From: Bacteroidaceae bacterium
GTDB lineage: Bacteria > Bacteroidota > Bacteroidia > Bacteroidales > Bacteroidaceae
DNA: 39,962 bases
NCBI GenBank assembly: GCA_017483665.1
Contig: JAFUVM010000052.1
Coordinates: forward strand, 1-39,962
Direction: 5' to 3'
Program-made: the position numbers and the translations under genes
Shown here: positions 1 through 39,962 of the stretch, piece by piece
How positions within the stretch are numbered: position 1 is the stretch's first letter
Layout: each line of letters opens with the position of its first letter
Notes under the pieces: model-generated
What the model saw: only the letters and a program-made list of their open reading frames with translations
Told to the model about the DNA's origin: nothing
Database searches by the model: none

Positions 1-418
1 GACCTATTTCTATCTGGCTTCCTTCGCTATAACCCGAAGGAAAGAAAGCGGATTGCCAGGCGCACAACTTTTCTTTGCTAAGGGTCATGTCATAGTGCTG
101 AACCGCTTCAAGCATTACACCAACAACAGAATCGACATAGTGTGAAGGCGCAGTATCTTTCACGTTCTCAATGCCAAGGTTTCTTGCAATGGAAGAACGA
201 ACCTGATCCACATTCAGCCGTATGCCTTCTATTTCCGAAGAATACACCACGTCGTATGTCAGGTTCTCTGCCATTGCACGGAGTTTGCTGTCAAAGCCCA
301 ACGAACTCAACCTGCCATAAAGCAACCCCTGTTTGCGGAATACTTTCTCCTGAAGGAGTGAAACTTGGGACGTGTCCCAACGGAAGTCCGTCCAATTGTC
401 TCTTTCGTGTATATACAT
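1..418 (-). CDS. Fic family protein, N-terminal part (runs off the window)
   Basis: Open from an ATG at 418 to the left edge (139 codons visible), so it is 3' partial. The N-terminus (MYIHERDNWTDFRWD) matches the DUF4172 leader of Bacteroidetes Fic proteins. Residues 60-65 read SSEIEG, which fits the (S/T)xxxE(G/N) inhibitory helix of Fic AMP-transferases with an N-terminal inhibitor. The catalytic HPFxxGNGR motif would lie outside the window and cannot be checked. Fic proteins usually transfer AMP or another nucleotide moiety to hydroxyl groups of target proteins; the target is unknown here. A consensus promoter lies about 60 bases upstream. It sits beside a gene fragment at the accessory left edge. 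Confidence 0.8.
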   Translation of the reverse strand, partial: MYIHERDNWTDFRWDTSQVSLLQEKVFRKQGLLYGRLSSLGFDSKLRAMAENLTYDVVYSSEIEGIRLNVDQVRSSIARNLGIENVKDTAPSHYVDSVVGVMLEAVQHYDMTLSKEKLCAWQSAFFPSGYSEGSQIEIG

Positions 419-699
419 AATGCATTCGTACTTTGTGCGACATAATACCAATTGTAACGTCGCAAATTCTGCGGCAAAGATACTGAATTAATGTCGAATT
501 GCCAAACAAATCTATTAAATAACGCATATTATGCGGCGTTTTTTCAAGAAAATCGTCTTAATCCAACTTGTATTTGGAAAATTTGATGATTTTCTCTTGA
601 AATATTGAGATTGGAAAGGCAAACTTGACCTTCTTCTTGCTTTTTCTCATTTATCTCCTTTCTTTTGTCGAATCTCATGCTGTTGCCTAACAGGACAGC
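419..699. other. Spacer between Fic gene and gene fragment
   Basis: No gene is supported here. Besides the Fic promoter it holds a 13-base palindrome CGCATATTATGCG (523-535) followed by a T-run (539-544), either a weak plus-strand terminator or an operator-like site upstream of the Fic promoter. The rest is AT-rich and unrecognised. Confidence 0.4.
475..506 (-). promoter_or_regulatory. Promoter of the Fic gene
   Basis: On the minus strand, TTTG (505-502) is followed after 19 bases by TATCTTTG (482-475). This is the Bacteroidetes sigma-ABfr type -33/-7 arrangement, and the start codon is at 418. Confidence 0.65.
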
Positions 700-1179
700 T
701 TATAGCCGAACATTCCTAATCTCTTTTTCCGCTCTTCTGCTGATTGTCTCGCCGTCGAACATTTCTCCATACTGTGCCTGACTGATGGCTCCAGCATCGC
801 GCAGTTCGTTGATGGCCTGAGTTGTGGCCTGTGTGTCGGCGTAATACTCGCCAAGGGTGTTGTAGCCGTTGATGCTCCTGATAATACGGCCAAAGGTATC
901 GTCACCTACAATCTTGCCAAGCTTAACAGCCTGTTCGGTCTTGTTCTGACCTTTCATTTCCTGCTGATTGAACTTGGCGAAGGTGTCTGCCGTATATGGC
1001 ATGGCCTCATCGGGAACAAACACCACTCTTGGATGCTGCATACCTTCAACCTGCTCAGGAGCGAAGCCAAACTGACTGCCGTACTGTTTCAGGTGCTCCA
1101 TCGGGTGCTCTTTTAGGCAATTTATAGCAGAACATTGAATTGAGAACGGTCTCCAAATCGTAACCCCAAAATTTCTCAA
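700..1179 (-). pseudogene. Fragment of a large mobile-element protein (DdrB/ParB-like region)
   Basis: This open frame has no ATG near its upstream end (only a TTG at 1179) and no recognisable complete domain. From about residue 24 (KEHPMEHLKQYGSQFG) through QHPRVVFVPDEAMPYTADTF and ISQAQYGEMFDGETISRR it resembles an internal segment of very large proteins of Bacteroidetes mobile elements with a DdrB-like ParB region next to methylase or helicase parts. Both ends look cut: the first ~22 residues are unlike the rest, and it stops just after the EMFDGETIS segment, where I expect relatives to continue. I read it as a decayed remnant. The family name is from memory and uncertain; the fragment status is more secure. 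Confidence 0.4.
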
Positions 1180-1352
1180 TCCTCTACATCGCCTTTATAC
1201 AAAGAAATCCTGCAAATTCTTCCAAAGTTACGAAAAAAAACTGTAATGCAAAACCATAAAGTGGGAATAGATGCCACGAATTGTGAATTCCGAGAAATAA
1301 TTATGAATTATGAATTGTGAATTATGAATTATTTCGTACCTTTGTCGCTGCT
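1180..1352. repeat. AT-rich filler with GAATTATGAATT repeats
   Basis: Short tandem variants of gaattatgaatt/gaattgtgaatt run up to about 1330 and merge into the promoter of the next gene. This is the same kind of simple-sequence spacer seen after hisA, hisF and hisIE. Confidence 0.6.
1315..1344 (+). promoter_or_regulatory. Promoter of the glycosyltransferase gene
   Basis: TTG (1315-1317), 19 bases, TACCTTTG (1337-1344). It lies within an upstream in-frame GTG reading frame, so translation should begin at the ATG at 1353. The leader would be only a few bases. Confidence 0.7.
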
Positions 1353-2303
1353 ATGGAGCCACTCATCTCTTTTGTCGTCACTTATCACAACGAACCGGAG
1401 GCTTTCCTGCAGGCTTGTCTGGAGAGCATTCGCGCCTTGCATCTCGCTGAAGGCGAGGCGGAGGTAATCGTTGTGGACGACGGACGGACTCTGGCTGACT
1501 TTCCTCTGCAGGGCGAGAAGCTCATCCGGCAGGAGCAGGCGGGGCTCTCCGTGGCACGAAACACGGGCATTGAAGCCAGCCGCGGGCGTTACATCCAGTT
1601 CGTCGATGCAGACGATTGTCTCATCCCCATTGCCTACGAAGCAGTTCTTGAGACGCTGAGAAGAGAGCAGGCCGACGTTGTGATGTTCAGGATGACGAAA
1701 CAATCGACAACGGCCAAGCCTCCCTCATCCCCTCCACAGGAGGGGGGAACCGAAGCTCGGTTGCAGATGGGAAAGCCAACGGCGAGTCGGACGGACTGCC
1801 CCCTCCTCCTTTGGAGGGGCAGTGGGAGGCTGTTCCTCCTGCACCGCAACCTCCGTGCTGCGGCTTGGGGCTATGCTTTCCGACGGGAGACGTTGGGCGA
1901 GCTGCGCTTCCTTCCGGGACTGCTGCACGAGGACGAGCTCTTCACGCCGCAGCTCTTCCTCAGGGCAGGGACGTTGGTCGAAGTCAAGGCGAAAGCCTAC
2001 TTCTACCGCCAGCATGCAGGCACTATCACCAGCACGAAGTCTTCCGCAAAGATTCAGAATCGGCTCAACGATATCCATTTCATCATCAAAGAACTACGGA
2101 ATCTTGAAAATCCTTTGCTCGAACGTCGCATCCGCCAGCTTACGGTCGACTACATGCAGAAGACCTGGACGCTGACCAGCAGTCGTGATGAGCTTCGCCG
2201 CCGCAGTCGCGAGCTTCGCCTGGAGGGTTTCCTGCCGCTACCCGTCCGTTGCTATTCCCTTCGCTACTGGCTGGCAAGCCTCATGTCCCGCGTCTGTCTG
2301 TAA
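1353..2303 (+). CDS. Glycosyltransferase family 2 with an in-frame repeat insertion
   Basis: GT-A fold glycosyltransferase, about 316 residues, predicted to move a sugar from a nucleotide-sugar donor to a surface glycan. Visible motifs: N-terminal strand (LISFVVTYHN), VVDDG at 41-45, and the DxD metal site in FVDADD (D85, D87). Later GLLHEDELFTP resembles the acceptor-side acidic motif of GT2 enzymes. The ATG at 1353 is chosen because the promoter -7 box covers the upstream GTG frame. Residues ~123-159 are encoded by a 111 bp palindromic element (1719-1829) that preserves the frame but splits the domain after the DxD strand. Substrate is unknown and activity with the insertion is uncertain. 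Confidence 0.85.
   Translation: MEPLISFVVTYHNEPEAFLQACLESIRALHLAEGEAEVIVVDDGRTLADFPLQGEKLIRQEQAGLSVARNTGIEASRGRYIQFVDADDCLIPIAYEAVLETLRREQADVVMFRMTKQSTTAKPPSSPPQEGGTEARLQMGKPTASRTDCPLLLWRGSGRLFLLHRNLRAAAWGYAFRRETLGELRFLPGLLHEDELFTPQLFLRAGTLVEVKAKAYFYRQHAGTITSTKSSAKIQNRLNDIHFIIKELRNLENPLLERRIRQLTVDYMQKTWTLTSSRDELRRRSRELRLEGFLPLPVRCYSLRYWLASLMSRVCL
1719..1829. repeat. 111 bp palindromic element inserted inside a coding sequence
   Basis: The ends are imperfect inverted repeats of about 28 bases: the left begins CCTCCCTCATCCCCTCCA and the right ends TGGAGGGGCAGTGGGAGG. The length (111) is a multiple of three, so the glycosyltransferase frame survives. The Pro/Ser/Gly-rich peptide it encodes is unlike GT2 sequence on either side. 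Shorter relatives with CTCCCC..GGGGAG arms are at 12964-12992 and 38184-38214. Confidence 0.7.
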
Positions 2304-2370
2304 TTGTTTTAGTCCCGCGTCACCTTGCGTAAAGGGGTGCAGCACCTTAGGGTTCCAGGCGGACATGGGT

Positions 2371-2808
2371 CTATTCCATCATGCCTTCGATGGTGAGCCG
2401 CACCACCTCGTTCACAGCATTCGTGCGGACCGTGATGCTCTTCTGGAAGTGCCCGGGGAACTTGTCCTTACCATTGTAGGTGACGTCGATGCTTCCCTTC
2501 TCTCCGGGCTTGATGGGTTCCTTCGTGTAGGTGGGGACGGTGCATCCGCAGCTGGCAAAGGCCTGGTGGATGATGAGGGGAGCCGTGCCTGTGTTCTTGA
2601 AGGCGAACGAGCAATGTACGACGGGCTCGTCCTTCGAGAACTTGCCGAAGTCGTGGCGCAGGGTGTCGAAGGTTATCTCTGCGTAGTTCTCGGCTTTCGT
2701 GGTAGCCACAGCCTCCACTTCGCTGGTGTTGACTTTCTGTTTCTGTGTCTGTGCCTGCATCTGCACACCGAAGCATGCAGCCAAGGCAAGGATGATGATT
2801 TTCTTCAT
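2371..2808 (-). CDS. Secreted DUF1573 protein
   Basis: 145-residue exported protein: signal peptide (MKKIIILALAACFGVQMQAQ), then a single Ig-like/MSP-type DUF1573 domain with the family hallmarks HDFGKF, FKNTG, ASCGCTVP and PGEKGSIDVTYN. DUF1573 proteins are common periplasmic or surface proteins of Bacteroidetes with no settled function. The start at 2808 is preferred to an upstream CTG because a signal peptide begins there and the promoter -7 box lies at 2839-2846. It is convergent with the glycosyltransferase gene, with a 67-base gap. Confidence 0.85.
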   Translation of the reverse strand: MKKIIILALAACFGVQMQAQTQKQKVNTSEVEAVATTKAENYAEITFDTLRHDFGKFSKDEPVVHCSFAFKNTGTAPLIIHQAFASCGCTVPTYTKEPIKPGEKGSIDVTYNGKDKFPGHFQKSITVRTNAVNEVVRLTIEGMME

Positions 2809-2838
2809 TGTCTGTTGTCCTTTATCACATTTCACGTG

Positions 2839-2846
2839 CAAAGGTA
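2839..2846 (-). promoter_or_regulatory. -7 box for the DUF1573 gene
   Basis: TACCTTTG on the minus strand about 30 bases before the start codon. A clear -33 element was not found at the usual distance. Confidence 0.55.
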
Positions 2847-2920
2847 GCACATATTTTATAAAAGGATGCCCTTTGATTGCTTTTTTTCACACTAACGGCA
2901 CGTTTTTGACAATTATTTCA

Positions 2921-2928
2921 TACTTTTG
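2921..2928 (+). promoter_or_regulatory. -7 box for ruvC
   Basis: TACTTTTG, 27 bases ahead of the ruvC ATG. A TTTTTG lies upstream (2903-2908) but with shorter spacing than usual. Confidence 0.5.
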
Positions 2929-2955
2929 CACGCGAAAAGCAACATTTGCGGACAC

Positions 2956-3543
2956 ATGACGGAGCAAATCATCCTGGGCATCGACCCGGGAACGAACATC
3001 ATGGGCTACGGCGTTCTGCGCGTCGAGGGCAAGAAGGCGACGATGCTCGCCCTGGGCGTCATCGACCTGCGCAAATTCCCCGACCCCTATCTGAAGCTTG
3101 GACACATCTACGAGCGCGTCGGCAGCATCATCGAAGGCTATCTGCCCGACTGCATGGCTATCGAGGCCCCCTTCTTCGGCAAGAACATACAGAGCATGCT
3201 CAAGCTGGGACGGGCTCAGGGCGTTGCCATCGCAGCAGCCATTCAGCGGCAGGTGCCCATCACGGAGTACGCCCCGTCGAAGATAAAGATGGCCATCACG
3301 GGCAACGGCAACGCCAGCAAGGAGCAGGTGGCCGATATGCTCCGCCGCATGCTCCACGTCGACAAAGAGGAGATGGGCAAGTTCCTCGACGCTTCCGACG
3401 CTCTGGGAGCAGCCTATTGCCACTTCCTGCAGCAGGGCAGGCCCGAGACTGACCATAAGTATCGCGGCTGGGCCGACTTCGTGCAGAAGAACAAGGAGAG
3501 AGTGGCTACACCTGTAGCACACACTTCTCCGAAGCAATCATGA
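2956..3543 (+). CDS. ruvC: Holliday junction resolvase RuvC
   Basis: 195-residue RNase H-fold endonuclease that cleaves Holliday junctions with RuvAB. The four catalytic acidic residues are visible: D10 (LGIDPGT), E70 (AIEAPFF), D145 and D148 (LDASDALG). The ATG at 2956 is used because the frame upstream overlaps the -7 promoter box. The last ~13 residues (VATPVAHTSPKQS) are encoded by the beginning of an intergenic repeat-like region that continues past the stop, so the natural C-terminus appears replaced by repeat-derived sequence. The catalytic core is untouched. Confidence 0.93.
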   Translation: MTEQIILGIDPGTNIMGYGVLRVEGKKATMLALGVIDLRKFPDPYLKLGHIYERVGSIIEGYLPDCMAIEAPFFGKNIQSMLKLGRAQGVAIAAAIQRQVPITEYAPSKIKMAITGNGNASKEQVADMLRRMLHVDKEEMGKFLDASDALGAAYCHFLQQGRPETDHKYRGWADFVQKNKERVATPVAHTSPKQS

Positions 3544-3600
3544 TGGGGAAAACAGGACTGTCGGCATCCATACCGCAGATGTTTCCGTGTTGACGTACGT

Positions 3601-3684
3601 CGTAACCATTGTTGACTTCGCCCTGGGCTAAAGCTTCCCACGTACCGTAACCATTGTTGACTTCGCCCTGGGCTAAAGCTTCCC
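3601..3684. repeat. 45 bp direct tandem repeat, two copies
   Basis: A 39-base sequence starting CGTAACCATTGTTGACTTCG and ending AAAGCTTCCC occurs identically at 3601-3639 and 3646-3684, separated by ACGTAC (period 45). A single GGGAACGA word, the core of the 22 bp arrays at 9722 and 39219, follows at 3691-3698. On the minus strand the 45 bp unit is an open 15-residue peptide repeat (EALAQGEVNNGYGTW). Confidence 0.9.
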
Positions 3685-3741
3685 GCACTTGGGAACGAAT
3701 TATGTAAAAAGCACTTTTTTTTCCAATAATCTATAGATTTG

Positions 3742-3773
3742 TTTTGTACTCTGCCTGCTTTTTCGTATCTTTG
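3742..3773 (+). promoter_or_regulatory. Promoter of the Omp28-like operon
   Basis: TTTTG (3742-3746), 19 bases, TATCTTTG (3766-3773); the ATG is at 3793. A textbook Bacteroidetes promoter. Confidence 0.8.
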
Positions 3774-3792
3774 CGGCAAATAATCTATACTT

Positions 3793-5625
3793 ATGAAAAG
3801 AATTTTGTTTCTAACTGTAGTCTGGCTGGCATCGATGGCTCTGATGGCTGCCGACGGAGAACTGTATTATGGTTTCTATCAGGGCAGCGGGACGCTGACG
3901 CCTCTGGGTACACGTAAAGTGGAAAACTACGACGTCGCAATCCATCTGACCGACCCGTTTCTCACCGGGCAGGCCATCTACGGCCTCCGCATCCCCGTCA
4001 ACACATCCGCAAAGAACACGGGTAACTACTCTGCCTGGCTGTCGAAGACGTTGAAGGTGGAGAGCGGAAAGAACGTGCCCGACATAGCCAGCGTAGCATT
4101 CACGGCAAACGCCAAGTGGGTCGACGTGACGTTCGAGACGCCCTACATCATCACCGAAGAGGGCGTCTATGCAGGCTATTCGTTTTCCGTAACCGACGTG
4201 ACAGCAGAGGCTGACCAACTGCCCATACAGACGATAGCCACAGAGGAACAGGGCGGCATGTTCATACATACCTCGCGCACCTACCGCCAGTGGAAGGAGC
4301 TGAGCGGCGTCGGAGCATCTGCGCTGCTGGTTCGTCTGGGCGGCGACGGCATCAAACCCCTTGCTGCAACCTTCGTGATGCCCGAGGAACTGAATGCCTA
4401 TACAACGGTCGGCCAAGAGGCAACGGTCACGCTCTCGCTGGTGAACCACGGCACGACTGCCATCCGCAATATAGACTATACGATAGAAGTGAACGGCTCC
4501 ACCGTGGAACGCCACCAGAACGTGACGCTGGCAGCGCAGTACTATGGCCGTAAGAAATCGATAGACGTCACGATTCCTCCTGTCAGTCAGCGCGGTACAC
4601 GCCCCGTCACTTTCTGCATCACAAAGATAAACGGCGAGGACAATCAGGACCCGCAACCTTCTGCTTCGCTCCAGATGGCCTTCCTTGCCGAGACCCCCAA
4701 GCATAAGCCTCTGATGGAAGAGTACACCGGAACGTGGTGCGGCTGGTGTCCGCGCGGAATGGCTGCTATGGAGGCTCTGACCGAACTGTACGGCGACGAC
4801 TTTGTGGGCGTAGCCTACCATCAGGGCGATGCCATGCAGATTACGACGGCTTTCCCCAAGGACATCAGCGGTTATCCCGGCTCTACCATCGACCGTGTCG
4901 GCGAAAGTATAGACCCCTTTGGCGGCTCGGCAGGCGGCAGCTTAGGCATACGTAACGACTGGACCAGACGCGCCGCCGTGATAGCTCCTGCCGCACTGGG
5001 ACTGGAAGCTGCCTGGAGCGACGAGGACAAGATGCAGATTGTGGTAAAGAGCACTACGTCGTTCGTGCGCAGTCTCAGCGACAATCCCTATCGCCTGTCG
5101 TATATCCTCGTGGCCGACGAACTGAGCGGCACGGGGCGCTACTGGTCGCAGGTGAACAACTACAGCGGTCAGTCGGGCTATGACAACGACCCCTATCTGT
5201 CCCCCTGGACGAAAAAACCGGGAACGGTGCTCGGGATGAAATTCAACGACGTTGCCATACAATTGTCCTGCCAAGGGCCGTCAGCTCTTGAGAAGAGCCT
5301 TCCTTCTTCCGTCAATGACACCGACGACTACGAGCACACCTATGTCTTTGACATCACAGACAACGCGCTTGTGCAGGACAAGAGCAAGCTTCGCGTCGTG
5401 GCAGTGCTCATCAATACGCAAAGCGGCGAGGTTGTCAACGCAGAGAAAGCTGCTGTCAGCGACTCGACGACACCCGTACAGCGCATACAGGCCGACGCGA
5501 AGGCGACAGATGTCTACTACACCGATTTGCTCGGCCGGCGCGTCAGTCCGAACCATCGCGGCATCTACATCAAGACAACTACCTGCAGCGACGGAACGAG
5601 GAAAAGTGAAAAGGTGAAAAAGTAA
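3793..5625 (+). CDS. Omp28-related secreted protein with thioredoxin-like CxxC
   Basis: 610 residues with a signal peptide (MKRILFLTVVWLASMALMAA). The N-terminal half is beta-rich with an Ig-like segment around residues 200-300. A thioredoxin-like module follows: YTGTWCGWCPRG carries C316 and C319, and YPGSTIDR resembles the cis-Pro region. This layout is that of Omp28-type envelope proteins of Bacteroidetes, suggesting disulfide or redox chemistry at the surface; the client is unknown. The C-terminus has a tail (DLLGRRVSPNHRGIYI) of the kind found at the end of many Prevotella secreted proteins. The final GTRKSEKVKK reads into simple-repeat filler. The next secreted gene follows after 20 bases. 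Confidence 0.75.
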   Translation: MKRILFLTVVWLASMALMAADGELYYGFYQGSGTLTPLGTRKVENYDVAIHLTDPFLTGQAIYGLRIPVNTSAKNTGNYSAWLSKTLKVESGKNVPDIASVAFTANAKWVDVTFETPYIITEEGVYAGYSFSVTDVTAEADQLPIQTIATEEQGGMFIHTSRTYRQWKELSGVGASALLVRLGGDGIKPLAATFVMPEELNAYTTVGQEATVTLSLVNHGTTAIRNIDYTIEVNGSTVERHQNVTLAAQYYGRKKSIDVTIPPVSQRGTRPVTFCITKINGEDNQDPQPSASLQMAFLAETPKHKPLMEEYTGTWCGWCPRGMAAMEALTELYGDDFVGVAYHQGDAMQITTAFPKDISGYPGSTIDRVGESIDPFGGSAGGSLGIRNDWTRRAAVIAPAALGLEAAWSDEDKMQIVVKSTTSFVRSLSDNPYRLSYILVADELSGTGRYWSQVNNYSGQSGYDNDPYLSPWTKKPGTVLGMKFNDVAIQLSCQGPSALEKSLPSSVNDTDDYEHTYVFDITDNALVQDKSKLRVVAVLINTQSGEVVNAEKAAVSDSTTPVQRIQADAKATDVYYTDLLGRRVSPNHRGIYIKTTTCSDGTRKSEKVKK

Positions 5626-5645
5626 AAAGGTTAAAATTTGAAATA

Positions 5646-7214
5646 ATGAAAAGCATCATGAATATACACAGATTTTTTGGGGCCGCTCTGTTGATGGCGG
5701 TCACCTTTGCAACCGCAAGCGCAGCAGATGTCACTCGCGATGCCCACGGCATCATCCGCGAACAGCCAGCCGGCATCCACCGCCTTTACATGCGCTCCGG
5801 CGGTGCGACGTATGCTCCCCTCTATTTCCAGGCTGTCACACAGGACGGCATTTCAACGGAAATGGTCTTCTCCGAGGACGGCACGAAGGCCTATTTCAAG
5901 AACATCATCTCGCATGCCGCCACCAACACATGGGTGGAAGGCGACGTGGCAGACGGCAAAATCACGGTTCCCCTCGGACAGGTCGTCCACTGGTTCGACG
6001 ACGGAAACTACGGCATGCAGCTGGCTCTCGTCGAGGTGAAGGGAAACATCAACACCTACACGAGCAAGAACAAAGGCAGCGTCACGTTCAGGATGGAAGG
6101 CAACGACCTGTATCTGGAAGGCACTTCCGGAACTCCCGACGAGACGACCTTTGTCGGTCTTGGCCTCACGTATACCGGCCAGTACAACGGAGAGTGGAGC
6201 TACTATCTCGACTATGAGACAGTGCTGAGCTACAAGAACGTAGCGATGGTGGACGTCCCCAAAGACCTTGAGACAAAAACCTACTCCATGGAATATGAGA
6301 ACACCGGTCACCTCGTGAACGTAGGCTTCCGGGACAATGATGTCTACGTGCAGGGCATTTCGGAGAATAATGTCCCGACGGCATGGTGGAAGGGCACTAT
6401 CGGCGCAGACGGCAAGCTCGTGTTCCCCTTGCAGTTCGCACAGGTCTATTCTACCTACCTCCTCTATTTCTGCGGCGCCGACTTCGAAGGCGAGACGACA
6501 GCCTCGGGCGGCACGACGTGGAACTACCTGTGGACGGACGGCAGCGCCACCTTCTCCATCGACCGGCAGAAGGGCACCTTCTCTTCCGAACAGGCTGTAT
6601 TCGTGAACAATGCCGACGACCACATCGAGCGCGGCGAGATTTTCCGTGCCCCTCTCTTCCGTCCGTATCAGGAGAAAGCCGGCACACCTTCCGACCCCTC
6701 CGTCTATACCTACCTTGACAACTTCGACAGCTGGGGCTTCAGCATCATGATGCCCTCCATCCCCTTGCTCGACACCGAAGGCAACTTCATGGACCCAGCA
6801 AAAGTCTCGTGGCAAATCTACGTCGACGACGACGAGCCCTACACGCTCTACACGGACGAATACAAATATCTGACAGAAGAAATCGACGAGATTCCCTACC
6901 TCTTCACGGCAGAACAGAACGCCAAGTTCTCGCGTTCATATATCTACGAAAAGGCATACGCCATCTACATCTTCCAGACAGGCTTCCGGCGCATCGGCGT
7001 GCAGACCATCTATCGTGGCGGCGGCGAAGAGCACCGCTCGAACATCGTCTACCACTACTTCGACTCTGCCGATGCCGTGACGGACATCGCCACGGACAGA
7101 AACGCTGGCAGCGAACAGCATTTCGACCTCAGCGGACGGCGTGTGACAGACCATCACCGCGGCATCACCATAAGCCGCATGCCGGACGGACGCGTCGTGA
7201 AACGGCTTCGCTAA
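5646..7214 (+). CDS. Secreted protein of unknown function with C-terminal tail
   Basis: 522 residues. A signal peptide (hydrophobic stretch FFGAALLMAVTFATASA, about residues 10-26) precedes a long beta-rich region with two similar-looking halves containing EYENTGHLVNVGF and GLTYTGQYNGEWSYY-type strands. I do not recognise a named domain. The C-terminus (FDLSGRRVTDHHRGITISR) matches the tail of the preceding Omp28-like protein, suggesting the same localisation route; both are probably co-transcribed. An internal ATG at 5658 is an alternative start. No catalytic motif is seen. Confidence 0.65.
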   Translation: MKSIMNIHRFFGAALLMAVTFATASAADVTRDAHGIIREQPAGIHRLYMRSGGATYAPLYFQAVTQDGISTEMVFSEDGTKAYFKNIISHAATNTWVEGDVADGKITVPLGQVVHWFDDGNYGMQLALVEVKGNINTYTSKNKGSVTFRMEGNDLYLEGTSGTPDETTFVGLGLTYTGQYNGEWSYYLDYETVLSYKNVAMVDVPKDLETKTYSMEYENTGHLVNVGFRDNDVYVQGISENNVPTAWWKGTIGADGKLVFPLQFAQVYSTYLLYFCGADFEGETTASGGTTWNYLWTDGSATFSIDRQKGTFSSEQAVFVNNADDHIERGEIFRAPLFRPYQEKAGTPSDPSVYTYLDNFDSWGFSIMMPSIPLLDTEGNFMDPAKVSWQIYVDDDEPYTLYTDEYKYLTEEIDEIPYLFTAEQNAKFSRSYIYEKAYAIYIFQTGFRRIGVQTIYRGGGEEHRSNIVYHYFDSADAVTDIATDRNAGSEQHFDLSGRRVTDHHRGITISRMPDGRVVKRLR

Positions 7215-7253
7215 GCTTCCTCTATCTTCTTATATCTACCAGACATCCGAAAC

Positions 7254-8807
7254 TTGAACGAAGTAATCAAGATAGCGAACGGCATCACGCGGCATCCGCT
7301 CTGGCGGATGGCTGAGCCTGTCAACCTGGAGATTGTCAGGGGCGAGCAGATAGCCATCGTGGGCGACAACGCTGCGGGCAAGTCGCGCCTCGTGGAAATC
7401 CTGACGGGACATTATCCTTTACTTCTGAACGAGGTGCATTACGACTTCTCGCCCAGCAAATTACGTCTCACAAGCGAGAACCTGAAGTACATCTCCTTCC
7501 GCGACTCGTACGGCGAGCAGGACGGCACCTACTACTACCAGCAGCGTTGGAATCAACACGACATTGCCGACGATATGCCGACCGCCGGCAAGCTCCTGCA
7601 GGACTTCTACGAAAGTGCCGACCGTCTGACGGGCTCTGACCTTCCGCCTGCCGAGCGCGAACAGGAACAGCAGAACCGCAGCAGGCTCCGTCGCATGCTC
7701 GCCGACATGTTCCGCCTCGACGAACTTGCCCCGAAGTACATCATCTCCCTGAGCAGCGGCGAACTGCGCAAGTTCCAGCTCGCCAAGGCGTTGGGCACCA
7801 ATCCGCGCGTACTTATCTTGGACAACCCCTTCATCGGACTTGATGCACCCACGCGTCGCGACTTCCGGCAGTTGCTCGAGGCGCTTACCCGCGAGGCAGG
7901 CCTCCTCATCATCCTTGTTCTGAGTAAGCGCGACGACATTCCCGACTTCATCACACACGTTCTGCCCGTCGAGGGGCTGCGCTTGCTTCCCAAGATGGAA
8001 CGTGCAGAGTACCAGCGCAGATACAGCGCCGCCTCCGCTCCCGTCCTTGCCGACGAGGTGAAGCGCTGGATTGCCGGTTTGCCTTCCTTGCCGGGCGACA
8101 TGTCTTCCGCTCCATGCTCTTCCGAAGGAATCGAGGCAAGGGCGGTGCTTCGTTTCCGCGACGTGAGCATCCGCTACGGCAGTCACACTATTCTCCGCTC
8201 CCTCAGCTGGACGGTTCACGAGGGCGAGCGCTGGGCCCTGAGCGGCAGGAACGGCTCGGGCAAGAGCACGTTGCTCAGTCTGGTCTGTGCCGACAATCCG
8301 CAGGCCTACGCCTGCAACATCGAGCTCTTCGGACGGCGCCGCGGCACGGGCGAAAGCATCTGGGAGATAAAGCGTCACATCGGTTATGTCTGTCCCGAAA
8401 TGCATCGAGCTTACCTTAAAGACATTCCAGCCATCGACGTCGTTGCCAGCGGATTAAGTGATTCTGTCGGCCTCTATGTCCGTCCGCGTCCCGAGGGGCG
8501 TCAGGCTTGTTTGGGATGGATGCACGTCTTTGGCATCGAACACGTGGCCGACACCTCCTTCCTCCGTCTCAGCAGCGGCGAGCAGCGGCTCTGTCTGCTG
8601 GCCCGTGCCTTCGTCAAGGACCCCGAGCTTCTCATCCTCGACGAGCCCCTGCACGGCCTCGACGACCGCAACCGCAGCCTCGTCCGCCAAATCATCAGTC
8701 AGTTCTGCCAGCGCCCGCGCAAGACCCTCATCATGGTCACCCACTACGAAGAAGAGCTTCCCGACTGCATCACCCACCGCCTCACCTTGACGAAGCCCGA
8801 AGCTTAA
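7254..8807 (+). CDS. Twin-ATPase ABC protein, ModF/PhrA-like
   Basis: 517 residues with two ABC ATPase domains and no membrane segment. Domain 1: Walker A GDNAAGKS (K43), signature LSSGELRK, Walker B LILDNP (D190) with Asn191 where the catalytic Glu is expected. Domain 2: Walker A GRNGSGKST (K337), signature LSSGEQRL, Walker B LLILDEP (D463, E464), H-loop VTHYEEEL. The order and spacing match ModF (PhrA) proteins, named for the E. coli modF gene next to the molybdate transporter, whose role is poorly defined. The start is a TTG at 7254; there is no in-frame ATG between the previous stop and it, and a first beta strand (VIKIANGITRHPLW) is needed before Walker A. Confidence 0.8.
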   Translation: MNEVIKIANGITRHPLWRMAEPVNLEIVRGEQIAIVGDNAAGKSRLVEILTGHYPLLLNEVHYDFSPSKLRLTSENLKYISFRDSYGEQDGTYYYQQRWNQHDIADDMPTAGKLLQDFYESADRLTGSDLPPAEREQEQQNRSRLRRMLADMFRLDELAPKYIISLSSGELRKFQLAKALGTNPRVLILDNPFIGLDAPTRRDFRQLLEALTREAGLLIILVLSKRDDIPDFITHVLPVEGLRLLPKMERAEYQRRYSAASAPVLADEVKRWIAGLPSLPGDMSSAPCSSEGIEARAVLRFRDVSIRYGSHTILRSLSWTVHEGERWALSGRNGSGKSTLLSLVCADNPQAYACNIELFGRRRGTGESIWEIKRHIGYVCPEMHRAYLKDIPAIDVVASGLSDSVGLYVRPRPEGRQACLGWMHVFGIEHVADTSFLRLSSGEQRLCLLARAFVKDPELLILDEPLHGLDDRNRSLVRQIISQFCQRPRKTLIMVTHYEEELPDCITHRLTLTKPEA

Positions 8808-8822
8808 CCTTTTCTGTTTTTC

Positions 8823-9010
8823 TTATTTCACCAGCACCTTTCTCGTTGTTTCTGTCGGAGTAGCGAATGATGTTGATGCCAGTGATTTTTCCTTCCCTTC
8901 TGTGCGGACGTGGTCTATGCCATCTTCTTTTTCTATGAGGAACAGTCCCCACACTTTATGATTCATTGAATGGTAAAACGCAAAGCTGACGAGCTGTGTG
9001 CCAATAACGG
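8823..9010 (-). pseudogene. Frameshifted remnant of a secreted-protein C-terminus
   Basis: Minus-strand frames just after the ABC gene give HKVWGLFLIEKEDGIDHVRT in one frame, ITGINIIRYSDRNNEK in a second, and KVLVK followed by a stop at 8825-8823 back in the first. Together they resemble a secreted-protein C-terminal tail (GINIIRxSDGxxxKVLVK type) broken by small indels. No start codon or upstream body is present. Confidence 0.35.
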
Positions 9011-9020
9011 TTCTACACAG

Positions 9021-9116
9021 AGTTTTTCGTAAAAAATCTGCAAATCTGTTACGGCGGCCTTAACAGGCTGTGATTATGATTGATATGCTATGGCAGATGA
9101 TGTGGCAGATGAGCAC
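9021..9116 (+). repeat. Structured ~95 bp repeat, copy A (left of vapE module)
   Basis: Begins AGTTTTTCGTAAAAAATCTG and ends with two GGCAGATG words. Inside it ATCTGCAAATCTG on the left pairs with TGGCAGATGATGTGGCAGAT on the right, so each copy is itself an inverted repeat. Copy B (11277-11370) is the same element in opposite orientation; copy C (39065-39154) is in the same orientation. Confidence 0.8.
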
Positions 9117-9193
9117 ATTTCTTCTTGCCTTTTGAATTATCTGCTTCGTGCGGGTTAACAAATCGCATTATCTGCGGTATATATATGATAGAG

Positions 9194-9224
9194 GCCCCTC
9201 GGCTTCCGGGAGGCTTTTGTTTTC
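9194..9224 (+). terminator. Hairpin and T-run in the leader of the DUF6078-like gene
   Basis: Stem GCCCCTCGG / CCGGGAGGC (one mismatch, one wobble) with loop CTT, then TTTTGTTTTC. It sits about 35 bases before the start codon, so it could be an attenuator of the module or the terminator of an upstream transcript. Confidence 0.6.
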
Positions 9225-9257
9225 TTCATTTACTAATTATACAATTACATTAATCTT

Positions 9258-9701
9258 ATGGAAAGAAAAGAACTGAACTGGACAGATGTGCCTGCCGGAT
9301 GGGCTTTGTGCCTCAGCGGGGAGTGCCCTGCGAGGGAATCATGCCTGCGATGGCAGGCCGGACGGCTGGTGCCAGACTCGATTGTCGCTGCGCGCCTTGT
9401 GCTGCCACGCAGAAACAGCGACGTGGCTTGCCGCCTGTTTGCACCGATACGGACGGTGCGAAATGCTCTTGGCTTCATGGACATTTACAGCGAGGTGCGC
9501 AAGCAGGACTATACGCCGATGCGCCTGCAGATGACTGCTCTCTTTTCCGGCAAGCGTCGCTACTACGAGAGCATGCACGGCAAACAGCCCGTCTCGCCCG
9601 AGATGCAGCAGAGGGTACGCGAGTTGTTCACGCGCTGGGGATATGCCGACAGTGTCCGCTTCGACAGCTATGAGGAGGACTTCTGCTTCCCCTGTGAATA
9701 G
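9258..9701 (+). CDS. DUF6078-like small protein
   Basis: 147 residues, soluble, no signal peptide. Cys-rich at both ends: CLSGECPARESCLRW (residues ~13-27) and FCFPCE at the very end, which could bind a metal. The middle (NALGFMDIYSEVRKQDYTP .. MRLQMTALFSGKRRYYESMHG) resembles proteins labelled DUF6078 in Bacteroidetes; this assignment is from memory. It is located 5' of a vapE helicase gene, separated by a 22 bp tandem array, and both lie between inverted copies A and B, so I infer they form one accessory module. Function is unknown. Confidence 0.6.
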   Translation: MERKELNWTDVPAGWALCLSGECPARESCLRWQAGRLVPDSIVAARLVLPRRNSDVACRLFAPIRTVRNALGFMDIYSEVRKQDYTPMRLQMTALFSGKRRYYESMHGKQPVSPEMQQRVRELFTRWGYADSVRFDSYEEDFCFPCE

Positions 9702-9721
9702 TTCTGATCGTCACGGGCGGG

Positions 9722-9778
9722 GGGAACAGTGTTCCCGGCACGCGGGAACGATGGGTTCGGCACGCAGAGAACGATGTT
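9722..9778. repeat. 22 bp tandem array between the DUF6078-like gene and vapE
   Basis: Two full 22 bp units (9722-9743, 9744-9765) and a partial third (from 9766) share GGGAAC near their start and TCGGCACGC or CCGGCACGC at their end. The first unit contains the perfect palindrome GGGAACAGTGTTCCC (9722-9736). Units differ from those at 39219-39277 at about 4 of 22 positions. Confidence 0.8.
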
Positions 9779-9782
9779 ACCA

Positions 9783-9857
9783 TTTTACTAACTTAACTCA
9801 AGTTCCTGAAGTTAAAGTGGCTCCGCCTGCGCCTGAGGCGTTCGCCGAAGATGTTAA
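9783..9857. repeat. Dispersed intergenic repeat related to the hisH insertion
   Basis: The stretch contains TTAACTCAAGTTCCTGAAG with partly palindromic ends (TTAACT .. AAGTTAA), followed by TCCGCCTGCGCCTGAG (9822-9837). That 16-base sequence recurs exactly, reversed, inside hisH at 11918-11933. This shows both belong to one dispersed repeat family. Confidence 0.65.
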
Positions 9858-9920
9858 AAAAGGACAATACCATATAGACTGACAATAACTTCTGAACTTC
9901 AATTACTTAACATAAAAACC

Positions 9921-11273
9921 ATGAAGATGATATTTAACAGAAAAGAGAAGAAGAACCAGACGCCACGACAGCAGAACGCTCCAGACGGAACGAGTCGGCT
10001 GCGACGATGGCTGCACCGTATCCTGCAGAATGGTCTCGCCTTTGTGCATAGTCTCCGCAAGAAGGATGTTACTGTCCCGGTTTGTGCGAAGCCGCAGGCG
10101 GCAGCCCCGGCGTCGGGCCGTATGACTCAGACGGGAAACGAAATGCGCCAGATTATCGACTACTTGCAGGACAGATACCAGTTCCGCTACAACACCGTCA
10201 TGGGCTACGTAGAGTACCGCCACGGCAGTTCCAACCAGCAGGACTGGAAGCCATTGGACGAGCGTGTGGTCAACGGCTTCACCACCGATGCCCGGTTAGA
10301 CGGGATAAACGTGTGGGACAAGGATGTCAACCGCTTCGTCAAGTCCGACAAGATACGGCTCTACAATCCCGTGGAAGACTACCTGCGACAGGTGCGCGGG
10401 AAGTGGGACGGGACTGACCACATCGGATTCCTTGCTAGGACGGTCCCCACCGACAACCCGCACTGGCCCAGCTGGTTCCGTACGTGGCTGCTTGCCATGG
10501 TCGGCCAATGGATGGGACGCAGCCGCAGGTACGGCAATGCCGTCTGTCCGCTGCTCGTTTCGGGGCAGGGCTACAACAAGTCCACCTTCTGCCGGTCGCT
10601 ACTGCCGGAAGAACTGCAATGGGGCTATACCGACAGCCTTTCGCTCGGCGAGAAACGCTCCGCGCTGCAGGCCATGAGCCAGATGCTACTCATCAACCTC
10701 GACGAGTTCAACCAGATCAGTGCCCGCACGCAGGATGGATTCCTGAAGAACATCATCCAGCTGCCCAGCGTGAAGATCCGCCGTCCGTACGGCAAGCACG
10801 TCGAGGACTTCCCCCGCATGGCCTCCTTCATCGCCACTACCAACATGTGCGACGTGCTGACCGACCCCACCGGCAGCCGTCGCTTCATCGGTGTGGAACT
10901 GACGGCCCCCATCGATGTCGGCGTCCGTCCCAACCACGAGCAGATTTACGCCCAGGCCCAGGCTCTGCTGAGCCAAGGCGAACCGTGTTGGTTCGACGAT
11001 GCTCAGACGCGGCTCATCATGAAGCACAACCGCCGGTTCCAGCGCAAGTCTCCGGCAGAGCTGTACTTCCGCGAAATCTACGAGGCAGCCGCCGACACAC
11101 AGCAGGGCCGTTGGCTCTCCACCGCCACCATCTACCGTCGGCTCTGCTCAGCCTGCGGATCTGCCGTAAGACAGACGAACATCATCGCCTTCGGACGTAT
11201 GCTCTCCGCCACAGAGGGACTGCAACGCCGCCGCACCACCGCCGGCACGGAATACCTCGTCCGCGAACGCTGA
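9921..11273 (+). CDS. VapE-family superfamily 3-like helicase without primase domain
   Basis: 450 residues. A basic N-terminal ~60 residues leads into a VapE/virulence-associated E ATPase: Walker A SGQGYNKST (K220), Walker B MLLINLDEFN, and sensor-like ASFIATTNMCD, with DPTGSRRFIGVEL close behind. These match the VapE ATPase of Bacteroidetes accessory elements, which act as replicative helicases in phage-inducible islands and prophages. The BT4734-type primase domain often fused upstream is absent. No integrase, capsid or excision gene is adjacent; the module consists of the DUF6078-like gene and this gene between inverted repeats A and B. Confidence 0.85.
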   Translation: MKMIFNRKEKKNQTPRQQNAPDGTSRLRRWLHRILQNGLAFVHSLRKKDVTVPVCAKPQAAAPASGRMTQTGNEMRQIIDYLQDRYQFRYNTVMGYVEYRHGSSNQQDWKPLDERVVNGFTTDARLDGINVWDKDVNRFVKSDKIRLYNPVEDYLRQVRGKWDGTDHIGFLARTVPTDNPHWPSWFRTWLLAMVGQWMGRSRRYGNAVCPLLVSGQGYNKSTFCRSLLPEELQWGYTDSLSLGEKRSALQAMSQMLLINLDEFNQISARTQDGFLKNIIQLPSVKIRRPYGKHVEDFPRMASFIATTNMCDVLTDPTGSRRFIGVELTAPIDVGVRPNHEQIYAQAQALLSQGEPCWFDDAQTRLIMKHNRRFQRKSPAELYFREIYEAAADTQQGRWLSTATIYRRLCSACGSAVRQTNIIAFGRMLSATEGLQRRRTTAGTEYLVRER

Positions 11274-11276
11274 CCC

Positions 11277-11370
11277 GTCGCATCTGCCATACCATCTGCC
11301 ACAACGTATCTGTCGGCTCCTCAGCCGGTTACAACGTCAGTGGCAGATTGGCAGATGTTTTCGCGAAACT
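11277..11370 (-). repeat. Structured ~95 bp repeat, copy B (right of vapE module)
   Basis: Reverse complement of copy A in layout: on the plus strand CATCTGCCATACCATCTGCC on the left and TGGCAGATTGGCAGATG then TTTTCGCGAAACT on the right. It begins 3 bases after the vapE stop codon. A and B form imperfect terminal inverted repeats around the two-gene module. Confidence 0.8.
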
Positions 11371-11479
11371 CCCTGTAGAGAAGGGTAGGGAGAACCGTGA
11401 TAACATGCGAATCCGTTCGCCAATCGGCAAATAAGCATTCTTTTCCGGCGTTTCCTTTCCTTATATAATAATTATTTTG

Positions 11480-11487
11480 TATCTTTG
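11480..11487 (+). promoter_or_regulatory. -7 box for the his operon
   Basis: TATCTTTG, 40 bases before hisH, inside an AT-rich stretch. No clear -33 TTG. Probably drives hisH-hisA-hisF-hisIE and perhaps further genes. Confidence 0.6.
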
Positions 11488-11526
11488 CACGCCAAAATAA
11501 GGACACTCACTAAAGAACTGGACTGC

Positions 11527-12177
11527 ATGAAGGTAGCTGTGGTGAAATACAATGCGGGAAACATCTTTTCCGTCGTTCATGCCCTGGAGCGCATGGGCGT
11601 GGAACCTATCCTGACGGACTCGGCCGAGGAGCTTCGCAGCGCCGACCGGGTGATTTTCCCAGGTCAGGGCGAAGCGTCGGGTGCGATGCACTATCTGCGC
11701 CAGCACGGACTGGACAGCATCATACGGTCGCTCACGCAGCCGGTGCTGGGCATCTGCATCGGGCAGCAACTCATGTGCCGCCATTCCGAAGAGGGCGATG
11801 TGGACTGTCTGGGCATCTTCGACGCCGATGTCAAGCGCTTCCGTCCCCTCCGCCACGAGGACAAGATACCGCACATGGGGTGGAATTCAATTCAAAATCA
11901 TAAAATTCTTCACTTCGCTCAGGCGCAGGCGGAAGCTTTAGCTCGACGAAGTCAACATAATTCAAAATTAACCCTCTTTGAGGGTCTGGACGGCGAGTTC
12001 GTCTACTTCGTCCACAGCTACTATGTGCCTGTCTGCGAGCACACGACAGCCGTCACCGAGTATATTCACCCCTTCAGCGCCGCTATGCAGAAGGACAACT
12101 TCTACGCCACGCAGTTCCACCCCGAGAAGAGTGGGGCAGTGGGGCAGCAGATACTCCGTAACTTCCTGGAGCTATGA
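11527..12177 (+). CDS. hisH: Imidazole glycerol phosphate synthase glutaminase subunit HisH, with in-frame repeat insertion
   Basis: Class I glutamine amidotransferase that feeds ammonia to HisF in histidine synthesis. The catalytic triad is visible: C77 (GICIGQQ), H198 and E200 (FHPEKS); the oxyanion motif is in PGQGEASGAM. The ATG at 11527 starts the first beta strand (MKVAVVKYNAGN). Between GWNSI and LFEGL a block of about 25 residues (QNHKILHFAQAQAEALARRS) is not part of the family. It is encoded by a dispersed repeat (about 11889-11968) with 10-base direct repeats AATTCAAAAT at its ends. The stop overlaps the hisA start (ATGA). Confidence 0.93.
   Translation: MKVAVVKYNAGNIFSVVHALERMGVEPILTDSAEELRSADRVIFPGQGEASGAMHYLRQHGLDSIIRSLTQPVLGICIGQQLMCRHSEEGDVDCLGIFDADVKRFRPLRHEDKIPHMGWNSIQNHKILHFAQAQAEALARRSQHNSKLTLFEGLDGEFVYFVHSYYVPVCEHTTAVTEYIHPFSAAMQKDNFYATQFHPEKSGAVGQQILRNFLEL
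11889..11968. repeat. Dispersed repeat inserted in hisH
   Basis: Bounded by AATTCAAAAT at 11889-11898 and 11959-11968 (period 70). The core contains CTCAGGCGCAGGCGGA (11918-11933), the reverse complement of 16 bases in the spacer before vapE (9822-9837). The reading frame is kept. Confidence 0.75.
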
Positions 12178-12917
12178 TAGAACTGATTCCTGCAATAGAC
12201 ATCATCGAAGGCAAGTGCGTGCGTCTGACGAAAGGCGACTACGACACGAAGAAAGTCTACGGCGACCCGCTGCGGATGGCACAGGAGTTCGAGGACCTGG
12301 GCATGCGCCGGCTGCATGTGGTCGACCTGGACGGAGCCAAGAGCAAGCATGTGGTCAACATCGACGCCCTGCGTGCCATCACCTCGCACACCAGTCTCAT
12401 TGTCGACTTCGGCGGAGGCGTGAAGACCGACGAAGACCTGGAGAAGGCCTATGATGCAGGCGCAACGATGGTCACGGCAGGAAGCATCGCCATCACCGAC
12501 CCGGAGCGCTATCTCGGTTGGCTCGCAAAGTACGGCGCCGACCGCCTCATCCTGGGTGCAGACGTCAGGGAAGGCCGCGTCTCCATCAACGGTTGGAAGG
12601 AAGATTCCGACGTGCGGCTGGAGGACTTCCTGCTGCGCTACATGCAGGCCGGCACGAAGAACGTCCTCTGCACCGAAATCAGTCGCGACGGCACACTCGC
12701 CGGACCGGCCATCGACCTCTACCGCAGCATCATGAGCCGCTACCCCGAGTGTCACCTCATAGCCAGCGGCGGCGTAGGCAGCATGGAGGACATCCTTGCC
12801 CTCGACGCAGCAGGCATCCCGGCAGTCGTCTTCGGCAAAGCATACTACGAGGGACGAATTGACATAAAGAAATTAAAAATTAAGAGTGAAGAATTAAGAA
12901 TTAAGAGTGAAGAGTGA
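12174..12917 (+). CDS. hisA: ProFAR isomerase HisA
   Basis: TIM-barrel isomerase of histidine synthesis converting ProFAR to PRFAR. The two catalytic aspartates are D9 (IPAIDI) and D130 (ILGADV); the phosphate loops are FGGGV and ASGGVGS. It overlaps hisH by four bases, indicating translational coupling. The core ends near residue 230 (GKAYYEG); the final ~16 residues (KKLKIKSEELRIKSEE) are encoded by the beginning of the GAAGAATTAAGA filler that continues after the stop, so this charged tail is repeat-derived. Confidence 0.95.
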   Translation: MIELIPAIDIIEGKCVRLTKGDYDTKKVYGDPLRMAQEFEDLGMRRLHVVDLDGAKSKHVVNIDALRAITSHTSLIVDFGGGVKTDEDLEKAYDAGATMVTAGSIAITDPERYLGWLAKYGADRLILGADVREGRVSINGWKEDSDVRLEDFLLRYMQAGTKNVLCTEISRDGTLAGPAIDLYRSIMSRYPECHLIASGGVGSMEDILALDAAGIPAVVFGKAYYEGRIDIKKLKIKSEELRIKSEE

Positions 12918-12993
12918 AGAATTAAGGATGAAGAGTGAAGAATGAATAATGAAGAATTGAAAGTCTCCCCTCGGGGAGATTTAGAGGGGGTCA
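12870..12993. repeat. Filler repeats and palindrome between hisA and hisF
   Basis: AT-rich units of agagtgaagaattaag type from about 12870 to 12960, overlapping the end of hisA, then a small CTCCCCTCGGGGAG palindrome (12966-12979) and AGAGGGGGT just before the hisF start. Confidence 0.7.
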
Positions 12994-12994
12994 T

Positions 12995-13798
12995 ATGTTA
13001 GCAAAGAGAATCATCCCCTGCCTGGACGTCAAGGACGGGCAGACCGTGAAAGGAACCAACGTCCTGCAGCTCCGGCAGGCAGGCGACCCGGTGGAGCTTG
13101 GCAAGCTCTACAGCCGTCAGGGAGCCGACGAGCTGGTCTTCCTCGACATCACCGCCAGTCACGAGGGGCGCAAGACCTTCACAAATATGGTGCAGAAGGT
13201 GGCAGCCGAGATAGACATACCCTTCACCGTAGGCGGCGGCATCAGCGAGCTGGCCGACGTGGACCGCATGCTCTCCGCCGGAGCCGACAAGATAAGCATC
13301 AACAGCGCCGCCCTGCGCCGCCCGCAGCTCATCGACGAGATTGTCAGTCACTTCGGCAGCCAGGTCTGCGTCGTTGCCATCGATGCAAAAATGGATAGCG
13401 ACACAGGAATAGGGAATAGTGACACCGGAATAGGGAATAGCGGCGAGGAAGCGTGGACCTGTTACCTCAACGGCGGGCGCATCCCGACGGAGCGCAACCT
13501 CTTCGACTGGGCTCGCGAAGTGAACGACCGCGGTGCTGGCGAGATACTCTTCACCAGCATGAACCACGACGGCGTGAAGCAAGGCTTTGCCTGCAACGCC
13601 CTCAGCCGCCTTGCATCTCTGCTGACGATACCCGTCATAGCCAGCGGCGGCGCAGGCTGCATGGAAGACTTCCGCGATGTCTTCGCCCTGGGACACGCCG
13701 ACGCCGCACTCGCCGCCAGCGTCTTCCACTTCGGGCAGATCGGCATACCCGAGCTCAAGGAATACCTGAGAAAGGAAAACATTAACGTCAGGCGGTGA
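12995..13798 (+). CDS. hisF: Imidazole glycerol phosphate synthase cyclase HisF, with in-frame tandem insertion
   Basis: TIM-barrel cyclase partner of HisH, producing imidazole glycerol phosphate and AICAR. Catalytic aspartates are D11 (PCLDV) and D130 (VVAIDAK); the phosphate sites are VGGGIS and ASGGAG. Immediately after the D130 strand about 18 extra residues ([17 protein letters not shown]) occur, encoded by two copies of a 21 bp unit (13397-13417, 13418-13438). They fall in the loop before the Bacteroidetes-type LNGGRIPTE segment, so the barrel can remain intact. Together with HisH, both halves of the same enzyme carry repeat-derived loops. Confidence 0.94.
13397..13438. repeat. 21 bp tandem duplication inside hisF
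   Basis: Two adjacent 21 bp units differing at two positions, each containing GGAATAGGGAAT. The sequence type matches the GGGATTAGGGATTAGG spacer after hisF rather than hisF itself. Confidence 0.85.
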
Positions 13799-13867
13799 GA
13801 GATTAGGGTTTAGGGAGTAGGGATTAGGGATTAGGGTTTAGAGATTAGAGATTAGAGTTTAGTGATT
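13799..13867. repeat. TTAGGG-like simple repeat spacer
   Basis: Runs of GATTAGGG/TTTAGGG/GATTAGAG variants of 7-8 bases between hisF and hisIE. Telomere-like by composition only; this is the local intergenic filler. Confidence 0.8.
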
Positions 13868-14494
13868 ATGAATAGTGAATTAAACATCGACTTCAATAAG
13901 TGTGGCGGCCTGGTGCCTGCCATCATTCAGGATGCAAAGACTAAGACCGTGCTCATGCTCGGCTATATGAACCAGGAAGCGCTCCGGAAGACACAGGAGA
14001 CGGGGCTCGTCACCTTCTTCAGCCGTTCGCGCCAGTGCCTCTGGACAAAGGGCGAAACGAGCGGCAACTACCTGCATCTGGTCGACATCAAGAGCGACTG
14101 CGACAACGATACGCTCCTCGTACAGGCAATTCCCGATGGTCCTACCTGCCACACCGGCACCGACACCTGCTGGGGCGAAGAGAACCGTCCCAATCCGCTG
14201 CTCTTCCTCTCCGAGCTCAGCGACTTCATCGAACAGCGTCACCGCGAGATGCCCGAAGGCAGCTACACCACATCCCTCTTCCGCGACGGGCTGAACCGCA
14301 TGGCGCAGAAGGTGGGCGAGGAAGCGCTGGAACTGGTCATCGAAGCCACCAACGGCACCAACGACCGCCTCATCTACGAAGGTTCCGACATGCTCTACCA
14401 CCTCATCGTGCTCCTCACCAGCAAAGGCCTCCGCATCGAGGACATGGCAGCCGAGCTGATGGAGCGTCACAATCCAGGTTGGAAGAAACACTGA
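13868..14494 (+). CDS. hisIE: Bifunctional phosphoribosyl-AMP cyclohydrolase / phosphoribosyl-ATP pyrophosphatase
   Basis: 208 residues catalysing the second and third steps of histidine synthesis. The N-terminal HisI part (to about residue 115) has GYMNQEAL, SRSRQCLWTKGE, SDCDNDTLL and GPTCHTGTDTCW, the metal-binding residues of the cyclohydrolase. The C-terminal HisE part has the MazG-like KVGEEALELVIEA helix. The ATG at 13868 is preferred over a GTG two codons earlier. It is the last his gene of the run. Confidence 0.95.
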   Translation: MNSELNIDFNKCGGLVPAIIQDAKTKTVLMLGYMNQEALRKTQETGLVTFFSRSRQCLWTKGETSGNYLHLVDIKSDCDNDTLLVQAIPDGPTCHTGTDTCWGEENRPNPLLFLSELSDFIEQRHREMPEGSYTTSLFRDGLNRMAQKVGEEALELVIEATNGTNDRLIYEGSDMLYHLIVLLTSKGLRIEDMAAELMERHNPGWKKH

Positions 14495-14593
14495 CAATTG
14501 ACAATTGATAATTAAGAATTAAGAATTAAGAATTAAAAATGATGGATGAAGAATGAAGATTCTTAACTCTTAATTCTAATTAAAAGAAAGACA
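14495..14593. repeat. AT-rich filler between hisIE and ftsE
   Basis: GACAATTGACAATTGATAATT followed by repeated aattaagaattaag, then a self-complementary part (GAAGATTCTTAACTCTTAAT). No promoter box is evident, so ftsE may depend on read-through from the his genes. Confidence 0.65.
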
Positions 14594-15298
14594 ATGATAC
14601 TCAACTACAAAGACGTCGACCTCTATCAAGGTGAACACCTCGTGCTTCAGAAGGTGAACTTCAGCGTGGAGGAAGGCGAGATGGTCTACCTCACCGGGCC
14701 GGTGGGCAGCGGCAAGTCGTCGCTCCTCAAGTCCATCTACGGCGAGGTGCCCATTGCCGACGGCACGGCAGAGGTGCTCGGCTTCGACATGGCACGCCTC
14801 AAGACAAAGCATCAGCCTATGTTGCGAAGGCAGATGGGCATCGTCTTCCAGGACTTCCAGCTCATGCCCGACCGCACCGTGCGGCGCAACCTCGACTTCG
14901 TGCTGCGTGCCACCGAATGGAAGCAGAAGGCCGACCGCGAGAAGCGCATCGGCGAAGTGCTCGACCTCGTGAAGCTCTCCGACAAGAAGGACAGGATGGT
15001 GTTCCAGCTCTCGGGCGGCGAACAGCAGTGCATCTGCATAGCCCGCGCCATTCTGAACAACCCGAAAGTCATCCTGGCCGACGAGCCTACAGGCAACCTC
15101 GATGCCGAGAACGGCGAGCTCATCCTGGCTCTGCTCGACGAGATTCGCCGCCAGCAGCACACGGCCATCATACTCAGCACCCACAACCTCCAGTGGCCCG
15201 AATATTTCCCGGGCACCGTCTACTGCTGCGGCGAGGGAAGGCTGGAAAGGAACAGCGAGAAGGAAGCGTGCCCGGAACCCGCAGGCACAGAGAATTAA
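14594..15298 (+). CDS. ftsE: Cell division ATP-binding protein FtsE-like
   Basis: 234-residue ABC ATPase. Walker A GPVGSGKSS (K41), Q-loop FQDFQLM, signature LSGGEQQ, Walker B VILADEPTGNLD, H-loop STHNLQW. The sequence and its position between hisIE and lysC are typical for FtsE of Bacteroidetes, which works with the membrane protein FtsX in septal peptidoglycan hydrolase control. FtsX is not in this window. The last ~20 residues are low-conservation charged sequence. Confidence 0.85.
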   Translation: MILNYKDVDLYQGEHLVLQKVNFSVEEGEMVYLTGPVGSGKSSLLKSIYGEVPIADGTAEVLGFDMARLKTKHQPMLRRQMGIVFQDFQLMPDRTVRRNLDFVLRATEWKQKADREKRIGEVLDLVKLSDKKDRMVFQLSGGEQQCICIARAILNNPKVILADEPTGNLDAENGELILALLDEIRRQQHTAIILSTHNLQWPEYFPGTVYCCGEGRLERNSEKEACPEPAGTEN

Positions 15299-15370
15299 GA
15301 AACAGAGAACAACGGACCTCCTTCCGCACACGACCGAAAGGAAAGGCTGGAAGGACTAAACAAATAAGAC

Positions 15371-16684
15371 ATGAAAGTACTGAAGTTCGGTGGCACCTCC
15401 GTAGGGTCACCCCAGAGAATGCAGGACGTTGCCCGCCTCATCACCGAGGACGGAGCACCCAAAATCGTAGTCCTCTCCGCAATGTCGGGCACTACAAACA
15501 CCCTCGTGGAAATCTCCGATTACCTCTACAAGAAGAACCCTGAGGGAGCCAACACCATCATCAACCAGTTGGAGCAGAAGTATGCCGACCACGTAGCAAA
15601 GCTCTATAGCACCGAAGAAATGCGGCAGCAGACCATGAACTTCCTGCACGAAGAGTTCGACTACCTGCGCTCCTTCACGAAGGTGCACTTCACGTCGTTC
15701 GAGGAGAAGGTCATCCTGGCACAAGGCGAAGTGATGAGCACCAACATGTTCACCAATTACCTGAAGGAGTCCGGCATCAACGCCCTGCTCGTCAGCGCCC
15801 TCGATTTCGTCCGCACCGACAAGAATGCCGAGCCCGACATGAACTACATCAAGGAGAAACTCACGAAGATACTCGACGAGAACCCCGGCTACCAGCTGTA
15901 CATCACGCAAGGCTTCATCTGCCGCAATGCCTACGGCGAGACGGACAATCTGCTTCGCGGCGGCAGCAACTACACGGCCTGCCTCGTCGGAGCCGCTATC
16001 CAAGCCGAGGAAATTCAGATCTGGACCGACATCGACGGCATGCACAACAACGATCCGCGCTTCGTGGAACATACCGAACCGGTGCGCCAACTCTACTTCG
16101 AGGAAGCGGCCGAGCTGGCCTACTTCGGCGCGAAGATACTGCATCCCACGTGCATCCAGCCCGCCAAGTTTGCACGCGTCCCTGTCCGTCTGCTCAATAC
16201 GATGGACCCCACAGCGCCCGGCACCATCATCAACAACGAATTCCAGCGCGGCACCATCAAGGCTGTTGCTGCCCGCGACGGCAACATCTGCATCCAGATC
16301 AACAGCAGCCGCATGCTCCTGGCCTATGGCTTCCTGCGCAAAGTATTCGAGATATTCGAGACCTACAAGACCAGCATCGACATGGTCTGCACCAGCGAGG
16401 TTGGCGTCAGCGTCACTATCGACAACAGCAGCCACCTCTCCGATATTGTCAACGAGCTGAAGAAGTACGGCACAGTCAGCGTGGAGGAAGACATGTGCAT
16501 CATCTGCGTAGTGGGCGACCTGGACAGCAGCAATGTGGGCTTCGAAGCTAAGGCCAGCATGGCACTCAAGGACATTCCCGTCCGCATGATCAGCTACGGC
16601 GGTTCGTCGCACAACATCTCCTTCGTAGTGAAGGCAGAAGACAAGAAGCGAACCCTGCAGTCGCTCAGCAATACATTGTTTTAG
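15371..16684 (+). CDS. lysC: Aspartokinase (monofunctional)
   Basis: 437 residues; phosphorylates aspartate, the first step to lysine, threonine and methionine. N-terminal kinase motif KFGGTSVGS, active-site region SAMSGTTN, GFICRNAYGETDNLLRGGSD-like GGSN loop, then two ACT regulatory domains from about residue 300 (IDMVCTSEVGVSVTID and VRMISYGGSSHNISFVV). The ACT domains predict feedback inhibition by an end product. It is followed after 32 bases by lysA, so they are probably co-expressed. Confidence 0.93.
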   Translation: MKVLKFGGTSVGSPQRMQDVARLITEDGAPKIVVLSAMSGTTNTLVEISDYLYKKNPEGANTIINQLEQKYADHVAKLYSTEEMRQQTMNFLHEEFDYLRSFTKVHFTSFEEKVILAQGEVMSTNMFTNYLKESGINALLVSALDFVRTDKNAEPDMNYIKEKLTKILDENPGYQLYITQGFICRNAYGETDNLLRGGSNYTACLVGAAIQAEEIQIWTDIDGMHNNDPRFVEHTEPVRQLYFEEAAELAYFGAKILHPTCIQPAKFARVPVRLLNTMDPTAPGTIINNEFQRGTIKAVAARDGNICIQINSSRMLLAYGFLRKVFEIFETYKTSIDMVCTSEVGVSVTIDNSSHLSDIVNELKKYGTVSVEEDMCIICVVGDLDSSNVGFEAKASMALKDIPVRMISYGGSSHNISFVVKAEDKKRTLQSLSNTLF

Positions 16685-16716
16685 GTTATAAGCAAATCAC
16701 TGGTAAAGATTGTTTT

Positions 16717-17892
16717 ATGGATAATACATTCAAGCAGGACATGAAGGAGCGCTTCGGGCGATTGCGCACACCCTTCTACTATTACGACACGGACCTGCTA
16801 AAGGAAACGCTTGACGCCATCAAGCGCGAGACAGACAGACACGAGGGCTACCGTCTGCACTATGCCATCAAGGCCTGTGCCAATCCGAAGGTGCTGCGCC
16901 TGATACAACAGGCAGGCTTCGGAGCCGACTGTGTGAGCGGCGGTGAGATTCAGGCTTGTCTGGACAGCGGTTTCCCCGCAGGCGAGATTGTCTTTGCCGG
17001 AGTTGGCAAAGCTGATTGGGAGATAGAGCTGGCTCTGAAAGCCGGCATCCAGTACTTCAACGTGGAGAGCATCCCGGAGCTGGAAGTCATAGCCGACATC
17101 GCAACGCGCATGGGTAAGGTGGCCGACGTCAGCTTCCGTATCAATCCCGATGTCGGGGCGCACACACATGCCAACATCACGACGGGCCTCGCCGAGAACA
17201 AGTTCGGCATCGCCATGGAGGATATGGAGCGTGTGATTCGTCTCGCCCAGTCGCTCTCCGGCGTCCGCTTCGTGGGCCTTCACTTCCACATCGGCAGTCA
17301 GATACTGGAGATGGACGACTTCGAAGCGCTCTGCCAACGCATCAATGAACTTCAGGACCGATTGGAAGCCGAGGGCATCACCGAGGTGAAGAACATCAAC
17401 GTGGGCGGCGGCCTGGGCATCGACTACGAGCATCCCGACCTGCATCCCGTTCCCGACTTCCACGCATACTTCGAGACCTATGCCCGCCACCTGAATCTCC
17501 GTCCCGGCCAGCACCTGCACTTCGAGCTTGGCAGGGCTGTCGTGGGGCAATGCGGCTCGCTCATCACGCGCTGCCTCTATGTCAAGCAGGCGAAGGCGAA
17601 GCAGTTCGTCATCGTCGATGCAGGCATGACCGACCTCATCCGTCCTGCCCTCTACGGCGCCCATCACTGCATTCAGAACCTGAGCAGCACGGCTTCCGCT
17701 GAGACGTACGACGTTGTCGGTCCTATCTGCGAGAGCAGCGATATCTTTCAGGCCGACTACAAACTGCCGTCCACCCGCCGCGGCGACCTTCTTGCCATAC
17801 GTTCCGCCGGAGCCTACGGCGAGATTATGGCAAGCCGATACAACTGCAGGGAACTGCCGGAATCCTACACAAAAGAGGATTTAGAGAAATAG
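16717..17892 (+). CDS. lysA: Diaminopimelate decarboxylase
   Basis: 391-residue PLP enzyme of alanine-racemase fold that makes lysine from meso-diaminopimelate. PLP lysine K52 (HYAIKAC), HFHIGSQ, the phosphate-binding GGGLGIDY, and GPICESSD with active-site C338 contributed to the partner subunit. Full length for the family. Downstream of lysC on the same strand. Confidence 0.93.
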   Translation: MDNTFKQDMKERFGRLRTPFYYYDTDLLKETLDAIKRETDRHEGYRLHYAIKACANPKVLRLIQQAGFGADCVSGGEIQACLDSGFPAGEIVFAGVGKADWEIELALKAGIQYFNVESIPELEVIADIATRMGKVADVSFRINPDVGAHTHANITTGLAENKFGIAMEDMERVIRLAQSLSGVRFVGLHFHIGSQILEMDDFEALCQRINELQDRLEAEGITEVKNINVGGGLGIDYEHPDLHPVPDFHAYFETYARHLNLRPGQHLHFELGRAVVGQCGSLITRCLYVKQAKAKQFVIVDAGMTDLIRPALYGAHHCIQNLSSTASAETYDVVGPICESSDIFQADYKLPSTRRGDLLAIRSAGAYGEIMASRYNCRELPESYTKEDLEK

Positions 17893-17930
17893 ACTGTAAA
17901 CCGTACACACGTAGAATTGCATTTCAACAC

Positions 17931-18458
17931 ATGATAAACGTCAGCATCATCGTCACCTGCCAGGAGCAACAGTCGCAGCTCCGACGGCTCCTGCCCCAAC
18001 TGTTGTTGCAACAGTACGAAGGTGAGTTCGAGGTGATTGTTGTTGACAAGAAACACGACAAAGACCTTGAGGAGTGGCTTGAGGAAACGGAAAGAGACTA
18101 CCCACACCTGAGCCATACCTTCTGTCCCACGTCGGTGCGAGGCATCGACCTCCAAAAGCTTGCTCTCACATTGGGAGCTAAAGCTGCCAACTACGGGTGG
18201 CTTGTCTGTCTGTCCGCTGGGGAAGGGTGGGGAAGCGACGACTGGCTGACACGCCTCACCGCCTGCCAGGGCGACGGCATCGATGTGGTGATAGGCAAAA
18301 CGAAACGCAGGCGTTTGTGGAAACGGCCTTCGTTCAACATCTTCCGTCGCAGCGTGTCTCTCTTCACTCCCACGTCTTCCGTCATTCTCTGCCGCCGCAG
18401 CACTTTGCTTCTGGGGCAAAACGTCAAACTGTCAAACTGCAAAATTATCAAACTATAA
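17931..18458 (+). CDS. Short glycosyltransferase-like protein
   Basis: 175 residues resembling the N-terminal GT-A half of family 2 glycosyltransferases: VSIIVTCQEQQSQLRRLL, EVIVVDKKHDKDLEEWL and LSAGEGWGSDDWLT in the place of the DxD region. It is short for the family. The last ~14 residues (GQNVKLSNCKIIKL) are encoded by simple repeats (GTCAAACTGTCAAACTGCAA), so the end seems replaced by filler. Whether it is active is doubtful. The dedA-like start codon follows directly on the stop. Confidence 0.55.
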   Translation: MINVSIIVTCQEQQSQLRRLLPQLLLQQYEGEFEVIVVDKKHDKDLEEWLEETERDYPHLSHTFCPTSVRGIDLQKLALTLGAKAANYGWLVCLSAGEGWGSDDWLTRLTACQGDGIDVVIGKTKRRRLWKRPSFNIFRRSVSLFTPTSSVILCRRSTLLLGQNVKLSNCKIIKL

Positions 18459-19082
18459 ATGGAGTCAATACCGTTCATTGCCTGGTGCCTGGAGCACCTC
18501 AACTATTGGGTTATCACGCTGCTGATGGCTATCGAGAGCAGTTTCATTCCCTTCCCCAGCGAGGTTGTCGTGCCGCCGGCAGCTTACAAGGCAGCCACCA
18601 CGGGCGAGCTCAATGTCTTTCTCATTGTGGTCTGCGCTTCGGTGGGAGCCTGCATCGGGGCTTTGGTCAACTACTACCTGGCACGCTATCTGGGCCGTCC
18701 GCTCGTTTATCGTTTTGCAGAGAGCCGTTTCGGGCACATGTGCCTCATAGACAGTGCGAAGGTGGAACGTGCTGAGCGTTACTTCGACGAGCACGGAGCC
18801 ATCGGCACCTTCTTTGGCCGCCTTGTGCCAGCCGTGCGTCAGCTCATCAGCATCCCGGCAGGTCTTGCGCGGATGGGGCTGGGGCGTTTCCTGCTCTACA
18901 CGACTCTCGGCGCCAGCCTTTGGAACACCATTCTGGCAGCAATGGGCTGGTACATTGGCCATTACTACAGCGGTCAGCTCGAGGAGAAGGTAGCACAGTA
19001 CAGCGGAGAGCTGAAGATTGCCATGCTTGTCCTCGGCGCCAGCGTCGTACTATACCTTATATATAAGGGAATGAAAAAATGA
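18459..19082 (+). CDS. DedA family membrane protein
   Basis: 207 residues, inner membrane, with several hydrophobic segments. DedA hallmarks: ESSFIPFPSEVVVPPA near the N-terminus, GALVNYYLARYLGRP, and FFGRLVPAVRQLISIPAG with the conserved arginines. DedA proteins are scramblase-like transporters for lipid carriers (undecaprenyl phosphate, phosphatidylethanolamine) in several bacteria; which lipid is handled here is unknown. The start abuts the previous stop, implying one transcript. Confidence 0.9.
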   Translation: MESIPFIAWCLEHLNYWVITLLMAIESSFIPFPSEVVVPPAAYKAATTGELNVFLIVVCASVGACIGALVNYYLARYLGRPLVYRFAESRFGHMCLIDSAKVERAERYFDEHGAIGTFFGRLVPAVRQLISIPAGLARMGLGRFLLYTTLGASLWNTILAAMGWYIGHYYSGQLEEKVAQYSGELKIAMLVLGASVVLYLIYKGMKK

Positions 19083-19102
19083 AAGAATGAAAAAAATGAA
19101 GG

Positions 19103-20365
19103 ATGAATAAGTTCTTTGCACACATAGTCCTTCTGCTCCTTCCCGCATTTGCTTTTGCCAATGGAGACACGCAGAAAAAGTCCACAAGAAATGGGGATGT
19201 GGGCACTATGTGGCAACAGCTTGCGACCTCGCCCTACCGACTGGACACAGCCGATGTCCGTGCCCTGCGCGTTGAGCTGGAGAGCATCAGTTTCTTTCGC
19301 AACAACGAGTTCCTGAGTCCTTTGGCGGAAGGCTATTCTCTGCCCGGCCTGTGGGTTCAGCCCAAACTTACCTACATGCCTCTGAAGCAAATCAAGGTGG
19401 AACTTGGCCTTCAGGCGCTCATCTTCAACGGAGCGAACCGCTATCCGAACTACGTCTATCATGACATTCCGCTGTGGAAGGGCGCTCAGTACAGCAGGGG
19501 AGCGCATCTGCTTCCTTGGTTCCGTGCGCAAGCAGACTTCCGTCGTCTCTCTATCGTGTTGGGCGACATCTATGGCGGACAGAATCACGGACTCATCGAA
19601 CCGCTGTTCAATCCCGAGACAGACCTCACGCAAGACCCCGAAATGGGCTTCCAGCTTCTGTGGGACAGACCTCGTCTGCATGCCGACATCTGGCTCAACT
19701 GGCAGAGCTACATCTTCCGCGAAGACACTCATCAGGAGGCGTTTACCGTGGGAACCACTTGGCGAATAGGAAAGAACGAAGCTGCCGGCACGTCCCAATC
19801 AGAGCCAAGCCTCCGGCCATACCTTCCCGTACAGCTCGTCCTTCAGCATCGTGGCGGCGAGCAGAACACGGAGAACCGCGCGGTGCAGACCATCTGCAAC
19901 GCTTCGGTGGGCGGTGGAGTGCAATGGAATACCGGGAAGCGTGTCCTCCGGTCGCTTACGGCTGAGACGGATGCCCTGTTCTGCTACCAGCAGAAAGGGA
20001 ATCTGTGGCCCTTCAAGAGCGGTGCGGCGGGCTATGTTTCGGTCGACCTTGGCTTGTGGCGTTTCCTTGAGGCCGGTGTCTCGTACTACATCGCTCCGCG
20101 CCATTTCGTCAGCCTCTACGGAAGCCATTTCTATTCGACGCTGAGCACAGTGGACGCGCAGGACTACGGCAAGCTGCAGACAGCCGCGGCGCATGTCCGT
20201 TTCCATCACACCTTCCACCGCGGCTATACGCTCGGAGCCGACGTTGAAGCTTGGCAGACCTGGCAGGCAAAGCGGAGCGACCTGAACTTCTCCTTTGGCA
20301 TCTACCTCCGCGTCAATCCGAGCTTCCTCATTAAGAAGTTTTCCGATTCGAACAGGCAGAAGTAA
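19103..20365 (+). CDS. Predicted outer-membrane beta-barrel protein, function unknown
   Basis: 420 residues. Signal peptide (FFAHIVLLLLPAFAFA), then alternating beta-strand segments with aromatic girdles, such as LWVQPKLTYMPLKQIKVELG, FRAQADFRRLSIVLGDIYGG, GFQLLWDRPRLHADIWLNWQ and FLEAGVSYYIAPRHFVSLYG, ending in SFGIYLRVNPSFLIKKF. The pattern is that of an outer-membrane porin-like barrel of Bacteroidetes. No named family is recognised. It follows dedA by 20 bases and may share its transcript. Confidence 0.65.
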   Translation: MNKFFAHIVLLLLPAFAFANGDTQKKSTRNGDVGTMWQQLATSPYRLDTADVRALRVELESISFFRNNEFLSPLAEGYSLPGLWVQPKLTYMPLKQIKVELGLQALIFNGANRYPNYVYHDIPLWKGAQYSRGAHLLPWFRAQADFRRLSIVLGDIYGGQNHGLIEPLFNPETDLTQDPEMGFQLLWDRPRLHADIWLNWQSYIFREDTHQEAFTVGTTWRIGKNEAAGTSQSEPSLRPYLPVQLVLQHRGGEQNTENRAVQTICNASVGGGVQWNTGKRVLRSLTAETDALFCYQQKGNLWPFKSGAAGYVSVDLGLWRFLEAGVSYYIAPRHFVSLYGSHFYSTLSTVDAQDYGKLQTAAAHVRFHHTFHRGYTLGADVEAWQTWQAKRSDLNFSFGIYLRVNPSFLIKKFSDSNRQK

Positions 20366-20459
20366 GACATCAGCTACCTCTCTTTCCGACACAGCGTGCG
20401 CTTATTTCTGAAATTCCTTCTCCCGAAAAGAAGAATCTGCTCGGAAAAACTCAAATATA

Positions 20460-20491
20460 TTTGGCTCTTCCCGTGTTTTTTCGTAACTTTG
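20460..20491 (+). promoter_or_regulatory. Promoter of rarA
   Basis: TTTG (20460-20463), 20 bases, TAACTTTG (20484-20491); rarA ATG at 20500. The leader is almost absent. Confidence 0.75.
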
Positions 20492-20499
20492 TGGGCGTT

Positions 20500-21774
20500 A
20501 TGCAGCCATTAGCAGAAAGAATGCGTCCGTTGACGCTTGAAGGTTACATCGGTCAGCAGCACCTGGTGGGCCCCGGTGCCGTTCTCCGCAGAATGGTGGA
20601 GAGCGGCCACATCAGCAGTTTCATCCTGTGGGGACCGCCCGGAGTGGGGAAGACTACGCTGGCAGGCATCATAGCCCGGCAATTGGATGTACCTTTTTTC
20701 ACACTTAGTGCTGTGGCAAGCGGTGTGAAGGAAGTGAGGGATGTCATCGAGAAGGCTCGCTCGTCGCGCTTCTTCAACCAGAACAACCCCATTCTCTTCA
20801 TCGACGAGATACATCGTTTCTCAAAGTCGCAGCAGGACTCTCTGCTTGGAGCCGTAGAGCAAGGCGTCGTCACACTCATCGGTGCCACGACGGAGAATCC
20901 CTCCTTCGAGGTGATACGTCCGCTGCTTTCCCGTTGTCAGGTCTACACGCTTCAGCCGCTGGAGGAGAACGACCTGATGCGTCTGGCCCACTATGCCGCA
21001 GAGCACGACGTCTTGCTCTGCAAGCGTACATTCCGCTTCGCAGAGACCGGCGCTCTGATGCGATACAGCGGAGGCGACGCACGCAAGCTGCTCAACATCT
21101 TGGAACTCATCTTCGAGTCGGCTCCCGAGGAAGGCGACGTGGAAGTGACGGATGCCATCGTCACCGAACGTCTGCAGCAGAATCCGATGGCTTACGACAA
21201 GGACGGCGAGATGCACTACGACATCATCTCTGCCTTCATCAAGAGCATCCGCGGCAGTGATCCGGATGCCGCCCTCTACTGGCTGGCCCGTATGATAGAA
21301 GGCGGCGAGGACCCTGCCTTCATTGCCCGACGGCTGGTCATCAGCGCCAGCGAGGACATCGGACTTGCCAATCCCAACGCGCTCCTGCTGGCTAATGCTG
21401 CCTTCGATGCCGTAATGAAGATTGGTTGGCCGGAGGGGCGCATCCCCCTGGCCGAGGCAACCGTCTATCTGGCTGCGAGTCCCAAGAGCAACTCGGCGTA
21501 CATGGGTATCGGCGAAGCCTTGCAGACCGTGCAGCAGACCGGCAACCAACCGGTGCCGCTCCACTTGCGCAACGCTCCTACAAAGTTGATGAAGGACTTG
21601 GGCTACAGCGACGGTTACAAGTATGCCCACGACTATGAAGGCCACTTCGTCCGTCAGCAGTTCCTGCCCGACGAGCTGCAACAGGAACGTTTCTGGCATC
21701 CGCAACCCAATCCTGCCGAGGACAAACTGCGGGCACAAATGATAAAATGTTGGGGAGAAAGGTTTGAGAAATGA
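20500..21774 (+). CDS. rarA: Replication-associated recombination protein RarA (MgsA)
   Basis: 424-residue AAA+ ATPase of the clamp-loader-like RarA/MgsA/WRNIP1 family, acting at stalled forks. N-terminal PLAERMRPLTLEGYIGQQHL, Walker A GPPGVGKTT (K51), Walker B ILFIDEIHRF, sensor 1 GATTENPSFE, and the C-terminal tetramerisation part with YDIISAFIKSIRGSDPDAAL and LPDELQ. The start at 20500 is preferred because the promoter -7 box lies in the frame upstream. Overlaps the next small gene by four bases. Confidence 0.94.
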   Translation: MQPLAERMRPLTLEGYIGQQHLVGPGAVLRRMVESGHISSFILWGPPGVGKTTLAGIIARQLDVPFFTLSAVASGVKEVRDVIEKARSSRFFNQNNPILFIDEIHRFSKSQQDSLLGAVEQGVVTLIGATTENPSFEVIRPLLSRCQVYTLQPLEENDLMRLAHYAAEHDVLLCKRTFRFAETGALMRYSGGDARKLLNILELIFESAPEEGDVEVTDAIVTERLQQNPMAYDKDGEMHYDIISAFIKSIRGSDPDAALYWLARMIEGGEDPAFIARRLVISASEDIGLANPNALLLANAAFDAVMKIGWPEGRIPLAEATVYLAASPKSNSAYMGIGEALQTVQQTGNQPVPLHLRNAPTKLMKDLGYSDGYKYAHDYEGHFVRQQFLPDELQQERFWHPQPNPAEDKLRAQMIKCWGERFEK

Positions 21775-21977
21775 GCGACGGAAACTTCAATCGTGCCCTT
21801 CTTCCGTCCACGCCCTACCGAAGCGGCGTGAGGATGGGGCAGCAGCAAGCTAAGACAAAGGCGGAGGAAGCACTCCGCAAGGCATTGGACGAGGCAATCC
21901 CTCCGCTGTCAGCAGAGCAGAAACAGTCTGTGAAAGAGAGGTTCACGAAGGCCTTCCGGCTTCCTATTTCTTCCTGA
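21771..21977 (+). CDS. Small basic protein downstream of rarA
   Basis: 68 residues. It starts in the ATGA overlap with the rarA stop, which favours a real coupled gene. N-terminal SDGNFNRALLPSTPYRSG is ordered-looking, followed by a charged helix (AKTKAEEALRKALDEA). Its last codons overlap the convergent lipid kinase gene by 14 bases. Similar short proteins seem to exist in Bacteroides, but this is from memory. Function unknown. Confidence 0.6.
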   Translation: MSDGNFNRALLPSTPYRSGVRMGQQQAKTKAEEALRKALDEAIPPLSAEQKQSVKERFTKAFRLPISS

Positions 21978-23016
21978 GCTTTCGCAGAAGCTCTTTGTTG
22001 ATGATGCTGATGCGACGCTGCCGCTCCAGGAAGTCAGCACGTATGTCAGCCCCGATGTTTGAGATTTCTTCGTTCACGCCGTGATAGAGGTCGGTGAAGG
22101 TGCGGAGTAGGGGAGGAACGTACAGCTGTTCGCGAGTGTTGACGACCATGCGGATTCCTTTGGGCACAAGCTGGACGTCAAGCTCTTCGCCTGCCTCCTT
22201 CGGGTCGCCGTCGAAGTGTATCACGCCGGGTGCACTTCGTTTGATATGCAAATGTCGGCAACGGAATGTGCGGATGCGGCTGTTGTTCGCGATGGTCTTG
22301 TTGAAGAGCTGGATAGCAATCTGCGGAGCCTCGAGCACGGTGAAGGGTTCCATCAACGTCACGTCCATCAGTCCGTCGCTCATGCTGGCATGCGGGGCGA
22401 TGTACACGTTGTTGCCGTACTGGCTGGCGTTGGCGCAGGCGATGAGAAACGCCTTGTAGACCTGTCGCTCGCCGTCGATGGTTATCTCGTAAGTGTCGGG
22501 TTTGTACTTCAGGCCTTCCTTGAGCGTATTCTCGATGTATGTGAGCAGTCCGCGACGCCCGGCCTTCGAGAAACGGTCGCTAATGAAGGCATCGAAGCCT
22601 ACGCCGCATGTGCAGAAGAACGGCACTTCGTCGATGACGCCGTAGTCAAGCTGTTCTATCTGACAGGCAGAGAGAACCTGCAGGGCGCCGTCGGCATTCA
22701 TCGGGATATAGAGGTGTCTAGCCAGCCCGTTGCCGCTGCCGCAGGGAATGATGCCGAGGGCAGTGTTCGTATGAATCAAGCTTCGTGCCACCTCGTTGAC
22801 CGTGCCGTCGCCGCCTACGGCCACTACGACATCCATCCCGTTCCTTACGGCTTCGTTTGTCAGTTCGGCAGCATGTCCGCGATGGTCGGTGCGACTTATC
22901 GTCCACTCAAAGCGGTTTGCATCGAGATACTCAGGGATGAGGTCGATGATGTGCTGCTTGTCCGATGTGCCCGAAATAGGGTTGACAATGAAGAGTATTT
23001 TTGTTCTTGTCTCCAT
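21964..23016 (-). CDS. Diacylglycerol/sphingoid lipid kinase family protein
   Basis: 350 residues of the DAGK catalytic family (YegS/DgkB type). ILFIVNPISGT at the start, nucleotide motif VVVAVGGDGTVNE, GIIPCGSGNGLARHL, and the C-terminal VIHFDGDPKEAG segment. It phosphorylates a lipid hydroxyl with ATP; the substrate could be diacylglycerol or a sphingoid base. The divergent neighbour is serine palmitoyltransferase, which makes a sphingolipid substrate plausible but unproven. The ATG at 23016 is chosen because the -7 box (23036-23029) is just upstream. Confidence 0.85.
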   Translation of the reverse strand: METRTKILFIVNPISGTSDKQHIIDLIPEYLDANRFEWTISRTDHRGHAAELTNEAVRNGMDVVVAVGGDGTVNEVARSLIHTNTALGIIPCGSGNGLARHLYIPMNADGALQVLSACQIEQLDYGVIDEVPFFCTCGVGFDAFISDRFSKAGRRGLLTYIENTLKEGLKYKPDTYEITIDGERQVYKAFLIACANASQYGNNVYIAPHASMSDGLMDVTLMEPFTVLEAPQIAIQLFNKTIANNSRIRTFRCRHLHIKRSAPGVIHFDGDPKEAGEELDVQLVPKGIRMVVNTREQLYVPPLLRTFTDLYHGVNEEISNIGADIRADFLERQRRISIINKELLRKLRKK

Positions 23017-23028
23017 ACATTTCCGTTG

Positions 23029-23036
23029 CAAAGGTA
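23029..23036 (-). promoter_or_regulatory. -7 box for the lipid kinase gene
   Basis: TACCTTTG on the minus strand; the ATG is 12 bases downstream of its last base, so the mRNA would be near leaderless. Confidence 0.6.
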
Positions 23037-23130
23037 ACAAAAAAACTTCATTCTGCGCATACTAATTATATAAATAGTCACGCTATGCATTTTTTTTCGG
23101 CAAGTACAACGCTATTTCAAGAAAAAGAAG

Positions 23131-23138
23131 TACCTTTG
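23131..23138 (+). promoter_or_regulatory. -7 box for serine palmitoyltransferase
   Basis: TACCTTTG, 43 bases before the ATG. Upstream at 23055-23076 lies an AT-rich GCGCATACTAATTATATAAA motif similar to ones before the beta-helix gene and fabD. Confidence 0.6.
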
Positions 23139-23181
23139 CACAAAAATTTTGCCCAAGCAGGGGCAACTGACTTAAAACGAT

Positions 23182-24366
23182 ATGGGATTATTACAAGAGA
23201 AATGCGCCCGCTACACACTCCCGCAGGAGTTTATGGCGCAGGGTATTTACCCTTACTTCCGTGAGATTGAGGGAAAGCAAGGTACCGAGGTCATCATGGA
23301 GGGACGACGCGTACTGATGTTTGGTTCGAATGCATATACTGGCCTGACAGGCGACCAGCGCGTCATCGATGCAGGCTGTGCGGCCATGCAGAAGTACGGC
23401 AGCGGTTGTGCAGGAAGCCGTTTCCTGAACGGCACCCTCGACATACATGTACAGCTCGAGAAGGAGCTTGCCGAGTTTGTGGGCAAGGACGAAGCACTCT
23501 GCTTTGCAACAGGTTTCACCGTAAACAGCGGCGTCATCAGTCAGATCGTCGACCGTAACGACTACGTTATCTGCGACGACCGCGACCACGCGAGCATCGT
23601 CGACGGACGCCGGCTCAGCTTTGCTACGCAGCTCAAGTACAAGCACAATGACATGGAAGACCTGGAGAAGCAGCTTCAGAAGTGTGAGCCTGACCTCATC
23701 AAGCTCATCGTCGTGGACGGTGTCTTCAGCATGGAGGGCGACCTTTGCAAGCTTCCGGAGATTATCGAGCTGAAGAAGAAATACAATGCCACCGTGATGG
23801 TCGACGAGGCTCACGGCATCGGTGTCTTCGGCAGACAGGGCCGCGGCGTGTGCGACCACTTTCATCTGACCGAGGATGTCGACCTCATCATGGGCACTTT
23901 CTCCAAGAGCTTGGCTTCCATCGGCGGTTTCATCGCAGCCGACAGCAGCGTCATCAACTGGCTCCGCCACACCGTCCGCACCTACATCTTCAGCGCAAGT
24001 TGTACGCCGGCGGCTACGGCTGCAGCCCGCGAGGCACTTCACATCATCCAGAAGGAGCCGGAACGTCTGGAGGCACTCTGGAGCGTGACGAACTACGCCC
24101 TGAAGCGTTTCCGCGAGGAAGGTTTTGAGATAGGCGACACCGAAAGCCCCATCATTCCGCTCTATGTGCGCGACACGGACAAGACCTTCATGGCCGTTGC
24201 CAAGGCTTTCAACGAAGGAGTCTTCATCAACCCCGTCATTCCGCCCGCATGTGCCCCGCAGGACACGCTGGTTCGCTACGCGTTGATGGCAACCCACACC
24301 CGCGCTCAGGTGGACGAATCCGTAGAAAAACTCAAGAAAGTCTTCAAGGAACTGGGGATTCTCTAA
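23182..24366 (+). CDS. spt: Serine palmitoyltransferase (alpha-oxoamine synthase)
   Basis: 394-residue PLP enzyme joining serine and palmitoyl-CoA to 3-ketosphinganine, the first step of sphingolipid synthesis in Bacteroidetes. FGSNAYTGLTGD, GSGCAGSRFLNGT, the substrate His in DDRDHASIVDG, VDEAHGIGVFG, and PLP lysine K242 (GTFSKSLASIGGF). The sequence is very close to what I recall for the Bacteroides thetaiotaomicron enzyme, which separates it from the related glycine C-acetyltransferase and BioF. No other sphingolipid genes are next to it except the divergent lipid kinase. Confidence 0.88.
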   Translation: MGLLQEKCARYTLPQEFMAQGIYPYFREIEGKQGTEVIMEGRRVLMFGSNAYTGLTGDQRVIDAGCAAMQKYGSGCAGSRFLNGTLDIHVQLEKELAEFVGKDEALCFATGFTVNSGVISQIVDRNDYVICDDRDHASIVDGRRLSFATQLKYKHNDMEDLEKQLQKCEPDLIKLIVVDGVFSMEGDLCKLPEIIELKKKYNATVMVDEAHGIGVFGRQGRGVCDHFHLTEDVDLIMGTFSKSLASIGGFIAADSSVINWLRHTVRTYIFSASCTPAATAAAREALHIIQKEPERLEALWSVTNYALKRFREEGFEIGDTESPIIPLYVRDTDKTFMAVAKAFNEGVFINPVIPPACAPQDTLVRYALMATHTRAQVDESVEKLKKVFKELGIL

Positions 24367-24410
24367 GCCGACAAACATCGAACCTCAAAGGGACGTTTTA
24401 TAATTAACAC

Positions 24411-24492
24411 AACGGATTAAACAGATTGCACGGATTTAAGCAACGCTGATAACCAGCATGCTTGATAATCTGTGCAATCTGTTTAATCCGTT
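24411..24492. terminator. Long inverted repeat of CGGATT units (terminator-like)
   Basis: Arms 24411-24436 and 24467-24492 are complementary over 26 bases with one mismatch; loop 30 bases. Each arm is built of CGGATT or CAGATT words spaced by 9 bases, and ATTTTGTTAAATT follows. The same design is at 33738-33802. It can terminate spt transcription. Confidence 0.75.
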
Positions 24493-24540
24493 ATTTTGTT
24501 AAATTGTTGTATTCGTCACACATTATCTTATCTGTATAAG

Positions 24541-24640
24541 CACGCGTCGCCAGCGAACTAACCACGCGTTGTTGGCGAACTAACCACGTGTCGCCAGCGA
24601 ACTAAGCACGTGTTGTTGGCAAACTAACCACGTGTCGTTT
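24541..24640. repeat. 22 bp tandem array upstream of the beta-helix gene
   Basis: Four full 22 bp units (24541, 24563, 24585, 24607) and a partial fifth, each with GAACTAA followed by CACG. Units 1 and 3 share TCGCCAGC and units 2 and 4 share TTGTTGGC, so there is a 44 bp higher-order unit. Confidence 0.92.
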
Positions 24641-24684
24641 CCGACCTTCGCGTACATTATTATATAAATTTGGCGCGGTTTGTC

Positions 24685-24715
24685 TTGCCCATAACAGCTT
24701 TTTTGCTTATCTTTG
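24685..24715 (+). promoter_or_regulatory. Promoter of the beta-helix gene
   Basis: TTG (24685-24687), 20 bases, TATCTTTG (24708-24715); ATG at 24751. A CGCGTACATTATTATATAAA motif lies upstream at 24650-24669. Confidence 0.65.
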
Positions 24716-24750
24716 CGGAAGAAATGTTTGATTTTAACCAAAGATAAGAT

Positions 24751-26547
24751 ATGAAACTCCGCACAGTCCTCCTCTTCTTCATCTCCGTTTTTGCCTCTTT
24801 CCCAAAAGCGTATGCCGACTTCACCGACCCGCTTTTCGGCCCGAATGTACACGTCTACAAGCCAACCGACAACATGGACAGCATACATGCTGACGTTGAG
24901 CGTATTCACGAACGGCTCTTCAAGCAGGACTTCAGCCGCGAGCGTTATGCCCTGCTCTTCATGCCGGGCGACTATCGTGAAGCCGGTTTGTTGAAAATAC
25001 CTTTCTATGTTCATGCAGCAGGACTCGGCAGAACGCCACTTGAGGTGCAGGTGAGCAATATCCACACGCCGCCACATCTGCCCGACGGTAACTGCACCTG
25101 CACCTTCTGGCGAAGCGTGGAGAACCTGTCCGTCATCGGTAAAGCGACCTACGACGAAGAGGAGACCTTCAAGTGGAGCGTCTCGCAGGCAGCACCCATC
25201 CGCCGTGTCTACAGCGAACGCACCGTCCGGCACCAGTGGCTGAAGGGGTGGGTGAGCGGCGGCTTCACGGCCGATTGCTGGTTTGTGGCACCGGCTGGCA
25301 GCGACCACCAGCAGCAATGGTATACGCGCAACACACGTCTGGAACAGGGACGCGGCGAGTTCAAGGAAATGAAGTACAACTATGTGTTCCAGGGTGTAGA
25401 GTTGGGCGACGACGTGGACCGCAGCACGTATACCGACAACTGGGACAAGGGAGGCAACGTCACCTTCCTGCCGCAAACGCCTGTCATCCGCGAGAAACCG
25501 TTCCTGTTTGTTGGCGATGACGGCCGGTACAAAGTGTTCCGTCCGGCCCTTCGGCGCGATGCGGTCGGTCTGTCGTGGAGCAAGGATAGGATAGGGGACG
25601 GCGATGTAATCGATTTGCAGGAAGCCTTCTTCCTTGTCAAGCCCGGAACTTCCGCTTCAGACATCAATTGTCAACTGTCGGAAGGCAAGCATCTTATGTT
25701 CATGCCCGGCATCTTCATCCTCGATGAACCCCTGCGGATAAGCCGTCCGGGCACTATCGTGATGGGACTTGGCTGGAGCACCGTTGTGCCGGGCGAAACG
25801 AACCCCGAGGCGGCAATCATCGTAGAGGACGTAGACGGCGTGAGCGTCTGCTCGTTGCTCTTCGATGCACATTTCTCGTCGCGTGCTTTACTTTCTGTCC
25901 GGGGCGGCAAGCGTCATTACAACAACCCGACGTTGCTTGCCGACCTGTTCTTCCGTGTCGGAGGTTTCCGCTCGTCGCCCGTCCATGTGGATTGCGCGCT
26001 GGAGATCGGACAGTCGGACGTCATCGGCGACCATTTCTGGATTTGGAGAGCCGACCACGGCGTGCGTGGCAGCGTGGGATGGAACGTCAACACGGCTCCC
26101 GTGGGACTTCACGTCACCGGCGACTATGTGACAATCTACGGACTTTTCAACGAGCATTTCCAAGAGTATCAAGCCCTTTGGGAAGGCGAATACGGGCGTA
26201 CTTTCTTCTATCAGTGCGAGACGCCCTACGATGCTCCGAGTCAGGACGCATATATGAGCCACGGCGGAACGGTGCAAGGCTTTGCCGCCTATAAGGTTGG
26301 CGACAAGGTCCGTCATCACGAAGCAACGGGTTTTGGCATCTACGACGTGCTGTTCAACTCGAAGATTCGCATTGAAAGTTCTGTTGAAGTGCCCGAGCGT
26401 AAAGGCATCAAACTGCGTCACATCTGCAACAACTCGCTTTCCAATCCCGGTCCGCGCGGCTTTGGCTATGTCGTCAACAAGCACACGCCGAGCACATACA
26501 ACACGTTCCGCGACAATCGCACGTACATCGACCGAATCGATTTCTAA
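24751..26547 (+). CDS. Secreted right-handed beta-helix protein (coagulation factor 5/8-annotated family)
   Basis: 598 residues with a signal peptide (LRTVLLFFISVFASFPKAYA). RYALLFMPGDY, HAAGLGRTPLEV, NFWRS-like TFWRSVENL, VSQAAPIRRV, SREKPFLF-like IREKPFLFVGDD, IVMGLGWSTVVP, RVGGFRSSPVHV, WIWRADHG and NEHFQEYQALWEGEYGRTFF match a family of secreted proteins abundant in actinomycetes and fungi-like gene sets, often labelled coagulation factor 5/8 type or adenylyl cyclase, with a beta-helix fold like GH55 glucanases. Glycan hydrolysis is likely but the substrate is unknown. It stands alone between two 22 bp arrays, and its isolated position suggests transfer. Confidence 0.65.
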   Translation: MKLRTVLLFFISVFASFPKAYADFTDPLFGPNVHVYKPTDNMDSIHADVERIHERLFKQDFSRERYALLFMPGDYREAGLLKIPFYVHAAGLGRTPLEVQVSNIHTPPHLPDGNCTCTFWRSVENLSVIGKATYDEEETFKWSVSQAAPIRRVYSERTVRHQWLKGWVSGGFTADCWFVAPAGSDHQQQWYTRNTRLEQGRGEFKEMKYNYVFQGVELGDDVDRSTYTDNWDKGGNVTFLPQTPVIREKPFLFVGDDGRYKVFRPALRRDAVGLSWSKDRIGDGDVIDLQEAFFLVKPGTSASDINCQLSEGKHLMFMPGIFILDEPLRISRPGTIVMGLGWSTVVPGETNPEAAIIVEDVDGVSVCSLLFDAHFSSRALLSVRGGKRHYNNPTLLADLFFRVGGFRSSPVHVDCALEIGQSDVIGDHFWIWRADHGVRGSVGWNVNTAPVGLHVTGDYVTIYGLFNEHFQEYQALWEGEYGRTFFYQCETPYDAPSQDAYMSHGGTVQGFAAYKVGDKVRHHEATGFGIYDVLFNSKIRIESSVEVPERKGIKLRHICNNSLSNPGPRGFGYVVNKHTPSTYNTFRDNRTYIDRIDF

Positions 26548-26558
26548 TGCGCCTCGAC

Positions 26559-26690
26559 AATAAGCGCCTTGCTCTTCAAAAATAAGCACGAGGCGCTTCC
26601 GAAATAAGCACGAGGCGCATCCAAAATAAGCACGAGGCTCTTCGGAAATAAGAGCGTGGCTCTTCCGAGATAAGCGCGTGCCGCGTCCCG
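26559..26690. repeat. 22 bp tandem array, six units, right after the beta-helix gene
   Basis: Unit starts at 26559, 26581, 26603, 26625, 26647 and 26669, each beginning AATAAG or GATAAG followed by CACGAGG, AGCGTGG or similar. The spacing is exactly 22 bases throughout. The units fit the same degenerate consensus as the array at 24541. Confidence 0.95.
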
Positions 26691-26914
26691 TTCTGGCGGA
26701 TTTGAAATCCGCCAGCATGGAATATCAGCATTTGTAATGCGACATAAAAAATCCGCCAGCATGGAATATCAGCATTTGTAATGCGACATAAAATTTGTTT
26801 CGGGATTGCAAATCCCTATAATCTATATGGCCGGATTGCAAATCCGTCCAAACGCGTTGAGACATGGATTATGGCCGGATTGCAAATCCGTCCAAACGCG
26901 GTGAGACATAGATT
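26691..26914. repeat. Palindromes and two 44 bp direct repeats
   Basis: GGCGGATTTGAAATCCGCC is a perfect palindrome (26696-26714). A 43-base sequence beginning AATCCGCCAGCATGGAATAT recurs at 26706 and 26750 (period 44). A second, beginning ATGGCCGGATTGCAAATCCG, recurs at 26827 and 26871 (period 44). GGGATTGCAAATCCC lies between them. The rest, to the next gene at 27083, holds only a promoter. Confidence 0.9.
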
Positions 26915-27005
26915 TTACTAAACATAACGTCGATTAGAACCTAACAAGCTGATTCTCTGTGCCACGTCCTGGAAACAGCTCCATCTGTTATTTGTTGGTC
27001 ATTTA

Positions 27006-27037
27006 TTTTGTTGTTTTGAAATAATTCCTTAACTTTG
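27006..27037 (+). promoter_or_regulatory. Promoter of the oxidoreductase gene
   Basis: TTTTG (27006-27010), 19 bases, TAACTTTG (27030-27037); ATG at 27083. Confidence 0.75.
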
Positions 27038-27082
27038 CATTGGAGCATGCATGGTTTGCTCTGTTATTAATCCACAGAAACG

Positions 27083-28066
27083 ATGAAAATTTCGATAGCA
27101 GGAACAGGAAAAATCGCCGAGGAGGTCTTGAAGCTTCTCCACAAAGACTTTCAGGGAAAGATTGAGGTGACCGGCATCTATGCACGCGAGAAAAGCGTGG
27201 AACACGCCATCGACCTCTGCATGGCCTACGCGCCAACAGGCTTCGTCTACACAGACTACGGACGGATGCTCCAGGAGGCCGAGGCCGACTTCGTGTATAT
27301 CGCTAATGCCAACCACGTGCACCACGAATACGCCATGCAGGCGATGATGGCCGGAAAGAGCGTCATCGTGGAGAAACCCATTGCTGTAGATCGCGTTCAG
27401 ACAGAAGAGCTTATCGACACAGCCATACAGCGTTGCGTCTACTGTCTGCCGGCATTCTCGTTGCTCTACATGCCGCTTTTCCGTCAGCTGCAGGAGGTCT
27501 TGCCCCTGATCGGCAAGGTCCGGATGGTACATTGCAACTATGCCCAGCGCAGCAGCCGCTACGACCGCTATCTCCGCGGCGAGCTGACTCCCGTCTTCGA
27601 CCCCGCGATGGCCGGCGGCACTCTGGCCGACCTGAACATCTACAACCTCTGCTTCACCATCGGACTGTTCGGGCCTCCGCGTACCATTCGCTACGACTGC
27701 AACCGCGGGTACAACGGCGTTGACATCAGTGGTACCCTGCTCTGCCACTACCCGACAGCCTTGGCAGTGCTCAGCGCATCGAAGGATTCCGACGGACTCT
27801 CCTACGGCTGCATCCAGGGAGAGGACGGCTACATCGAGGTGCACGGTTCGGTGAGCATCCTCGAATCCTTCACGCTTCACCAGCGGGGCAAAGAGCCTGT
27901 CACCTACAAGAGTGAAACGGGCCGCCATCGTCTCAGCTATGAGTTCAGCGAATTTCTGGCCCTCGTCGAGAACAAGCAAGAGTGCCACATCGTCATTCCC
28001 TACGTGACACGCATCATGCAAGAGATAGCCATCGCGCAAGAGCGCATGGTGCAGTTCTCCAAATAA
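27083..28066 (+). CDS. Gfo/Idh/MocA family oxidoreductase
   Basis: 327 residues, cytoplasmic. N-terminal Rossmann fold (SIAGTGKIAEEV) and the family EKP motif (E97-K98-P99 in VIVEKPIAV), then the beta-sheet substrate domain with GGTLADLNIYNLC. Enzymes of this family oxidise or reduce sugars and related polyols with NAD(P). The substrate cannot be inferred from sequence. It is followed by a sulfatase gene 78 bases downstream, which would fit sugar scavenging, but no transporter is adjacent. Confidence 0.85.
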   Translation: MKISIAGTGKIAEEVLKLLHKDFQGKIEVTGIYAREKSVEHAIDLCMAYAPTGFVYTDYGRMLQEAEADFVYIANANHVHHEYAMQAMMAGKSVIVEKPIAVDRVQTEELIDTAIQRCVYCLPAFSLLYMPLFRQLQEVLPLIGKVRMVHCNYAQRSSRYDRYLRGELTPVFDPAMAGGTLADLNIYNLCFTIGLFGPPRTIRYDCNRGYNGVDISGTLLCHYPTALAVLSASKDSDGLSYGCIQGEDGYIEVHGSVSILESFTLHQRGKEPVTYKSETGRHRLSYEFSEFLALVENKQECHIVIPYVTRIMQEIAIAQERMVQFSK

Positions 28067-28143
28067 AGACAATGTAATAATGTCATAACGATATAACGTC
28101 ATAACATCATAACGAAAGAACGCTAATAACGAAATTAATATCC
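28067..28143. repeat. ATAACG/TCATAAC simple-repeat spacer
   Basis: Repeated TCATAAC and ATAACG words between the oxidoreductase and sulfatase genes; no promoter box seen. Confidence 0.6.
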
Positions 28144-29694
28144 ATGAACAAACTCCCGTTTATCCTCCTTGGCAGCTGTGCCGCCAGTGCTGTCCAAGCT
28201 CAGCGCTGGAACATCGTCTACATCATGAGCGACGACCATTCCTACCAGGCAATCAGCGCCTACGGACACCCTTTGGGCCAACTGGCCCCTACCCCCAACA
28301 TCGACCGGCTGGCCCAGCGCGGCATGCTCTTCCGCCGTGCCTATGTCGAAAACTCGCTCAGCACCCCCAGCCGGGCTTGCCTGATGACCGGCATGTACAG
28401 CCACCAGAGCGGCCAACGCACGTTGGACTGCCCCATCGACCCCCAGGCACCCTTCGTCAGCGAATACCTACAACAGGCTGGCTACCAGACGGGAATGATG
28501 GGAAAGTGGCACATGCTGTGCGAACCGAAAGGCTTCGACAGCTACTATGTCCTTCGCGGTCAGGGAGAGTATTACGACCCTGTGTTCCGCTCGAAGGAGA
28601 GCGGTGGGAAGTACGTCGAAGAGAAAGGCTACGCCACGAATCTCATCACCGACCACGCCATTCGCTTTTTGGAGGAACGTGACAAAGACAAGCCCTTTGC
28701 ACTCTTCGTACATCACAAGGCGCCGCACCGCAACTGGATGCCGCCACTCGACATGCTCGACCTCTACGAGGACATCGAGTTTCCCCTGCCCGCAACCTTC
28801 CGCGACGACTACGCCACGCGAGGCCGTGCAGCACACGAGCAGCAGATGAGCATCGCCAAGGACATGGAGATGTGCTACGACCTGAAGGTCACACAGATAA
28901 AGCCCGGCATGGGCTACACCCACGAACGCAACCACAACGGGTTCCGGGGGCAGCTCGCACGCATGACGCCCGAACAGAGGGAAAAGTGGGAGTCCGTCTA
29001 CAATCCGCGCAACGAGGCCATGCTTGCGCAGAACCTCACCGGCGACGACCTGCTCCAGTGGAAGTACCAGCGCTACATACGCGACTATATGCGCGTCATC
29101 CATAGCGTCGACCAACAGGTGGGCCGTCTGCTCGACTACCTGGAAGCCAACGGACTGATGGACAACACACTCGTCGTCTACACCAGCGACCAGGGCTTCT
29201 ACATGGGCGAACACGGATGGTTCGACAAACGCTTCATGTACGAAGAGTCGTTCCGCACGCCCCTGCTCGTCTGTGCCCCTGGCATGAAGGACGGACAGAC
29301 CAGCGACGCCCTGGTGCAGAACATCGACTACGCCCCTACCCTGCTTGATATTGCCGACGCCGAGAAGCCCGGGCAGATGGTGGGCCGTTCGCTCCTGCCC
29401 GTCATGAGCAGCAAGGGAAAAGAGCCCAAGGACTGGCGGCAGTACCTCTATTACCACTACTACGACTGTCCCGCCGAGCACAACGTAAGCCGACACGACG
29501 GCGTGAGCGACGGCAGATACAAGCTCCTGCATTTCTACGGAAAGAAGGGAGCCTACGATGAACTCTACGACATCAAGAAAGATCCCAACGAACTGCATAA
29601 TGTAATAGCTGAAGGAAAGTATGCCAAGCACCTGAAGCGCTTGCAGTTGCAACTCGACAAGTTCCGCAGTGAGCAGCACGTCGACGAATGGTAG
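28144..29694 (+). CDS. Sulfatase, serine-type active site
   Basis: 516 residues; exported (signal peptide ending near AVQA, residues 1-19). Type I sulfatase: metal aspartates D30-D31 (SDDHS), active-site motif S73-T-P-S-R77 (SLSTPSRACLMTG), GKWHM, HHKAPHRNW, and YTSDQGFYMGEHGWFDKR. The catalytic residue is Ser, so it needs an anaerobic sulfatase-maturating radical SAM enzyme to form formylglycine; none is in this window. It removes sulfate esters, probably from host or plant glycans; subfamily and substrate not determinable. Confidence 0.9.
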   Translation: MNKLPFILLGSCAASAVQAQRWNIVYIMSDDHSYQAISAYGHPLGQLAPTPNIDRLAQRGMLFRRAYVENSLSTPSRACLMTGMYSHQSGQRTLDCPIDPQAPFVSEYLQQAGYQTGMMGKWHMLCEPKGFDSYYVLRGQGEYYDPVFRSKESGGKYVEEKGYATNLITDHAIRFLEERDKDKPFALFVHHKAPHRNWMPPLDMLDLYEDIEFPLPATFRDDYATRGRAAHEQQMSIAKDMEMCYDLKVTQIKPGMGYTHERNHNGFRGQLARMTPEQREKWESVYNPRNEAMLAQNLTGDDLLQWKYQRYIRDYMRVIHSVDQQVGRLLDYLEANGLMDNTLVVYTSDQGFYMGEHGWFDKRFMYEESFRTPLLVCAPGMKDGQTSDALVQNIDYAPTLLDIADAEKPGQMVGRSLLPVMSSKGKEPKDWRQYLYYHYYDCPAEHNVSRHDGVSDGRYKLLHFYGKKGAYDELYDIKKDPNELHNVIAEGKYAKHLKRLQLQLDKFRSEQHVDEW

Positions 29695-29743
29695 GGGACG
29701 TGCTGCAACCAACAGACATCAATCATCCCAAATCATACAGAAC

Positions 29744-30136
29744 ATGACCGTAAAAAGCATCACGTGCAGCACGCCCATCGAGGCCGAAGGCTTCCGTGCC
29801 GCACTTCTGGAAGCAGGAATAGAGAGCGTTGCCTACGACGAGACGAACAGCAAAGTGGCCCGCGGCATACTCGACAAGACCACCGAAATCCTCGTCAAGG
29901 AAGAGGACTACGAACAGGCGGTGCAAGTGTTCCGGACGTACCAGAGCGAGCATGACAGCTTTGTGCCCTGGTGTCCGAATTGCGGGAGCGAGAATGTGAC
30001 AGCCAGCCAGAAGAAGAACCCGAACTTCCGGCAGTTGCCGCGGATTCTTGCAACCTTGCTGGCGTATATTCCCTTTGGCTGTTGCACCACGAAAAGGTTC
30101 GTTTGCAACGATTGCGGTCATAAATGGGAGAGGTAG
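29744..30136 (+). CDS. DUF2007 domain protein with C-terminal zinc ribbon
   Basis: 130 residues. N-terminal ferredoxin-like DUF2007 domain (residues ~1-70, containing EAEGFRAALLEAGIES and EILVKEEDYEQAVQVF), a zinc ribbon with C77-x2-C80 and C121-x2-C124 (PWCPNCGSE, CNDCGHKW), and a hydrophobic stretch near 98-113 between the two Cys pairs. DUF2007 proteins are small PII-like proteins of unknown role. The ATG at 29744 is chosen because the domain begins there; an upstream frame overlaps the sulfatase end. Confidence 0.75.
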   Translation: MTVKSITCSTPIEAEGFRAALLEAGIESVAYDETNSKVARGILDKTTEILVKEEDYEQAVQVFRTYQSEHDSFVPWCPNCGSENVTASQKKNPNFRQLPRILATLLAYIPFGCCTTKRFVCNDCGHKWER

Positions 30137-30227
30137 CACATGCTTTCCGAAACTGATTTATGTCAATAATGATGTTCGCGCGCGTACATTAATATATATA
30201 TAAAGGACGGAATTGACTTTTTTTTTG

Positions 30228-30235
30228 TACCTTTG
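30228..30235 (+). promoter_or_regulatory. -7 box for fabD
   Basis: TACCTTTG, 33 bases before the ATG. An AT-rich CGCGTACATTAATATATATA motif lies at 30182-30201. Confidence 0.6.
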
Positions 30236-30268
30236 CACCGATTTTAAAGAAACATATACAAAAGAAAC

Positions 30269-31168
30269 ATGAAAGCATTCGTATTTCCCGGTCAGGGAGC
30301 ACAGTTTACAGGCATGGGCAAAGAGCTCTATGAAAGTAATCCAAAAGCAAAAGAACTGTTTGAGAAAGCAAACGAGATACTTGGTTTCCGCATCACGGAC
30401 ATCATGTTCGAAGGCGATGCAGAACAGCTGAAACAGACGAAAGTAACACAGCCAGCCGTCTTCCTGCACAGCGTCATTACCGCCATTTGCATGGGCGACG
30501 AGTTCCAGCCCGATATGGTTGGAGGTCATAGCCTTGGCGAGTTCAGCGCCTTGGTTGCAGCTGGTGCCCTTTCCTTCGAGGATGGTTTGCGCCTGGTGGC
30601 TGCTCGTGCAATGGCCATGCAAAAGGCTTGCGAGGCTGCTCCCGGCACAATGGCAGCCGTCATCGGCCTTCCCGACGAGAACATTGAAAAGATATGTGCA
30701 GAGGTGAGCGCCGCAGGCGAAGGCGTTGTCATTCCCGCAAACTACAATTGCCCCGGTCAGCTGGTCATCAGCGGCAACGTTGCCGAGGTGAACGCCGCAT
30801 GCGAGAAGCTGAAGGAGGCCGGTGCCAAGCGCGCTCTGGTGCTGCCCGTTGGCGGTGCCTTCCACAGCCCCCTCATGCAGCCTGCCAAGGACGAACTGCA
30901 AGCAGCCATCGAGAAGACCGAGTTCCACACGCCCCGTTGCCCCATCTATCAGAACGTCGATGCTCAGCCTCATACCGATGCAGCTGAGATTAAGGAGAAC
31001 CTCACCCGCCAGCTTACCGCAAGTGTGCGCTGGTCGCAAGAGGTGCAGAACATGATTGCAGCAGGTGCAACCGACTTTACAGAATGCGGTCCCGGCAAGG
31101 CTCTGCAAGGCATGATTGTCAAGATAGCTAAGGGCATCGAGGGAATCACCATCGACGGCATCAGCTAA
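30269..31168 (+). CDS. fabD: Malonyl-CoA:ACP transacylase FabD
   Basis: 299 residues; loads malonyl groups on acyl carrier protein for fatty acid synthesis. FPGQGAQFTGMGKEL at the N-terminus, nucleophile S88 in GGHSLGEFSAL, H199 in AFHSPLM, and the conserved TECGPGKALQGM near the end. Complete for the family. An alpha-amylase-like gene follows after only 19 bases, an unusual partner. Confidence 0.95.
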   Translation: MKAFVFPGQGAQFTGMGKELYESNPKAKELFEKANEILGFRITDIMFEGDAEQLKQTKVTQPAVFLHSVITAICMGDEFQPDMVGGHSLGEFSALVAAGALSFEDGLRLVAARAMAMQKACEAAPGTMAAVIGLPDENIEKICAEVSAAGEGVVIPANYNCPGQLVISGNVAEVNAACEKLKEAGAKRALVLPVGGAFHSPLMQPAKDELQAAIEKTEFHTPRCPIYQNVDAQPHTDAAEIKENLTRQLTASVRWSQEVQNMIAAGATDFTECGPGKALQGMIVKIAKGIEGITIDGIS

Positions 31169-31187
31169 GAGAACTAATTATCATTCT

Positions 31188-32825
31188 ATGATAATATATC
31201 AAGTCTTCACCCGGCTCTTTGGTGCCGACCGGCAGGACTGCGTTCCTAATGGTACAAAGGCACAGAACGGATGCGGCACGATGCAGGACTTCACAGCCAA
31301 GGCTCTGGACGAGATCCGGAGACTTGGCTGTACCCATATCTGGTACACAGGCATCATCGAGCATGCCAGCAAGACGGACTACAGCGCCATCGGCATCCCT
31401 GCCGACAATCCCGACGTGGTGAAAGGCGAGGCAGGAAGTCCCTATGCCATCCGCGACTACTACGACGTCGACCCCGACATAGCGCGGAAACCCGGACAGC
31501 GCATGCACGAGTTTGAGCTTCTGGTACAGCGCACCCACAGGGCCGGCCTGAAGGTCATTATCGATTTCGTGCCTAACCACGTGGCACGTCAGTACCGTTC
31601 CGACGCAAAGCCTGCTGACGTGAAAGACCTTGGCGAAGGCGACGACGTATCGCAGACCTTTTCGTCGGGCAACAACTTCTATTATCTTTCCGGCGAACAG
31701 CTGCATCTGGCAGGCATCAAGTCCGGCAGCACGTACCACGAAAAGCCAGCAAAGGCAACGGGCAACGACAACTTCTCCGCATGGCCCGGACCGGGCGATT
31801 GGTACGAGACGGTCAAGCTGAACTACGGCATCGACTACCTGTCCGGCCGTCAGGCGCACTTCTCCCCCACCCCCGACACGTGGCACAAGATGCTGGACAT
31901 CCTGCTCTTCTGGGCAGCAAAGGGCATCGACGGCTTCCGCTGCGACATGGCCGAGATGGTTCCCGTCGAGTTCTGGGAATGGGCGTTGCCGCAGGTGAAG
32001 ACCGCCTACCCCGACATCATCTTCATTGCCGAAGTGTACAATCCGGCTCTCTATCGCGACTATATCCATCGCGGACACTTCGACTATCTCTACGACAAGG
32101 TTGGCCTCTACGACACGTTGCTCAATGTTTGCCGCGGACAGTCGACACAGGCCATCCCAGCCTGCTGGCAATCGGTGGACGACATCAACGGCCGCATGCT
32201 CAACTTCCTCGAGAACCACGACGAGCAACGCCTTGCCAGCGACTTCCTGCTGGGCGACGCGCGGACAGCCTTGCCTGCCCTGCTCGTCAGCAGCCTCATG
32301 CCGCGTCCCTTCATGCTCTACTTTGGGCAGGAACTCGGCGAGCGCGGCATGGATGCCGAAGGCTTCAGCGGACTGGACGGCCGCACCACCATCTTCGACT
32401 ATTGGAGCGTGCCAAGCATCCGCCGCTGGCGCAACAAGGGACGCTTCGACGCGGAGCTGATGTCGCCCGACGAACTGGCGCTTCGGGGTTGCTACCGTCA
32501 GATTCTCGCCCTTCGCCAGCAGAAAGTCTTTGCCGAAGGCGGCTTCTTCGACCTGATGTACGTCAACGCTCACCTGCATCGTCAGTACGCCTTCATCCGT
32601 TTCTGCGGAAAGAAGTTTGCCCTCGTCGCCAGCAATTTCTCCAATGCGGAAGAGACCGTTTCGCTCAACCTGCCAGAGCATTTCTTTGCATTCGCAGGCA
32701 TTGAAGAGAAAAAAGAGCTGACGCTCACCAATGCGCTGGACGGCAAAAAGATAACCATTCCGTTCAACTCCACAGAACACATAACGCTTACCTTGCCTGC
32801 ACACCTTGGCGTAGTCCTTTCCTAA
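31188..32825 (+). CDS. Intracellular GH13 alpha-amylase family enzyme
   Basis: 545 residues without signal peptide, hence cytoplasmic. GH13 regions: VIIDFVPNHVARQ (region I), GFRCDMAEM with nucleophile D253 (region II), IFIAEVYN with acid/base E282 (region III), FLENHDEQR with D345 (region IV). A beta-domain at the C-terminus (TLTNALDGKKITIPF) follows. It likely acts on alpha-glucans such as glycogen or imported maltodextrins; exact specificity cannot be read. The start ATG at 31188 follows fabD by 19 bases. Confidence 0.9.
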   Translation: MIIYQVFTRLFGADRQDCVPNGTKAQNGCGTMQDFTAKALDEIRRLGCTHIWYTGIIEHASKTDYSAIGIPADNPDVVKGEAGSPYAIRDYYDVDPDIARKPGQRMHEFELLVQRTHRAGLKVIIDFVPNHVARQYRSDAKPADVKDLGEGDDVSQTFSSGNNFYYLSGEQLHLAGIKSGSTYHEKPAKATGNDNFSAWPGPGDWYETVKLNYGIDYLSGRQAHFSPTPDTWHKMLDILLFWAAKGIDGFRCDMAEMVPVEFWEWALPQVKTAYPDIIFIAEVYNPALYRDYIHRGHFDYLYDKVGLYDTLLNVCRGQSTQAIPACWQSVDDINGRMLNFLENHDEQRLASDFLLGDARTALPALLVSSLMPRPFMLYFGQELGERGMDAEGFSGLDGRTTIFDYWSVPSIRRWRNKGRFDAELMSPDELALRGCYRQILALRQQKVFAEGGFFDLMYVNAHLHRQYAFIRFCGKKFALVASNFSNAEETVSLNLPEHFFAFAGIEEKKELTLTNALDGKKITIPFNSTEHITLTLPAHLGVVLS

Positions 32826-32846
32826 CGCTATGAAGCACAGAAAAGT

Positions 32847-32930
32847 TTCAGCTCCACCTACGACCTCGGCGGCCGTAAACTACCGGATGCCCGTTTCCCC
32901 CGCGGCATCGTCATAACCGTGAAGGGGGCG
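32847..32930 (+). pseudogene. Remnant of a secreted-protein C-terminal tail
   Basis: In the frame starting 32847 the plus strand reads STYDLGGRKLPDARFPRGIV, matching the DLSGRRVxxxRGIxI tails of the secreted proteins at 3793 and 5646. No upstream body: the amylase stop lies 22 bases before. Its end runs into the antisense helicase fragment. Confidence 0.5.
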
Positions 32931-33732
32931 AGGCGGTTGATGTCAACTCGACAGCCAAGCCGCCTTCGAGCAGTTCGTCGTAGAAACGGATGAAGGCAGG
33001 ATGCTCTATGATGCTGAGCATGTCGAGGTAAGTCTTGGGCTGGCTGTGCAGTCCGAGGACGCGCTTGCGGTCTTCTTCCTTCGTGCTTTGATATTCCGGC
33101 TCGCGCCACATCAGGCGGAGGCCGCGGCCTATGATTTGTTCCAAGAGGATGGGGGCTTCCGACGAGCGTAGCGGCACAATGACGCAGATATTGTTCACGT
33201 CGAAACCTTCACGGAGCATCAGCACAGAGACGATGACCTTGGGCTTCTTGTACTTGTCGATGTCGAAGAGTTTCTTCTTTGTCTCCCGCCATTCTTCTTC
33301 CGAGTCTTCGCCTTTGGCATTGCTGTCGATGGTGAAGACCTCTTCTTCTGCCAGGCCGTCGTCTATCATCATCTTGGCAACGAAGGGTGTGACGGAAGTG
33401 TCCTCGCAAATGACGAGCATCTTGGGGTTCTTCCTTTCGTCGAGATTGGTGAATTCTTTCTCGAGCATCTTCAACTTTGCCAAGCCTGCACGGAGCATGA
33501 GTCTTTGTCCGTCGCTCAGGTCGCAGACCTTGCCCGGGTCGTCGCGCACGGCTTTGTAGTCTAGGTTCTGCAGCTCGGTCAGTTCTTGCCTACGGTCCAG
33601 CAAAAGCGTCTTGACTAATCCCTTTCGCATGGCTGTTGCCAAGTCGAAGTCAACGACGATGTGCTCATTTCTTGTTGCTGCGGAGACAAGCATAAGGTGC
33701 CGTGTGCTCTTGTGAATCTTAAAGGTGCGATA
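32911..33732 (-). pseudogene. Fragment of a type III restriction Res-like helicase
   Basis: About 270 codons open from a stop at 33735 to a stop at 32911; the best start inside is an ATG at 33693. The content is a helicase C-terminal domain: KMLVICEDTSVTPFV, KVIVSVLMLREGFDVNN and motif VI QIIGRGLRL, as in Res subunits of type III restriction systems or related DEAD/DEAH proteins. The Walker A/DEAD half and the nuclease end are both missing. The upstream break lies at the CGGATT inverted repeat (33738-33802); the downstream end runs into the tail remnant. Homologous-looking sequence continues before the ATG (TFKIHKSTRHLMLVSAATRN), confirming 5' truncation. Confidence 0.75.
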
Positions 33733-33737
33733 TTAAA

Positions 33738-33802
33738 CAACGGATTCAACGGATTGCATTTGCTGATGATTTTACAAATAGAACAATCCGTTGAATCCGT
33801 TG
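33738..33802. repeat. CGGATT inverted repeat, second copy
   Basis: CAACGGATTCAACGGATTG (33738-33756) and its exact reverse complement (33784-33802), loop 27 bases containing GCTGATGA. The loop of the copy at 24411-24492 also has GCTGATAA. Lies between the helicase fragment and the DUF4293 gene and could terminate minus-strand transcription. Confidence 0.85.
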
Positions 33803-33849
33803 CTTCTTTATTAAATGTCGTTGTGGTCCGAAGCCTGTGGACGCGGGGG

Positions 33850-34311
33850 TCAGCGCAGGCGGTCGAGCGAGCGGACGAGCATCTCGTCCCTGAGGATGCC
33901 GCGGAAGGCGAGGTAGGTCAGGATGAGTGCTGCGGGTGGCAGGGCGGCTGTCCAGTTGGGGCGCCAAGTGGCCTGCATCTCCGTGAGGAGCAGATAGACG
34001 AGGATGCCGTATGCGATGCACCAGGCTGCGAGCAGGATCATGCAGAAGGTGGCAAGGCGCATCTGCACGGCACGACGCGTGAAGAGAAAGATGTCGAAGA
34101 CGAGGGCTGTGGACGTGATGAGCAGGAGTGCCATCAGCACGGGGCAGAAGGACACCATGTGCTCGCCGTCGCTGTTCACGAGCCAAAGGTTGAACATGCG
34201 GACCGACTCGCCCGTATCAGTCACGAAGAAGTGGGCTATGGGCGTGCAGAGGCAGCCGATGCAGAGGGCAAGGGCTGCGAGGAGGTAGAGGGTCTGGATG
34301 CGCTGGAGCAT
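33850..34311 (-). CDS. DUF4293 membrane protein
   Basis: 153 residues with four hydrophobic segments (near 7-26, 57-76, 85-108 and 122-137), N-terminus MLQRIQTLYLLAALALC. This is the DUF4293 family found in Bacteroidetes downstream of the RNA polymerase omega-like gene; that arrangement holds here (10-base gap to rpoZ). Function unknown. Confidence 0.85.
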   Translation of the reverse strand: MLQRIQTLYLLAALALCIGCLCTPIAHFFVTDTGESVRMFNLWLVNSDGEHMVSFCPVLMALLLITSTALVFDIFLFTRRAVQMRLATFCMILLAAWCIAYGILVYLLLTEMQATWRPNWTAALPPAALILTYLAFRGILRDEMLVRSLDRLR

Positions 34312-34320
34312 AGCCGTACG

Positions 34321-34656
34321 TCAGTCGAGCAGGCTCGACTCCTTGCTTGGGTTGCGATAGTATATCTTGCCGTCGATGAACTCCTGCGTTGCCATGAGGG
34401 TAGCCTTGGGCAGCTTTTCGTAGAAGCGGCTGATTTCTATCTGTTCGCGGTTCTCGAACACTTCGTCCAGGTTGTCCTGCGTGCTGGCAAACTCCGAGAG
34501 CTTCTTGCTGAGCTCCTGCTTGATGTCGGCGGATATCTGGTTGGCGCGTTTGCCGATGATGACTACGCTCTCGTAGATGTTGCCGGTCTCGTTGCAAAGG
34601 TTCATCACGTCGCGTGTGACGGTGTCGTTGGGTGCTGTTGATTTCTTGTAGTCCAT
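34321..34656 (-). CDS. rpoZ: RNA polymerase omega subunit (Bacteroidetes type)
   Basis: 111 residues. NETGNIYESVVIIGKRANQI is the omega/Rpb6 core, followed by the Bacteroidetes extension ENREQIEISRFYEKLPKAT. It stabilises the core polymerase by binding the beta-prime subunit. Located between bamD and the DUF4293 gene, the conserved order in Bacteroidales. Confidence 0.9.
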   Translation of the reverse strand: MDYKKSTAPNDTVTRDVMNLCNETGNIYESVVIIGKRANQISADIKQELSKKLSEFASTQDNLDEVFENREQIEISRFYEKLPKATLMATQEFIDGKIYYRNPSKESSLLD

Positions 34657-34697
34657 CTTTTATATTTGGGGTTAAATGGTTTTCTGTTATGTCTGTG

Positions 34698-35597
34698 TTA
34701 CTTCTCGGCGTCGTCGGCCTTTTTCTTCTTGCTCAGTTCATCTTCATCGGGCAGGACTCCCTTCTTCGCCACGATGCGCTCGGAGTACTGGAAGATGGCG
34801 TTGGCCTCCTTAATGTAGGGGCTTTCGGGGTAGTCGCCCACGAAGGCGTAGTATTCGTCGACGGTATCGCGGAAGCGTTCCAGCCGGCGCTCTTCGACGC
34901 TCTTACGGGCGAGGTAGTATTTGGCACGCAGCACGAGGATGGCGAGTTCTTCGCGGAGCTTTGCGGAGGCATAGGGATAGTCCTTGAGGGCGTTCTGTGC
35001 GGTGACGACGCACGCGGCGTAGTTGCTGCCGCCATAGGTGGCATTGCCGATGTAGCCGCCCAGGTCGTAGTAGAGCTTTGCGGAGAGCAGCTCTTTCTCG
35101 ACAAGTTTGTCCTGCAGGGCATAGATGATTTCCTGGGCCTGCGGCATGAGGGATGTGCCGGGGCAGTAGTCGATGAAGTTCTGGAACTCGGTGATGGCTT
35201 CCATCGTGCTTGTCTGGTCGAGCCGCAGGTCGGGTGTCTGCTTGTAGAGGGCATAACCGCTGTAGTAGCGGGACAGCTCCATGTAGTGGCCTTTGGGGTA
35301 GGACTGATAATACTTCTTGAAGAACATGGCAGCCGACTCGTAGTCCTTGGCCCTGAGATTGCTCTCGCCCAGCATGTAGAGGCATTCCTCGCCGTAAGTC
35401 GTTCCCTTCAGCGGAGCCAGCAGCATGCCGAAAATCTCTGCTGCCTGGCGGTAGTGGCCTTCGGCATAGAGAGCCTTGGCCGCTTCGTAGCGGTATTCGT
35501 AGTCGTTACTCTTGAGCACATTGGTGTATTCGCTGCATGCCGTCAGCAGCAGTAATGCGCAAAGCACCGACAGGAAGGAATAGCTTCTTTTACACAT
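34698..35597 (-). CDS. bamD: Outer membrane assembly lipoprotein BamD
   Basis: 299 residues. Lipoprotein signal with lipobox LLTAC (C21), then tetratricopeptide-like helices (YEAAKALYAEGHYRQAAEIF, CLYMLGESNLRAKDYESA) of the YfiO/BamD family; part of the BAM complex inserting beta-barrels. The ATG at 35597 is used because it starts the signal peptide and the promoter lies just upstream. The C-terminus is charged (DELSKKKKADDAEK). Confidence 0.9.
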   Translation of the reverse strand: MCKRSYSFLSVLCALLLLTACSEYTNVLKSNDYEYRYEAAKALYAEGHYRQAAEIFGMLLAPLKGTTYGEECLYMLGESNLRAKDYESAAMFFKKYYQSYPKGHYMELSRYYSGYALYKQTPDLRLDQTSTMEAITEFQNFIDYCPGTSLMPQAQEIIYALQDKLVEKELLSAKLYYDLGGYIGNATYGGSNYAACVVTAQNALKDYPYASAKLREELAILVLRAKYYLARKSVEERRLERFRDTVDEYYAFVGDYPESPYIKEANAIFQYSERIVAKKGVLPDEDELSKKKKADDAEK

Positions 35598-35606
35598 ATC
35601 AGGGCG

Positions 35607-35639
35607 CAAAGTTACTATTTTTTGCCCACTTGACCAAAA
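35607..35639 (-). promoter_or_regulatory. Promoter of bamD
   Basis: Minus strand: TTTTG (35639-35635), 20 bases, TAACTTTG (35614-35607); ATG at 35597. Drives bamD, rpoZ and DUF4293. Confidence 0.8.
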
Positions 35640-35684
35640 TGTGATGGACAAAAATGTGTTTTCGGCGGAAGTTTTAACGATTCT

Positions 35685-36284
35685 TTACGCTATAGCGGTC
35701 GTAAGGACGTAGCCCGAAAGGGGGCCTCCGATGGTATGGAGGCTGATGCCTTGCAGACGTTCGGGGGCAAGGACATGGTGCAAGTCGTCCGTGAGACCTG
35801 TGCCGATGAGCTTCAGCACAGCCTCCTTTTGCGTCCAGAGGCGCGTGAACATCAGTTCGGGACACGGGGCGGAGAAGACCGCTTCTGCTTCGGCGGGGTT
35901 CATGGTATGGCGGACAAGTTCTTCCCGGAGGGGACGGATGCGCTCGATGTCGAGGCCGCAGGGACGGTCGCTTACGAGGCAGCCCACCGCCTCGCGGCAA
36001 TGGCTGATGCTGAAATGCACGTCGGGGTGCTCGGGCAGGAAGGGCTTGCCGTGCTCGCCAAAAGAGAAAACGGGCATTCCGTCGATGCCGAAGAGCAGCC
36101 TCAGACCGCGCAACAGCTCGATATAACCTACGGCACACTCGCGCCGCCCCTGCAGGTGACGGTAACGCAAAGCCTCTTCCCTGCGCCACGACGGAAGGGA
36201 AGCAATGAGCCGCTCGGTCTCCTGTTCGCCGAGCTCGGCTATATGGTCGTTGATGCAGAGTATCTTTCTGCCGCGGACTTGCAT
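35685..36284 (-). CDS. 4'-phosphopantetheinyl transferase superfamily protein
   Basis: 199 residues. Sfp-type motifs: HFSISHC, GLDIERIRP (Mg-binding Asp/Glu) and FTRLWTQKEAVLKLIGTGL. Transfers phosphopantetheine from CoA to a carrier protein serine. Being the Sfp rather than AcpS type it could serve a secondary carrier protein; the target is unknown. Starts 4 bases after the stop of the upstream 91-residue gene. Confidence 0.88.
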   Translation of the reverse strand: MQVRGRKILCINDHIAELGEQETERLIASLPSWRREEALRYRHLQGRRECAVGYIELLRGLRLLFGIDGMPVFSFGEHGKPFLPEHPDVHFSISHCREAVGCLVSDRPCGLDIERIRPLREELVRHTMNPAEAEAVFSAPCPELMFTRLWTQKEAVLKLIGTGLTDDLHHVLAPERLQGISLHTIGGPLSGYVLTTAIA

Positions 36285-36288
36285 GCCG

Positions 36289-36564
36289 TCAGGTGTAGGA
36301 CGGCTTGTCGATGTCCTCTACGAAAGATGCGTCGTGGTGGCCCGTCATGTGCCAGCAGATGCGGCATTTCTTCTCGGCAGGAAGTGCAACCCAAGCCTTT
36401 GTGATGTCGCGAGGGTCGGCATCCTTGTTGCCCAGCAGCTTGACGGCCAGATGCTGGCGCGTGTTCTTGGCATCGATATTGCGCAACGGACGGATGGGAA
36501 GCCCTACGTACCACTCGTCGGCAAAGGCTTCGGTGACTTCTTTGAATGTTTGTGGAATTCTCAT
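36289..36564 (-). CDS. Small protein of unknown function
   Basis: 91 residues, soluble. No family recognised. Contains MRIPQTFKEVTEAFADEWYV and a Cys/His cluster CRICWHMTGHHD (C67, C70, H72, H76, H77) that could bind metal. The close spacing to the phosphopantetheinyl transferase start (4 bases) supports co-translation and a real gene. Confidence 0.6.
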   Translation of the reverse strand: MRIPQTFKEVTEAFADEWYVGLPIRPLRNIDAKNTRQHLAVKLLGNKDADPRDITKAWVALPAEKKCRICWHMTGHHDASFVEDIDKPSYT

Positions 36565-36619
36565 GTTTGTGATGTTTTTTGTTTCGTTTCTATTTTATTT
36601 TCTGTTTTGCCGACCGGCA

Positions 36620-37525
36620 TCAAAGCAATGGTCGGATGACACGGATGCCTGTGTGTGTAGGATGCTTCTGCAGGTACTGGTAGAGCGTCATGGGCTCGAG
36701 CACGACTTTCCCCCGGATGCTGCTGGCGTTGAGCAGATGCAGCTTGCCGTCCTCGCCCCAGACAGCAAAGCCGACATGAGCGATGTCGAGCCCCTTCTTG
36801 TTGGTCGTGATGGCTATGATGTCGCCGTCCTTGATGTCGGAGAGGACTGCCTTGCTCTCCCCCACCCTTTCCTTCGGAATGTAGCGGACGGTCGCACCCG
36901 AGGCACGCTTCTCCATCTCTGCGATGAGCCGGCGCTCCTCCATATTTTGCTTCAGCAAGGGGTACGACTGCGGATGCTCGCTCATGTAGGTGAGGCTGAG
37001 CTTCATGGGGACGGAAATGTTCGTGGCTGGAACCACTTCCCTGACCAATCCTTGCTTTGCGCCGGACTGAATCCATTGGCTGAAGTAGTGGTTGCGGCTC
37101 TTGTAGCCGTCTATCTTGCCATTGTCATAGCGCAGCTTCCTGAGCCACGAGAGGTAGTCGTCCCAGCTCTTGCTGCCGTGGCTGGCGGTAAGGGCAAGGG
37201 CGCAGACCGTCTCGACGAATGTCGTGCAGTCCAGACTCTGCAAGTTGATGGCCAGATGCTCTTCGCGGTCCTTTATTTCCAGCGTGTGAGCCACATAGGG
37301 ACGGTTCATCAATTGCTTCGCATAGAAGATGGTAAGAGGTTCATTTGCAGAAGCCTTTGCACCTTTCGTCAAGAGTTCCACGACGCAGAGACTGTCCTGG
37401 CGAGTGTAGCTTACCGGCTGAGCCAGCAAGAGAATGAAGGGATGAAAGAATATAAGAATGAATAGCAAGAGGCGATGTGTTCCATCTGCCACCTCCCGTT
37501 TGTATATGTTACCTGTTATCTTCAT
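36620..37525 (-). CDS. DUF1460 N-acetylmuramoyl-L-alanine amidase-like protein
   Basis: 301 residues with a hydrophobic export segment at 19-35 (LLLFILIFFHPFILLLA). The DUF1460 fold is NlpC/P60-like: LQSLDCTTFVETVCAL carries the nucleophile C100, and DIAHVGFAVW the catalytic His. These proteins cut peptidoglycan peptides or muropeptides. It follows the AmpG-like permease gene by 4 bases, so the two likely function together in muropeptide salvage. The first ~18 residues are hydrophilic and unusual before a signal peptide, so a later start is possible. Confidence 0.85.
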   Translation of the reverse strand: MKITGNIYKREVADGTHRLLLFILIFFHPFILLLAQPVSYTRQDSLCVVELLTKGAKASANEPLTIFYAKQLMNRPYVAHTLEIKDREEHLAINLQSLDCTTFVETVCALALTASHGSKSWDDYLSWLRKLRYDNGKIDGYKSRNHYFSQWIQSGAKQGLVREVVPATNISVPMKLSLTYMSEHPQSYPLLKQNMEERRLIAEMEKRASGATVRYIPKERVGESKAVLSDIKDGDIIAITTNKKGLDIAHVGFAVWGEDGKLHLLNASSIRGKVVLEPMTLYQYLQKHPTHTGIRVIRPLL

Positions 37526-37529
37526 AATC

Positions 37530-38792
37530 TCATTTCTTCACTTTATCATTTTCTTCAGGTATCTTCACCAATGCCGTCACGGCGAACGTAACGAGGCAGA
37601 AGCCCATCACGACGATGAAGAACGGCTGGTAGCCGCCAATCTGGTCGGAGAGCCAACCGCTGACCATGCCCGGGAGCATCACGCCGCCAAGGTATTGGAA
37701 GGCCGTACAGAACGAGAAGACCGACGTGCTGCGTTCGCCATGCGAGAAGCTGACCAGGTAGAGCGTGTAGGCCGTGAAGCCAAGTCCGTAGCCAATCTGT
37801 TCGATGAAGACACAGGTGGCGATGAGGGGCAGGCTCTGCGTCTGGGTGAAGCTGAGCCAGACGTAAACGATATCGGGCAAGGTGATTGCCAAGACGAGCG
37901 GCCAAAGCATCTTCTTGAGCCCATACTTCGAGACAAGCCATCCGCCGACGATGCCGCCACCAAGCAGGCCGATGACGCCCAGCGTGCCATAGACAAAGCC
38001 GTACTGCACATCGCTCAGGGCCAAGCCGCCCTCCTCGATGGTACGCTTCAGGAAGAGCGGCACAATCTTCGTCAGCAAGCCTTCCGGCAAACGGAACAGC
38101 AAGATGAAGAGCAGAGCGGTGAGGAGGTATGGCTTCGTGAAGAAGACCTTCAGCGTCAGGGAGAAGTCCTCAAGGACATTGTGATTCTCCCCCTTGGGGG
38201 AATCCGAAGTGGGCTTTGGCAGAGCTTTCCAATGGTAGGCAGCAAGCATGAGCATCAAGCCGGCAACGGCAAGGAACGTGACGCTCCACGAGAGAGGAAT
38301 GCTTACCTCGCTCTTCTGCAACAGACCGGCCAGCATGACCAGTCCGCCCTGCCCCAGCACCATGCCGATGCGATAGAACGTATTGCGCAGACCGACGTAG
38401 AGTTCCTGGTCCTTGTTGTCGAGGGCCAGGATGTAGAAGCCGTCGGCACAGATGTCGTGAGTGGCGCTGCTGAAGGCAATCAGCATGAACAGGGCGAGCG
38501 AGCATTGCAGCCAAAGGTCTGTGGGCAAAGTGAATGCCAGCAAAGCCAGCGCCGCACCGATGAGCAGCTGCATGGAGAGAATCCACCAGCGCTTCGTGCG
38601 GATGCCGTCCACGATAGGCGACCACAGCGGCTTGATTACCCACGGCAAGCCCAGCCAACCGGTATAGAGTGTAATCTGCGTGTCCGTCAAGCCCATCTCC
38701 TGATAGAGGACAAGCGACATCAACATAACAGCAGCAAAAGGCAACGACTCTCCGACATAGAGCGTCGGAATCCAAGAAAGAGGCTTATTCAT
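37530..38792 (-). CDS. AmpG-like MFS permease (muropeptide uptake)
   Basis: 420 residues, about 12 transmembrane segments, major facilitator fold. WIPTLYVGESLPFAAV, LGLPWVIKPLWSPIVD, ATHDICADGFYI and LRNTFYRIGMVLGQG are AmpG hallmarks. Predicted to import anhydro-muropeptides. The large loop between TM6 and TM7 contains SDSPKGENHNVLEDF, encoded by a TCCCCCTTGGGGGA palindrome region, apparently a repeat-derived extension. The C-terminal EENDKVKK again resembles filler. In operon with the DUF1460 amidase gene. Confidence 0.85.
   Translation of the reverse strand: MNKPLSWIPTLYVGESLPFAAVMLMSLVLYQEMGLTDTQITLYTGWLGLPWVIKPLWSPIVDGIRTKRWWILSMQLLIGAALALLAFTLPTDLWLQCSLALFMLIAFSSATHDICADGFYILALDNKDQELYVGLRNTFYRIGMVLGQGGLVMLAGLLQKSEVSIPLSWSVTFLAVAGLMLMLAAYHWKALPKPTSDSPKGENHNVLEDFSLTLKVFFTKPYLLTALLFILLFRLPEGLLTKIVPLFLKRTIEEGGLALSDVQYGFVYGTLGVIGLLGGGIVGGWLVSKYGLKKMLWPLVLAITLPDIVYVWLSFTQTQSLPLIATCVFIEQIGYGLGFTAYTLYLVSFSHGERSTSVFSFCTAFQYLGGVMLPGMVSGWLSDQIGGYQPFFIVVMGFCLVTFAVTALVKIPEENDKVKK
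38184..38214. repeat. Small palindrome inside the ampG-like gene
   Basis: TCCCCCTTGGGGGA (38188-38201) is a perfect palindrome coding for part of the hydrophilic loop between the two halves of the transporter. It resembles the arms of the element in the glycosyltransferase gene. Confidence 0.55.
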
Positions 38793-38878
38793 TTAATGAT
38801 TTAATGATTTACGATTTAATGATTTACGATTTAATGTTTTACTATTTGTTTTTCCTTTCCGCTTGAAGAGAGGCTTTG

Positions 38879-38886
38879 CAAAGGTA
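38879..38886 (-). promoter_or_regulatory. -7 box for the ampG-like operon
   Basis: TACCTTTG on the minus strand, about 87 bases upstream of the start; the leader contains repeated GATTTAAT/GATTTACG filler (38795-38840). Confidence 0.55.
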
Positions 38887-39064
38887 CGAAATTATTTTGA
38901 ATAACAGCGAAGGTCTCCATCAAGAATTTGCGAAACGTACAGTTTCCGTAAATCATCGGCAGATTTCCAAGGCTAAACAGCAAAAAGGTTGACTGATGTC
39001 CTTGTGCATAATTTTTAATGACTTTCCGCATTCGTACTACCATGCATAGAATCACATATCATAT

Positions 39065-39154
39065 AGTTTTCGCAAAATAATCTGCAAATCTGCCATAAGA
39101 CGCGTAGTCAGTTGCGAATAAACTGGTTACGACATGGCAGATGATATGACAGAG
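39065..39154 (+). repeat. Structured ~95 bp repeat, copy C (solo)
   Basis: AGTTTTCGCAAAATAATCTG, then CAAATCTGCCA, and at the right TGGCAGATGATATGACAGAG. Same order and spacing as copy A. No vapE gene follows within the window; a 22 bp array of the vapE-spacer type follows at 39219. Confidence 0.75.
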
Positions 39155-39205
39155 AAAATGAATAATGAAAAATTAAAAATTAAAAATGAAAATGAAAAAG
39201 TTGCT

Positions 39206-39277
39206 ATCGTTCCCGCATGTGGGAACGATGGGAACAGCACACGGGAACGATGGGTGCAGCACTTGGGAACACCGCAC
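39206..39277. repeat. 22 bp tandem array with inverted leading unit
   Basis: ATCGTTCCC (39206-39214) and GGGAACGAT (39221-39229) form a hairpin. Units of 22 bp start at 39219 and 39241, with a partial third at 39263; all contain GGGAAC and end in GCAC. Close relative of the array at 9722. Confidence 0.85.
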
Positions 39278-39390
39278 AGACTTTGAGACAATAAAGAACA
39301 GATTGGACAGTTTCACTGCATTCGAAACGTCATCGTTTGCAAACAAATGATGGCAAAGTTAACGAGTTCCCTAAAATAATCTAAGAAAAG

Positions 39391-39422
39391 TTTTGAGGTG
39401 TTGCGTAAAGTTCTTACCTTTG
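39391..39422 (+). promoter_or_regulatory. Promoter without a following gene
   Basis: TTTTG (39391-39395), 19 bases, TACCTTTG (39415-39422). One of the best consensus promoters in the window. Confidence 0.7.
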
Positions 39423-39428
39423 CAGCAA

Positions 39429-39520
39429 AGATGAGAGTTGCATATAGGCGCGATAACATCAAGCTCCGCAGCCGTCTTAATTATAAAGCCATAGGTCGTG
39501 TACCTACGGCTTTATTTCGT
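39429..39520 (+). ncRNA. Candidate small RNA (promoter to hairpin)
   Basis: Transcription from the promoter at 39391-39422 would start near 39429 and meet a strong hairpin at 39484-39514 (TAAAGCC/GGCTTTA plus TAGGT/ACCTA, loop CGTGT) followed by a T-rich run. The product would be about 90 bases and its 3' part is antisense to the end of the toxin-like gene. A reading frame of 58 codons from 39431 passes through the hairpin, so a peptide cannot be ruled out. Confidence 0.4.
39484..39514. terminator. Bidirectional hairpin at the end of the toxin-like gene
   Basis: Stem of 7 plus 5 pairs with one internal mismatch and a 5-base loop. The minus-strand gene stops at 39504 within it. T-rich flank on the plus strand (TTTATTTCGTTTATT), less so on the minus strand. 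Confidence 0.65.
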
Positions 39521-39962
39521 TTATTGTTGTTTCAATCTCTTTTCGCGTCTGTTCCCCAGCATTACAAACTACAGCTTCGCCATTATAGACGATATAGCAC
39601 AACTTAATCACTCCACTAAGAAAATCTAGCTTCCTCCTTGCTATATATTTTGATAGTTCAAAAGGCCGCACCCGACAAACGTGCTCGTCAAGGTCGATAA
39701 CAACAACCTTGCATCCTTGTTTCTTCGCAGCTTTGAAACTCGCTGTTACTCCTCTTTCTGACATGATGCCTTTACGGTCTCCTATCATACAGTCAATGGT
39801 GTACTCCGGGTTTTTGTGGCCGAAAGAAATTGTGTGTGGATTAATTGTTATACATACATCTGGAAAGGAATGCAGGATTGCACGAGCTGCGCGAACGTTG
39901 CTGTGTAACTCGCGTTGGTCGGCGTGTATGCTGATGAGCAAACGCTCGCCATACTCCTCGTC
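39504..39962 (-). CDS. C-terminal toxin-like domain (CdiA-C / PD-(D/E)XK-like), 5' partial
   Basis: Open to the right edge, 152 codons visible, so the N-terminus lies outside. EEYGERLLISIHADQRELHS, NPEYTIDCMIGDRKG, SFKAAKKQGCKVVVIDLD and the final strands resemble the CdiA-C type tRNase-like domain found at the ends of Bacteroidetes phage minor head proteins and polymorphic toxins. The E..D..(K) arrangement in PEYTIDCMIGDRKG plus CKVVVIDLD fits a PD-(D/E)XK-like nuclease. The carrier protein is unseen; an immunity gene is not visible downstream. Confidence 0.6.
   Translation of the reverse strand, partial: DEEYGERLLISIHADQRELHSNVRAARAILHSFPDVCITINPHTISFGHKNPEYTIDCMIGDRKGIMSERGVTASFKAAKKQGCKVVVIDLDEHVCRVRPFELSKYIARRKLDFLSGVIKLCYIVYNGEAVVCNAGEQTRKEIETTINEIKP

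What the first reader, a model, noticed from the sequence alone, without database searches (positions are those of the whole stretch)
24541..26914. Strict 22 bp / 44 bp periodic arrays bracket a lone secreted beta-helix gene
Upstream, four units at exact 22 bp steps alternate in two types, giving a 44 bp higher-order unit. Downstream, six units at exact 22 bp steps (26559 to 26690) are followed by two different direct repeats, each with period 44 (26706/26750 and 26827/26871). The upstream and downstream 22-mers fit one degenerate consensus, AAmTAAsCACGmGkyGyT plus a few bases. Unit sequences have diverged but the period has not, which suggests selection or a copying mechanism acting on length (two helical turns), not simple slippage.
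Basis: seen in the sequence. Interest (0 to 1): 0.75.

Follow-up and report, generated by a model that had tools for sequence, protein, structure and literature searches.

The report
Genus-wide 22-bp two-turn DNA arrays
Bacteria of one rumen-type Bacteroidales genus carry many short repeat arrays between their genes whose letters differ from place to place and species to species, but whose step is held at 22 base pairs (about two turns of the double helix), which suggests that something in the cell reads or copies DNA by that length.

Summary
The arrays are real: upstream 24534-24643, downstream 26558-26689, with 44-bp duplications at 26705-26793 and 26826-26914. They do not belong to the gene between them (GH55-like). 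They are one site of a genus-wide habit: in samples of the own genome and of 23 and 20 relatives (278, 406 and 321 kb after dropping two stretches not picked blindly), periods 22/44 number 21, 22 and 18; other periods of 17-50 bp not multiples of 7, 8 or 9 number 6, 5 and 6. Sixteen outgroup genomes (197 kb) had no period-22 array. 181 arrays fall into 40 sequence clusters. At two sites of a sister species the array has the same period but a unit no more alike than chance. Units differ by 9-16%, yet 397 of 401 spacings are multiples of 22, and phase breaks are several-fold rarer than in 7-, 8- and 9-bp arrays of the same genomes. Conservation follows one helical face (11-bp rhythm) in the main family and in 27 others combined, but not significantly in 11 replication arrays. 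Dyads are enriched. Most likely: phased operator-like sites for a cooperatively binding protein, not yet identified. A length-measuring copying mechanism remains possible. Closest known: P. gingivalis BrickBuilt.

The parts
24534..24643 (+). Upstream 22-bp array, 5 units, two alternating types (CACGYGTCGCCAGCGAACTAAC / CACGYGTTGTTGGCGAACTAAC); ends upstream of a putative TTTG...TAnnTTTG promoter of the next gene (promoter motif recalled, read by eye)
24751..26547 (+). Gene between the arrays: secreted GH55-like protein, 598 aa; not part of the repeat system
   Evidence: no Pfam, NCBIfam or PHROG match; PDB 4pew/4pex/4tyv/4tz1 E about 1e-102 over residues 29-576; that these are a Streptomyces GH55 beta-1,3-glucanase is recalled, and secretion is judged by eye from the N-terminus
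26558..26689 (+). Downstream 22-bp array, 6 units of family A (AAATAAGCRCNNGGCKCTTCCG), starting about 10 bp after the stop codon
26692..26914 (+). Dispersed palindromic module (palindromes GGCGGATTTGAAATCCGCC, GCATTTGTAATGC, GGGATTGCAAATCCC, GGCCGGATTGCAAATCCG), following the array here and at some other loci
26705..26793 (+). Exact 44-bp tandem duplication inside the module, 89 nt = 2 x 44 + 1
26826..26914 (+). Second 44-bp tandem duplication (95%), 89 nt = 2 x 44 + 1, spanning the module's end and flank
39221..39270 (+). Another 22-bp array in the window, different unit GGGAACGATGGGAACAGCACAC, 2.3 copies
20396..20415 (-). One leftover family-A-like unit (read by eye) where the sister genome has an array of 8 units (G078, L214:430-605)

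Best explanation
The arrays are members of a genus-wide class of intergenic minisatellites whose 22-bp unit spans two helical turns and often contains a dyad. Most likely they are phased, operator-like sites for a DNA-binding protein (or several related ones) that binds cooperatively along one face of the helix. Units are gained, lost and homogenised by in-register unequal exchange, so arrays change number in 22-bp steps. Substitutions off the contacted face are tolerated; an indel would rotate all following sites by about 34 degrees per base and is removed. Shown: period, phase fidelity, family turnover, presence at the same sites in a sister species (in stretches chosen for holding arrays), the 11-bp conservation rhythm in family A, dyad enrichment. 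Inferred: the protein, cooperativity, selection as the cause, and any role such as organising DNA between convergent genes.
For: Period 22/44 against other periods of 17-50 bp not multiples of 7, 8 or 9: 26 vs 6, 23 vs 5, 18 vs 6 in three samples; 21 vs 6, 22 vs 5, 18 vs 6 after dropping L049 and L206. A scan that does not assume spacing: 388 of 401 consecutive family-A units at 22, nine at 44/66/88/110, four off. Control in the same genomes with the same scoring: 22-bp arrays 1561 mismatches to 11 breaks (plus 3 breaks in one array set apart because its consensus was not 22 long); 7-mers 403 to 41; 8-mers 223 to 12; 9-mers 185 to 10. Ordinary intergenic DNA, own vs sister: 1481 substitutions to 124 indels. 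Change rate per column is very uneven in family A, with an 11-bp rhythm: p=0.0015 overall, 0.0038 own and 0.0013 sister; in 27 other clusters combined p=0.0045, the other six harmonics tested not significant. Perfect 6-pair dyads: 5 of 34 families (0.83 expected), 8 of 16 in the replication set (0.57 expected); single-copy control 3 of 57 (1.40 expected). No preference for unit orientation among same-strand gene pairs, 20 vs 18, as expected for a DNA site.
Against: No binding protein was identified. One genome holds many different unit families, which a single sequence-specific protein would not explain. The 11-bp rhythm was not significant in 11 replication arrays (p=0.14; there periods 22 and 7.33 gave p=0.016 and 0.036). 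37 of 50 families lack a perfect 6-pair dyad. A weaker gap penalty shrank the indel contrast to 19.7 against 8.8-15.6 mismatches per indel. Sister sites can lose the array: L239:10209 has no array in G078, and window 20396 has one unit against eight, so arrays are not essential at every site. Edge units are degenerate, as in any minisatellite.
Confidence: 0.42

Rival explanations
1. A copying or recombination mechanism that measures DNA in 22-bp steps makes tandem duplications of 22 or n x 22 bp whatever the sequence (for example paired nicks two turns apart, filled in), so period is a mark of origin, not of function.
For: Repeats with a unit of 30 bp or more and no internal short period still often have periods that are multiples of 22: 23 of 41 non-coding rows (22 of 39 after removing two duplicate rows), about 2 expected; coding rows 1 of 9. 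Both 44-bp duplications in the window have only 1 bp of junction homology (89 nt each). 40 sequence clusters share the period.
Against: Many of the 22 rows belong to one AATTCGTG family or to the palindromic module, so independent events are perhaps 8 of 24 (my count by eye). No fresh one-copy-to-two-copy 22-bp birth was caught; intergenic gaps of 10 or more within own/sister alignments are not quantised (10, 10, 11, 11, 12, 12, 14, 15, 15, 16, 17, 20, 27, 41). It does not by itself explain face-specific conservation or the rarity of indels in diverged arrays.
Confidence: 0.22
2. Ordinary neutral minisatellites: hairpin-forming units slip in register, and 22 is a lineage accident inherited from early seed arrays that spread and diverged.
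For: Higher-order 44/66/88 repeats, decay of unit identity with distance (18.5 of 22 adjacent to about 16 at six apart) and degenerate edges are what unequal exchange gives. Palindromic units could promote slippage (recalled). Some clusters may be old relatives: the tRNA-site pair matches at 13 of 22 (p=0.031).
Against: Arrays of other periods in the same genomes carry several-fold more phase breaks per mismatch; columns evolve very unevenly; many clusters share 22.
Confidence: 0.24
3. RNA-level element: a tandem of small hairpins acting as a two-way terminator or 3' stabiliser.
For: Convergent gaps hold 27 of 78 family-A arrays against 56 of 308 baseline gaps (Fisher p=0.003). Counting the array, 32 of 48 convergent 3' ends have a hairpin plus T-run; without it 9 of 48; ends in gaps without arrays 46 of 142.
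Against: No compensatory change in the family-A stem: pair 9-15 is Watson-Crick in 54%, 8-16 in 74%, changes one-sided. No strand preference (20 vs 18). Arrays also lie in divergent gaps (13 of 78). An exact spacing of 22 is not needed for hairpins. None of 6 Rfam hits in 23000-28200 reached its gathering score.
Confidence: 0.09
4. Mobile element of the BrickBuilt type: the array is the internal minisatellite of a MITE and the palindromic module is its tail; spread is by transposition. This is about spread and does not exclude the readings above.
For: Array and module occur together in the same order at several own and sister loci; 13 of 91 family-A arrays have module-type palindromes within 120 nt on the 3' side, 5 on the 5' side; the array family is dispersed to many loci.
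Against: 73 of 91 family-A arrays have no module-type palindrome within 120 nt; the sister genome has the array without the module at the window site. No target-site duplication or clean empty site was shown. It explains spread, not the 22-bp constraint.
Confidence: 0.15

Closest known systems
BrickBuilt minisatellite-MITE of Porphyromonas gingivalis (PMC4596501; abstract, sections 5 and 9 and part 1 of section 7 read)
   Same: Bacteroidales, intergenic, tandem unit of about two helical turns, unit number varies between strains, non-uniform variation inside the unit, sometimes joined to palindromic or inverted-repeat sequence
   Different: Unit 23 nt with 0-6% indels, one sequence family, 19 loci, leader and tail with IS5-like ends; here 22 bp, 40 sequence clusters in the arrays examined, strong phase retention, genus-wide
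MITE464/PgRS of P. gingivalis with 41-nt repeats, and the 22-, 23- and 41-nt direct repeats reported for strain W83 (as told in PMC4596501 section 7)
   Same: Tandem repeats in a Bacteroidales genome, one class at 22 nt
   Different: Not compared by sequence here; no constraint on length is mentioned in the part read
REP/BIME elements of enterobacteria (recalled)
   Same: Palindromic intergenic units, often between convergent genes; the module at 26692-26914 resembles a BIME in anatomy
   Different: REP are single palindromes of about 35 bp with a dedicated RAYT; the 22-bp arrays are direct tandem repeats
Plasmid iterons and other phased operator arrays (recalled)
   Same: Direct repeats spaced about two helical turns and bound cooperatively
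   Different: Single origin or operator, one sequence; here many intergenic sites and many sequences

Membership tests
BrickBuilt MITE | 23-nt tandem unit | tested here: not met
   22-bp spacing in 388 of 401; one spacing of 23
BrickBuilt MITE | Terminal repeats GAGACCTTTGCA at element ends | tested here: not met
   12 matches with up to 2 mismatches in the window, none between 23750 and 28689; window only
BrickBuilt MITE | Intergenic, copy number varies between relatives | tested here: met
   of 91 family-A arrays 78 are intergenic with two called neighbours, 3 inside a called gene, 10 at contig edges; unit numbers differ between own and sister genome
BrickBuilt MITE | Leader and tail flanking the repeats | tested here: inconclusive
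   a shared module lies near 18 of 91 arrays; no shared leader was looked for systematically
REP/BIME with RAYT | Cognate Y1 (RAYT) transposase in the genome | tested here: inconclusive
   one Y1_Tnp match, E 5.6e-6, positions 31-90 of 121; no link to the repeats shown
CRISPR array | Unique spacers between repeats | tested here: not met
   units abut with no spacers
Tandem minisatellite | Head-to-tail unit, number variable between relatives, in-register higher-order repeats | tested here: met
Structured RNA element | Compensatory changes in the stem | tested here: not met
   (family A only)

The most novel reading that the evidence does not exclude
A genus of Bacteroidales has a DNA-length ruler: either a filament-forming DNA-binding protein or a recombination or copying enzyme that keeps or makes intergenic tandem repeats at 22 bp (or n x 22) largely independent of sequence, so that arrays at the same site are replaced by unrelated sequences of the same period.
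Probability: 0.27. Interest if true: 0.85.

Novelty: new variant of a known kind. Interest (0 to 1): 0.6.

Why it matters
Bacterial minisatellites are usually treated as slippage products with arbitrary unit length (recalled). Here different sequences across a genus share one step of about two helical turns, keep it while bases change, and can be swapped at a conserved site. If that is selection it points to an unknown phased DNA-binding system used at many places per genome (26 arrays in 298 kb of the own genome would scale to some 200 or more); if it is mutation it points to an enzyme that measures 22 bp. Either can be tested directly.

Tried and rejected
Promoter or regulatory role tied to the GH55-like gene: rejected, the arrays are dispersed and the 87%-identical orthologue lacks the upstream one. 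Chance: rejected. RNA hairpin as the conserved thing: not supported by covariation in family A. Coding repeat: the family-A unit holds TAA at a 22-bp step, so it meets all frames, and 78 of 91 arrays are intergenic with two called neighbours. A general 22-bp quantum in all intergenic indels: not seen. A first indel count with a weak gap penalty gave only 19.7 mismatches per indel for 22-bp arrays against 8.8-15.6 for other classes; I judged that it counted compensated gap pairs and consensus strings of wrong length and redid it with a strong gap penalty and at least 2.9 units. The 11-bp rhythm did not reach significance in the replication set. Rfam: 6 hits, none at gathering level, in 23000-28200. 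Literature: searches listed no title or abstract start on 22-bp arrays of this kind; besides BrickBuilt I saw passages of PMC5771137 and PMC10969869, the rest as listings only; the library holds open-licence PMC papers only.

Full report
1. Observation. Upstream, five units at exact 22-bp steps alternate in two types (24534-24643). Downstream, six units run from 26558 to 26689, then a 44-bp repeat at 26705-26793 and another at 26826-26914. The best 66-nt self-match at lag 22 is 56 of 66; 200 single-base shuffles of the region reached at most 33.

2. The gene between them. It has no Pfam, NCBIfam or PHROG match, but matches PDB chains 4pew/4pex/4tyv/4tz1 at E about 1e-102. I recall these as a Streptomyces GH55 beta-1,3-glucanase, a beta-helix protein. 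A Gfo/Idh/MocA-like gene and a sulfatase gene follow it. The arrays are not specific to it: a query of 24500-27000 has 68 matches in the own genome, its own place included. The orthologue in L050 (87% identity) has no upstream array and a different, palindromic 22-bp array downstream; the one in L073 (91%) has both arrays, with more units.

3. Is 22 special? I took 20 own contigs (298,053 b; 19 by every seventh contig number, plus C149, L049, which I knew to hold arrays), 24 stretches from 23 genus relatives (426,274 b; contig 1 or 2 as a rule, but L206 from a contig known to hold matches) and, as a replication, contig 1 of 20 more relatives (321,200 b). TRF arrays (score at least 50) with period 22 or 44: 26, 23 and 18; without L049 and L206: 21, 22 and 18. 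Other periods of 17-50 that are not multiples of 7, 8 or 9: 6, 5 and 6 in both counts. Without TRF, lag 22 = 19, 9 and 13 segments (17, 8, 13 without those two); lags 19, 20, 23 = 0, 0, 1; 0, 0, 0; 0, 0, 0. Sixteen genomes of the same order (196,558 b) gave no period-22 array among 15 arrays, and 77 protein-hit loci, mostly named as other genera (640,173 b), gave one lag-22 segment. Short repeats of 7, 8 and 9 bp and their multiples are also common, and a palindromic 21-bp family exists.

4. Many sequences, one period. 181 arrays with lag-22 identity of 0.6 or more (some loci overlap, and many were fetched because they matched the window's arrays) gave 40 single-linkage clusters at 16 of 22: one of 128 (family A, which includes the window's arrays), nine of 2-5, and 30 singletons (300 shuffled pairs reached at most 15). 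Examples are printed. A consensus family-A query matched 3 of 41 genomes (own, G013, G020), so the sequence is species-limited while the period is not.

5. Sister genome. L073 lies in G078, about 80-91% identical in long blocks. Most G078 stretches were chosen because they hold array matches, so sharing of sites is over-represented. By my reading, at 11 of 12 own sites with a 22-type array of more than two copies and aligned flanks, G078 also has one, with different unit numbers and higher-order units of 44, 66 or 88 bp. At two of these the units match no better than shuffles: L254:17433-17491 against L268:3256-3319 (9 of 22, p=0.86) and L261:6929-6993 against L266:6926-7014 (10 of 22, p=0.66). 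At a third, between convergent tRNA-Leu and tRNA-Met genes (L259:962-1063 against L219:4700-4842), the match is 13 of 22 (p=0.031), perhaps old relatives. G078 has a 12-unit array where the own genome, read by eye, has degenerate units still in 22-bp register (L254 near 12045). The other way: L239:10209 has no array in G078; G078 arrays at L225:5574 and L266:12068 have none in the own genome; window 20396 keeps one unit against eight.

6. Phase is held. A weight-matrix scan that does not assume spacing found 401 consecutive unit pairs within 120 bp: 388 at 22, nine at 44/66/88/110, four off (23, 30, 41, 64); the matrix itself came from arrays picked by 22-bp chaining. Adjacent family-A units differ at 3.5 of 22 positions; in 53 non-A arrays 133 spacings were 22, four were 44 or 66, one 20, one 21 and four 10. 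Ordinary intergenic DNA between own and sister shows 12 substitutions per indel. With equal scoring, 22-bp arrays show 142 mismatches per phase break (158 arrays, 11 breaks; one further array with 3 breaks was set apart because its consensus was not 22 long), 7-mers 9.8 (152 arrays), 8-mers 18.6 (42), 9-mers 18.5 (36), non-heptamer 21-bp arrays 81 (22 arrays, 2 breaks). A weaker gap penalty gave smaller contrasts (19.7 against 8.8, 9.0, 15.6 and 10.3).

7. Inside the unit. In family A, columns 1, 2, 9, 11, 12, 21 and 22 change in 19-35% of 248 interior pairs, the other 15 in 0-9%. This has an 11-bp rhythm (p=0.0015; own 0.0038, sister 0.0013). In 27 non-A clusters combined the 11-bp power is 1.53 against 1.05 (p=0.0045); the other six harmonics tested are not significant. 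In 11 replication arrays it is 1.35 (p=0.14), while periods 22 and 7.33 give 0.016 and 0.036, so the rhythm is firm for family A and tentative in general. Perfect 6-pair dyads: 5 of 34 families (family A among them), then 8 of 16 in the replication set, with 0.83 and 0.57 expected; control 3 of 57 with 1.40 expected. Stem positions of family A show no compensatory change.

8. Module and 44-bp repeats. The stretch 26692-26914 is a palindromic module found in the same order after 22-bp arrays at several own and sister loci, though 73 of 91 family-A arrays have no such palindrome within 120 nt. Its palindromes mostly lie 29-31 bp apart (72 of 91 spacings under 250 bp). Both 44-bp duplications are 89 nt, that is, with 1 bp of junction homology. 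Of 41 non-coding repeats with a unit of 30 bp or more and no internal short period, 23 have periods that are multiples of 22 (22 of 39 after removing duplicate loci), about 2 expected; many share a family; coding rows 1 of 9. This favours a length rule in the copying itself, but ordinary intergenic gaps are not quantised.

9. Context. Of 91 family-A arrays, 78 are intergenic with two called neighbours: convergent 27, same-strand 38 (20 and 18 by unit strand), divergent 13. Baseline gaps of 100 bp or more in the same DNA: convergent 56 of 308 (Fisher p=0.003), divergent 66 of 308 (p=0.43). Gene calls come from a simple codon model of my own, and much of this DNA was fetched for its arrays.

10. 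Reading. Phase retention, face-wise conservation and dyads are best explained by phased binding sites plus in-register exchange; the many sequence families and the 22n duplications keep a sequence-independent ruler alive. No binding protein was found, and none of these tests measures function.

11. Known relatives. BrickBuilt of P. gingivalis (PMC4596501) is the nearest in print among my searches, but this fails its unit length and end sequences.

Noticed in passing
window 24407-24496 (related 9-bp pieces at 33738-33802): A large imperfect inverted repeat (AACGGATTAAACAGATTGCACGGATT...AATCTGTGCAATCTGTTTAATCCGTT) next to the upstream array; similar elements match in several genus relatives (G013, G020, G043, G069), often on both strands.
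   Followed up: partly
window 12871-12958, 13798-13868, 14492-14559: Heptamer arrays (AATTAAG, GATTAGG types) around consecutive genes; 7 bp is the commonest or second commonest single period in the samples.
   Followed up: partly
window 13395-13442: A 21-bp tandem repeat lies inside the reading frame 12995-13798 (translation ...[17 protein letters not shown]...), so a repeat of the intergenic heptamer kind seems to have entered a coding sequence in frame.
   Followed up: no
L239:17376-17419 against L225: Two identical 22-mers directly before a start codon; the sister genome has the same length with two units that agree at about 15 of 22 (my count): homogenisation without length change.
   Followed up: partly
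L239:17247-17321, L225:2029-2105, L254:11969-12037: A second palindromic family with period 21 (TATTTCAGTGCCTTGGAAATA); non-heptamer 21-bp arrays are also poor in phase breaks.
   Followed up: partly
L259:820-1213 and L219:4544-4981: Convergent tRNA-Leu and tRNA-Met genes in both species with very different 22-bp arrays between them.
   Followed up: yes
L031:4098-4293, L237:9142-9448, L234:17037-17544, L189:1-1362: A dispersed AATTCGTG family with periods 44, 88 and 220 although its unit is built of 9-mers.
   Followed up: no
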